Notes under the pieces: generated by a model | The model's input: the letters and a program-made list of their open reading frames with translations, nothing else | Told to the model about the DNA's origin: nothing | The model's database searches: none | Source of the DNA: Candidatus Coprousia avicola | GTDB lineage: Bacteria > Actinomycetota > Coriobacteriia > Coriobacteriales > Coriobacteriaceae | Assembly: GCA_018715125.1 (NCBI GenBank) | Contig: DVMF01000020.1 | Location: 1-39,048 of the forward strand | Direction: 5' to 3' | Length of the DNA: 39,048 bases | Position numbers and translations under genes: made by a program | Shown: one piece after another, positions 1 to 39,048 of the stretch | Numbering within the stretch: position 1 is the stretch's first letter | Layout: each line of letters begins with the position of its first letter

Positions 1-500
1 ATCCCCGCAGCCTCCTCGATGAGGGTGCGGCGCTCCTCGGGCCGGCTCTGCAGGATGGCGTCGAGCTTGCCCTGGCTGATGATGGAGTGCGTGTCCTTGC
101 CGAGGCCGGAGTCATGCAGGATGTCCTGGATGTCCATGAGGCGGCAGGGGCTCTGGTTGATGAGGTACTCGCTCTCGCCCGAGCGGTACATGCGCCGGGT
201 GATCGCCACCTCGTCGAAGTCGACGGGCAGCACGTGGTCGGCGTTGTCGAGCACGAGCGTGACCTCGGCGACGCCCACCGGCTGGCGCGCCGAGGAGCCG
301 GAGAAGATGACGTCCTCCATGGCCTGGCCGCGGAGCTGCTTGGCGCTCTGCTCGCCGAGGACCCAGAGGATGGCATCCGAGATATTCGATTTGCCCGAGC
401 CGTTGGGCCCCACGATAACGGTGAGGCCGGGCTCGAAGGTCATATGGGCGCGGTCGGCAAACGACTTGAACCCCTTGAGGGTGAGGGACTTCAGGTACAC
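1..500 (-). CDS. smc: Chromosome segregation protein SMC, N-terminal part (gene runs off the left edge)
   Basis: This is the ATP-binding head of the SMC ATPase, which forms the bacterial condensin with ScpA and ScpB and acts on the nucleoid. About 166 codons are present; the hinge and C-terminal head lie beyond base 1. The reading begins [15 protein letters not shown], the family N-terminus. A Walker [10 protein letters not shown], sits at residues 31-39, followed by the Q-loop region and a G-L-G-K-D-T-H stretch typical of SMC. I chose the GTG at 500 because AGGGG lies about 6 bases upstream and it follows the rnc stop by 9 bases. It is the last visible gene of the acpP-rnc-smc transcript. 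Identity is firm from sequence. Confidence 0.96.
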
Positions 501-509
501 CGGGAACCC

Positions 510-1235
510 CTAACCCGCAGCGGGGCGCGGAATCGCCCCGTCCTTGGTGTACCCCAACCGCTCGAGGGCATCGCGCGCCGCCTCGGCCTCTGCCTCCTTC
601 TTGGAGGAGCCGACGCCACGCCCTTGGCGCGCCCCGTCGATGAGGACGACGGCCGTAAACGTCGGCGCATGCGCCGGCCCCTCGGTTCCCACCAGCTTGT
701 AGGCGGGCGAGGGAAGGCCGTCGCTCTGGACGCATTCCTGTAAAAACGACTTGGGGTTCTCGGGCCTCTCGGCGCGGTCTGCCGCCAGATGCGGCTGCAG
801 CGTGCGGAGGATGAACGCCTCGGCAACATCCCAGCCGCCATCGAGGAACAGCGCCCCGACGAGCGACTCGTACACGTTCTCGAGCGCGGAGTGAAGGCCG
901 CGCGCGCCCGTACCGGACTCGGAGGCGCCGAAGAAGATGCACGGCGCGATACCGAGCTCCTCCCCCACCTCGGACAGCGTGGAGCCGGCGACAAGCGACA
1001 CCTTGAGCCGCGTGAGCCGCCCCTCGTCGAGATGGGGATATGCCTCGAAGAGGGCGCGGGCCACGATGGCGCCCAAGATGGAGTCGCCGAGGAACTCGAG
1101 CCGCTCGTACGAGGAGCCGACCGGCTCCCCCTCGACGGCCGAGGGATGGGTAAGGGCGCGGCGCAGCAGCGTCTTATCGGTGAACTCGTAGCCGCAGATG
1201 CGCTCGGCGCGGGCGAGCTTTTCAGAAATCGGCAA
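510..1235 (-). CDS. rnc: Ribonuclease III
   Basis: Double-strand-specific endoribonuclease that processes rRNA precursors and structured mRNAs in the cytoplasm. The product is 241 residues, normal for the family. The catalytic domain has the signature ERLEFLGDS at residues 44-52 and a second acidic helix (E-N-V-Y-E-S-L-V-G-A). A C-terminal double-stranded-RNA-binding domain runs from about residue 160 and includes G-S-S-K-K-E-A-E-A-E-A-A. The reading frame stays open further upstream into acpP, but those residues are not family-like. The TTG at 1235 is preceded by AGGAGG at 9 bases, embedded in the end of acpP, and lies 4 bases after the acpP stop, which suggests translational coupling. The order acpP-rnc-smc is common in bacteria. 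Confidence 0.96.
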   Translation of the reverse strand: MPISEKLARAERICGYEFTDKTLLRRALTHPSAVEGEPVGSSYERLEFLGDSILGAIVARALFEAYPHLDEGRLTRLKVSLVAGSTLSEVGEELGIAPCIFFGASESGTGARGLHSALENVYESLVGALFLDGGWDVAEAFILRTLQPHLAADRAERPENPKSFLQECVQSDGLPSPAYKLVGTEGPAHAPTFTAVVLIDGARQGRGVGSSKKEAEAEAARDALERLGYTKDGAIPRPAAG

Positions 1236-1239
1236 GTCC

Positions 1240-1482
1240 TTATGCCTCCTGAGCTGCCTCGATGGCATCGAGGGCGTCGCCCACCGAGCTGATGGCGAGC
1301 AGGCGGTCCTCGGGGATCTCGATGTCGAACTCATCCTCGAAGGCCGTCACGAGCTGCAGGCGATCGAGCGAATCGGCATCAAGGTCATCGAACGTGGTGG
1401 CCTCGGTGATGTCGTCTTGATTGATACCGAGGACATCGGCTGCGACCTCGGCGACCTTCTCGAGCATCTCAGTGCGCTCCAT
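1240..1482 (-). CDS. acpP: Acyl carrier protein
   Basis: Small acidic carrier (80 residues) that holds growing fatty acyl chains on 4'-phosphopantetheine during type II fatty-acid synthesis. The attachment serine is S38 in D-A-D-S-L-D, matching the conserved DSL motif. Asp and Glu residues dominate, as expected. The ATG has GGAG 7 bases upstream. It lies downstream of plsX, which uses acyl-ACP, and just ahead of rnc. A good sigma-70-like promoter lies 50-80 bases upstream, so acpP can be transcribed apart from plsX. Confidence 0.97.
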   Translation of the reverse strand: MERTEMLEKVAEVAADVLGINQDDITEATTFDDLDADSLDRLQLVTAFEDEFDIEIPEDRLLAISSVGDALDAIEAAQEA

Positions 1483-1534
1483 GGTTGCTCTCCTTCCCGG
1501 ATGCCGGCAAGCGGCCCGTTAGATACTGTGTCCG

Positions 1535-1563
1535 ATTCTACCCTGATGCGTCCCCGCGCTCAA
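1535..1563 (-). promoter_or_regulatory. Sigma-70-type promoter of acpP-rnc-smc
   Basis: On the minus strand TTGAGC (1563-1558) is followed after exactly 17 bases by TAGAAT (1540-1535). This agrees well with the TTGACA/TATAAT consensus. The predicted start lies about 45 bases before the acpP ATG. An inverted repeat sits immediately upstream of the -35. Confidence 0.7.
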
Positions 1564-1571
1564 CGACGGAC

Positions 1572-1585
1572 GCGGTCTAAACCGC
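1572..1585. promoter_or_regulatory. Perfect 14-bp inverted repeat just upstream of the acpP promoter, candidate operator
   Basis: The arms GCGGT and ACCGC are separated by CTAA. The repeat lies 9 bases upstream of the acpP -35 box, inside a plsX-acpP gap that also holds a longer imperfect inverted repeat (about 1606-1643). No T-run follows, so it does not look like a terminator. A regulatory protein site is inferred only from position and symmetry. Confidence 0.35.
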
Positions 1586-1643
1586 CGGACGCGGGCGACG
1601 CCTGTGGACGTCCCGCACGCGGGCCCCGCCGTGCGCGGCGTCC

Positions 1644-2663
1644 TTACGCGACGATACCGTCGACCGAGGATGCCACGGCATCGACCAGACCGGCGCGTAC
1701 CGCACGCGCGGTGGCGAGCGTGCCGTTCTTGACGGCCTCGACCGATGTCGCCCCGTGCCCGATGAGGACGACGCCCTTGAGACCGAGAAGGATCGCCCCG
1801 CCACGCGCGTCGCCGGAGAGCTTCTCCTTGATCTCCATCAGGGCGTCTTTGACGAGCAGCGCCGCGATCTTGCCCTTGAGCGAACCCAGAAGCGCGCCCT
1901 TGAGCTCTCCCAGCAGGTATTTGGCGGCACCCTCCGTCGCCTTGAGGGCGATGTTGCCGGAGAAGCCGTCGGACACGATGACGTCCAGACGGCCCGACAG
2001 CAGGTCGGTGCCCTCGGCGTTGCCCGCAAAACCCGGCACCCGTTCGGCCATGAGCGGGTAGCAGAGCTGCGTGAAGCGAGAGCCCTTGTGCTCCTCGGTG
2101 CCGTTGGAGAGAAGGCCCACGCGCGGACGCGCGATATTGCAGACCACGCGGGCGTAGGCGGAGGCCATCTGGGCGAAGCGCACGATGTCATCGGGCTCCA
2201 CGTCGGGGTTCGCGCCCATATCGGCAAAGACGGTGAGCGTGCCCTTACTGTTCGGCACCGCCGTGGTGATGCAGGGCCGCACCGGTCGGCGCTCCCCGTC
2301 CTCCTCGAAGCGGAACGGCGTCACGTACGCCGTGGCGGCCGCCGTGACGGCTCCGGTGGAACCCGCCGAGAAGAAGCCCTGGGCGTTCCCCTTCTTGATG
2401 GCGCGGCACGCGAGGACGATGCTCGACTTGCGCTTCGTCATGACCGCCTTGATGGGGTCGTCCTCCATCGTGATGACCTCGGGCGCGACGAGCGCCTCGG
2501 CGCGGTCGTGCTCGCGGCAGAACGGCTCCACGATATCGGCGGGACCGGTGACGAGCACCTCGAGCGCCTCGTCGGCCGCGAGCGCCGCGGCGATGCCCTG
2601 AAGGACGACGGACGGCTCCTCGTCGCCGCCCATAGCGTCCACGCAAACCCGTACGGTTTCCAT
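1644..2663 (-). CDS. plsX: Phosphate acyltransferase PlsX
   Basis: PlsX converts acyl-ACP and phosphate to acyl-phosphate, the acyl donor for PlsY in phospholipid synthesis; it is a peripheral membrane enzyme. The 339 residues match the usual length. Family features are the start V-D-A-M-G-G-D, the G-F-F-S-A-G-S-T-G-A segment, F-A-D-M-G-A-N, and V-S-D-G-F-S-G-N near the C-terminus. The ATG at 2663 has GAGGGGGAG directly upstream; codons further upstream in frame are not family-like. It follows rpmF by 90 bases that contain a strong hairpin and precedes acpP. The order DUF177-rpmF-plsX-acpP is a classical bacterial cluster. Confidence 0.97.
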   Translation of the reverse strand: METVRVCVDAMGGDEEPSVVLQGIAAALAADEALEVLVTGPADIVEPFCREHDRAEALVAPEVITMEDDPIKAVMTKRKSSIVLACRAIKKGNAQGFFSAGSTGAVTAAATAYVTPFRFEEDGERRPVRPCITTAVPNSKGTLTVFADMGANPDVEPDDIVRFAQMASAYARVVCNIARPRVGLLSNGTEEHKGSRFTQLCYPLMAERVPGFAGNAEGTDLLSGRLDVIVSDGFSGNIALKATEGAAKYLLGELKGALLGSLKGKIAALLVKDALMEIKEKLSGDARGGAILLGLKGVVLIGHGATSVEAVKNGTLATARAVRAGLVDAVASSVDGIVA

Positions 2664-2685
2664 AGCTCCCCCTCTTGATAGCAGA

Positions 2686-2710
2686 ATGGCCGACTCACCG
2701 AGCCGGCCAT
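2686..2710 (-). other. RNA hairpin in the rpmF-plsX gap
   Basis: On the minus strand, arms ATGGCCGGCTC and GAGTCGGCCAT enclose the loop GGT. The 11-bp stem is fully paired if one G-U wobble is allowed. It is followed by TCTGCTATC rather than a T-run, so a processing or mRNA-stability element between rpmF and plsX fits better than a full terminator. Confidence 0.5.
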
Positions 2711-2753
2711 GATCGATCAAACACACTCACGCATCGAGCCTTACCCGGAAGGG

Positions 2754-2933
2754 TTACTCCGTGACGATGACCTCGCGGTCCTTATAGTAGCCGCAGTTGG
2801 GGCACACGTGGTGCGGCAGCTTGACGGCATGGCAACGCGGGCAGACCGAGCGCGAGGGAGCGCTGATCTTCATATTGGCAGAGCGACGGGAGTGAGTGGC
2901 ACCGCGGCCCTTTTTTTGCTTAGGTACTGGCAT
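2754..2933 (-). CDS. rpmF: 50S ribosomal protein L32, zinc-binding type
   Basis: Small protein of the large ribosomal subunit, 59 residues. It begins M-P-V-P-K-Q-K-K-G-R-G-A-T-H-S-R-R, which is diagnostic for L32. Two CxxC pairs (C31/C34 and C44/C47) mark the zinc-ribbon form. The ATG at 2933 has AAGGAAGG 5 bases upstream, and the frame closes with TAA at 2754-2756. It lies between DUF177 and plsX, its usual neighbours, and has its own promoter upstream. Confidence 0.97.
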   Translation of the reverse strand: MPVPKQKKGRGATHSRRSANMKISAPSRSVCPRCHAVKLPHHVCPNCGYYKDREVIVTE

Positions 2934-2986
2934 GATGACCTTCCTTACATGGTTATGCTAACAGGCACGAATACGCGCAAGTAGCG

Positions 2987-3015
2987 ATATTAGCACAGAT
3001 GAGCTGCCCTGATAA
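2987..3015 (-). promoter_or_regulatory. Promoter upstream of rpmF with extended -10
   Basis: On the minus strand TTATCA (3015-3010) is followed after 17 bases by TAATAT (2992-2987), with TGC immediately before the -10. This gives the extended -10 pattern TGnTAnnnT seen at several genes here. It would fire about 50 bases before the rpmF start and let rpmF-plsX be transcribed separately from DUF177. Confidence 0.55.
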
Positions 3016-3071
3016 GGGGCTTTTTCTCACCACACGAGCTGCAAAACTGCCGCAGCGGGACCGCAGGCGCC

Positions 3072-3623
3072 CTACTCGTCGAAGGTGAGGTTCTTGAGCG
3101 CGGCAAAGGGGTTGTCGTCGCTCATGACGCGCTCCTCCTCGGCGCGCGCGGCGCAATCGCAGGTCTCGCGGTTGAGGTTGGTGCCGCAATGGGGGCAGAG
3201 CCCCTTGCAGTCGGGCTGGCAGAGCACGACGAAGGGCGTGTCCATCACCACGGCGTCCGACAGGGGCTCGGCAAGGTCGACGACGCGGTCCTCCGGCAGG
3301 ACCTCGAAGTCGTCGTCTTCGCCCGGCTCCTCCGGCTCGCGGAAGAGGTAATATTCCTGGATCTCGCTCGCGATGGAGAAATGCGCCGGGTCGAGGCAGC
3401 GGTCGCACGTACCGGTCACCTCGGCGCGGACCATCCCTGAGAGCAGGACGCCATCGCCCGTATGGGTGAAGACGACGTCGTAGGAAAGACCGTCATCGAG
3501 CGCGAACTCTTTCTCGCCCACCTCGTAGGCGGAGACGGGGACCGTCCCTGCAACCTGCCAGCTATCGCCGGGGTTCTCTAGATGGTCGGCGAGCTCGATG
3601 CGCACCGGATCCGTGAACGCCAT
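3072..3623 (-). CDS. DUF177 (YceD family) zinc-cysteine protein
   Basis: A 183-residue member of the DUF177/YceD family, conserved next to rpmF in many bacteria. In E. coli and plants members have been linked to 23S rRNA accumulation; the biochemical role is not settled. Two cysteine clusters are seen: C73/C76 in C-D-R-C-L, and the family hallmark at C135, C139, C143 and C146 ending L-C-P-H-C-G-T-N-L-N, then C155/C157. These probably bind metal. The ATG at 3623 lies 2 bases beyond the stop of the upstream gene, so translation is likely coupled. Confidence 0.9.
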   Translation of the reverse strand: MAFTDPVRIELADHLENPGDSWQVAGTVPVSAYEVGEKEFALDDGLSYDVVFTHTGDGVLLSGMVRAEVTGTCDRCLDPAHFSIASEIQEYYLFREPEEPGEDDDFEVLPEDRVVDLAEPLSDAVVMDTPFVVLCQPDCKGLCPHCGTNLNRETCDCAARAEEERVMSDDNPFAALKNLTFDE

Positions 3624-3625
3624 GA

Positions 3626-4129
3626 TCAGTACCCGTTCGTGAGGCCGGGGGCGCTCGCGCTCTCGGTCAGCTGCTGGCGGCAGCGCGCGACGGTGCCGGT
3701 GAGGCTCTTGAGGTTCTCCTCGAGGTGCGTGAACACCTGCTCCGCGTAATCCTCCGCCGCATAGCGCGTATCGCGCTCGTACTGGTCGGCGCGGGCGCGG
3801 ATGTCCTCGGCCTGCTGCTGGGCCAGGCGCACAATCTCCTGCTCGCCGGCGATGGTGAGCGCCTGCTGCTGCGCGTCGGCCACGATGGAGTCAGCCTGAG
3901 CGGTCGCCGAGGAGAGCAGCTCGTCGCGCTCGCGCAGGATGCGCCGGGACTTCTGCCACTCCTCCGGATAGCTCATGCGAATCTCGTCCAAGATGTTGAA
4001 GAACACCTCGGTCTCGATAACCTTGAACTGCGCGTTCTTACCAAACGGGGGCTTAGCGTCCTCGATGATGCCCTCGAGCTCGTCGACAAGGCTCTCGATG
4101 CGCTCGCCAGGAAGGGGTTCGCCCGGCAT
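3626..4129 (-). CDS. Coiled-coil protein of unknown function upstream of DUF177
   Basis: The 167-residue product has a hydrophilic N-terminus, an I-E-S-L-V-D-E-L-E-G-I-I-E-D-A helix near residues 12-26, then a long Gln/Ala/Glu-rich stretch (about 70-135) with heptad-like spacing, as in the stalks of DivIVA or ATP-synthase b-subunit proteins. No catalytic motif, signal peptide or membrane segment is visible. The ATG at 4129 is chosen because AAAGGAG lies 5 bases upstream; an in-frame ATG at 4144 would itself overlap that ribosome-binding site. It overlaps nothing but is 2 bases from DUF177 and presumably co-transcribed. A cell-division or envelope scaffold role is possible but not shown. Confidence 0.8.
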   Translation of the reverse strand: MPGEPLPGERIESLVDELEGIIEDAKPPFGKNAQFKVIETEVFFNILDEIRMSYPEEWQKSRRILRERDELLSSATAQADSIVADAQQQALTIAGEQEIVRLAQQQAEDIRARADQYERDTRYAAEDYAEQVFTHLEENLKSLTGTVARCRQQLTESASAPGLTNGY

Positions 4130-4164
4130 CCCGTCTCCTTTCATTGGGTACGTATCAAGCTCTG

Positions 4165-4173
4165 ATACTACCA
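4165..4173 (-). promoter_or_regulatory. Extended -10 promoter for the coiled-coil/DUF177 operon
   Basis: On the minus strand TGG is followed by TAGTAT (4170-4165), giving an extended -10 element about 36 bases before the ATG at 4129. No clear -35 is seen. It lies just after the coaD stop, with no terminator between the operons. Confidence 0.4.
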
Positions 4174-4189
4174 CATATGGTCGAGGTGG

Positions 4190-4687
4190 CTATTTAAAGC
4201 GCTCTTTGAGCGCCTGAGCGACACAAGCCGGCACGAAGAGTTCCACGTCGCCGCCGCACGAGGCGATCTGGCGCACCGCCGAGGAGGAGAGGTAGCCGAA
4301 CTCGGGGCTGCTCATGACGAAGATGCTCTCGAGCGACGCATCGAGCCGATAGTTGAGGTCGGCCTGCTGGAGCTCATATTCGAAGTCCGTCATGGCCCTA
4401 AGCCCCTTGACCACCGCGCCGGCGCCCACCTCGCGCGCGAAGTCGACGAGGAGCCCCGTGAAGGGCAGGACCTCCACCCCGTCGAGCCCCTCGAGCGCCT
4501 CGCGCGCGAGGGCGACGCGCTCATCGAGCGAAAAGGTGGTGCCGACGCCGTTCTTGCCGAGCGACGCCGCGACCGCAACCGTCACCCGGGGGCAGAGCCG
4601 CCGCGCACGGCGCACGACATCGAGGTGCCCGTACGTAATGGGATCGAACGTGCCCGGCACGAGCACATGCGTGATGCTGGAATCCAT
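4190..4687 (-). CDS. coaD: Phosphopantetheine adenylyltransferase
   Basis: Penultimate enzyme of coenzyme A synthesis: transfers AMP from ATP to 4'-phosphopantetheine. The 165 residues match the family. The nucleotidyltransferase motif GTFDPITYGH is at residues 12-21, and the S-S-S-A-V-R-Q-I-A segment near residue 130 matches the conserved adenylate-binding loop. I start at the ATG at 4687, which has GAGGAG 7 bases upstream; a GTG 15 bases earlier is unlikely because it precedes this ribosome-binding site. The gene follows the rsmD stop by 4 bases, a common rsmD-coaD pairing. Confidence 0.96.
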   Translation of the reverse strand: MDSSITHVLVPGTFDPITYGHLDVVRRARRLCPRVTVAVAASLGKNGVGTTFSLDERVALAREALEGLDGVEVLPFTGLLVDFAREVGAGAVVKGLRAMTDFEYELQQADLNYRLDASLESIFVMSSPEFGYLSSSAVRQIASCGGDVELFVPACVAQALKERFK

Positions 4688-4691
4688 ACCC

Positions 4692-5309
4692 TCACTCCTC
4701 ACCGGCGACCGGCGCCGTCCCCTGACCGTTGCCCTCGCCCTCGAATCTCAGCAGGTCCACCCCGCAGATGCCGTAGCGCTTCTCGCGCAGGACCTCGAAG
4801 CCCTCCGGTCGGGCGCCGCAATCGCGCGCCGCGTGCTCGTGCACGGCGAGCGCCCCGGGCGAGAGGGCGCCCCGCTCCCGCAGATGCCCCAGGAGCTCCT
4901 CGACGGGGGCGGCGCCCATCGCGTAGGGCGGGTCGAGGAGCACCAGATCGAACGGGCCGCCGAGAACGCGGCCGCGCGAAGCCTGGGCGAGCACGTCACC
5001 GCACACGACGCGCGCCTCCGTCGAGCCGGCGCCCATCTGCGCGAGGTTCTTGCGGATGAGCTGAGCGGCGCCCCGGTCGGCGTCGTAGATGAGGGCGAAG
5101 GCGGCGCCGCGCGAGAGCATCTCGATCGCCAGCGCGCCCGAGCCGCCGAAGGCATCGAGCACGCGCGCGCCGGCGATGCCCTCGGGCATGGCCGCATCGA
5201 TCATGGAGGCCATCGCCTCGCGCACGCGATCGGTGGTGGGACGCGTCACGTCCGACCCCGCGGGCTCGAGGAGCCTCCTGCCCCGCCATCTGCCACCAAC
5301 GACCCTCAT
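4692..5309 (-). CDS. rsmD: 16S rRNA (guanine-966 N2)-methyltransferase
   Basis: S-adenosylmethionine-dependent methyltransferase acting on 16S rRNA. The 205-residue product shows R-P-T-T-D-R-V-R-E (23-31), the SAM-binding segment L-D-A-F-G-G-S-G-A-L-A-I-E (51-63) and the catalytic DPPY at 126-129. The ATG overlaps the recG stop in an ATGA arrangement, and GAGGTGAG lies upstream, indicating coupling. The extra C-terminal residues after F-E-G-E-G-N are low complexity. Confidence 0.95.
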   Translation of the reverse strand: MRVVGGRWRGRRLLEPAGSDVTRPTTDRVREAMASMIDAAMPEGIAGARVLDAFGGSGALAIEMLSRGAAFALIYDADRGAAQLIRKNLAQMGAGSTEARVVCGDVLAQASRGRVLGGPFDLVLLDPPYAMGAAPVEELLGHLRERGALSPGALAVHEHAARDCGARPEGFEVLREKRYGICGVDLLRFEGEGNGQGTAPVAGEE

Positions 5310-7468
5310 CCGCCGCTCACCTCTCTCAACACGTCTCCGTAACGCGCCACGACCTCTGCGCGCAGCGCCGCGTCCTTTGGATCTTCGAGCGCCGGCGAAC
5401 GCGCGAGCAGGTCCTCGGCGTCACCGTGCGCCGCCTCGATGAGCTCGACGTCGGCCTCGAGGTCCACAAACCGGAGCGTGACCCCGCCGCTCTGCCTGAA
5501 GCCGAGGATCTCGCCCTCGTGGCGAAGCCGGAGGTCGAGCTCAGCCAGCGCAAAGCCGTCCTCGGTCCTCTCGAGGGCGCGCAGGCGCTCCTCGGCACGC
5601 GAGCGGGAGCCCGCGGCCCCCTGCATGATAACAAAGCACCGGCCCGGGAGCTTCCCGCGTCCCACGCGGCCGCGCAGCTGATGGAGGGTGGCGAGACCGA
5701 AGCGCTCGCCGTTCTCGATCACCATGACGGTGGCCTCCGGCACGTCGACGCCCACCTCGATCACCGTCGTCGAGACAAGGATCTCAACCGCACCCGTGCG
5801 GAACGCCGCGAGCGCGGCATCTTTCTCAGCGGCGGGCATGGGCCCGGTGAGCGCCGCCACCTGCGCCTCGGGAAAGATGCGGGCGATCTCTGCCGCCTCG
5901 GTCGCCACATCGTGGAGCGGCGCACGGGAGCCCTCCCCCTCCCCGGAGCCCCAGCCCGTCGCATCGTCGAGCGCGTCGCCCTTGTCGGAACGGTCGACCA
6001 GGGGGCAGACGACGTAGGCCCGCTCGCCCGCCCGGAGCGCCTCCCGGATCGCCGTGTAGGCGATGTCGCGGTTCGCGTCCGTGAGCACCTTGGTGGAGAC
6101 GCCGGCCCCGGGCACGGGGCGGCGGCGGATGATGCTCGCGTCAAGGTCGCCGTAGACGGAGAGGGCGAGCGTGCGCGGGATGGGGGTCGCCGTCATGACG
6201 AGAAGGTCGGCCCCCGGCCCCTTGGTGCGGAGCGCCCCGCGCTGCCCCACGCCAAAGCGGTGCTGCTCGTCGATAACGACGAGCGTGAGGCGCCGGAACG
6301 CGACGTCGTCGGAGAGGAGCGCCTGGGTACCGAAGGCAACGCTCACCGTCCCCTCGCGGAGCCCCCTGGTTCCGGCGGCGCGCTCGGAGGCGGGGGTGGA
6401 GCCGGTTATGAGCGTCCACGAGATGCCGGCTGCGTCGAGAAGCGGCCCGCATTTCTGCGCGTACTGCTGTGCGAGCACGCCTGTGGGAGCCATGACGGCC
6501 GCCTGCGTCCCCGTGTCGGCGGCAGCGGCCAGGGCGACGCAGGCGACTGCGGTCTTGCCGGTGCCGACGTCGCCGAGCAGAAGCCGGTTCATGACGCGGG
6601 AGCCGTCGGCCATATCGGCGAGTATCTCCTCACAGGCCCGCTCCTGCTCGTCCGAGAGCGCAAACGGCAGCGCCGCGCGCAGGCGGGCGACGTGCGAAGC
6701 GGGGGTATGCGCGACGGGGGTCACGTCGAGAAGCCCGTCGCGATTGCGGAGCCTGAGCGCGAGCTGCAAGAACAGAAGCTCGTCGTAGGCGAGCCGCGAC
6801 CGCGCCGCCCCGCGCTCGACGGCGTCTTTGGGAAAGTGGATGGCGCGAAGGGCCCTCCCCTCGCTCATGAGCCCCCGGCGCGCCCTGAGTCCGGCGGGCA
6901 CGGGGTCGCAGGTCACCGGCGTCCTCTCGAGGGCGCCGGCGACGATGCGCCGCATCCACGCGACGGAGATCCCCTCGCCCACGGGGTGCACCGGAACCAT
7001 CGACCCAGCGAGCGCATCTCCGTCGAGCTTCTCGAAGTGCGGCGTGGTCATGCGCTTGAACCCGTAGGAGAACTCGACCTTGCCGATGAGCGCGAGCCGG
7101 TCTCCGGGGGCGAGCTGCTGCGCGAGCCACGGCTGCTTGAAGAAAGCGGCCTCGAGCACGCCCGTCTCGTCGACGAGCGAGACCTCCACAACCGTGAGCC
7201 GCGGGCGCGGCCGCTTGAGGGTCACGCGGTCTACCACAGCGACGATGGTCGCCACCTCGCCGAGCGGCGCCGCCTCGATGGTCAGGGCATGCGTGAAGTC
7301 GAGATAGCGGCGCGGCACATGCAGGAGGAGGTCCCCGACCCGCTCGATGCCGAGCCGGCGGAGGGCCTCCTCACGGGTACCGGAAACATATTTGAGCCGG
7401 CTGACGTCATCAGCGAGCAGATGCGTCGCGGCGAGTCTCAGCGACGTGGAAGCGATTCCTGCGGCCAC
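5306..7468 (-). CDS. recG: ATP-dependent DNA helicase RecG
   Basis: Branch-migrating helicase that remodels stalled forks and recombination intermediates. The 720 residues carry an N-terminal wedge/OB domain (about 55-160), Walker A GDVGTGKT at 299-306, the helicase motif II DEQH at 400-403, and the C-terminal motifs V-I-E-V-G-V-D-V-P and H-Q-L-R-G-R-V-G-R-G. The GTG at 7468 is the likely start, although its ribosome-binding site is weak (AGGGG too close, AAGG further away), so the first few residues are uncertain. It is 15 bases from the fakA-like gene and overlaps rsmD by 4 bases. Confidence 0.95.
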   Translation of the reverse strand: MAAGIASTSLRLAATHLLADDVSRLKYVSGTREEALRRLGIERVGDLLLHVPRRYLDFTHALTIEAAPLGEVATIVAVVDRVTLKRPRPRLTVVEVSLVDETGVLEAAFFKQPWLAQQLAPGDRLALIGKVEFSYGFKRMTTPHFEKLDGDALAGSMVPVHPVGEGISVAWMRRIVAGALERTPVTCDPVPAGLRARRGLMSEGRALRAIHFPKDAVERGAARSRLAYDELLFLQLALRLRNRDGLLDVTPVAHTPASHVARLRAALPFALSDEQERACEEILADMADGSRVMNRLLLGDVGTGKTAVACVALAAAADTGTQAAVMAPTGVLAQQYAQKCGPLLDAAGISWTLITGSTPASERAAGTRGLREGTVSVAFGTQALLSDDVAFRRLTLVVIDEQHRFGVGQRGALRTKGPGADLLVMTATPIPRTLALSVYGDLDASIIRRRPVPGAGVSTKVLTDANRDIAYTAIREALRAGERAYVVCPLVDRSDKGDALDDATGWGSGEGEGSRAPLHDVATEAAEIARIFPEAQVAALTGPMPAAEKDAALAAFRTGAVEILVSTTVIEVGVDVPEATVMVIENGERFGLATLHQLRGRVGRGKLPGRCFVIMQGAAGSRSRAEERLRALERTEDGFALAELDLRLRHEGEILGFRQSGGVTLRFVDLEADVELIEAAHGDAEDLLARSPALEDPKDAALRAEVVARYGDVLREVSGG

Positions 7469-7483
7469 ACCCCTGACGCTACC

Positions 7484-9151
7484 TTACTCGATCGAGAAGA
7501 TAACGGGATACAGCGGCTGCTCGCCACGGTGCGCGTCGATCTCGAGGTCGGGCTGCGCCTCCTCGATAGCGGCAAGCAGCTCCTCGAAGGCGGCGTCGTC
7601 CATATCGGAGCCGGCGAGGATGGTGAGCGAATCGCCCTCCTCGTCCTCCTGCATGCGGTTGATGCAGTCGAGCGTGACCTGTTTGACGTCGGAGCCGACG
7701 ATATCGATCGAGTCGTTGATGATGCCCATGACGTCACCGGCATGGATGGGGGTGCCGTCGGATGCGGCGGAGTCGCGCACCGCCGTGGTGATCTCGCCGT
7801 CGCGGACCTCGGCGGCAGCCTCGGTCATCGCGTCGAGGGCGTCCTCGAACGAGGAGTCCGGCAGAACGGCGAAGAGCGCGGAGAACGCCTGGGGAACCGT
7901 CTTGGTGGGCACGACGGCGACGCGCTTGTCCTCGGCTGCGCTCGCGGCGGCCTCGGCCGCCATGCGGATGTTGCCGTTGTTGGGCAGGATGATGACGGCC
8001 TCGGCGTTGACCTTGTTGACCGCGTCGAGCAAATCGGCCGTCGAGGGGTTCATCGTCTGGCCGCCCGAGACGACGACGTCGACACCGAGAGAGCTCAGGA
8101 TCTCCGCCTCGCCGGAACCGGCGGCGACGGCGACGTAGCCGAGGGGCTTCGCCGGCTCGGCGGCAGCCTCCTGATCGGCGTGGATCTTGGCGGTGCGGTC
8201 GTGCGCCTCCATCTCCATGTTATGGATGAAGACCTCGTAGATCTGGCCGAGCTTGAGCATGTGCTCGAGTACGAGGTTCGGCGTGTTGGAGTGGACGTGA
8301 ATCTTGTAGTCGGGATACGCGCCGACAAGCAGCTCGCAGTCGCCCATGGAGGCGAGGAACGCCAGGCACTCGTCCTCGTCGAACGGGGCGTCGGCCTTGA
8401 AGAGGAACTCGTTGCAGTACCGGTACTCCGAGCCCTCCCAGTCGTCGTTCGCCTCGATCTTCACGCGGTCGAGCGCGCCCTCGCGGGCGGTCTCGGTACC
8501 TGCCTCGAACGTGGTGGAGAAGTCATCGTTTGCATGCCCCTCGCGCCCGAGCGCGGCGTTGACGAACGCTTCGAGGAAGATGGCGAAGCCAAAGGCACCG
8601 GAGTCGACGACGCCGTTCTCCTTCAGCACGGGGAGCAGATCCGGCGTGCGGGCGACCGACTGGTAGGCCTCGACCACGACGGCGTCGAGCGCGTCCTCCA
8701 CCGAGTCGCGCGCCTTCTCGCACGCATCGGCACGCGTGGAGATGTCGCGGAGCACCGTCAGGATGGTGCCCTCGACGGGCTTGCGCACCGCCTTGAAGGC
8801 GACCTTGACGGCGCGGCGGAGCGCGGCGGCGACATCGGAGGCGCTCGCCGGGTCGGTGGCGCCCACGAGGCCCTCGGCCACGCCGCGCAGGATCTGCGAG
8901 GTGATGACGCCGGAGTTGCCGCGGGCACCCATGAGCGACCCGTGGGTTATGGCGCCGGCGATGGCCTCCATATCGGCGTCGGCGGGAAGCGAGGAGAGCT
9001 CCTTCACCACCGAGGCGAGCGTGAGCGACATGTTGGTGCCCGTGTCGCCATCCGGCACGGGAAAGACATTGAGCTTGTTGATTTCCTCTGCGCTGTCAGA
9101 CACGGCCTTGGCCGCAATCGGGAAGCAGGTGCGAACGGTTTTGGCGATCAT
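7484..9151 (-). CDS. fakA: DAK2-domain protein, FakA/YloV-like fatty acid kinase subunit
   Basis: The 555-residue product begins with a DAK2 ATP-binding domain containing P-V-P-D-G-D-T-G-T-N-M (31-41), the nucleotide/Mg site of dihydroxyacetone-kinase relatives. Its C-terminal half matches YloV/FakA. FakA phosphorylates fatty acids held by a DegV-family FakB partner, feeding acyl-phosphate to PlsY. No DegV gene is present here, so FakB must be elsewhere. That fits with plsX nearby, which makes the same acyl-phosphate. The ATG has GGAG about 9 bases upstream. It lies 31 bases after the Asp23/YloU gene, the usual YloU-YloV pair. Confidence 0.9.
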   Translation of the reverse strand: MIAKTVRTCFPIAAKAVSDSAEEINKLNVFPVPDGDTGTNMSLTLASVVKELSSLPADADMEAIAGAITHGSLMGARGNSGVITSQILRGVAEGLVGATDPASASDVAAALRRAVKVAFKAVRKPVEGTILTVLRDISTRADACEKARDSVEDALDAVVVEAYQSVARTPDLLPVLKENGVVDSGAFGFAIFLEAFVNAALGREGHANDDFSTTFEAGTETAREGALDRVKIEANDDWEGSEYRYCNEFLFKADAPFDEDECLAFLASMGDCELLVGAYPDYKIHVHSNTPNLVLEHMLKLGQIYEVFIHNMEMEAHDRTAKIHADQEAAAEPAKPLGYVAVAAGSGEAEILSSLGVDVVVSGGQTMNPSTADLLDAVNKVNAEAVIILPNNGNIRMAAEAAASAAEDKRVAVVPTKTVPQAFSALFAVLPDSSFEDALDAMTEAAAEVRDGEITTAVRDSAASDGTPIHAGDVMGIINDSIDIVGSDVKQVTLDCINRMQEDEEGDSLTILAGSDMDDAAFEELLAAIEEAQPDLEIDAHRGEQPLYPVIFSIE

Positions 9152-9182
9152 GGGCGGTTTCTCCGTAGTTCTAACCCGAGCG

Positions 9183-9539
9183 TTAGCTCAGCCGGTTCTT
9201 GAGGGCCTCGATATGGATGCCCACCGTAAGCTGGGCGGGATCGATCTGGGCAATCTCCTGCAGGGTGAAGGCGACGGCACTGGTGAGGTTCTCGCACACC
9301 GACTTCATGTTGACGCCGTTCTCGAGCACCACGTGCAGATCGACGCGCAGGCCCTGCTCATCGCTCTTGACGAGCACGCCCTTGCGCATGCGCTCGTTGG
9401 CGCTCAGGCGCACGGCGTCGGCACCCTGGAGCTGCTCGTCCATGCCCACGACACCGTAGCAGGAAAGCGCGGCGTAACCCGCGATATCGGCAATGACGTC
9501 ATTGGAGACGCTGAGTGTGCCGGTGATGATATCTGACAC
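9183..9539 (-). CDS. Asp23/Gls24 (YloU) family protein
   Basis: A 118-residue cytoplasmic Asp23/Gls24-family protein. Members are envelope-stress or membrane-associated proteins, and this subgroup is regularly encoded next to FakA-like genes. The family pattern V-S-N-D-V-I-A-D-I-A-G-Y-A-A and the G-V-V-G-M segment are visible. I start at GTG 9539, which has AGGAG 5 bases upstream; an ATG 27 bases earlier lacks any ribosome-binding site. First gene of the YloU-fakA-recG-rsmD-coaD operon. Its function here is inferred only from family and context. Confidence 0.88.
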   Translation of the reverse strand: MSDIITGTLSVSNDVIADIAGYAALSCYGVVGMDEQLQGADAVRLSANERMRKGVLVKSDEQGLRVDLHVVLENGVNMKSVCENLTSAVAFTLQEIAQIDPAQLTVGIHIEALKNRLS

Positions 9540-9590
9540 GAGATCTCCTAACTGATGCTGAGGCATCGATACGTGGGATTGACCTACCGT

Positions 9591-9620
9591 ATCTTACTAC
9601 GACGCAGTGCACCAGCGCAA
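9591..9620 (-). promoter_or_regulatory. Candidate promoter of the YloU-fakA-recG-rsmD-coaD operon
   Basis: Minus-strand TTGCGC (9620-9615) is followed after 18 bases by TAAGAT (9596-9591). It lies between the ABC-operon hairpin and the YloU start, where a promoter is needed. The match is moderate. Confidence 0.4.
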
Positions 9621-9640
9621 AAAATGCAGGGATAAAATGA

Positions 9641-9668
9641 GGGGCCGCCCGCACGCGCGGACGGCCCC
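9641..9668 (-). terminator. Terminator hairpin after the ABC exporter operon
   Basis: Minus-strand arms of 12 bases (GGGGCCGTCCGC and GCGGGCGGCCCC) enclose a 4-base loop with one mismatch. They are followed by TCATTTTATC. The hairpin lies 25 bases after the stop of the second ABC gene and before the YloU promoter. The T-tract is interrupted. Confidence 0.6.
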
Positions 9669-9693
9669 AAAACCGTGCAGACTCCCTTTGCCC

Positions 9694-11502
9694 CTACTCC
9701 TCGGGCCCCTCGGCAAACTGGCTGTTGTAGAGCTCGGCGTAGAACCCGCCCTGCGCCAGCAGCTCCTCGTGGCGACCGGACTCCACGATATCGCCGTCGC
9801 GCAGCACCAAGATCTTGTCGGCGTTGCGGATGGTGGAGAGCCGGTGGGCGATCACGAAGCTCGTGCGGCCCTGCATGAGGGCGTCCATGGCGCGCTGGAT
9901 GCGCTCCTCGGTGCGCGTGTCCACGTTGGAGGTCGCCTCGTCCAAGATGAGGATGGGGCGGTCGGCGATGAAGGCGCGCGCGATGGTGAGGAGCTGCTTT
10001 TGCCCCTGGCTCACGTTGGACGCGTCCTCGTTCAGGCAGAAGTCGTAGCCTCCCGGGAGCGTGCGGATGAAATGGTCCGCAAGCGCCGCCCGCGCCGCGG
10101 CCTCGACCTCGGCGTCCGTGGCCTCGGCGCGCCCGTAGCGGATGTTCTCCTTAATGGTGCCCTCGAAGAGCCACGTGTCCTGCAGCACCATGCCGAAGTT
10201 GGCGCGCAGCGCATCGCGGTCGAGTGCGCGGATGTCGACGCCGTCGACGGCGATGGAGCCCGCGTTGACGTCGTAGAACCGCATGAGGAGCTTCATGAGC
10301 GTGGTCTTACCCGCGCCGGTGGGCCCCACGATCGCCACGGTCTGGCCCGGCTCCACCTCGCAGGTGAAGTCGTGGATGATGGTCTTTTCGGGCACGTAGC
10401 CGAAGCGCACGTGCGTAAAAGAGACCGCGCCCCGGCAGCGCGCGAGCTCGCGCGGCTCCGCCACCGGCTCCTCCTCAGGGCCGTTCAGGAACTCGAACAC
10501 GCGCTCGGCTGCCGCAGAGAGCATCTGGATCATGTTGGACACCTGCGTGAGCTGCGTGATGGGCTGGATGAAGTTGCGCACGTACTGCATGAACGCCTGG
10601 ATGTCGCCCACGGTGATCTGCCCGGCGACCGCGAGGAAGGCGCCGACCGAGACCACGGCGACGTAGGCGAGGTTCGCCACGAAGTTCATGATGGGCTGCA
10701 TGAGGCCGGAGAGGAACTGGCTCTTCCACCCCGCATGGTAGAGGCGGTCGATCTCGACGTCGAAGTCGGCGACGGCGCGCTCCTCGCGGTTGAAGACCTG
10801 GATGACGCTCTGCCCCGAGAAGCTCTCCTCCACGATGCCGTCGACGAGGCCGAGAAGCGCCTGCTGCTGGCGGAAGTAGCGCTGGGACGAGCGCACGACG
10901 ATGACGACGAGGACGAGCGAGACCGGGATGGTGAGGAACGTGATGCCCGCGAGCTGGAGCGATACCGAGACCATCATGACCGTCACGCCGATGAGCTGCG
11001 TGAGCGATGTCACGACCTGCGTGACGCACTGGTTGAGCGACTGCCCGACGGTGTCGACGTCGTTGGTGATGCGCGACAGCACGTCGCCGACGCTGTTGGT
11101 CTCGAAGTACCCGAGCGGCATGCGGTCGATCTTCTCGACGATCTCGCGGCGCATGCGGTAGCACACGCGCTGGGTGAGCCCCGTCATGAGGAAGCCCTGC
11201 AGAAGGTTGAAGAGGGCGGACGTGACGTACAGGCACATGAGCCCCGCGAGAATATAGGCGATGCCCCCGAAGTCGATGGACCCCGCGCCGGCGAGCTTGG
11301 CGGTGAAGCCCTCGAAGAGCTTGGTGGTCGCCATGCCGAGAACGCGCGGCCCCACCACGTTGAAGACGACCGACGCGATGGCGCATCCCAAGGACACGAG
11401 GAGCGCCAGGCGCTCATGGGCGATATAGGCGATGAGACGGCGGATGGTGCCGGAGAAATCCTGGGCGCGCTCGGAAGCGGGCCCCCTGCGCGGGCCGGGC
11501 AT
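9694..11502 (-). CDS. ABC exporter half-transporter, catalytic-site subunit
   Basis: A 602-residue half-transporter: an N-terminal six-helix type IV exporter membrane domain (about 25-320) and a C-terminal ATPase. Walker A is GPTGAGKTT. The signature is V-S-Q-G-Q at 497-501, a departure from LSGGQ. Walker B is I-L-I-L-D-E with catalytic E522, and the switch histidine is H553. These residues are intact, whereas its partner has lost both. The ATG shares one base with the partner's stop (TGATG), with GGAGGTGAG upstream, so both subunits are made from one message. The substrate cannot be read from sequence; relatives export drugs, lipids or peptides. Confidence 0.92.
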   Translation of the reverse strand: MPGPRRGPASERAQDFSGTIRRLIAYIAHERLALLVSLGCAIASVVFNVVGPRVLGMATTKLFEGFTAKLAGAGSIDFGGIAYILAGLMCLYVTSALFNLLQGFLMTGLTQRVCYRMRREIVEKIDRMPLGYFETNSVGDVLSRITNDVDTVGQSLNQCVTQVVTSLTQLIGVTVMMVSVSLQLAGITFLTIPVSLVLVVIVVRSSQRYFRQQQALLGLVDGIVEESFSGQSVIQVFNREERAVADFDVEIDRLYHAGWKSQFLSGLMQPIMNFVANLAYVAVVSVGAFLAVAGQITVGDIQAFMQYVRNFIQPITQLTQVSNMIQMLSAAAERVFEFLNGPEEEPVAEPRELARCRGAVSFTHVRFGYVPEKTIIHDFTCEVEPGQTVAIVGPTGAGKTTLMKLLMRFYDVNAGSIAVDGVDIRALDRDALRANFGMVLQDTWLFEGTIKENIRYGRAEATDAEVEAAARAALADHFIRTLPGGYDFCLNEDASNVSQGQKQLLTIARAFIADRPILILDEATSNVDTRTEERIQRAMDALMQGRTSFVIAHRLSTIRNADKILVLRDGDIVESGRHEELLAQGGFYAELYNSQFAEGPEE

Positions 11503-13361
11503 CAGCGCTCACCTCCCTTCTGGTCGAGGGCGGGCGTGGCGGGAGTATCGGCATGGCCGTCATCGTCGAGCCCGAGCTCGGCTGCGGAGAGCTGCGAGCG
11601 GGCGATCTCGAGGTAGGCGGGGCAGGTGCGCAAGAGCTCCTCATGGGTGCCCTTGCCCACCATCCGGCCGTCGTCGAGCACGACGATCTCATCGGCGTGC
11701 ATGATGGTGGCGATGCGCTGGGCGACGATGATGACGGCGGCGTCGCGGCAGCTGCGCCCGAGCTCGGCGCGCAGCGTGGCGTCCGTCTTGTAATCGAGGG
11801 CGGAGAACGAGTCGTCGAACACGAGCACCTTGGGATCGATGGCGAGTGCGCGCGCGATCTGGAGCCGCTGGTTCTGCCCGCCGGAGACGTTGGAGCCGCC
11901 CTGAGCGATGGCGCTTTGGTAGCCGTCGGGCTTCGCCTCGATGAAGTCGGTCGCCTGGGCGATGCGCGCGGCGCGCTCCATGCGCGCGTCGTCCATCCGG
12001 TCGTTGCCGTACTTGATGTTGCTCTCGATCGTGCCGGAGAACAGGAAGCGCCGCTGCGGCACATAGCCGACCTGCGCGCGCAGCTCGGTGAGCGGGATGT
12101 CGCGCACGTCCACGCCGTCGAGCGTGACCTCACCCGACGTGACGTCGTACAGGCGCGGTATGAGCTGGACGAGCGTCGACTTGCCCGAGCCCGTGGAGCC
12201 GATGATGCCGAGCGTCTGGCCGGGAGCCACGGCGAAGTCGATATGCTCGAGCGTCGGCATGTCGGCATCGGGATACGCGAACGTCACGTCGGAGAAGGCG
12301 ATCTCGCCGCGCCAGCCGGCGCCGTCCACGCGCGTCACCGCGCGCTCGGGCGCGGGCTCGGCGATGGAGGTCGTGGTATCGAGCACCTCGAGCACGCGCT
12401 CGGCGGCCACCCCGGCGCGCGGGAGCATGACCGAGATCATGGTGAGGATCATGAAGCTCATGATCACCTGCATCACGTAGTTGATGTAGGCCATGAGCGT
12501 ACCGACCTCGATCGTGCCCGCGTCGACGCCGAGGCCGCCGAACCATACGATGGCGACCGTGGTCGCGTTCATCACGATCATCATGACGGGCCCGAGAAAC
12601 GCCATGGCGCGGTTGGTGAAGATATAGGTACCCGTGAGCTCGCGGTTCGCCTCGTCGTAGCGGGCGCGCTCATGCTCCTGACGGCCGAAGGCTCGGATCG
12701 GCATGATGCCCGTCAAGATCTCGCGCGCGATGAGGTTGTTGCGGTCCACCAGCCCCTGCATGCGGCGGAACTTGGGCATGGTGAGCCCCATGAGGATGCC
12801 GATGGCGATGGCGATGCTGCAGATGGCGACGACGAGGATCCATTCCATGCCCGTAGGCGTTGAGAGCACGCGCACGACCGCCCCGACCCCCATGCAGGGG
12901 GCGAAGAGCACGATGCGCAGGCACATGACGGTGATCATCTGGATCTGCTGGATGTCGTTGGTCGCACGGGTGATGAGCGATGCGCTGGAGAATTTCTCCA
13001 TCTCAGCCGGCGAATAGCTGAGAACGCGCTCGTAGAGCGCATGGCGCACCTCGCGCCCGATGGCAGCCGAGGTCTTGCTCGCGTTGTAGGCCGCCAAGAT
13101 GGAGCACGCGACCGAGAGCAGTGTGAGCACGAGCATGTGCGCACCCTGACCCAGGATATAGTCGGTTTGGACACGCGCGAGCTCCGAGGCGGTGGCGCCG
13201 ACGGGCGCCTCACCCACGATGCCGCCGCGCGCGATGCCGATGTCGACGATGTTGCTCATCACGCCGGGCACAGCGAGCTCAAGGTTTGCCTGGATGCAGA
13301 GGAGCACAAGGGCGATCACGAAGTTGATCTTGTGATGCCTGAGAAAGCTGAATATCTTCAC
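11502..13361 (-). CDS. ABC exporter half-transporter, degenerate-site subunit
   Basis: A 619-residue half-transporter with membrane helices starting near residues 13-33 and an ATPase from about 350. Walker A G-S-T-G-S-G-K-S-T is near 388-396 and the signature V-S-G-G-Q is at 492-496. In Walker B, D517 replaces the catalytic glutamate, and Q548 replaces the switch histidine. Heterodimeric exporters of the TM287/288 and BmrCD kind have one such degenerate ATP site, built from this subunit's Walker motifs plus the partner's odd signature, as here. GTG start at 13361, with AGGGA 6 bases upstream. The tail after 595 is acidic and variable. The gene is preceded by a terminator-containing leader. 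Confidence 0.92.
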   Translation of the reverse strand: MKIFSFLRHHKINFVIALVLLCIQANLELAVPGVMSNIVDIGIARGGIVGEAPVGATASELARVQTDYILGQGAHMLVLTLLSVACSILAAYNASKTSAAIGREVRHALYERVLSYSPAEMEKFSSASLITRATNDIQQIQMITVMCLRIVLFAPCMGVGAVVRVLSTPTGMEWILVVAICSIAIAIGILMGLTMPKFRRMQGLVDRNNLIAREILTGIMPIRAFGRQEHERARYDEANRELTGTYIFTNRAMAFLGPVMMIVMNATTVAIVWFGGLGVDAGTIEVGTLMAYINYVMQVIMSFMILTMISVMLPRAGVAAERVLEVLDTTTSIAEPAPERAVTRVDGAGWRGEIAFSDVTFAYPDADMPTLEHIDFAVAPGQTLGIIGSTGSGKSTLVQLIPRLYDVTSGEVTLDGVDVRDIPLTELRAQVGYVPQRRFLFSGTIESNIKYGNDRMDDARMERAARIAQATDFIEAKPDGYQSAIAQGGSNVSGGQNQRLQIARALAIDPKVLVFDDSFSALDYKTDATLRAELGRSCRDAAVIIVAQRIATIMHADEIVVLDDGRMVGKGTHEELLRTCPAYLEIARSQLSAAELGLDDDGHADTPATPALDQKGGER

Positions 13362-13434
13362 GGGCTTTCCCTTCGGCTGGACGCAGGTGGACGGGACCTA
13401 TGCCGCGGGCATGCTGCCGGCGCACGCACGCGGC

Positions 13435-13464
13435 AATAAAAACGCGCCCGACGCGCAGGGGCGC
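13435..13464 (-). terminator. Intrinsic terminator in the ABC exporter leader, possible attenuator
   Basis: Minus-strand arms GCGCCC and GGGCGC enclose 9 bases and are followed by GTTTTTATT. The terminator lies 74 bases upstream of the ABC GTG start and points into the operon. It must be read through or bypassed for expression unless a promoter lies in the last 70 bases. Confidence 0.65.
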
Positions 13465-13776
13465 CGACCGCAGGGGTTATTCTCCCCCGGGCGGCGACCG
13501 GCTAGGCAACCGCCTGGCTCACACGCGGCTATCTCCATACATTCCCAACAACATGAGGTACCGAACAATTTACGGTCGAGGACCTCGGCGCGCGTTCGTC
13601 TCCCCTTGAGGGGACCAATATGAGATAGAGCTTGCAAAGCCGCCACTGACCTGCGATACTGTCTTGCGCGCAAACCAGAAGCCGGCCATCGACGGCCGTA
13701 GCGGAACCCTTACCCGCTCCGGCACGCTGCTTCCGCTGATGGTGATATGAAGATTGCACGTAGAGGGCTGGTTTTG

Positions 13777-13785
13777 TGCTATAGT
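13777..13785 (+). promoter_or_regulatory. Extended -10 promoter of rpmB
   Basis: TGC followed by TATAGT (13780-13785), a strong extended -10, gives a start about 48 bases before the rpmB ATG. TTGCAC at 13754-13759 is spaced 20 bases away, longer than ideal. Confidence 0.6.
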
Positions 13786-13839
13786 TCCCATTTGTTTGTT
13801 CACGCGGCATCGCCGAATGCTGCCCAAGGAGGGTTCAAC

Positions 13840-14028
13840 ATGTCCAAAGTTTGCGAGATCTGCGGTAAGCACCCCGTTGCTGGTCGCTCTATCAGCCACT
13901 CCCACCGCGTTACCAACCGCACGTTCCGTCCCAACATCCAGCGTGTCTACGTCGTCGTCAACGGCCATCGCCGCAAGATGAACGTCTGCACCACCTGCCT
14001 CAAGTCCGGCAAGGTTGCGCGCTCCTAG
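13840..14028 (+). CDS. rpmB: 50S ribosomal protein L28, zinc-binding type
   Basis: Protein of the large ribosomal subunit, 62 residues. It begins M-S-K-V-C-E-I-C-G-K and has the family S-H-S-H-R segment. Cysteines C5/C8 and C50/C53 form the zinc-ribbon (C+) form, as in L32 of this window. The ATG at 13840 has AAGGAGG 7 bases upstream; earlier in-frame codons lie within the promoter region and are rejected. A monocistronic transcript is likely: a promoter lies before it and a strong terminator after. rpmB often lies divergent to the YloU-fakA-recG group; here the ABC pair sits between them. Confidence 0.97.
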   Translation: MSKVCEICGKHPVAGRSISHSHRVTNRTFRPNIQRVYVVVNGHRRKMNVCTTCLKSGKVARS

Positions 14029-14069
14029 GGAACCCTCCCTCACGGCTTTCACGCAATGCTTGAGTATCG

Positions 14070-14102
14070 GCGCCCCCGCCTTTGGCGAGGGCGCTTTTTC
14101 TT
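14070..14102 (+). terminator. Intrinsic terminator of rpmB
   Basis: Arms of 11 bases (GCGCCCCCGCC and GGCGAGGGCGC, one mismatch) with loop TTT are followed by TTTTTCTT. It lies 41 bases after the rpmB stop. Confidence 0.9.
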
Positions 14103-14187
14103 ACCGAAGTATCGGCAACGGCACGTCGCGGGTGTACAGTCTTGAAGACGCAGCAGCTCCACCTTTCTCGCACGTGAGTTTTGCCAA

Positions 14188-14226
14188 GCGCCCATCTGCC
14201 CTGCGCCCATCTGCCCTGCGCCCATC
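14188..14226. repeat. 15-bp tandem repeat, 2.6 copies
   Basis: Unit GCGCCCATCTGCCCT at 14188-14202 and 14203-14217 is identical, then GCGCCCATC starts a third copy at 14218. It lies between the rpmB terminator and the lipid kinase start, ending about 20 bases before the ATG. Confidence 0.9.
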
Positions 14227-14247
14227 GACCCCGCGATTGGAGACGTC

Positions 14248-15231
14248 ATGCAGCCCCTAACATCCTTCGGCAGGACGCTCGTCATTGCCAACCCCGCGGC
14301 CCGCGCGGGCACCGCCCGGCAGGTCGCCGAGCGCCTCGAGCGGTTCCTCACGCTCTACCTGCACGATGCGAGCACCTTCATCACCCGCTATACCGATCGT
14401 CCGGGCCACGCCACCGAGCTCGCGGCTGATGCGGCCCCGTTCGACACGGTGCTCGCGCTCGGCGGCGACGGCGTCATCCACGAGGTTGCCTGCGGCCTCA
14501 TGCGCCTTGGCGACGACGTGCGCCCCGTGCTCGGCGTCATCCCCGTCGGGTCCGGCAACGATTTCGCCCGCACCCTCGGCATGCATGAGGTAAGCCGCGA
14601 CGCCGACCTCGTCCAGCTCCTCGAGACGCAGACCGTGCGCCTCGATATCGGTCGCGTGCGCACGAGCTCCTCCCCCACCGCGAACGCACCCCTCGACGAG
14701 GTGACCTACGCGCTGGAGACGTTCTCATTCGGCCTTGACGCCGCCATCGCGCTCGATACGACCGAGCTTCGCCGCACCACCGGCCTCACGGGGATGCCGC
14801 TCTACACCGTAAGCGGCCTCAACGTCTTCGGCAGGCGTTACCGCACCTACCCCGCCAGGATCCGCCTCGACGACGGCCCCTGGCTCGATCTCGCCACCCT
14901 GCTGTGCGCCGTGCAGCTGGGCCCCACCTACGGCTCGGGCTACCTCATCACCCCCGATGCCGACCCCACCGACGGGATGCTCGACCTCTGCTACGCCACC
15001 GGGCCCATCGCGCGCGTGCAGGCGCTGCCGGTGTTCCTCTCGGCGAGAAACGGCAACCACGTCGGCAATCCCCACGTGCACCTCGCCCGTGCGCGCCGCG
15101 CGGAGATCGTTCTTCCCGAAGACGGCTATCCCGCCCAGGTCGACGGGGAGAAGCTCGCGTTCCGGCGCGCCGTCATCGAGGTCGCGCCCGCCGCGCTGAC
15201 CGTGCTCAAACCGCCCGCAAACCACGCGTAG
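14248..15231 (+). CDS. YegS/DagK-type lipid kinase (diacylglycerol kinase catalytic family)
   Basis: A 327-residue member of the diacylglycerol/sphingosine kinase fold. Visible motifs are N-P-A-A-R-A-G (15-21), the nucleotide-binding L-G-G-D-G (71-75) and G-S-G-N-D-F-A-R (101-108). It probably phosphorylates diacylglycerol or a related lipid with ATP at the membrane face, recycling lipid head-group products; the exact substrate is not readable. The ATG at 14248 has GGAG 5 bases upstream. The C-terminal region V-D-G-E-K-L matches the family's usual ending. It lies 13 bases from mscL, so the two are likely co-transcribed. A tandem repeat lies just upstream. Confidence 0.9.
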
Positions 15232-15244
15232 ATAAGAGCCTCCC

Positions 15245-15712
15245 ATGCCCAAGAAGAGCCTCGCACAGGAGTTCATCGAGTTCATCAACCGCGGCAACGT
15301 GGTCGACCTCGCCGTCGGCGTCATCATCGGCGGTGCGTTCACCGGCGTCGTGAACGCCCTCGTGTCGAACATCATCCAGCCGCTCATCGCCGCCGTGGGC
15401 GGCAGCGCCGAGGTGAAGGGGCTGTCGGTCATCGTCGGCGGCCAGACCATCGACTTCGGCGGCTTCATCTCCGCCGTCATCAGCTTCCTCATCACCGCGC
15501 TCGCCGTGTTCGCCATCGTGAAGGGCGTAAATACGCTGAACGACCTTAAGGACCTTGCCGCACGCAAAGCGGGGCTCGCCAAGCAAGCCGCCGAAGGCAA
15601 CGCGCCCGAGCCGCGCACCTGCCCCTATTGCAGGCAAGAGATCGCCGACGACGCCACCCGCTGCCCGCACTGCACGGCGAAGCTCGCGGGGTACGAGAAC
15701 CCGCTCGACTAG
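15245..15712 (+). CDS. mscL: Large-conductance mechanosensitive channel MscL with C-terminal zinc ribbon
   Basis: MscL opens under membrane tension to release solutes on osmotic downshock. The N-terminus F-I-E-F-I-N-R-G-N-V-V-D-L-A-V-G-V is the family signature; two membrane helices are seen (about 17-47 and 72-93), with a loop between. Unusually, the C-terminus is not only the usual helical bundle. It ends in CPYC-x10-CPHC (C126, C129, C140, C143), a zinc-ribbon motif, within 155 residues. Two large hairpins follow the gene. Start ATG 15245 follows the kinase stop by 13 bases; the ribosome-binding site AAGAG is modest. Confidence 0.94.
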   Translation: MPKKSLAQEFIEFINRGNVVDLAVGVIIGGAFTGVVNALVSNIIQPLIAAVGGSAEVKGLSVIVGGQTIDFGGFISAVISFLITALAVFAIVKGVNTLNDLKDLAARKAGLAKQAAEGNAPEPRTCPYCRQEIADDATRCPHCTAKLAGYENPLD

Positions 15713-15720
15713 GCTCGTCC

Positions 15721-15765
15721 CGCCATGCGCCGACGGCGCGCCCGCACCGTCGGCGCCGCATGGCG
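15721..15765. other. Large inverted repeat 1 after mscL
   Basis: Left arm CGCCATGCGCCGACGG (15721-15736) pairs with 15747-15765, apart from a 3-base bulge, around a 10-base loop. It lies between the convergent mscL and metY-type genes. There is no T-run on either side. Confidence 0.6.
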
Positions 15766-15767
15766 GG

Positions 15768-15809
15768 GCGCCCCCGGACCACCCGACCGAGCGGATGATC
15801 CGGGGGCGC
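15768..15809. other. Large inverted repeat 2 after mscL
   Basis: Perfect arms GCGCCCCCGGA (15768-15778) and TCCGGGGGCGC (15799-15809) enclose 20 bases. With the preceding repeat it could act as a bidirectional terminator of the T-poor kind between convergent genes, or as a transcript 3'-end stabiliser. Confidence 0.6.
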
Positions 15810-15856
15810 TTGCGCACGGGAGGCCGCGCGCTTCAGAGACACGCCGTCTTCTGCAC

Positions 15857-17137
15857 CTAGACCGTCTCGAGTGCCTGGGCGACGTCGGCGATAAGGTCCT
15901 CGGTGTCCTCGAGGCCGCACGAGAGGCGCACCATATCCGGCGCGATGCCCGCGGCGGCGAGCTCCTCGTCGGTCATCTGGCGGTGCGTGGCGTTTGCCGG
16001 GTGCAGCACGCAGGTGCGGGCGTCCGCCACATGCGTGGCGATCTGCGCCACGTGCAGGTTCTTCATGAACTGCTCGGCGGCGGCCCGCCCGCCGGTGAAG
16101 CCGAAGGAGACCACGCCGCACGAGCCGTTGGGCAGGTACTTCTGCGCGAGGGCGTACCACGGGTCATCGGGCAGGCCGGGATACTTGACGAAACGGACCT
16201 TGGGATGGTCGTGGAGGAACTCCGCCATCGCCTGGCCGTTGGCGCAGTGGCGCGGCATGCGGACGTGTAGGCTCTCGAGCCCCATGTTGAGCAAAAAGGC
16301 GTTCATCGGGCTCTGGATGCTGCCAAGGTCGCGCATGAGCTGCGACGTCGCCTTGGTGATGAAGGCGCCCGCCTGGCCGAACTTCTCGGTGTAGACCACG
16401 CCGTGATACGTCTCATCCGGCTGGGTGAGCCCCGGGAACTTCTCGGCGTGCGCCTCCCAGTCGAAGTTGCCCGAGTCGACGATGGCGCCGCCGACCGCCG
16501 CGCCGTGGCCGTCCATGTACTTGGTGGTGGAATGCGTCACGATATCGGCGCCCCACTCGATGGGACGGCACATGATGGGCGTGGGGAACGTGTTGTCGAC
16601 GATGAGGGGCACGCCGTGCGCGTGAGCCGCCGTGGCGAAGCGCTCGATATCGAGCACGTCGAGGGCGGGGTTGGCGATGGTCTCGCCGAAGACCGCCTTC
16701 GTGTTGGGGCGGAAGGCGGCCTCGAGCTCGGCCTCCGTGCAATCGGGCGCCACGAACGTGCAGCCCACGCCCATGCGCTCGAGCGTGTGCGCGAGCAGGT
16801 TGAACGTGCCGCCGTAGATAGCGGAGCTCGCGACGATGTGGTCGCCCGCGCCCGCGATGTTGAAGACGGCGAAGAAGTTCGCCGCCTGGCCCGAGCTCGT
16901 GAGCATGGCGGCAGCGCCGCCCTCGAGCTCGGCGATCTTGGCGGCGACGGCATCGTTTGTGGGGTTCTGCAGCCGCGTGTAGAAATAGCCCGCCTCCTCG
17001 AGGTCGAACAGGCGGCCCATGTGCTCGGAGGTGTCGTACTTCCACGTGGTGGACTGGTAGATGGGCACCTGACGGGGCTCACCGTCGCCGGGACGGTAGC
17101 CTCCCTGCACGCAGGTGGTTCCGATATGCTCTGTCAT
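15857..17137 (-). CDS. O-acetylhomoserine aminocarboxypropyltransferase-type PLP enzyme (MetY-like)
   Basis: A 426-residue Cys/Met-metabolism PLP-dependent enzyme. It most resembles MetY, which makes homocysteine from O-acetylhomoserine and sulfide. PLP-binding elements include the S-S-G-Q-A-A-N segment (81-87), the D-N-T-F-P-T-P stretch (181-187), and the Schiff-base lysine K206 in H-S-T-T-K-Y-M-D-G. The length and the Y-T-R-L-Q-N-P-T motif fit MetY, but the MetB/MetZ/MetC relatives are close, so substrate is inferred. The ATG at 17137 has GAGGAG 5 bases upstream; upstream codons are not family-like. It is divergent from a C_GCAxxG_C_C gene. Confidence 0.88.
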   Translation of the reverse strand: MTEHIGTTCVQGGYRPGDGEPRQVPIYQSTTWKYDTSEHMGRLFDLEEAGYFYTRLQNPTNDAVAAKIAELEGGAAAMLTSSGQAANFFAVFNIAGAGDHIVASSAIYGGTFNLLAHTLERMGVGCTFVAPDCTEAELEAAFRPNTKAVFGETIANPALDVLDIERFATAAHAHGVPLIVDNTFPTPIMCRPIEWGADIVTHSTTKYMDGHGAAVGGAIVDSGNFDWEAHAEKFPGLTQPDETYHGVVYTEKFGQAGAFITKATSQLMRDLGSIQSPMNAFLLNMGLESLHVRMPRHCANGQAMAEFLHDHPKVRFVKYPGLPDDPWYALAQKYLPNGSCGVVSFGFTGGRAAAEQFMKNLHVAQIATHVADARTCVLHPANATHRQMTDEELAAAGIAPDMVRLSCGLEDTEDLIADVAQALETV

Positions 17138-17243
17138 GGATGCTCCTCTGCTCGAAGGTACGGTCGGTTGTGCGCAGAACAGCATAGCGCGTCCGGCCCT
17201 CCTCTGCGCCCGCGGTGCGAGCGCGCTCCGTTTTGTAACTTCT

Positions 17244-17252
17244 TGCTATGCT
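17244..17252 (+). promoter_or_regulatory. Extended -10 promoter of the C_GCAxxG_C_C gene
   Basis: TGC followed by TATGCT (17247-17252) matches the TGnTAnnnT pattern, about 25 bases before the ribosome-binding site. No clear -35 is visible. Confidence 0.5.
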
Positions 17253-17283
17253 AGGGTCGTTTGCGACCACCAAGGGAGGATCT

Positions 17284-17736
17284 ATGACCGACACCGCAAC
17301 CACACTCGCCGACCGCACCGCAACCCTTGCCGATCAGGCCGTCGCGCTTCGCGCCGAGAAGGGCTACAACTGCGCCCAGGCGGTCGCGTGCGCCCTCGCA
17401 CCCGAGGTCGGCGCGGACGTGGACGCCGTCTACCGCCTCTCCGAGGGCTTTGGCAGCGGCATGGGCACCACGACCGAGACGTGCGGGGCCTTAAGCGGCG
17501 CCATCATGGTGCTGAGCCAGCTCGAAAGCGCGGGCACTGCGGCGCCCGGCACCACCAAGGCAGCCACGTACCGGCTCGTGCGCGAGCTCGTCGAGGGTTT
17601 TCGCGAGGCCAACACCACGACCGTCTGCCGCGAGCTCAAGGGCATCGGCACCGGGCAGGGCGCCCTCCGCTCGTGCCCCGGCTGCATCGAGGACGCCGTA
17701 ATGCTCAGCTGCCGCATCATCGACGCCGCCCGCTAG
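17284..17736 (+). CDS. C_GCAxxG_C_C family cysteine-motif protein
   Basis: A 150-residue small protein of the C_GCAxxG_C_C family, found in anaerobes and thought to be redox- or metal-linked; its function is not established. Cysteines match the family spacing: C30 in Y-N-C-A-Q-A-V, C67 in T-C-G-A-L-S-G-A, C115, C131 and C134 in C-P-G-C, and C143. The ATG at 17284 has GGGAGG 4 bases upstream; an in-frame upstream Met codon at 17248 overlaps the promoter and is rejected. Monocistronic, between convergent and divergent minus-strand genes. Confidence 0.88.
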   Translation: MTDTATTLADRTATLADQAVALRAEKGYNCAQAVACALAPEVGADVDAVYRLSEGFGSGMGTTTETCGALSGAIMVLSQLESAGTAAPGTTKAATYRLVRELVEGFREANTTTVCRELKGIGTGQGALRSCPGCIEDAVMLSCRIIDAAR

Positions 17737-17776
17737 GCACCGCAGCCGGCGCGGCCATCTACCGAATCATCAACAC

Positions 17777-18478
17777 CTAGGCGAAAAGCCAGCACGCGAG
17801 CACACCCTCATGACAGGTGATGCGCGCCCGGTCGGCCTCGATGACGTTGGAGATGCCGAGGTCGTCGAGGAGCGGCACGCGGCGATGGTCGAGTTCCCAG
17901 CGCATGCCCACCTCGGACACGACGGCGCTCGGCGCGAGCGGGATGAACGAGAAGCGCCTCCCGGCCGCGTCAGCCATGTCCCACGCCTCGCCCGCGTGGA
18001 GCACGCGCCCCTCGCAGCCGTCCTCCACGATCTCGACCGCGGGCGCCGCCGGCGGCCTCGGGCCTGCGGGGCGGTACGCGGCGAGCCTGCCGACAACGCC
18101 CAGGAGGTGGTCGGGATGACCGCCCCCCAGACACGTCGCCCTCACGGTCGCCGCGGGCCAGCGCCTCGCGACCTCGCCGAGCGCGAGCCCGAGGTCGGTA
18201 TCGTCCTTGTGCGGGTTGTAGCGCACGACCTCGAGGGCGCCCGCGCGCTCCGCCGATCGCACGGCCTCGGCGCCCGCGCCCCCTATCGAGTCGCCGTCGC
18301 CGCAGAAGAGCGCGCAGCCGACGCCCGCCGCCAGCACGCGCTCGTACCCGCGGTCGATGGCGACCACGGCATCGGCCCCCGCCGCAGCCCTCCGCACCGT
18401 CGACGGCGCCGAGGGCTCGGGAGAGCCGCCCACCAGAAGCACCGTCGGCGGGTCGGTGAGCCCCGCGTCTAACGCCAT
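17777..18478 (-). CDS. thiN: Thiamine pyrophosphokinase
   Basis: Transfers pyrophosphate from ATP to thiamine, giving thiamine diphosphate, the cofactor of pyruvate and transketolase-type enzymes. The 233 residues contain the metal/nucleotide motifs G-D-G-D-S-I-G (60-66), K-D-D-T-D-L-G-L-A-L (91-100) and G-G-G-H-P-D-H (118-124), which fit the family pattern. The ATG at 18478 is chosen because GAGGGG lies 8-9 bases upstream; an ATG 9 bases earlier abuts that site. Divergent from glgB, with a 251-base gap. Confidence 0.88.
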   Translation of the reverse strand: MALDAGLTDPPTVLLVGGSPEPSAPSTVRRAAAGADAVVAIDRGYERVLAAGVGCALFCGDGDSIGGAGAEAVRSAERAGALEVVRYNPHKDDTDLGLALGEVARRWPAATVRATCLGGGHPDHLLGVVGRLAAYRPAGPRPPAAPAVEIVEDGCEGRVLHAGEAWDMADAAGRRFSFIPLAPSAVVSEVGMRWELDHRRVPLLDDLGISNVIEADRARITCHEGVLACWLFA

Positions 18479-18570
18479 ACGGACCATCCCCTCTCGTGCG
18501 TCCCCACTGCTTGCCGTACAGCTTACCAAACGCTCACCAACCCGTTGCTACCATCCCCTGACTTGATGGA

Positions 18571-18597
18571 TGGACAATCGTCTCCAAATGGTATGCT
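18571..18597 (+). promoter_or_regulatory. Promoter of glgB
   Basis: TGGACA (18571-18576) and TATGCT (18592-18597) are 15 bases apart, with TGG before the -10 giving an extended element. The start would be near 18604, at a 7-base inverted repeat (GCAAAAG at 18598-18604, CTTTTGC at 18615-18621). Confidence 0.5.
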
Positions 18598-18688
18598 GCA
18601 AAAGAGTTGTGTGGCTTTTGCCGAGAACCGCTGCATAACGTTCCCGACACGCTGCTTGCACCGGCCGCACGACCGCATCTGTTGGTTT

Positions 18689-18708
18689 GCGATGCCCCCG
18701 GGCATCGC
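18689..18708 (+). other. Hairpin in the glgB 5' leader next to the ribosome-binding site
   Basis: Perfect 9-base arms GCGATGCCC and GGGCATCGC are separated by 2 bases. The hairpin ends 5 bases before GAGGGG, the ribosome-binding site of glgB. No T-run follows, so this is likely a leader structure rather than a terminator. Confidence 0.6.
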
Positions 18709-18729
18709 CCAAGCGAGGGGAAGTGCCCC

Positions 18730-21048
18730 GTGGAAAAGAAGCCAGAAGCACCCGTGACCGCATCGGCGACGACCGCCCGCGCCCAGAGCGGCAAGACCCG
18801 CAAGGCGCAAAAGCCGCTCCTCATCATTACCGAGGACGATCTCTATATGTTCGCGAACGGCACCTGGCAGCGCAGCTGGGAGAAGCTGGGCGCGCATCCC
18901 GATGTGCAGGATGGCGAGCCCGGCTGGCACTTCGCCGTTTGGGCCCCGGACGTGGCGAGCGTCCACGTCGTGGGCGATTTCAACGACTGGGACGCCACGG
19001 CGAACCCCCTGACGCAGCTCTCCCGCAGCGGCGTGTGGCAGGGCTTCGTCCCGCGCCTGCCCGAGGGAGAGCTCTACAAGTTCGTCATCGAGACCAAGGA
19101 CGGCAAGCTCCTTTACAAGGCGGACCCCTATGGGTTCTATGCCGAGAACGTCCCCGGCACCGCCTCACGCCTTCTGGACATCACGGGCTATGACTGGAAA
19201 GACGGGGTGTGGATGCGCAACCGCGCGCGCCACGACCACATGGAGCGCCCGCTCAACATCTACGAGGTGCACCTGGGCAGCTGGCGCCGCCACGGCAACG
19301 AGCCCCAGGGCGAGCCGGATGAGAACGGCAACTATCCCGGCCCGGGCGATCCGTTCCCCGCGCAGCGCGGCACGTACTACACCTACGACGACCTTTCGAC
19401 CGAGCTCGTCGAGTACGTGCGCGATATGGGCTACACCCACATCGAGCTCCTCCCGGTGATGGAGCATCCCTTCGACGGCTCGTGGGGCTACCAGCCCACG
19501 GGCTACTATGCCGCCACCTCCCGCTACGGCACGCCCAAGCAGCTCATGCACTTCGTCGAATGCTGCCATAAGGCGGGCATCGGCGTCATCCTCGACTGGG
19601 TGCCGGGCGGCTTCTGCGCCAACGAGGAGGGCCTCGCCACCTTCAACGGCAAGATGCTCTACGAGCGCGAGATCCATCCCAACTGGGGCACGCACAAGTT
19701 CGACTTCGGCCGCGGAGAGGTGCGAAGCTTCCTCGTCTCCAACGCCCTCTTCTGGATCGAGATGTTCCACGCCGACGGCATCCGCATGGACGGCGTGTCG
19801 AGCATGCTCTACCTCAACTTCGGCGTGGACGACCCCGGTCAGAAGAAGTTCAACAAGTACGGCACCGAGGAGGACCTCGACGCCTCCGCGTTCATCCGCC
19901 AGGTGAACTGCGCCGTGGGCCGCGAGTTCCCCGACGTCATGATGATCGCCGAGGAGTCCACCGCCTGGCCACTTGTCACCTACCCGCCCGAGGAGGGCGG
20001 CCTCGGCTTCCACTACAAGTGGGACATGGGCTGGATGAACGACACCCTCCACTACATGCAGACCGACTTCCCCTGGCGCCCGGGCGCCCACCGGCTCCTC
20101 ACGTTCTCGCTTATGTACGCCTTCAACGAGAACTTCGTGCTGCCGCTCAGCCATGACGAGGTCGTGAACGGCAAGTGCTCGCTCATGGGCCGCATGCCCG
20201 GCGACCAGTGGCGCCAGTTCGCGGGGCTCCGCACCCTCGCCTTCTATCAGATGACCCACCCCGGCGCGCAGCTCAACTTCATGGGCAACGAGATCGCGCC
20301 CTTCATCGAGTGGCGCTACTACGAGTCGCTCGAGTGGTTCCTCGCCGACGAGTTCGACGCGCACCGCAACCACCGCGCGTTCGTGAAGGCCCTGAACCAC
20401 CTGTACCTGAACGAGCCCGCGTTCTGGGAGAAGTCCTATACCGAGGACGGCTTCACCTGGATCGATGCCGACAACAACCAGCAGTCCATCATCTCGTTCA
20501 CCCGCCACGGCATGAAGCAGAAAGACGACGTGGTCGTCATCATCAACTTCGACCCGGCGTCCTACGAGACGTTCCGCATGGGCGTGCCGCGCGAGGGTGA
20601 CTGGCAGGTCATCTTCGACTCCGACAAGCCCGAGTTCGGCGGCAGCGGCTACCAGCTCGAAGCGCTCGACAACGCCGTTTGCTCGAGCCAGCCCTACCCG
20701 TGGAACGGCTGCGACAATTCCATCCAGCTCGCGCTCCCCGGCCTCTCGGGCATCGTGCTGAAACGCATCGGCAAGAGCTCCTACGTCCCGCCGAAGCCCA
20801 AGAAGAAGCCGGCCAAGCGCTCGGCCAAGGGCGCCGCCGCGTCGCGCGCGGCGAAGTCCGCGACGGGCGCCGCGAAGCCGGAGGCAGCCGCCAAGTCAGC
20901 GGCGAAGACGACCGCCAAGCCGGCTCCCAAGAAGCCCGCGACCAAGGCGCCGGACGAGCCCGCCGCTAAGGCAACCGCCGCTCCCTCCGGTGCCAAAGCG
21001 CCCGCAAAAAAGACCGCGAAGCCCAAATCTAGTGCCCCGACGGCATAA
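18730..21048 (+). CDS. glgB: 1,4-alpha-glucan branching enzyme with basic C-terminal tail
   Basis: Makes alpha-1,6 branches in glycogen. The 772 residues have an N-terminal carbohydrate-binding/E-set region (about 55-165), a GH13 barrel and a C-terminal beta domain. The catalytic triad is visible: nucleophile D354 in D-G-I-R-M-D-G-V, acid/base E408 in I-A-E-E-S-T, and stabiliser D476 in L-S-H-D-E-V-V. After about residue 690 the protein becomes an 80-residue Lys/Ala/Pro/Thr tail, absent from ordinary GlgB. The GTG at 18730 has GAGGGG upstream; the 41 codons before it are not family-like. First gene of the glycogen cluster. Confidence 0.95.
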   Translation: MEKKPEAPVTASATTARAQSGKTRKAQKPLLIITEDDLYMFANGTWQRSWEKLGAHPDVQDGEPGWHFAVWAPDVASVHVVGDFNDWDATANPLTQLSRSGVWQGFVPRLPEGELYKFVIETKDGKLLYKADPYGFYAENVPGTASRLLDITGYDWKDGVWMRNRARHDHMERPLNIYEVHLGSWRRHGNEPQGEPDENGNYPGPGDPFPAQRGTYYTYDDLSTELVEYVRDMGYTHIELLPVMEHPFDGSWGYQPTGYYAATSRYGTPKQLMHFVECCHKAGIGVILDWVPGGFCANEEGLATFNGKMLYEREIHPNWGTHKFDFGRGEVRSFLVSNALFWIEMFHADGIRMDGVSSMLYLNFGVDDPGQKKFNKYGTEEDLDASAFIRQVNCAVGREFPDVMMIAEESTAWPLVTYPPEEGGLGFHYKWDMGWMNDTLHYMQTDFPWRPGAHRLLTFSLMYAFNENFVLPLSHDEVVNGKCSLMGRMPGDQWRQFAGLRTLAFYQMTHPGAQLNFMGNEIAPFIEWRYYESLEWFLADEFDAHRNHRAFVKALNHLYLNEPAFWEKSYTEDGFTWIDADNNQQSIISFTRHGMKQKDDVVVIINFDPASYETFRMGVPREGDWQVIFDSDKPEFGGSGYQLEALDNAVCSSQPYPWNGCDNSIQLALPGLSGIVLKRIGKSSYVPPKPKKKPAKRSAKGAAASRAAKSATGAAKPEAAAKSAAKTTAKPAPKKPATKAPDEPAAKATAAPSGAKAPAKKTAKPKSSAPTA

Positions 21049-21051
21049 ATT

Positions 21052-21077
21052 TGCATGCCGAAACGTTTTGCCATGCA
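21052..21077. promoter_or_regulatory. 26-bp near-perfect palindrome over the glgP promoter, candidate operator
   Basis: Left half TGCATGCCGAAAC (21052-21064) pairs with right half GTTTTGCCATGCA (21065-21077) at 11 of 13 positions. There is no spacer and the centre is CG (AAACGTTT). It overlaps the -35 box (21068-21073). A repressor site, of the symmetry LacI/GalR-family proteins prefer, is inferred. Confidence 0.6.
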
Positions 21078-21095
21078 CCCGATTTGCGCGATAAT
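21068..21095 (+). promoter_or_regulatory. Promoter of glgP
   Basis: TTGCCA (21068-21073) and GATAAT (21090-21095), each one base from consensus, are spaced 16 bases apart. The ATG lies 52 bases downstream. A palindrome overlaps the -35. Confidence 0.65.
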
Positions 21096-21147
21096 GGAGA
21101 AGTTGTGTTCGCCCAAGAATCCCGGCACCACCGGTAGAAAGGACCTT

Positions 21148-23574
21148 ATGAAACAGATCTTCGAATCCAAAGAGGACTTCATCGAGGGCTACAAAGCCTC
21201 GATTATGTCCCTGTCAGGCAAGCCCTTCGAGAACACGAGCGACCTCGACCGCTTCACCGCGCTCGCCAAGCTCATCGCCGGCAAGGCGCGCGCCATCCAG
21301 ACCGAAACGGAGACGCGCGTCTCCTCCGAGAAGCAGAAGCGCGTCTACTACTTCTCCATCGAGTTCCTCATCGGCCGTTTGCTCGACAACTACCTGCTGA
21401 ACCTCGGCGTGCGCGACGTCGTCAAGGAGGGCCTCGCCGACCTCGGCGCCGACCTCGACGAGCTCTGCGCCTACGAGCCCGACCCCGCGCTCGGCAACGG
21501 CGGCCTGGGTCGTCTCGCCGCCTGCTTCCTCGACTCGATGGCCCACGAGGGCATCGCCGGCTACGGCAACGGCATGCGCTACCGCTACGGCCTCTTCAAG
21601 CAGGAGATCGTGAACGGCGCCCAGCACGAGACCACCGACGAGTGGCTCTCCCACGGCTACCCCTGGGAGGTCCGCCGCCCCGACCGCGCCGTGCGCATCG
21701 GCTTCGGCGGTCATGTCGTGGGCGAGGAGCGCGACGGGCATATGGTGTACCACACCGAGGGTACCCAGGACGTTCTCGCCGTTCCCTATGACATCCCCGT
21801 CGTCGGCTACGGCGGCGAGACCGTCAACAAGCTCCGCGTCTGGAGCGCCGAGCCCGTGGAGGAGCAGTTCGACCTCGACGCCTTCAACCGGGGCGACTAC
21901 GCCGGCGCCGACGCGCACCGCGCCGAGGCTGAGGCCATCTCGGCCATCCTCTACCCCAACGACGCGGGCGAGCACGGCCGCCTGCTCCGCCTGAAGCAGG
22001 AGTACCTCTTCGTGTCCGCCGGCATCTACAGCCTGCTCGACACGTTTGAGAACGACTTCGGCGCCCATTGGGAGCTCCTGCCCCGCTACGTCGCCATCCA
22101 CACCAACGACACGCACCCCGCCATGTGCGGCCCCGAGCTCATGCGCATCCTCATGGACGAGAAGGGGCTCGAGTGGGACGAGGCGTGGGAGATCGTGACG
22201 AACACCATCTCCTACACCAACCACACCATCCTCCCCGAGGCGCTCGAGAAGTGGCCCATCTCCACGTTCTCCAAGCTCCTCCCCCGCGTGTACCAGATCA
22301 TCGACGAGATCAACCGCCGCTACAGCGCCGCCTTCGACCGCACGGCCGACGACTGGCAGAACCGCCTGCGCGCCACCGCCATCCTCTGGGACGGCGAGGT
22401 CCGCATGGCGAACCTGTCGGTCATCTGCAGCCACTCGGTCAACGGCGTGGCCCAGATCCACACCGACATCCTGAAGGCCGAGACTCTGAAGGACTTCTAC
22501 GCGCTCACGCCTGAGAAGTTCAACAACAAGACGAACGGCATCTCGCACCGCCGCTTCCTCGCCGAGGCGAACCCCACCTACGCCAAGCTCATCAGCGAGG
22601 CTATCGGCACGGGCTGGCTCGACGACGCCTCCGAGCTCGAGAAGCTCTCCGCCTTCGAGGGCGACCCCGCGTTCCTCGAGCGCGTCGGCGCCTCCAAGCG
22701 CGCGAACAAGGAGCGCCTCGCCCGCTACGTCAAGCAGGAGACGGGCCTGGTCATCGACCCCAACTCGATCTTCGACGTGCAGGTCAAGCGCTTCCACGCC
22801 TACAAGCGCCAGCTGCTGAACATCTTCAAGGTGATGGATATCTACAACCGTCGCCTCGCCGACCCCAACTTCCGCGTGGCGCCGACCACGTTCATCTTCT
22901 CGGGCAAGGCCGCCTCGAGCTACACCTTCGCCAAGGAGACGATCCGCCTCATCAACTCCGTCGCCGACGTCGTGAACAACGACCCGCGCGTCAACGAGGT
23001 CATGAAGGTCTGCTTCATCCCCAACTTCCGCGTCTCCAACGCCCAGCTCATCTATCCGGCGGCCGAGATCTCCGAGCAGATCTCCACGGCCGGCATGGAG
23101 GCCTCGGGCACTTCCAACATGAAGCTCATGATGAACGGCGCCATCACGCTCGGCACCATGGACGGCGCGAACATCGAGATTGTGGGCCTCGCCGGAGCCG
23201 AGAACGAGAAGATCTTCGGCCTCACCGCACCCGAGGTTGACGAGCTCCGCGCGAGCGGCATGCACTTCGCCTGGGACATGTACAACAGCGATCGCGACCG
23301 TTTAGGGCGCGTTATTGACGAACTCACCGATAACACGTTCGCTCGTCTCTCCGGTGACTTTGAGAGCATCCATAATGAGCTCATGAACGGAAACGACCAT
23401 GACTTCGTCATGAAAGACTTCCGCTCCTACGTCGACGCCTGGGAGGAGCTCACGGCGAGCTATTCCGATCGCGCGGATTGGAACCGTCGTGCGCTCCACA
23501 ACACGGCGTCCTCGGGCTGGTTCTCGTCCGACCGCACCATCCGCTCGTATCGCGACGAGATCTGGCACGCTTAA
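21148..23574 (+). CDS. glgP: Glycogen phosphorylase
   Basis: Releases glucose-1-phosphate from alpha-1,4 chain ends of glycogen or maltodextrin, with PLP. The 808 residues match the GT35 family. Seen are N-G-G-L-G-R-L-A-A-C-F-L-D-S near residue 117, and the PLP lysine K659 in E-A-S-G-T-S-N-M-K-L-M-M-N-G-A. The ATG at 21148 has GAAAGGA upstream; earlier in-frame codons cover the promoter and are rejected. It lies 99 bases after glgB with its own promoter. Confidence 0.97.
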   Translation: MKQIFESKEDFIEGYKASIMSLSGKPFENTSDLDRFTALAKLIAGKARAIQTETETRVSSEKQKRVYYFSIEFLIGRLLDNYLLNLGVRDVVKEGLADLGADLDELCAYEPDPALGNGGLGRLAACFLDSMAHEGIAGYGNGMRYRYGLFKQEIVNGAQHETTDEWLSHGYPWEVRRPDRAVRIGFGGHVVGEERDGHMVYHTEGTQDVLAVPYDIPVVGYGGETVNKLRVWSAEPVEEQFDLDAFNRGDYAGADAHRAEAEAISAILYPNDAGEHGRLLRLKQEYLFVSAGIYSLLDTFENDFGAHWELLPRYVAIHTNDTHPAMCGPELMRILMDEKGLEWDEAWEIVTNTISYTNHTILPEALEKWPISTFSKLLPRVYQIIDEINRRYSAAFDRTADDWQNRLRATAILWDGEVRMANLSVICSHSVNGVAQIHTDILKAETLKDFYALTPEKFNNKTNGISHRRFLAEANPTYAKLISEAIGTGWLDDASELEKLSAFEGDPAFLERVGASKRANKERLARYVKQETGLVIDPNSIFDVQVKRFHAYKRQLLNIFKVMDIYNRRLADPNFRVAPTTFIFSGKAASSYTFAKETIRLINSVADVVNNDPRVNEVMKVCFIPNFRVSNAQLIYPAAEISEQISTAGMEASGTSNMKLMMNGAITLGTMDGANIEIVGLAGAENEKIFGLTAPEVDELRASGMHFAWDMYNSDRDRLGRVIDELTDNTFARLSGDFESIHNELMNGNDHDFVMKDFRSYVDAWEELTASYSDRADWNRRALHNTASSGWFSSDRTIRSYRDEIWHA

Positions 23575-23625
23575 GCGCTAGAAGGCCGCGTCATGGCACC
23601 ACGGCGCGCCTCCGCACGGCATCCA

Positions 23626-23650
23626 CGGGGCGGGCAGCCCGCCCGCCCCG
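23626..23650 (+). other. Strong hairpin between glgP and glgC
   Basis: Perfect 10-base arms CGGGGCGGGC and GCCCGCCCCG enclose the loop AGCCC. No T-run follows. It may stop exonuclease decay of the glgP message or separate expression of glgP from glgC. Confidence 0.6.
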
Positions 23651-23700
23651 CTCGATAGCAAGGTCTATAGGGTTCTGAAGGATTTTGAAGGAGAACATCG

Positions 23701-24846
23701 ATGAGTAGAAAGCAATGCATCGCGATGCTCCTCGCCGGGGGGCAGGGCAGCAGGTTGGGGGCGCTCACCGCTAAGATCGCCAAACCAGCCGTCTCGTTCG
23801 GTGGCAAGTACCGCATCATTGACTTCACGCTTTCCAACTGCGCGAACTCGGGCATCGACACGGTGGGCGTGCTGACGCAGTACCGTCCCTACCAGCTGCA
23901 CGAGTACGTCGGGTCCGGTCGCGGCTGGGACCTCAACGAGACCGGCGGCGGCATCTCGATCCTCCCGCCGTACGCGACGCAGGAGGGCGGCGCCTGGTAC
24001 GCCGGCACCGCTGACGCCGTGACGCAGAACCTCGACTACATCAAGTCGCATCACCCCGAGTACGTGCTCATCCTCTCGGGCGACGCGCTCTACCGCATGG
24101 ACTACCGCGAGATGCTCAACACGCATATCGAGCACAACGCGGACCTCACCATCGCGGTCATGCCCGTGCCGTGGGAGGACGCGAGCCGCTTCGGCATCCT
24201 CACGACCGATGACGACAAGCGCGTGACCAAGTTCACCGAGAAGCCCGAGAAGCCCGATTCTAACCTCGCGTCCATGGGCATCTACGTCTTCTCCTACGAC
24301 TTCCTCGTCAACGCCCTCGAGGAGGACGCCGTCAACCAGCGCTCGAGCCATGACTTCGGCAACGACATCATCCCGAAGGCGCTCGGCGACGGCAAGAACC
24401 TCTACGTGCACGAGTACCACGGGTTCTGGAAGGACGTCGGCACCATCGCGAGCTACCACGAGACGTCGATGGACCTTCTGGGCGCGAACCCCGAGTTCGA
24501 CCTCTTCGACAGCAAGAACCCCATCATGTCCAACGACTCCACGCGCCCGCCGCACTTCATCGGGCCCGACGGCCGCGTTGACGACGCGCTCGTCGCCAAC
24601 GGCTGCAAGATCATGGGTACGGTGCGCCACTCCATCATCTCGACCGACTGCGTCGTGGGCGAGCGTGCCATCGTCGAGGACTCCGTCCTGCTGCCCGGTG
24701 CCGTCGTGAAGAACGGCGCCCACGTGTGCCGTGCCATCCTCGGCGAGAACGCCGTGGTGGAAGAGGGCGTGAAGCTCGGCAGCGTCGATACTACGAAGGA
24801 TACGGCCGTCGTTGGAAACGACGTCGTCATCGGGAAGGGGGAATGA
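23701..24846 (+). CDS. glgC: Glucose-1-phosphate adenylyltransferase GlgC
   Basis: Catalytic ADP-glucose pyrophosphorylase: ATP plus glucose-1-phosphate gives ADP-glucose, the committed step of glycogen synthesis. The 381 residues open with the nucleotidyltransferase signature A-G-G-Q-G-S-R-L-G (12-20) and K28 in the L-T-A-K-I-A-K-P-A-V segment. The C-terminal half is the left-handed beta-helix with hexapeptide repeats. The ATG has AAGGAG upstream. The next gene, glgD, follows 4 bases later, so the two are translationally linked. Confidence 0.97.
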   Translation: MSRKQCIAMLLAGGQGSRLGALTAKIAKPAVSFGGKYRIIDFTLSNCANSGIDTVGVLTQYRPYQLHEYVGSGRGWDLNETGGGISILPPYATQEGGAWYAGTADAVTQNLDYIKSHHPEYVLILSGDALYRMDYREMLNTHIEHNADLTIAVMPVPWEDASRFGILTTDDDKRVTKFTEKPEKPDSNLASMGIYVFSYDFLVNALEEDAVNQRSSHDFGNDIIPKALGDGKNLYVHEYHGFWKDVGTIASYHETSMDLLGANPEFDLFDSKNPIMSNDSTRPPHFIGPDGRVDDALVANGCKIMGTVRHSIISTDCVVGERAIVEDSVLLPGAVVKNGAHVCRAILGENAVVEEGVKLGSVDTTKDTAVVGNDVVIGKGE

Positions 24847-24850
24847 ACCG

Positions 24851-25957
24851 ATGATCAACCGCAAGGCCATCGGCTACATCACCGCTAACTACGCGGGCTC
24901 GGAGCCCAGCAAGCTCATCCAGGACCGTCCCGTGGCGGCCGTCCCATTCCTCGGCCGCTACCGCCTGATCGACTTCCCGCTCTCCAACATGACCAACGCC
25001 GGCATCCGCACCGTCGGTCTCGTCATGCCGGGCAACTGGCGCTCCATCTCCGATCACGTGGGCCACGGCAAGGACTGGATGCTCGACCGCAAGTCGGGCG
25101 GTCTCTTCACCATGCCGGGCAACCCCTACGGCACCACGAAGAAGGGCATGCGCTTCCTGCTCCGCGACATCATCTCCAACCGCGAGCTCTTTGAGCGCGC
25201 CGACACGCCCTACGTCGTGATGATGGGTGCGAACATCATCTTCAACATGGACCTGAACGAGATCATCGACGCGCACGAGCGCTCCGGCGTGGGCGTCACC
25301 ATGGTCTACGTGAAGGCCGAGCGCCATCACAACGACGCCAACCGCCTTATCATCGGCGATGCGGGCCGCGTCCAGCAGATCGAGCCGGGCTGCGAGTACG
25401 GTGACAACAAGTTCATCGACTGCTTCGTCATCAACCGCGACCTCCTGATCGACATCATCAACAACTACGCCAACGCCGACTACCTCGACTTCTTCGAGGC
25501 CATCGCCGGCGACTTCGCGCGCATCGACGTCTGCAGCTACGAGTACAAGGGCCTCGCCATCGGCATCTTCGACGAGCGCACCTACTACCAGCGCAGCATG
25601 GAGCTCCTGACGCCGGACATCTACGACCAGCTCTTCCCCATCGACCGCCCCATCCGCACGAAGGCCCACGACGCGGCGCCGGCCAAGTACTATGCAGGCT
25701 GCAACGCGCAGAACTCCTTCATCTCGGCGGGCTGCAAGATCTTTGGCACCGTGCGCAATTCCATCCTGTCGCGCGGCGTCGTGGTGGAGAGCGGTGCGAA
25801 CGTCTCGAACTCCATCATCATGTTCAGCTGCGTGATCAAGCGCGGCGCCCGCGTCGAGAACGCCATCCTCGACAAGAACAACGTCGTCCCCGAGAACACC
25901 GAGTACCGGGGAACGCCCGACGCGATCCTTGTCATGGGCAAGGGCGACCACCAATAA
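24851..25957 (+). CDS. glgD: GlgD, non-catalytic ADP-glucose pyrophosphorylase subunit
   Basis: A 368-residue GlgC paralogue that lacks the A-G-G-x-G-x-R-L active loop; the equivalent N-terminus is T-A-N-Y-A-G-S-E-P-S-K. Such GlgD subunits pair with GlgC in Firmicutes and modulate its activity. The sugar-nucleotide-transferase fold (R-L-I-D-F-P-L-S-N) and C-terminal beta-helix remain. The ATG at 24851 is preceded by GGGGGAA and lies 4 bases past the glgC stop. A terminator follows. Confidence 0.95.
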   Translation: MINRKAIGYITANYAGSEPSKLIQDRPVAAVPFLGRYRLIDFPLSNMTNAGIRTVGLVMPGNWRSISDHVGHGKDWMLDRKSGGLFTMPGNPYGTTKKGMRFLLRDIISNRELFERADTPYVVMMGANIIFNMDLNEIIDAHERSGVGVTMVYVKAERHHNDANRLIIGDAGRVQQIEPGCEYGDNKFIDCFVINRDLLIDIINNYANADYLDFFEAIAGDFARIDVCSYEYKGLAIGIFDERTYYQRSMELLTPDIYDQLFPIDRPIRTKAHDAAPAKYYAGCNAQNSFISAGCKIFGTVRNSILSRGVVVESGANVSNSIIMFSCVIKRGARVENAILDKNNVVPENTEYRGTPDAILVMGKGDHQ

Positions 25958-25976
25958 TCACGAGCGTGTAACGCTA

Positions 25977-26020
25977 CGCGCCCGTGCGGCCCCAAGGCCG
26001 TGCGGGCGCGTTATCATATT
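25977..26020 (+). terminator. Terminator after glgD
   Basis: 15-base arms (25977-25991 and 25996-26010), fully paired in RNA if two adjacent G-U wobbles are allowed, enclose loop CCAA and are followed by TTATCATATT. It separates glgC-glgD from glgA. Confidence 0.7.
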
Positions 26021-26048
26021 GACCGTCGCCCGCTGCGCGACGCATACA
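26019..26048 (+). promoter_or_regulatory. Possible glgA promoter
   Basis: TTGACC (26019-26024) lies at the end of the glgD terminator; the best -10 candidates are GCATAC/CATACA (26042-26048), a weak match. A promoter is expected because a terminator lies upstream. Confidence 0.3.
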
Positions 26049-26082
26049 TCCCTCGTGTTGGAATTGAGGAGAGTAAACCGAA

Positions 26083-28389
26083 ATGGCTAAAAACAAGATG
26101 CAAGTGGTCTTCGCCTCGGCCGAGGTAGCCCCGTTCGTCAAGACCGGCGGTCTCGGCGATGTGGCGGGATCGCTCCCCCAGGAACTGGTGAAAGACGGCT
26201 GCGACGTCATCGTCATGTGCCCCAAGTACGCCTCCATCCCCGATGAGTTCAAGGCGCGCATGGAGCACTACACCGACTTCTACGTGCCGCTGGGCTGGCG
26301 CAACGAGTACTGCGGCCTCGAGAAGATCGAGGAGGGCGGGGTCACCTATCTCTTCGTCGACAACGAGCACTACTTCAACCGCAGCTACCCGTACGGCTTC
26401 TTCGACGACGGCGAGCGCTTCGCCTTCTTCTCGAAGGCGATCTGCGAGATCCTGCAGCACCTGCCGGCCGGCTTCGAGTGCGACATCCTGCACTGCAACG
26501 ACTGGCAGACCGCCCTCGCGCCCGTGTTCCTGCGCGAGTTCTACCAGGGCCTGCCGCTCTACGAGCGCGTGAAGACGATCTTCACCATCCATAACATCGC
26601 CTTCCAGGGCCAGTTCTCCGACAAGATGCTGAACGACGTGCTCGGCCTCGCCCACATCCCCAACGCGGCGCGCCAGCTTCGCTGCGATTCGAGCTCCATC
26701 AACTTCATGCAGGGCGCGCTCTGCTACAGCGACGCCATCACCACGGTGAGCCCGAGCTACGCGCGCGAGATCAAGACCTCCGACTACGGCGAGGGCCTCG
26801 ACTGGATCTTGCGCCAGCGCTCCGATATCCTCTCGGGCATCCTGAACGGCATCGACGAGCCGTCGTGGGACCCCTCGACCGACTTCCAGATCGCCGAGAA
26901 CTACGGGGTCGGCAACATGGGCGGCAAGGCCGCCTGCAAGCGCGCCCTCCAGCAGGAGCTCGGCCTCGAGGTGCGCGACGACCGCCCGCTCATGGTCATG
27001 GTCTCGCGCCTCACCCGCCAGAAGGGCATGGACCTCGTCACCTACTCGCTCGACCGCATCCTCTCCGGCGGCGTCCAGGTCGCCGTGCTCGGCACGGGCG
27101 ACCGCGCCTACGAGGACGCGATGAACTACTTCGCGGGTAAGTACCCGGGGACCATGGCTGCGCGCATCACCTTCGACTCCGCGCTCTCGCGCCGCATGTA
27201 CGCCGGCGCCGACCTCTTCCTCATGCCGTCCCTCTTCGAGCCGTGCGGCCTCTCGCAGATCATCGCCATGCGCTACGGCACGCTGCCCGTGGTGCGCGAG
27301 ACGGGCGGTCTGCGCGACACCGTCATCCCCTACAACTACGATACCGGCGAGGGCACGGGCTTCTCGTTCGCCAACTTCAACGGCGACGAGATGGGAGACG
27401 CCGTCTTCCGTGGCGCGCGCCTGTTCTGGGACAACCGCGAGGCGTTCAACCGCGTGGTCGAGCAGGCCATGAAGACGGACTTCTCCTGGACGCGCTCGGC
27501 GGGCTCGTACCTCAGCCTCTACACCAACCTGCACCCCGACGTGGAGCCCGTCCCCCCTACGCCGCCGGCGCCCGCTCCTGAACCCGAGCCCGAGTCCGCT
27601 CCCGAGCCCGAGCCCGCCGCGGCGCCGGCCGAGAAAGCTCCTGCCGAGCCGGCACCGGTTGCGGAGGCGAAGGCGGAGCCCGCTCCCGCAGCGAAGGAGA
27701 CCCCAGCCGAGAAGCCGGCTGAGGAGCCCGAGAGCGCACCCGCCAAGGCTGCGGAGCCCGCGCCCGCGACACAGAAGGCGACCCCGGCCCCGAAGAAGCC
27801 CGCCGCCCGCACGACGCGCAAGGCGACCGCCAAGACGACGGCGACCAAGGCAACCAAGGCAGAGGAGCCCGAGAAGAAGCCCGCCGCCAAGAAGGCGACT
27901 GCAGTGAAGGCCGCCGCAGCCGAGGCGGCCCCCGCTGCCGAGAAGCCCGCGGCGAAGCGTACGACGGCCAAGGCTGCCGCCGCCAAGGCAACCGCAACCA
28001 AGACCGCGGCTGAGAAGACCGCGGCAGCGAAGACCGCGGCTGCGAAGACCACTGCAACGAAGCCCGCAGCTCCGAAGACCACTGCCGCGAAGGCAAGCGC
28101 CGCCGAGAGCGCGCCCGCCGCGAAGGCCGAGCCGGAGAAGAAGACCGCGCGCACGGCGACCGCCAAGAAGACCACCGCGGCCGCAAAGCCTGCGGCCAAG
28201 GCCGCCGCGAAGACGACGCGCACCGCAGCCAAGAAGCCCGCGGCGCCCAAGCCCGATGCGACCGCCGCCGCACCGGAGGCCGCTCCCGCACCCAAGGCCG
28301 CCGAGAAACCCGCGGAGCCGGCGAAGGCGAAGCCCGCGCCCAAGGCGACTTCGGTGAGCGCCGCCCGCAAGCGCACCACCAAGCGCTAA
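26083..28389 (+). CDS. glgA: Glycogen synthase GlgA with long acidic/basic low-complexity C-terminal extension
   Basis: ADP-glucose-dependent GT5 synthase that elongates glycogen. Residues 1 to about 486 form the complete enzyme: K-T-G-G-L-G-D-V at 20-27 (ADP-glucose/acceptor loop), then V-S-R-L-T-R-Q-K-G-M-D and the F-E-P-C-G-L-S-Q segment of the second Rossmann domain. Ordinary GlgA stops there, at about 480 residues. Here another 282 residues follow: first Pro/Glu/Ala-rich (about 487-560), then Lys/Ala/Thr/Pro-rich like histone H1 or AlgP, ending in S-A-A-R-K-R-T-T-K-R. Codon use remains high GC, with no stop or frameshift. ATG at 26083, with GAGGAG upstream. A good terminator follows. Confidence 0.94.
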   Translation: MAKNKMQVVFASAEVAPFVKTGGLGDVAGSLPQELVKDGCDVIVMCPKYASIPDEFKARMEHYTDFYVPLGWRNEYCGLEKIEEGGVTYLFVDNEHYFNRSYPYGFFDDGERFAFFSKAICEILQHLPAGFECDILHCNDWQTALAPVFLREFYQGLPLYERVKTIFTIHNIAFQGQFSDKMLNDVLGLAHIPNAARQLRCDSSSINFMQGALCYSDAITTVSPSYAREIKTSDYGEGLDWILRQRSDILSGILNGIDEPSWDPSTDFQIAENYGVGNMGGKAACKRALQQELGLEVRDDRPLMVMVSRLTRQKGMDLVTYSLDRILSGGVQVAVLGTGDRAYEDAMNYFAGKYPGTMAARITFDSALSRRMYAGADLFLMPSLFEPCGLSQIIAMRYGTLPVVRETGGLRDTVIPYNYDTGEGTGFSFANFNGDEMGDAVFRGARLFWDNREAFNRVVEQAMKTDFSWTRSAGSYLSLYTNLHPDVEPVPPTPPAPAPEPEPESAPEPEPAAAPAEKAPAEPAPVAEAKAEPAPAAKETPAEKPAEEPESAPAKAAEPAPATQKATPAPKKPAARTTRKATAKTTATKATKAEEPEKKPAAKKATAVKAAAAEAAPAAEKPAAKRTTAKAAAAKATATKTAAEKTAAAKTAAAKTTATKPAAPKTTAAKASAAESAPAAKAEPEKKTARTATAKKTTAAAKPAAKAAAKTTRTAAKKPAAPKPDATAAAPEAAPAPKAAEKPAEPAKAKPAPKATSVSAARKRTTKR
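28000..28104 (+). repeat. 15-bp degenerate tandem repeat coding for Lys-Thr-Ala-Ala-x in the GlgA tail
   Basis: Seven 15-base units, starting AAGACCGCGGCTGAG, then AAGACCGCGGCAGCG and so on, run in phase at 28000-28014, 28015-28029 and so on to 28104. Codons differ but each begins with a lysine codon. Repeat growth by slippage or unequal exchange within the gene is likely. Confidence 0.8.
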
Positions 28390-28422
28390 CGGGGCGCACA
28401 ATCGGCAATCGACCGATCTTCC

Positions 28423-28457
28423 GGGGAGGGCACGCAGCAGTGTCCTCCCCTCTTTTT
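28423..28457 (+). terminator. Intrinsic terminator of glgA
   Basis: Arms GGGGAGGGCA (28423-28432) and TGTCCTCCCC (28441-28450), one G-U wobble, are followed by TCTTTTT. Confidence 0.9.
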
Positions 28458-28513
28458 GTGCCACAGAGAAGGCAAACCTGTTGAATATCATCGTCTGCCA
28501 CCGGCTCGTCCCT

Positions 28514-28519
28514 TATAAT
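28514..28519 (+). promoter_or_regulatory. Consensus -10 of the GH13-GH77 gene
   Basis: A perfect TATAAT lies 73 bases before the start; the -35 position (TCGTCT) is weak, which often indicates an activator. Confidence 0.5.
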
Positions 28520-28537
28520 GGGTGAGCTGCCCATTTC

Positions 28538-28552
28538 TTGACGTCATGTCAA
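28538..28552. promoter_or_regulatory. Candidate operator downstream of the GH13-GH77 promoter
   Basis: TTGAC and GTCAA arms are separated by 5 bases (GTCAT), beginning about 12 bases after the predicted transcription start. Repression by a dimeric protein is inferred from position. Confidence 0.35.
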
Positions 28553-28591
28553 ATAGGTAACACACGGGCGGTTGTTAGAACGGAACTATCC

Positions 28592-31500
28592 ATGAAGCTC
28601 ATCCACCATTCCCGCCTCCCCGAGTACCGCGAGCCCTTCGGTGCGGTCACGGCGGGGAGCACGGTCTCCCTATCCCTTCGCATAGAGGACGCTCCCGACG
28701 CTCCGCTCTCCGTCAGGCTGCGCACCTGGGTCGACGGCGAGGGCGAGCGGCTGCACACCATGCAGCTGGGCGAAGACGGGCTCTGGCATGCGAGCCTCGC
28801 CTGCCCCCGTCCCGCCAACATCTGGTACACGTTCCACGTCTCCTGGGAGGAAGGCGATACGGGACGCCTCGCCCATCTCGGCTCCGCGCAAGGCCATACG
28901 GGCGGTGAGGGCGTCATGTACGATTACGCCGGCTGCCCGTCCTTCCAGATCAGCGTGTACCGCCACCGCACCGTGCGTCCCGCATGGTACGAGAAGGGCA
29001 TGGTCTACCAGATCTTCCCCGACCGCTACCGCCGTGACGATAACTGGCGCGAGCGCACCGAAGCGGCGCTCGCCCGCCCGCGCAACGGCGTGCAGCGCCG
29101 CCTCATCGAGGACTGGTGGGAGCCGCCCGTCTACGAGCGCAACGAGGACGGCTCCATCAAATACTGGGACTTCTACGGCGGCTCGCTCAAGGGTATCGAG
29201 GAGGACCTCCCCCGCCTGTCGGAGCTCGGCATCACGGCCATCTACCTCAACCCCATCTTCGAGGCAGCGAGCAACCACCGCTACGACACCGCCGACTACC
29301 TCACGATCGACCCCATCCTCGGCACCGAGGAAGACTTCCGGGACCTCTGCGCCGCAGCGGAGAAACTCGGCATGCACGTCATCCTCGACGGCGTGTTCAA
29401 CCACACCGGCGACGACTCGCTCTACTTCAACCGCTTTGGCAACTACCCCGGCGACGGAGCCTGGAACAACCCCGCCTCGCCGTGGCGCGACGCCTATGAG
29501 TTCAACGAGGACGGCACCTACAAGTGCTGGTGGGGCATCGACAACATGCCCGACCTCAACCAGGACTCCCCCTTGGTGCGCGAGCTGCTTCTGGGCGAGG
29601 ACGGGGTCATCCGCCACTGGACGCGCGCCGGCGCCCACGGCTGGCGCCTTGATGTCGCCGACGAGCTCCACGAGGACCTCATCGCCGCCATCAAGGAGAC
29701 CCTGCTCCAGGAGAAGCCCGACGGCCTGCTTCTGGGCGAGGTCTGGGAGGACGCCTCCAACAAGATGAGCTACGGCCAGCCCCGCCACTACCTGCAGGGC
29801 GACGAGCTCGACTCCGCCATGAACTACCCCTTCCGCACCATGGTGATCGACTTCCTCATGGGAAACATCGATGCCGCCGAGGCTGCCGAGGTGATCTGGA
29901 GCCTTGTGGAGAACTACCCGCCCGAGGCGCTCGCCTGCGCCCTCAACCTTCTGGGAAGCCACGACCGGCCGCGCATCGCGAGCGTGCTCGGCGGCGGCCC
30001 CGATGAGAGCAAGCTCCCCGAGGAGGAGCGCGGGCGCTGGCGCCTGTCGCCCGAGGCGATGGGCCTCGCGAAGGCGCGCTTCTGGCTCGCGACGCTCATG
30101 CAGATGACGTTCCCGGGCGTCCCCTCCATCTACTACGGCGACGAGTACGGTCTCGAGGGGCTCTCGGACCCCGGCAACCGCCGCGGCCTGCCGCGGCCCG
30201 GCGACCCGCACGAGTACGATATGGAGACCATCATCAAGAACGCCGCGGGCGTCCGCCGCGAGCTCCCGGTTCTCGTCAACGGAACCATCCGCCCGTTCGC
30301 GCCCACCGAGGACGTCCTTGGCTACACGCGCGAGAACGACCGGGGCGAGGCCGCGACCGTCCTCATCAACCGCAGCCGCACCACGGACGCCACCGTGCGC
30401 ATCCCCGCGCTCGGGGCCTGCGCCACCGACGTCGTCTCGGGCACCGAGCTCACCGTCGACGCCGACGGCATGTGCGAGGTCCACCTCTGGCCCTTCGGCT
30501 CCGCCGTCGTCTCCTTCCATCCCGAGACGCGCCTGCAGAAGCCGCTCGCGCCTGGCGCGGGCGTCGTCTGCCACATCACGTCGCTTCCCACCGATGACGG
30601 GCGTCCCGGCACGCTCGGCGAGCCCGCGAAGCGCTTCATCGATCATCTCGCCGCCATGGGATTCACGTACTGGCAGGTCCTCCCGGTCAACCCGACGGAC
30701 CTCTACCGCTCGCCGTACGCCGGCCCCTCGGCCTTTGCGGGAAACATCGCGCTTCTGCCCGAGACCGAGGAGGAGCTGCGTGCCGACTTCGTGCGGTGGG
30801 AGGCCGCGGGCGGCGCGGGCACCGACATCGCCTACCGCGACTACGTCGAGGACCAGCGCTTCTGGCTCGAGCCCTACTGCGCCTTCATGGCCGTCAAGAA
30901 GCACTTCGGCGGCACGTCCCGCCATGAATGGCCCCAGGAGCTCAGCCGCTACCGCCCCCAGCTGCTCAAGGACCCGCGCTTCGCGACCGAGGCGCACATC
31001 CAGTCCTACCTGCAGTACCGCTTCGAGCTCGCGTGGCAGGAGACCATGGGCTACGCCAACGCCCAGGGCATCCAGGTCATAGGCGACATCCCCATGTACG
31101 TGTCCGATGACTCGGCCGACGCTTGGGCCAACCCCGAGCTCTTCACCCTCGACCGCGACGGCCGCCCGACCGAGATCGCCGGGGCGCCGCCCGACAACTT
31201 CGCCCCCGAGGGCCAGGTATGGGGCAACCCCACCTACCGCTGGGACGTGCTTCGCGCCGACGGCTACCGCTGGTGGTTCGCCCGCCTGCGCCGCGCCATA
31301 CGCGTCTACGACCGCGTCCGCCTCGACCACTTCCTCGGGTTCCACAACTTCTTCTCCATTCCCGCCGGTGCGCCCGGCTCTGAGGGCCGCTGGATCCCCG
31401 GTCCCGGCCGGGACCTCTTCGAGAAGGCGGCCTCCGAACTCGGCCCGCTGCCGTTTATCGCCGAGGACCTCGGCGTGCTCACCCCGGGCGTGCGCGCCCT

Positions 31501-31918
31501 CGTGAGCGCCTGCGGCTTCCCGGGGATGGATGTGCTGCTGTTTGAGGACTACGATATCCGCGCGGGCATCCACCCCAAGCCGGAGAAGATCCTCTACACC
31601 TCGACACACGACACGGCGACCCTCGCCGGCTTCTGCGCCGCCAGCTTTACGGGCGGCGATGAGGCCGCATCGGTGGAGCTCGCCCAGAAGTTGGTGGAGG
31701 ATGCGCTCGCAAGCGACGCCGACGTGGTCATGATGCCGCTTCAGGACGTCCTGGGGCTCGGCGACGATTGCCGCATGAACGTGCCCGGCGTGGCCGAAGG
31801 CAACTGGAGCTGGCAGGCGGAGGAGGCGGATATCGCCGCTGCCGAGGCCGCCGTCGCCGCCCTGCTCTCCCGCACCGGCCGCTTCGCCGGCGAGGCGCGC
31901 GAGCCGTCCCACTTGTGA
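28592..31918 (+). CDS. Fusion of GH13 alpha-glucosidase/neopullulanase-type enzyme and GH77 4-alpha-glucanotransferase
   Basis: One 1108-residue polypeptide with two complete catalytic modules. Residues 1-115 are an E-set type binding domain. The GH13 barrel has D354 in G-W-R-L-D-V-A-D-E, E383 in G-E-V-W-E-D and D458 in G-S-H-D-R-P. From about residue 650 a GH77 (MalQ) module follows, with nucleophile D912 in V-R-L-D-H-F-L-G-F, acid/base E958 in F-I-A-E-D-L-G-V-L and D1007 in S-T-H-D-T-A-T. It would trim and rearrange short maltodextrins left after phosphorolysis. No signal peptide is seen, so it is cytoplasmic. ATG 28592 is chosen because GGAAC precedes it; the ribosome-binding site is weak. 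Confidence 0.92.
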   Translation: MKLIHHSRLPEYREPFGAVTAGSTVSLSLRIEDAPDAPLSVRLRTWVDGEGERLHTMQLGEDGLWHASLACPRPANIWYTFHVSWEEGDTGRLAHLGSAQGHTGGEGVMYDYAGCPSFQISVYRHRTVRPAWYEKGMVYQIFPDRYRRDDNWRERTEAALARPRNGVQRRLIEDWWEPPVYERNEDGSIKYWDFYGGSLKGIEEDLPRLSELGITAIYLNPIFEAASNHRYDTADYLTIDPILGTEEDFRDLCAAAEKLGMHVILDGVFNHTGDDSLYFNRFGNYPGDGAWNNPASPWRDAYEFNEDGTYKCWWGIDNMPDLNQDSPLVRELLLGEDGVIRHWTRAGAHGWRLDVADELHEDLIAAIKETLLQEKPDGLLLGEVWEDASNKMSYGQPRHYLQGDELDSAMNYPFRTMVIDFLMGNIDAAEAAEVIWSLVENYPPEALACALNLLGSHDRPRIASVLGGGPDESKLPEEERGRWRLSPEAMGLAKARFWLATLMQMTFPGVPSIYYGDEYGLEGLSDPGNRRGLPRPGDPHEYDMETIIKNAAGVRRELPVLVNGTIRPFAPTEDVLGYTRENDRGEAATVLINRSRTTDATVRIPALGACATDVVSGTELTVDADGMCEVHLWPFGSAVVSFHPETRLQKPLAPGAGVVCHITSLPTDDGRPGTLGEPAKRFIDHLAAMGFTYWQVLPVNPTDLYRSPYAGPSAFAGNIALLPETEEELRADFVRWEAAGGAGTDIAYRDYVEDQRFWLEPYCAFMAVKKHFGGTSRHEWPQELSRYRPQLLKDPRFATEAHIQSYLQYRFELAWQETMGYANAQGIQVIGDIPMYVSDDSADAWANPELFTLDRDGRPTEIAGAPPDNFAPEGQVWGNPTYRWDVLRADGYRWWFARLRRAIRVYDRVRLDHFLGFHNFFSIPAGAPGSEGRWIPGPGRDLFEKAASELGPLPFIAEDLGVLTPGVRALVSACGFPGMDVLLFEDYDIRAGIHPKPEKILYTSTHDTATLAGFCAASFTGGDEAASVELAQKLVEDALASDADVVMMPLQDVLGLGDDCRMNVPGVAEGNWSWQAEEADIAAAEAAVAALLSRTGRFAGEAREPSHL

Positions 31919-32006
31919 GCGTGAGACGCGGTTCCCATCGCTTCTGATGATGAGCCTCGCACCGTGGGCCGTTTTTGGGTAGAGTATCCGATGGTCAAAC
32001 GATTCG

Positions 32007-32028
32007 GCGGCGCCCTCCGGGGCGCCGC
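32007..32028 (+). other. Hairpin with UCCG tetraloop in the fmdB leader
   Basis: Perfect 9-base arms GCGGCGCCC and GGGCGCCGC enclose TCCG, a UNCG-type loop. It ends about 10 bases before GAGGGAG, the ribosome-binding site of the next gene. Confidence 0.6.
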
Positions 32029-32050
32029 GCCATTGAAGAGGGAGTTACGA

Positions 32051-32323
32051 ATGGCACGTTACGATTACCGCTGCAGCGCCTGCGGCACCGTCTTCGAGGT
32101 CGAGCACGGTATGACCGAGCACCCCGCCGTCAGGTGCCCCTCCTGCGGGGAGCCCGCGAGCAAGGTGTTCAACGCGAGCGGCATCTCATTCCAGGGAAGC
32201 GGGTTCTACAACACCGATCAGCGCGGCGGAGGCTCCGCCACGGTCGCGACGTCGGGCGCCGCGGAATCCGGCGCCGCAGAGGCGCACACCTGCGAGAACT
32301 GCCCCCACAAGGCGGGCAACTGA
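32051..32323 (+). CDS. FmdB-family zinc-ribbon protein
   Basis: 90-residue small protein of the FmdB (CxxC_CxxC_SSSS) regulatory family. It starts M-A-R-Y-D-Y-R-C-S-A-C-G, with C8/C11 and C29/C32 forming the zinc ribbon, then F-N-A-S-G-I-S-F-Q-G-S-G-F-Y. The C-terminus has an additional C81-x2-C84 pair. The family is named after a putative formamidase regulator but has no clear general role. The ATG at 32051 has GAGGGAG 6 bases upstream; earlier codons in this frame include the leader and are rejected. It converges with rsmB, 10 bases apart. Confidence 0.88.
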   Translation: MARYDYRCSACGTVFEVEHGMTEHPAVRCPSCGEPASKVFNASGISFQGSGFYNTDQRGGGSATVATSGAAESGAAEAHTCENCPHKAGN

Positions 32324-32333
32324 CGACGCGCGC

Positions 32334-33728
32334 CTACGTCGCCGCACGGCGCACGAGGCGCGCGCAGAAATGCCCATCGAACCCGCCGAGCACGGGGACG
32401 GTCTGCATAAGGCCGTCCCCGTTTTCATATGCCGCCAGATGGCGGGCGGCTGAGAAGAACAGGGGCTCATCGAAGATGGCCGCGCGCGAGGGCGGCTCGA
32501 GGCAGAAGCCGGCGCCCTCCGGTGACGCCAGAAACCGGGCGACCACCTCATCGTTCTCGCTCTTGAGCACCGAGCAGGTGGCGTACCAGAGCTCCCCTCC
32601 CCGCTCGACGCGGCGCGCGGCCTCAGTAAGAAGCGCGAGCTGCAGGCCGGGCAGTGCGCCGCCCGCCGCCACCGACGCCGGATCGAGGCGCCAGGGAATC
32701 TCGGGGTGGCGGCGCATGGTGCCCGTGCCGGAGCAGGGCGCGTCCACAAACACGGTGTCGAAGAGGCGCCGTCCCCCCTCATCGAGAGGCGCGAGGGCGC
32801 GATCGAGGTCGCGGCCGTCGCCGACGACGGTCGTGATGCCGTCAAGACCCGCGTGCTCAAGACGCGCGCGATTCTGGGCGGCCTTGTGCGCGTAGAGGTC
32901 GAGCGCCACGACACGGCGCGCGAACCCCGCCCGTCGGGCCTGGCACGCCATGACATACGTCTTGGTGCCCCGCCCCGCGCCGATCTCCAGGCACGTGCCC
33001 GGCCGCACCGCGCCGGTGGCGATGAGCTGCGCATGGGCATCGGTCACGACCGCGCGGGCGCACTCGAACGCGCCGGCGTCGATGAGCGCGGCGACATCGA
33101 AATCCAGGCGGCATCCGGGCAGGGGCCCATCCGCGGCGCCCATCTGCTCCTCAAAACCCGGAAGAGCGTGCAGGGCGAGCGGCGCGGGCTCCAGCTGTCC
33201 GGCGGCGAGGGCGGAAAGCGCGTCCTTTCCCTGCGCCGCCGCGACGGCGCGCGCGAGCCAGAGGGGAAGACCGGCGCGGCGCGCGGTTGAGACCAGGGCG
33301 CGATCTGCCTCCGCCGCATCGTCCGCCGCGAGAAAGCCCTCGGCGCCCGCTGCGACCCGGCGGAGCACGGCGTTGGCGAGCCCCGCCGCGCCGCGCGCCT
33401 GCGAGCGCACGAGCTCGACGCCCTGGCTGACGGCCGCCTCGGGGACCGTCCCCAGGTAGAGAAGCTCGAAGGCGGAGAGGCGGAGCGCCGTCCGCACGCG
33501 GAGGGAGACCTTCGCGGGACGGTCGAGATAGCGGTCGAGAACGGCGTCGAGCGCACCCTCGCTCGCCGTGACGCCCAGCACGAGGCGGCGGCAGAAGGCG
33601 CGGTCTCGTGCGGACAGGGCGTCTGCCACGGGCGTCCGGTCTATGAGCTCGCGCACGTAGGCGTCGCGCTCGGCCGCCGCGACGAGAAGGCGCAGCGCCG
33701 CCCTGCGCGCCGGAGAGAGCCTGCTCAC
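32334..33728 (-). CDS. rsmB: 16S rRNA (cytosine-967 C5)-methyltransferase
   Basis: S-adenosylmethionine-dependent methyltransferase of 16S rRNA. The 464 residues have an N-terminal NusB-like RNA-binding domain (about 5-135) and a C-terminal Rossmann methyltransferase. The SAM site is L-E-I-G-A-G-R-G-T-K-T; the two catalytic cysteines are C332 in D-A-P-C-S-G-T-G and C385 in Y-A-T-C-S. The GTG start overlaps the fmt stop (GTGA), so translation is coupled. A plus-strand terminator for fmdB lies within its 3' coding end. Last visible gene of the metK-priA-def-fmt-rsmB group. Confidence 0.95.
   Translation of the reverse strand: MSRLSPARRAALRLLVAAAERDAYVRELIDRTPVADALSARDRAFCRRLVLGVTASEGALDAVLDRYLDRPAKVSLRVRTALRLSAFELLYLGTVPEAAVSQGVELVRSQARGAAGLANAVLRRVAAGAEGFLAADDAAEADRALVSTARRAGLPLWLARAVAAAQGKDALSALAAGQLEPAPLALHALPGFEEQMGAADGPLPGCRLDFDVAALIDAGAFECARAVVTDAHAQLIATGAVRPGTCLEIGAGRGTKTYVMACQARRAGFARRVVALDLYAHKAAQNRARLEHAGLDGITTVVGDGRDLDRALAPLDEGGRRLFDTVFVDAPCSGTGTMRRHPEIPWRLDPASVAAGGALPGLQLALLTEAARRVERGGELWYATCSVLKSENDEVVARFLASPEGAGFCLEPPSRAAIFDEPLFFSAARHLAAYENGDGLMQTVPVLGGFDGHFCARLVRRAAT
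32392..32427 (+). terminator. Intrinsic terminator of fmdB buried in the rsmB 3' coding end
   Basis: On the plus strand, perfect 10-base arms ACGGGGACGG (32392-32401) and CCGTCCCCGT (32413-32422) enclose 11 bases, followed by TTTCAT. It lies 69 bases past the fmdB stop, inside the coding region of rsmB on the opposite strand. It faces the fmdB transcript. Confidence 0.65.
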
Positions 33729-34657
33729 GAGAGGAGCCCCCACGTCCCCTGCTTGTCGCGCAGCCCCGCCGCCCATGCGGCGGCCTCCATCTGGCGCTTG
33801 CCGTCGGGCTTGACCTCGATGAGCTCGAGCGCGCCCGTCGCGCACCCCAGAAGCACGCGTTTGCCGGCCACGGCGTACGTCCCCTGAGCGGGAAGCGGGG
33901 CGCCCTCTCCGGACTCGACGGCGCGCGCACGCACGGCGCGCAGCGCGCGGTCGGCAACCTGGCAGCGCGCCGGCGCGGCGTCGCTCGAGGCGCGGACGCG
34001 CCGCGCGTTGGCAGAGGCATCCGCCTCGGGGTCGAGCCAGAGCTCCGCCTTGGCGATCTTGGCGGCGTGGGTGACGAGCGCCTCGTCCTGCTCGGTCCAT
34101 ACGGCAGACCCCGCGGCGATGGCGGGGAGCGTGCGGGCGAGCAGCGCGCCGCCGAGCTCGGCGAGGTCGCGGGTGAGCTCGTCGGCGCCCTTTTCGCCCA
34201 CCGGCGTCGAAGCCTGCGCGCAATAGGCGCCGGTATCGACACCGTGCCCGATGCGCATGATGGAGACGCCGGCGACCTCGTCGCCGGCGAGGATGGCGCG
34301 CTGGATGGGTGCCGCACCGCGCCAGCGGGGGAGCAGCGACGCGTGCACGTTGACGCAGCCCAAAGGCGCCATGGTAAGGACGGCGTCGGGCAAGATGCAG
34401 CCGTACGCGGCGACGCAGAAGATGTCGGCCGCAGCATCCCGCAGCGCCTCGAGGGCCTCCGGGGTCATGCGCGCCGTCTCGAGCACGGGGAGCCCGAGCT
34501 CGAGCGCCGCCTCCTTGACGGGAGAGGGCTCGAGGCGCTTGCCGCGCGAGCGCACGGCGTCGGGCCTCGTCACCACGAGCGCCACCTCGTGCTCGCGCGC
34601 GAGCGCCACGAGCGAGGGCACCGCGAATGCCGGCGTACCCATGAATACGACCCTCAT
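33725..34657 (-). CDS. fmt: Methionyl-tRNA formyltransferase
   Basis: Formylates initiator Met-tRNA using 10-formyl-tetrahydrofolate. The 310 residues carry the formyl-transferase core with N103, H105 and the S-L-L-P motif (107-110), followed by D141 in G-V-D-T-G. The C-terminal tRNA-binding domain is about 205-310. ATG 34657 has GAGGAG upstream. It sits in the usual def-fmt pair, 47 bases from def, and overlaps rsmB by 4 bases. Confidence 0.96.
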   Translation of the reverse strand: MRVVFMGTPAFAVPSLVALAREHEVALVVTRPDAVRSRGKRLEPSPVKEAALELGLPVLETARMTPEALEALRDAAADIFCVAAYGCILPDAVLTMAPLGCVNVHASLLPRWRGAAPIQRAILAGDEVAGVSIMRIGHGVDTGAYCAQASTPVGEKGADELTRDLAELGGALLARTLPAIAAGSAVWTEQDEALVTHAAKIAKAELWLDPEADASANARRVRASSDAAPARCQVADRALRAVRARAVESGEGAPLPAQGTYAVAGKRVLLGCATGALELIEVKPDGKRQMEAAAWAAGLRDKQGTWGLLS

Positions 34658-34704
34658 ATCCGTCTCCTCTCAGCCAAGAGCGCCCTCGTTCGACCGCGCG
34701 GGCG

Positions 34705-35241
34705 CTATTCCGTATCCCCCGGCTTGGCGCCGTTAGCCAGCGCCTCCTGGTAGCTGCGCATGGCGTGCATGCGCTCGCGCGGCCCCAGGCGCTCGAACAT
34801 GGTGATGCCGTGCAGATGGTCGATCTCATGCTGCAGGCAGACGCACATGAGGTCGCCCGTCGCCTCGTAGCGCATGAGCTCGCCGTCGAGGTTCTCCGCC
34901 TCCACGACGACGTGGTCCGGCCGCTCGATCTCGCAGGTGATGCCGGGAATGGAGAGGCAGCCCTCGTTATAGGGGACCTTCGTGTCCGACTGCTCGACGA
35001 TGACCGGGTTGATGAGGACGTAGGGGTCGTAGTCATCGGCAGAGGTGTAGTCCACATCGATGATGACGAGCTGGATGAGCTCGCCCACCTGGGGCGCGGC
35101 GAGGCCGCAGCCGCCGTTCTCGAACATGTCCCGCTTCATGCGCTCCACGAGCTCGACGAGCTCGGGGCCTATCTCCTCGACGGGCGCGCACTCCTCGCGC
35201 AGCCGCGGGTCGGGAGAGAGCACGATATCGTTCATCTCCAT
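34705..35241 (-). CDS. def: Peptide deformylase
   Basis: Metalloprotease that removes the formyl group from new proteins. The 178 residues contain all three motifs: G-L-A-A-P-Q (46-51), E-G-C-L-S-I-P-G (93-100, metal ligand C95) and H-E-I-D-H (138-142). The ATG at 35241 has AAAGG about 7 bases upstream; a second Met follows two codons later. The gap to priA (41 bases) holds a strong hairpin at 35264-35282, with arms CGCGCCCGC and GCGGGCGCG. Confidence 0.96.
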   Translation of the reverse strand: MEMNDIVLSPDPRLREECAPVEEIGPELVELVERMKRDMFENGGCGLAAPQVGELIQLVIIDVDYTSADDYDPYVLINPVIVEQSDTKVPYNEGCLSIPGITCEIERPDHVVVEAENLDGELMRYEATGDLMCVCLQHEIDHLHGITMFERLGPRERMHAMRSYQEALANGAKPGDTE

Positions 35242-35263
35242 ACGTTCACCTTTCGTGAGGGCG

Positions 35264-35282
35264 CGCGCCCGCTGCGGGCGCG
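35264..35282 (-). other. Hairpin between priA and def
   Basis: Arms CGCGCCCGC and GCGGGCGCG enclose one base and immediately follow the priA stop. No T-run follows, so transcription into def probably continues; an mRNA processing role is possible. Confidence 0.5.
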
Positions 35283-37808
35283 TCACATGAGGTCGTAAGC
35301 ATCGATGTCGACGCCCACCGTCACGCCCTGCGGGGCGGGGCGGGCGTCGAGCACCGCAGCGATCACATCTGAGATATGGTACCCCAGCGGGGACTTTATC
35401 ACCACGTGAAAGCGATAGCGGTCCTTCGCGCGGGCGATGACGCACGGGTTGGGACCGAGCACGACGGGCGCCATGCGCGGGTCTCCCCCCTCGGCGAGCG
35501 TGGGAGGCGCCCCGGTATCCCCCGCCGAGAGGGGCGCGGGGGCGGTCGCCGCGACCAGCCGCCTGATATCGCTTGCAATCGCCGCGGCATGGCCCTCGGC
35601 CGCGCGCTCGTCACGTGCCCACACGTTGATGTTGCTCAGCCGCACGAACGGCGGATACAGCGCCTCGGCGCGCTGGGCGCGGTCGTGATCGGTAAAGATC
35701 GCCCGATCGTGGGTCGCGACGGCGCGGATCACGGGGTCCTCGGGAAGATAGGTCTGGATGATGACCTCACCCGGCCGTTCCCCGCGCCCCGCGCGCCCCG
35801 CCACCTGCTCGAGCAGGTCGAAGGCGCGCTCGCCTGCCCGGAAGTCGGGCATCTTGAGCGCGTAGTCCGCGTTGATGACGCCCACGAGCGTGACCTCGGG
35901 AAAATCGAGTCCCTTCGCGATCATCTGGGTGCCCAGCAGCACCGCCGATTCGGCGGCGTCAAAGGCCTCCAACAGCCTCTGGTGCCCGTCCTTGCCCTTG
36001 GTGGAGTCGGCGTCCATGCGTATGACCGCCACATCCGGCGGCAGCAGCGCGCGCAGGGCATCCTCCACCTGCTGCGTGCCGAGCCCCATCTTGGCGAGGT
36101 AGCGGCTGCCGCACTGGGGGCAGGCGCTACCCGGGGCGGGATACGGCCGCACGTGGTACACCGCGCCGCAGGTGTGGCATTCGAGGGTATGCGTGCGCTC
36201 GTGGTAGGTGAGCGCCGTCGAGCAGTGCCGGCATGTGGGCACGCAGCCGCACTCTCGGCACATGAGAAACGGCGCGAACCCGCGTCGGTTGTGCAGGAGC
36301 ACCGCCTTCTCTCTGCGCGCCGCCACATCGAGGAGCGCCCGCTCGAGCACGCTCGAGAACATGGAGCGGTTACCGCCCGCGAAGGCCCGTCTGAGGTCCG
36401 CCACGACGACGCGGGGCAGGCGCGCGCCGCCGGGGCGCTCGCGCATCTCGACCCGCTGCCACCGCTGAGCGGCCCAGATGCCGGCGCGACAGCGCTCGAG
36501 CGCCTCGGCGGAGGGGGTCGCCGAGCCCAGAACGAGGGGGAACCCCCCGCGTCGCGCCATCTCGGCGGCGACCTCGCGCGCATGGTAGCGCGGGCTCGAG
36601 CCCTGCTTGTAGGACTGCTCGTGCTCCTCGTCGATGACGATGAGCCCAAGGTCGCGGAAGGGGCAGAAAAGCGCCGAGCGCGCGCCCACCACCACGCGCG
36701 CCGCCCCGGTGCGCACCATGTCCCACTGGTCGAGGCGCTCGCCCGCCGAGAGGCGGGAGTGGAAGACCGCGACGGCGTCGCCGAAGCGCGAGCGGAAGCG
36801 GCCGACGGTCTGCGCGGTGAGGGAGATCTCCGGCACGAGCACGCAGGCGGAGCGCCCCTCAGCGAGCACGCGCTCGATCGCGGCGAGGTAGACCTCCGTC
36901 TTGCCGGAGCCCGTGACCCCGTCGATGAGTACCACGTCGCCTTGGCCGCGCTCATACGCCTCGGCGATGGCGGCAAGCGCCTCCCGCTGGCCCTGCGTGA
37001 GGGCGGCCGGCGCCGCGGCGCGGGCCGACGAGAGCGTCGTCGCGACATCGGTGCCGCGCCAGGCGCGCCGCTCCTCCACCGTGACAACGCCGCGCTTGGC
37101 GAGCGTGCGAACGGCTGCCGAGAGGTCCCCGTAAAGCGCTTTGAGCTCGCGCGTGGTCACGGGGCCGCACGAGAGCGCTTCGAGTAGCTGGCGCTGCCGG
37201 ACGGCGGTCTTGGGCGGCTCGTAGGGCTCGGCAGCGGGTGCAAGCGAGACCACGCGCTCGTGGATCTCGGGGACGGCCGGCTCCTCCACGCGGTAGGTTC
37301 CGCCGTCTCCACGCACGAGGCGCGGCGTGCCACCGGGCGGCAGGAAGAGCCTGAGGCACTCGGCGAGCGGGGCCACATACTCGCGGCTCATCCAGAAGGC
37401 GAGCTCACCCGCCCACGGCGCGCATCGCGGCGGGGCGAGCACGGCCTCGACCGGGCGCACGCAGGAGGGGTCGAGCCCTGTGGCTCCGGGGAGGCTTGCG
37501 AGGTCGCGAGCGAGGATGGTCACATAGCCGAGTGCCTTGCGCCGCCCAAACGTCACGAGTACGGTCGACCCGACCTCGAGGTCGTCGGCGAGCGATTCCG
37601 GGACCGCATAGGCGAAGGGCTCGGAGAGCGCGCGGGAAGGGATGTCGACGATGACGGAGGCATAGCCCACAACGGGAGCCGGAGTCGGTTCCGGCTCTGT
37701 GGCGCGCGCACAATCGTCCACTGGGCTCGTCAGCGATCCGGTCCCGGAAGTCCCATCCGCCGGGCAATCGCCAAAGAGCGACAGCTGCACCTGTCTACGC
37801 CCGGCCAT
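35283..37808 (-). CDS. priA: Primosomal protein N' (replication restart helicase PriA)
   Basis: DNA helicase that restarts collapsed replication forks. The 841-residue product has an N-terminal DNA-binding domain (about 50-270), Walker A G-V-T-G-S-G-K-T at 297-304, DEEH at 393-396, a cluster of eight cysteines in four CxxC pairs (about residues 525-575) that bind zinc, and helicase motif V-A-G-R-A-G-R-G. The ATG at 37808 overlaps the preceding toxin gene by 14 bases. Its ribosome-binding site (GGAG, 10 bases away) is weak; a GTG at 37790 is an alternative. First part of a priA-def-fmt-rsmB operon. Confidence 0.94.
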   Translation of the reverse strand: MAGRRQVQLSLFGDCPADGTSGTGSLTSPVDDCARATEPEPTPAPVVGYASVIVDIPSRALSEPFAYAVPESLADDLEVGSTVLVTFGRRKALGYVTILARDLASLPGATGLDPSCVRPVEAVLAPPRCAPWAGELAFWMSREYVAPLAECLRLFLPPGGTPRLVRGDGGTYRVEEPAVPEIHERVVSLAPAAEPYEPPKTAVRQRQLLEALSCGPVTTRELKALYGDLSAAVRTLAKRGVVTVEERRAWRGTDVATTLSSARAAAPAALTQGQREALAAIAEAYERGQGDVVLIDGVTGSGKTEVYLAAIERVLAEGRSACVLVPEISLTAQTVGRFRSRFGDAVAVFHSRLSAGERLDQWDMVRTGAARVVVGARSALFCPFRDLGLIVIDEEHEQSYKQGSSPRYHAREVAAEMARRGGFPLVLGSATPSAEALERCRAGIWAAQRWQRVEMRERPGGARLPRVVVADLRRAFAGGNRSMFSSVLERALLDVAARREKAVLLHNRRGFAPFLMCRECGCVPTCRHCSTALTYHERTHTLECHTCGAVYHVRPYPAPGSACPQCGSRYLAKMGLGTQQVEDALRALLPPDVAVIRMDADSTKGKDGHQRLLEAFDAAESAVLLGTQMIAKGLDFPEVTLVGVINADYALKMPDFRAGERAFDLLEQVAGRAGRGERPGEVIIQTYLPEDPVIRAVATHDRAIFTDHDRAQRAEALYPPFVRLSNINVWARDERAAEGHAAAIASDIRRLVAATAPAPLSAGDTGAPPTLAEGGDPRMAPVVLGPNPCVIARAKDRYRFHVVIKSPLGYHISDVIAAVLDARPAPQGVTVGVDIDAYDLM

Positions 37809-38106
37809 CGAGCCGCCGCTCCGCATCATGGAATACCGCCCCACCGTCGCGACGCCCAATGGCGACGATCTCCACGATCTGGACCTCGCCGTTCATGATG
37901 CGAAAAATGATGCGGATGCCCGCCGACCGGAACTTGAGCTCTTTGCAGCCCTGCAGACGGCCACTCAGCGGGTTGCCGATCGCATCGGCGCGGAGCCGGA
38001 GGCGCGCGAGTCCATTGTCCACAAGCGGCCGCACGGAACCATCGAGCGAACGGTACTCCCCTGCCGCCCGCTCATCGATAAAGCGCAGCTCAAACGGTGC
38101 ACTCAT
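37795..38106 (-). CDS. RelE/ParE-family toxin
   Basis: 103-residue member of the RelE/ParE superfamily, probably an mRNA interferase of the HigB/Gp49-like branch. It has the pattern Y-R-S-L-D near residue 18, then a central L-x-G-R-L-Q-G-C-K-E-L-K-F-R, the core strand I-R-I-I-F-R, and the family ending I-G-R-R-D-G-G-A-V. The ATG overlaps the antitoxin stop by 4 bases (ATGA), with GAGGAG upstream, the usual antitoxin-first module. Its 3' end overlaps priA. Whether it inhibits translation or gyrase cannot be read from sequence. Confidence 0.85.
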   Translation of the reverse strand: MSAPFELRFIDERAAGEYRSLDGSVRPLVDNGLARLRLRADAIGNPLSGRLQGCKELKFRSAGIRIIFRIMNGEVQIVEIVAIGRRDGGAVFHDAERRLDGRA

Positions 38107-38468
38107 GCGAAGAGCTCCTCGTCGGGCACCGTCTCGGTATCGAGCTCGACAAGGCGGGCGAAGGCCTCGTCACCCATCACCTCGCCTGCAGGAATCCCGT
38201 GATGATGGGGATTGGCATCGGCTGCGGCAACCCGGTCGGCCGCGCGCGCATACAGCGCCTGCGCACGCAGGGAGTCGAGCTCCACCGCCATGCGCTCGAA
38301 CTCGTCGAACCCGATGATCACGGTGTCGATGCCGTCGTTGCGGTCCGAGACGAAGACGGGAGCCTGTCGTGCGCGGCGGCGCATGTCGCCAAAGTTCTTG
38401 CCAGCCTGGCTCGACGAGACAACCTGGTCACGGGCGAAGGCAATCTTTCCTTCGATAACGGGCACCAT
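38103..38468 (-). CDS. Phd/YefM-type antitoxin
   Basis: 121-residue antitoxin with the Phd/YefM N-terminal fold: S-S-S-Q-A-G-K-N-F-G-D-M-R-R-R-A, then P-V-F-V-S-D-R-N, then V-I-I-G-F-D-E-F-E-R-M. This region usually dimerises and binds operator DNA. The C-terminal half would neutralise the toxin. ATG 38468 has GAGGAGG 5 bases upstream. First gene of the pair, with palindromic DNA at its promoter, suggesting autoregulation. Confidence 0.85.
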   Translation of the reverse strand: MVPVIEGKIAFARDQVVSSSQAGKNFGDMRRRARQAPVFVSDRNDGIDTVIIGFDEFERMAVELDSLRAQALYARAADRVAAADANPHHHGIPAGEVMGDEAFARLVELDTETVPDEELFA

Positions 38469-38482
38469 AGAAGCCTCCTCGA

Positions 38483-38519
38483 TACGTACGCTACGCGTCC
38501 TTACCTACGTAGTGTAGCA
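38483..38519 (-). promoter_or_regulatory. Promoter and candidate operator of the toxin-antitoxin pair
   Basis: Minus-strand TGC before TACACT (38516-38511) forms an extended -10. An 8-bp palindrome CTACGTAG (38505-38512) overlaps it and the start site, and TACGTA (38483-38488) lies between it and the ATG. These would suit antitoxin binding; the link is inferred. A second extended -10, TGC-TATACC (38568-38560), lies closer to metK. Confidence 0.45.
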
Positions 38520-38588
38520 AGCATTACCGTACGGCACCAGACCGCCCGCATCGCAAGCAGGTATAGCACCCGCGCCGACCCTAGCCGC

Positions 38589-39048
38589 CTACCGTCCGCA
38601 CGCAGCACGGAGCTCGTCCGTGCGGTCGGTCCGCTCCCACGTGAAGTCGGGGTCGTTTCTGCCGAAGTGCCCGTAGGCGGCCGTCTTTTGATAGATCGGG
38701 CGGCGCAGGTCGAGGTCGCGGATGATGGCGCCGGGGCGCAGGTCGAAGACCTCGCCGATGGCGCGCTCGATCGCCTCCACGGGCACCCGCTCGGTTCCGA
38801 ACGTGTCCACCATGATGGAGAGCGGCCGCGCCACGCCGATGGCGTAGGCGAGCTCGACCTCGCACGTGCGCGCGAGCCCCGCCGCCACGACGTTTTTGGC
38901 CACCCAGCGCGCGGCGTAGGCGGCCGAGCGGTCGACCTTGGTGCAGTCCTTGCCGCTGAAGGCGCCGCCGCCATGACGGCCCATGCCGCCGTAGGTGTCG
39001 ACGATGATCTTGCGCCCGGTCACACCGCAGTCGCCCATCGGGCCGCCA
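38589..39048 (-). CDS. metK: S-adenosylmethionine synthetase, C-terminal part (gene runs off the right edge)
   Basis: Makes S-adenosylmethionine from ATP and methionine. About 153 codons are seen, with the 5' part beyond the window. The signature [15 protein letters not shown] is present, followed by T-K-V-D-R-S-A-A-Y, as is the usual C-terminal Y-G-H-F-G-R. One proline of the KDPTKVDRS motif is Cys here. The gene is upstream of the toxin-antitoxin pair, in a metK-priA neighbourhood. Confidence 0.96.

Follow-up and report, generated by a model that had tools for sequence, protein, structure and literature searches.

Basic Lys/Ala/Pro tails on the glycogen synthase and branching enzyme of Coriobacteriia: possible anchors of glycogen at the nucleoid

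The glycogen operon and its two tailed enzymes

The window, that is, the whole stretch of 39,048 nucleotides that was analysed, belongs to a Coriobacteriaceae genome of 2.42 Mb in 93 contigs. Its closest named relatives are Collinsella sp. An307, with a GlgB core identity of 93%, and species of Enorma and Collinsella. The window contains a glycogen operon in the order glgB-glgP-glgC-glgD-glgA, and a GH13-GH77 fusion gene follows.

The glgB gene lies at 18730-21048 on the plus strand, with a proposed GTG start and the stop codon at 21046-21048. It encodes a 1,4-alpha-glucan branching enzyme of 772 amino acids consisting of CBM48, GH13 and a C-terminal beta domain. In the comparison with curated profiles, GlgB gave full-length matches to PRK12313 (814 bits against a cut-off of 577, residues 33-679) and to PRK05402 (800 bits, cut-off 741). 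The last strand of its core (...VLKRIGKSSYV) is followed by a tail of 86 residues, which runs from PPKPKKKPAKRSAKG to KPKSSAPTA and is encoded at 20788-21045 on the plus strand. An earlier note on this DNA had described a basic Lys/Ala/Pro tail of about 80 residues at this end of GlgB, and the description was confirmed, except that the start it gave, 20790, was two bases late. The tail is composed of A30 K20 P14 S7 T7 G3 R2 E2 D1 and has a net charge of +19; the count contains no aromatic and no aliphatic (V/L/I/M) residue. The domain search found no Pfam match within the tail. The Pfam and NCBIfam models of the GlgA and GlgB families end short of the tails in the window, those for GlgB at residues 678-684. 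When GlgB was modelled by AlphaFold2 with an alignment of 31 sequences, residues 698-772 had pLDDT values below 50 and no secondary structure, some segments of the core being poorly modelled as well. By its composition and this model, the region is a disordered Lys/Ala/Pro C-terminus with net positive charge, as in tethers of the PhaF/PhaM/AlgP/MLDS type.

The glgA gene, at 26083-28389 on the plus strand, encodes an ADP-glucose-type glycogen synthase of 768 amino acids, which also matched curated profiles over its full length (PRK00654.1-1, 642 bits, cut-off 603; TIGR02095, 537 bits, cut-off 328). The folded cores of the two enzymes are thus full members of the GlgA (GT5) and GlgB (GH13 with CBM48) families (NCBIfam PRK00654, TIGR02095, PRK12313). 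The tail of GlgA (27541-28386, plus strand) has 282 residues, a net charge of +25 and no aromatic residue. Its proximal part is acidic and rich in Pro and Glu (net -5 over the first 94 residues), and its later thirds are basic (+14 and +16). It ends in the peptide PKATSVSAARKRTTKR-COOH, encoded at 28339-28386 on the plus strand, the pattern of which is common to several genera of Coriobacteriaceae. The acidic first part and the conserved C-terminal peptide distinguish the GlgA tail from that of GlgB, which has neither. The earlier note considered that the two enzymes share a style of tail. This holds for the composition and the spacing of lysines, which are alike, but not for the sequences themselves, which are not alignable. 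The motif KPAA occurs six times in the GlgA tail and not at all in that of GlgB, and PAKKA occurs in neither. The DNA of the GlgA tail contains a short 15/30-bp tandem array. That of the GlgB tail is not a tandem repeat, and its only unit of this kind is one of 21 bp present twice.

An open frame of 825 amino acids, longer than glgA itself, runs antisense to glgA at 26014-28491 on the minus strand. It appears to be spurious, arising from the GC-rich Lys and Ala codons of the tail, and it leads gene finding by the longest open reading frame astray.

The other genes of the operon served as internal controls. Glycogen phosphorylase (glgP, 21148-23574), ADP-glucose pyrophosphorylase (glgC, 23701-24846) and the GlgC-like subunit (glgD, 24812-25957, with the ATG at 24848 as the likelier start), all on the plus strand, have no tail, just as the earlier note had stated. 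The same was true more widely, since in 72 genomes no GlgP, GlgC or GlgD had a tail or extended more than 12 residues past its core. Directly downstream of glgA, at 28538-31918, lies a gene for a GH13 alpha-amylase domain fused to a GH77 4-alpha-glucanotransferase (MalQ-like, 1126 amino acids), which has no basic tail.

Distribution of the tails within genomes and among relatives

We surveyed two genomes for similar tails on other proteins, using a home-made ORF caller based on codon scores. The survey of the window's own genome covered 682 kb (28% of the genome, 480 genes), and that of a complete genome of the C. aerofaciens group covered 411 kb (about 18%, 290 genes). When 40-residue windows were ranked as K/A-rich and of low complexity, GlgB was first and GlgA second among the 480 genes, and the order was the same among the 290 genes. 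The lower ranks in the own genome were taken by ribosomal proteins, a Rho-like N-terminus, IF-2 and scattered segments (names read from the sequences). No other Lys/Ala/Pro tail of comparable length was present among the 480 genes; a ribosomal L17-like protein, likewise named from its sequence, has a short K/A/P/E end that is net-neutral. No tail was seen on the remaining GH13 enzymes of this genome with readable ends. The GlgB tail as a protein query against the own genome found itself and one chance match, in a search that penalises low-complexity matches. A genome-wide codon pattern with A or C in second position was uninformative, since its 538 overlapping matches equalled the reversed control, with GlgA absent among the matches listed. 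A KxxKxxK codon pattern matched nothing except the basic stretch of a Rho-like ORF at the end of a contig. The earlier note would have given up its proposal if similar tails were common on unrelated proteins. They are not, in the 682 kb and 411 kb surveyed, because GlgB and GlgA head both rankings and the other readable GH13 enzymes are without a tail.

A search of 118 Coriobacteriales genomes for GlgB and GlgA located them in 78 genomes, and we read about 95 operons. Tail starts were set by local alignment to the cores of GlgA and GlgB in the window; many of the genomes are MAGs, and the counts from relatives given here are not independent. In genera g1-g5 (57 Coriobacteriaceae genomes), median tail lengths were 72 residues for GlgB, with a net charge of +20, and 269 residues for GlgA, with a net charge of +28. 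Genus g6 and 12 Atopobiaceae had the tail on GlgB (median 48-54 residues), but their GlgA ended at its core. Nearly all Coriobacteriaceae and most of the Atopobiaceae examined thus have the tail on GlgB. Tails on GlgA recur in Atopobiaceae, namely in g82 (290 residues, 20 KPAA, net +60), g106, g95 and g44, that of g106 being 243 residues long and accompanied by no GlgB tail. They also occur in Eggerthellaceae, and single genomes of Oscillospiraceae and Eubacteriaceae (L191, L206) have short basic tails on GlgA and none on GlgB. GlgB tails reached 265 residues and tailed GlgA proteins carried 58-463, and the net charge stayed positive. To our knowledge, GlgA and GlgB of E. coli carry no such tails.

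The Atopobiaceae locus L298 (genome G397), where the GlgB tail is absent, encodes a GlgA tail of 243 residues with helical-looking repeats rich in A, E and K that end in KPAPKPAPK. L196 and L204 (Oscillospiraceae/Clostridia) have long non-basic GlgA tails (PEPAPEPA repeats, net -3, and 202 amino acids, net -4), and these sequences suggest that other kinds of GlgA tail exist. Apart from the tails, the HU/IHF family (PF00216) was matched in 0 of 64 Coriobacteriales genomes and in 9 of 14 control genomes, and Coriobacteriales may lack HU.

The earlier note had let its proposal depend also on a correlation of the two tails across genomes, and here it failed. Both tails were present in 56 of 91 genomes, the GlgB tail only in 25, the GlgA tail only in 6, and neither in 4. 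On a tree of GlgP from the same 91 genomes, at least six changes of state were needed for the GlgA tail and at least seven for the GlgB tail. Among phylogenetically independent pairs, of which few were informative, the two tails never changed in the same direction.

Selection and sequence pattern

Selection on the tails was analysed in 21 genomes of the C. aerofaciens group. In the cores dN/dS was 0.03-0.04; in the tails it reached 0.38 for GlgB and 0.25 for GlgA. Pairwise differences among these genomes amounted to about 6% for Lys, in contrast to values for Ala, Thr, Pro and Ser of roughly 16-60%. Columns with Lys or Arg were invariant more often than those with A, T, P, S or G, both in the GlgB tail (odds ratio 5.1, p=0.0035) and in the GlgA tail (odds ratio 12.2, p=2e-14). 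These results indicate that the Lys/Arg positions of the tails are under purifying selection; that is, the charge is selected. The GlgB tail, which recurs across Coriobacteriaceae and Atopobiaceae and whose DNA is not a tandem repeat, is therefore a real feature and not a product of chance.

In a reduced set of relatives, 45 of 51 GlgB tails and 38 of 41 GlgA tails showed a peak of the distance between lysines at 4-5 residues, distances of 2-3 being depleted and those of 4-5 enriched. In the same set, KPAA was found 55 and 148 times, against 9.3 and 18.4 times in residue-shuffled tails, a 6-8-fold enrichment. The GlgA tail of several genera ends in PKATSVSAARKxTT(R/K)KR-COOH, that of the C. 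aerofaciens group in KKTSVRKATATRKRR, and a codon pattern of the VSAARK type had a single match in the genome, at the C-terminal end of GlgA. No conserved end motif was found in the GlgB tail. The C-terminal peptide of GlgA, lying inside an otherwise fast-changing tail, is a possible short linear motif.

Candidate partners of the tails

The earlier note proposed that the tails reflect a common docking function of the polymer-building enzymes rather than chance. A shared function is indeed favoured, because the tails are limited to the two building enzymes, are not common on unrelated proteins in the parts of the two genomes surveyed and are under selection. Docking of the tail on glycogen itself we consider unlikely. 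The tails sit on both enzymes that extend and branch glycogen, so that a glycogen-binding module might come to mind. Starch-binding modules depend on aromatic stacking, but neither tail in the window has an aromatic residue, and the tail shows nothing of the folded beta domain, with its aromatic residues for binding, that such a module would require. Glycogen is uncharged, and GlgB already has CBM48. We regard this explanation as the least credible of all. An anionic partner fits better, namely nucleoid DNA or else RNA or polyphosphate. Hardly more credible is the neutral accretion of low-complexity sequence by slippage in a GC-rich genome. The tails do evolve about ten times faster than the cores, and the GlgA tail has its 15/30-bp tandem units; but the dN/dS of 0.25-0.38, the invariant lysines and the absence of tails from about 770 other sampled genes, as well as from glgP, glgC and glgD of the same operons, largely refute it. 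A disordered charged tail could also act without any specific partner, as an entropic bristle that keeps polymer-bound enzymes soluble or hinders the aggregation of particles. This would agree with the fast drift of sequence and length under a constantly positive net charge. An acidic tail would serve equally well, yet basic residues were chosen and lysine positions conserved, KPAA-type spacing exceeds what composition gives, and GlgP, which has no tail, acts on glycogen too; we think it rather improbable that solubility is the whole explanation.

Among anionic partners, polyphosphate has the precedent of AlgP, and the tails might couple glycogen to polyphosphate granules. The gene ppk1 is present in the own genome and in 95 of 118 relatives. 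Seven small genomes of 1.5-1.7 Mb (G042, G048, G050, G089, G093, G105, G108) are without ppk1 and PPK2, and their GlgB tails tend to be weak or missing. Among near-complete genomes, a weak or absent GlgB tail was seen in 4 of the 7 that lack ppk1 and in 3 of the 62 that have it (Fisher p=0.0013, kinship being ignored). Against this, loss of ppk is confounded with genome size, which itself correlates with tail length (rho 0.46), and G042, which lacks PPK1 and PPK2, keeps a basic GlgB tail. Moreover, the near-complete Coriobacteriaceae G042, G048 and G050, all without PPK1 and PPK2, retain GlgA tails of 108-208 residues with net charges of +22 to +31. Polyphosphate as the main rival partner is weakened by these three genomes, and we judge it of low probability. 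Another rival, unlikely but somewhat less so, is that the tails gather the enzymes through RNA or ribosomes, or that the basic tail of GlgB pairs with the acidic Pro/Glu segment of GlgA to form a condensate of glycogen synthesis. Of 57 GlgA tails, 28 have a first third with a net negative charge, the value for the window being -5, while the GlgB tail is purely basic, and the genome's other Lys/Arg-rich proteins include Rho and ribosomal proteins. This pairing does not account for the GlgB tails retained by genus g6 and most Atopobiaceae, where GlgA is without an acidic segment, nor for a GlgA tail without a GlgB tail, as in L298.

Nucleoid DNA as the partner is suggested by known systems. PhaF, PhaM, AlgP and MLDS hold stores of PHA, polyphosphate and lipid at the nucleoid, and their DNA-binding parts are disordered Lys/Ala/Pro tails with a lysine every 4 residues or so (PMC13052382, PMC9049629, PMC9239181, PMC3556143, PMC5504291). 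The KPAA tail of AlgP from Pseudomonas aeruginosa, which positions polyphosphate granules, resembles the present tails in its disorder, high positive charge and relation to granules and, as far as GlgA in the window is concerned, in its KPAA-type repeats (PMC9239181). AlgP differs in being a protein of its own without enzymatic function and in having polyphosphate as its store, whereas the tails of GlgA and GlgB are on polymer-building enzymes and have looser repeats. In PhaF and PhaM, the basic Lys/Ala/Pro C-terminus (with PAKKA in PhaM) likewise binds DNA nonspecifically while the other end is on the store, and PhaM forms complexes with the polymerase PhaC; these, however, are phasin-like adaptors on a hydrophobic polyester granule, and their N-terminal parts are not glycogen enzymes. 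MLDS/JLP of Rhodococcus jostii, also of the Actinomycetota, tethers lipid droplets to genomic DNA through a Lys-rich PAKKA C-terminus, and Lys-to-Glu mutation abolishes the binding (PMC5504291). Here the store is triacylglycerol, and the tail is on a droplet coat protein instead of an enzyme. By analogy with these tethers of PHA, polyphosphate and fat stores, glycogen may be anchored likewise.

We therefore tentatively favour the view that the tails of GlgA and GlgB are polycationic anchors through which newly forming glycogen is tied to an anionic polymer, the nucleoid being the most likely one, although we hold it a little short of probable. It rests on the occurrence of the tails on GlgA and GlgB only (in the operons of 72 genomes, and in 28% and about 18% of two genomes), the selection on lysine, the 4-5-residue spacing, the enrichment of KPAA and the precedents. 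The tails would be intrinsically disordered and similar to histone H1. The folded core of GlgB or GlgA would be the store-binding end that grips the growing glucan; binding of stored glycogen by the cores is expected from the catalysis of GlgA and GlgB on glycogen and from CBM48. The Lys/Ala/Pro tail would bind a polyanion, most likely nucleoid DNA, without sequence specificity, and the conserved C-terminal peptide of GlgA would probably add a more specific contact. Glycogen particles would then be formed at the chromosome and kept near it instead of drifting to the pole, and they would be spaced apart and divided among daughter cells. DNA as the partner, and positioning and inheritance of glycogen as the benefit, are what we infer from this comparison.

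Several observations count against the nucleoid anchor. The GlgB tail of the window has no exact KPAA or PAKKA; the two tails evolve uncorrelated, and a few species have neither; composition is equally compatible with DNA, RNA, ribosomes or polyphosphate as partner; and the coincidence of weak GlgB tails with ppk1 loss and small genomes is unpredicted by a pure DNA tether.

Nucleoid tethering through Lys/Ala/Pro tails is already known for PHA, polyphosphate and lipid stores. For glycogen, our search of the open-licence literature turned up no publication that deals with lysine-rich tails on bacterial GlgA or GlgB or with a glycogen-nucleoid tether, and a 2025 review of the positioning of bacterial organelles does not mention glycogen (PMC13052382). 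In E. coli, glycogen gathers at the old poles and daughter cells inherit it unequally (PMC4836754), which is the problem that a tether would solve. The fuller proposal, that Coriobacteriia tether glycogen to the nucleoid by histone H1-like tails fused to the synthase and the branching enzyme, which evolved several times on either enzyme and gained a C-terminal recognition peptide on GlgA, is possible but to be held more cautiously still. If it is true, the tails would be the glycogen counterpart of PhaF/PhaM for PHA, AlgP for polyphosphate and MLDS for lipid. Glycogen, a very widespread carbon store, would then also be positioned and inherited in gut Coriobacteriia, and the tether would be part of the synthesising enzymes themselves.
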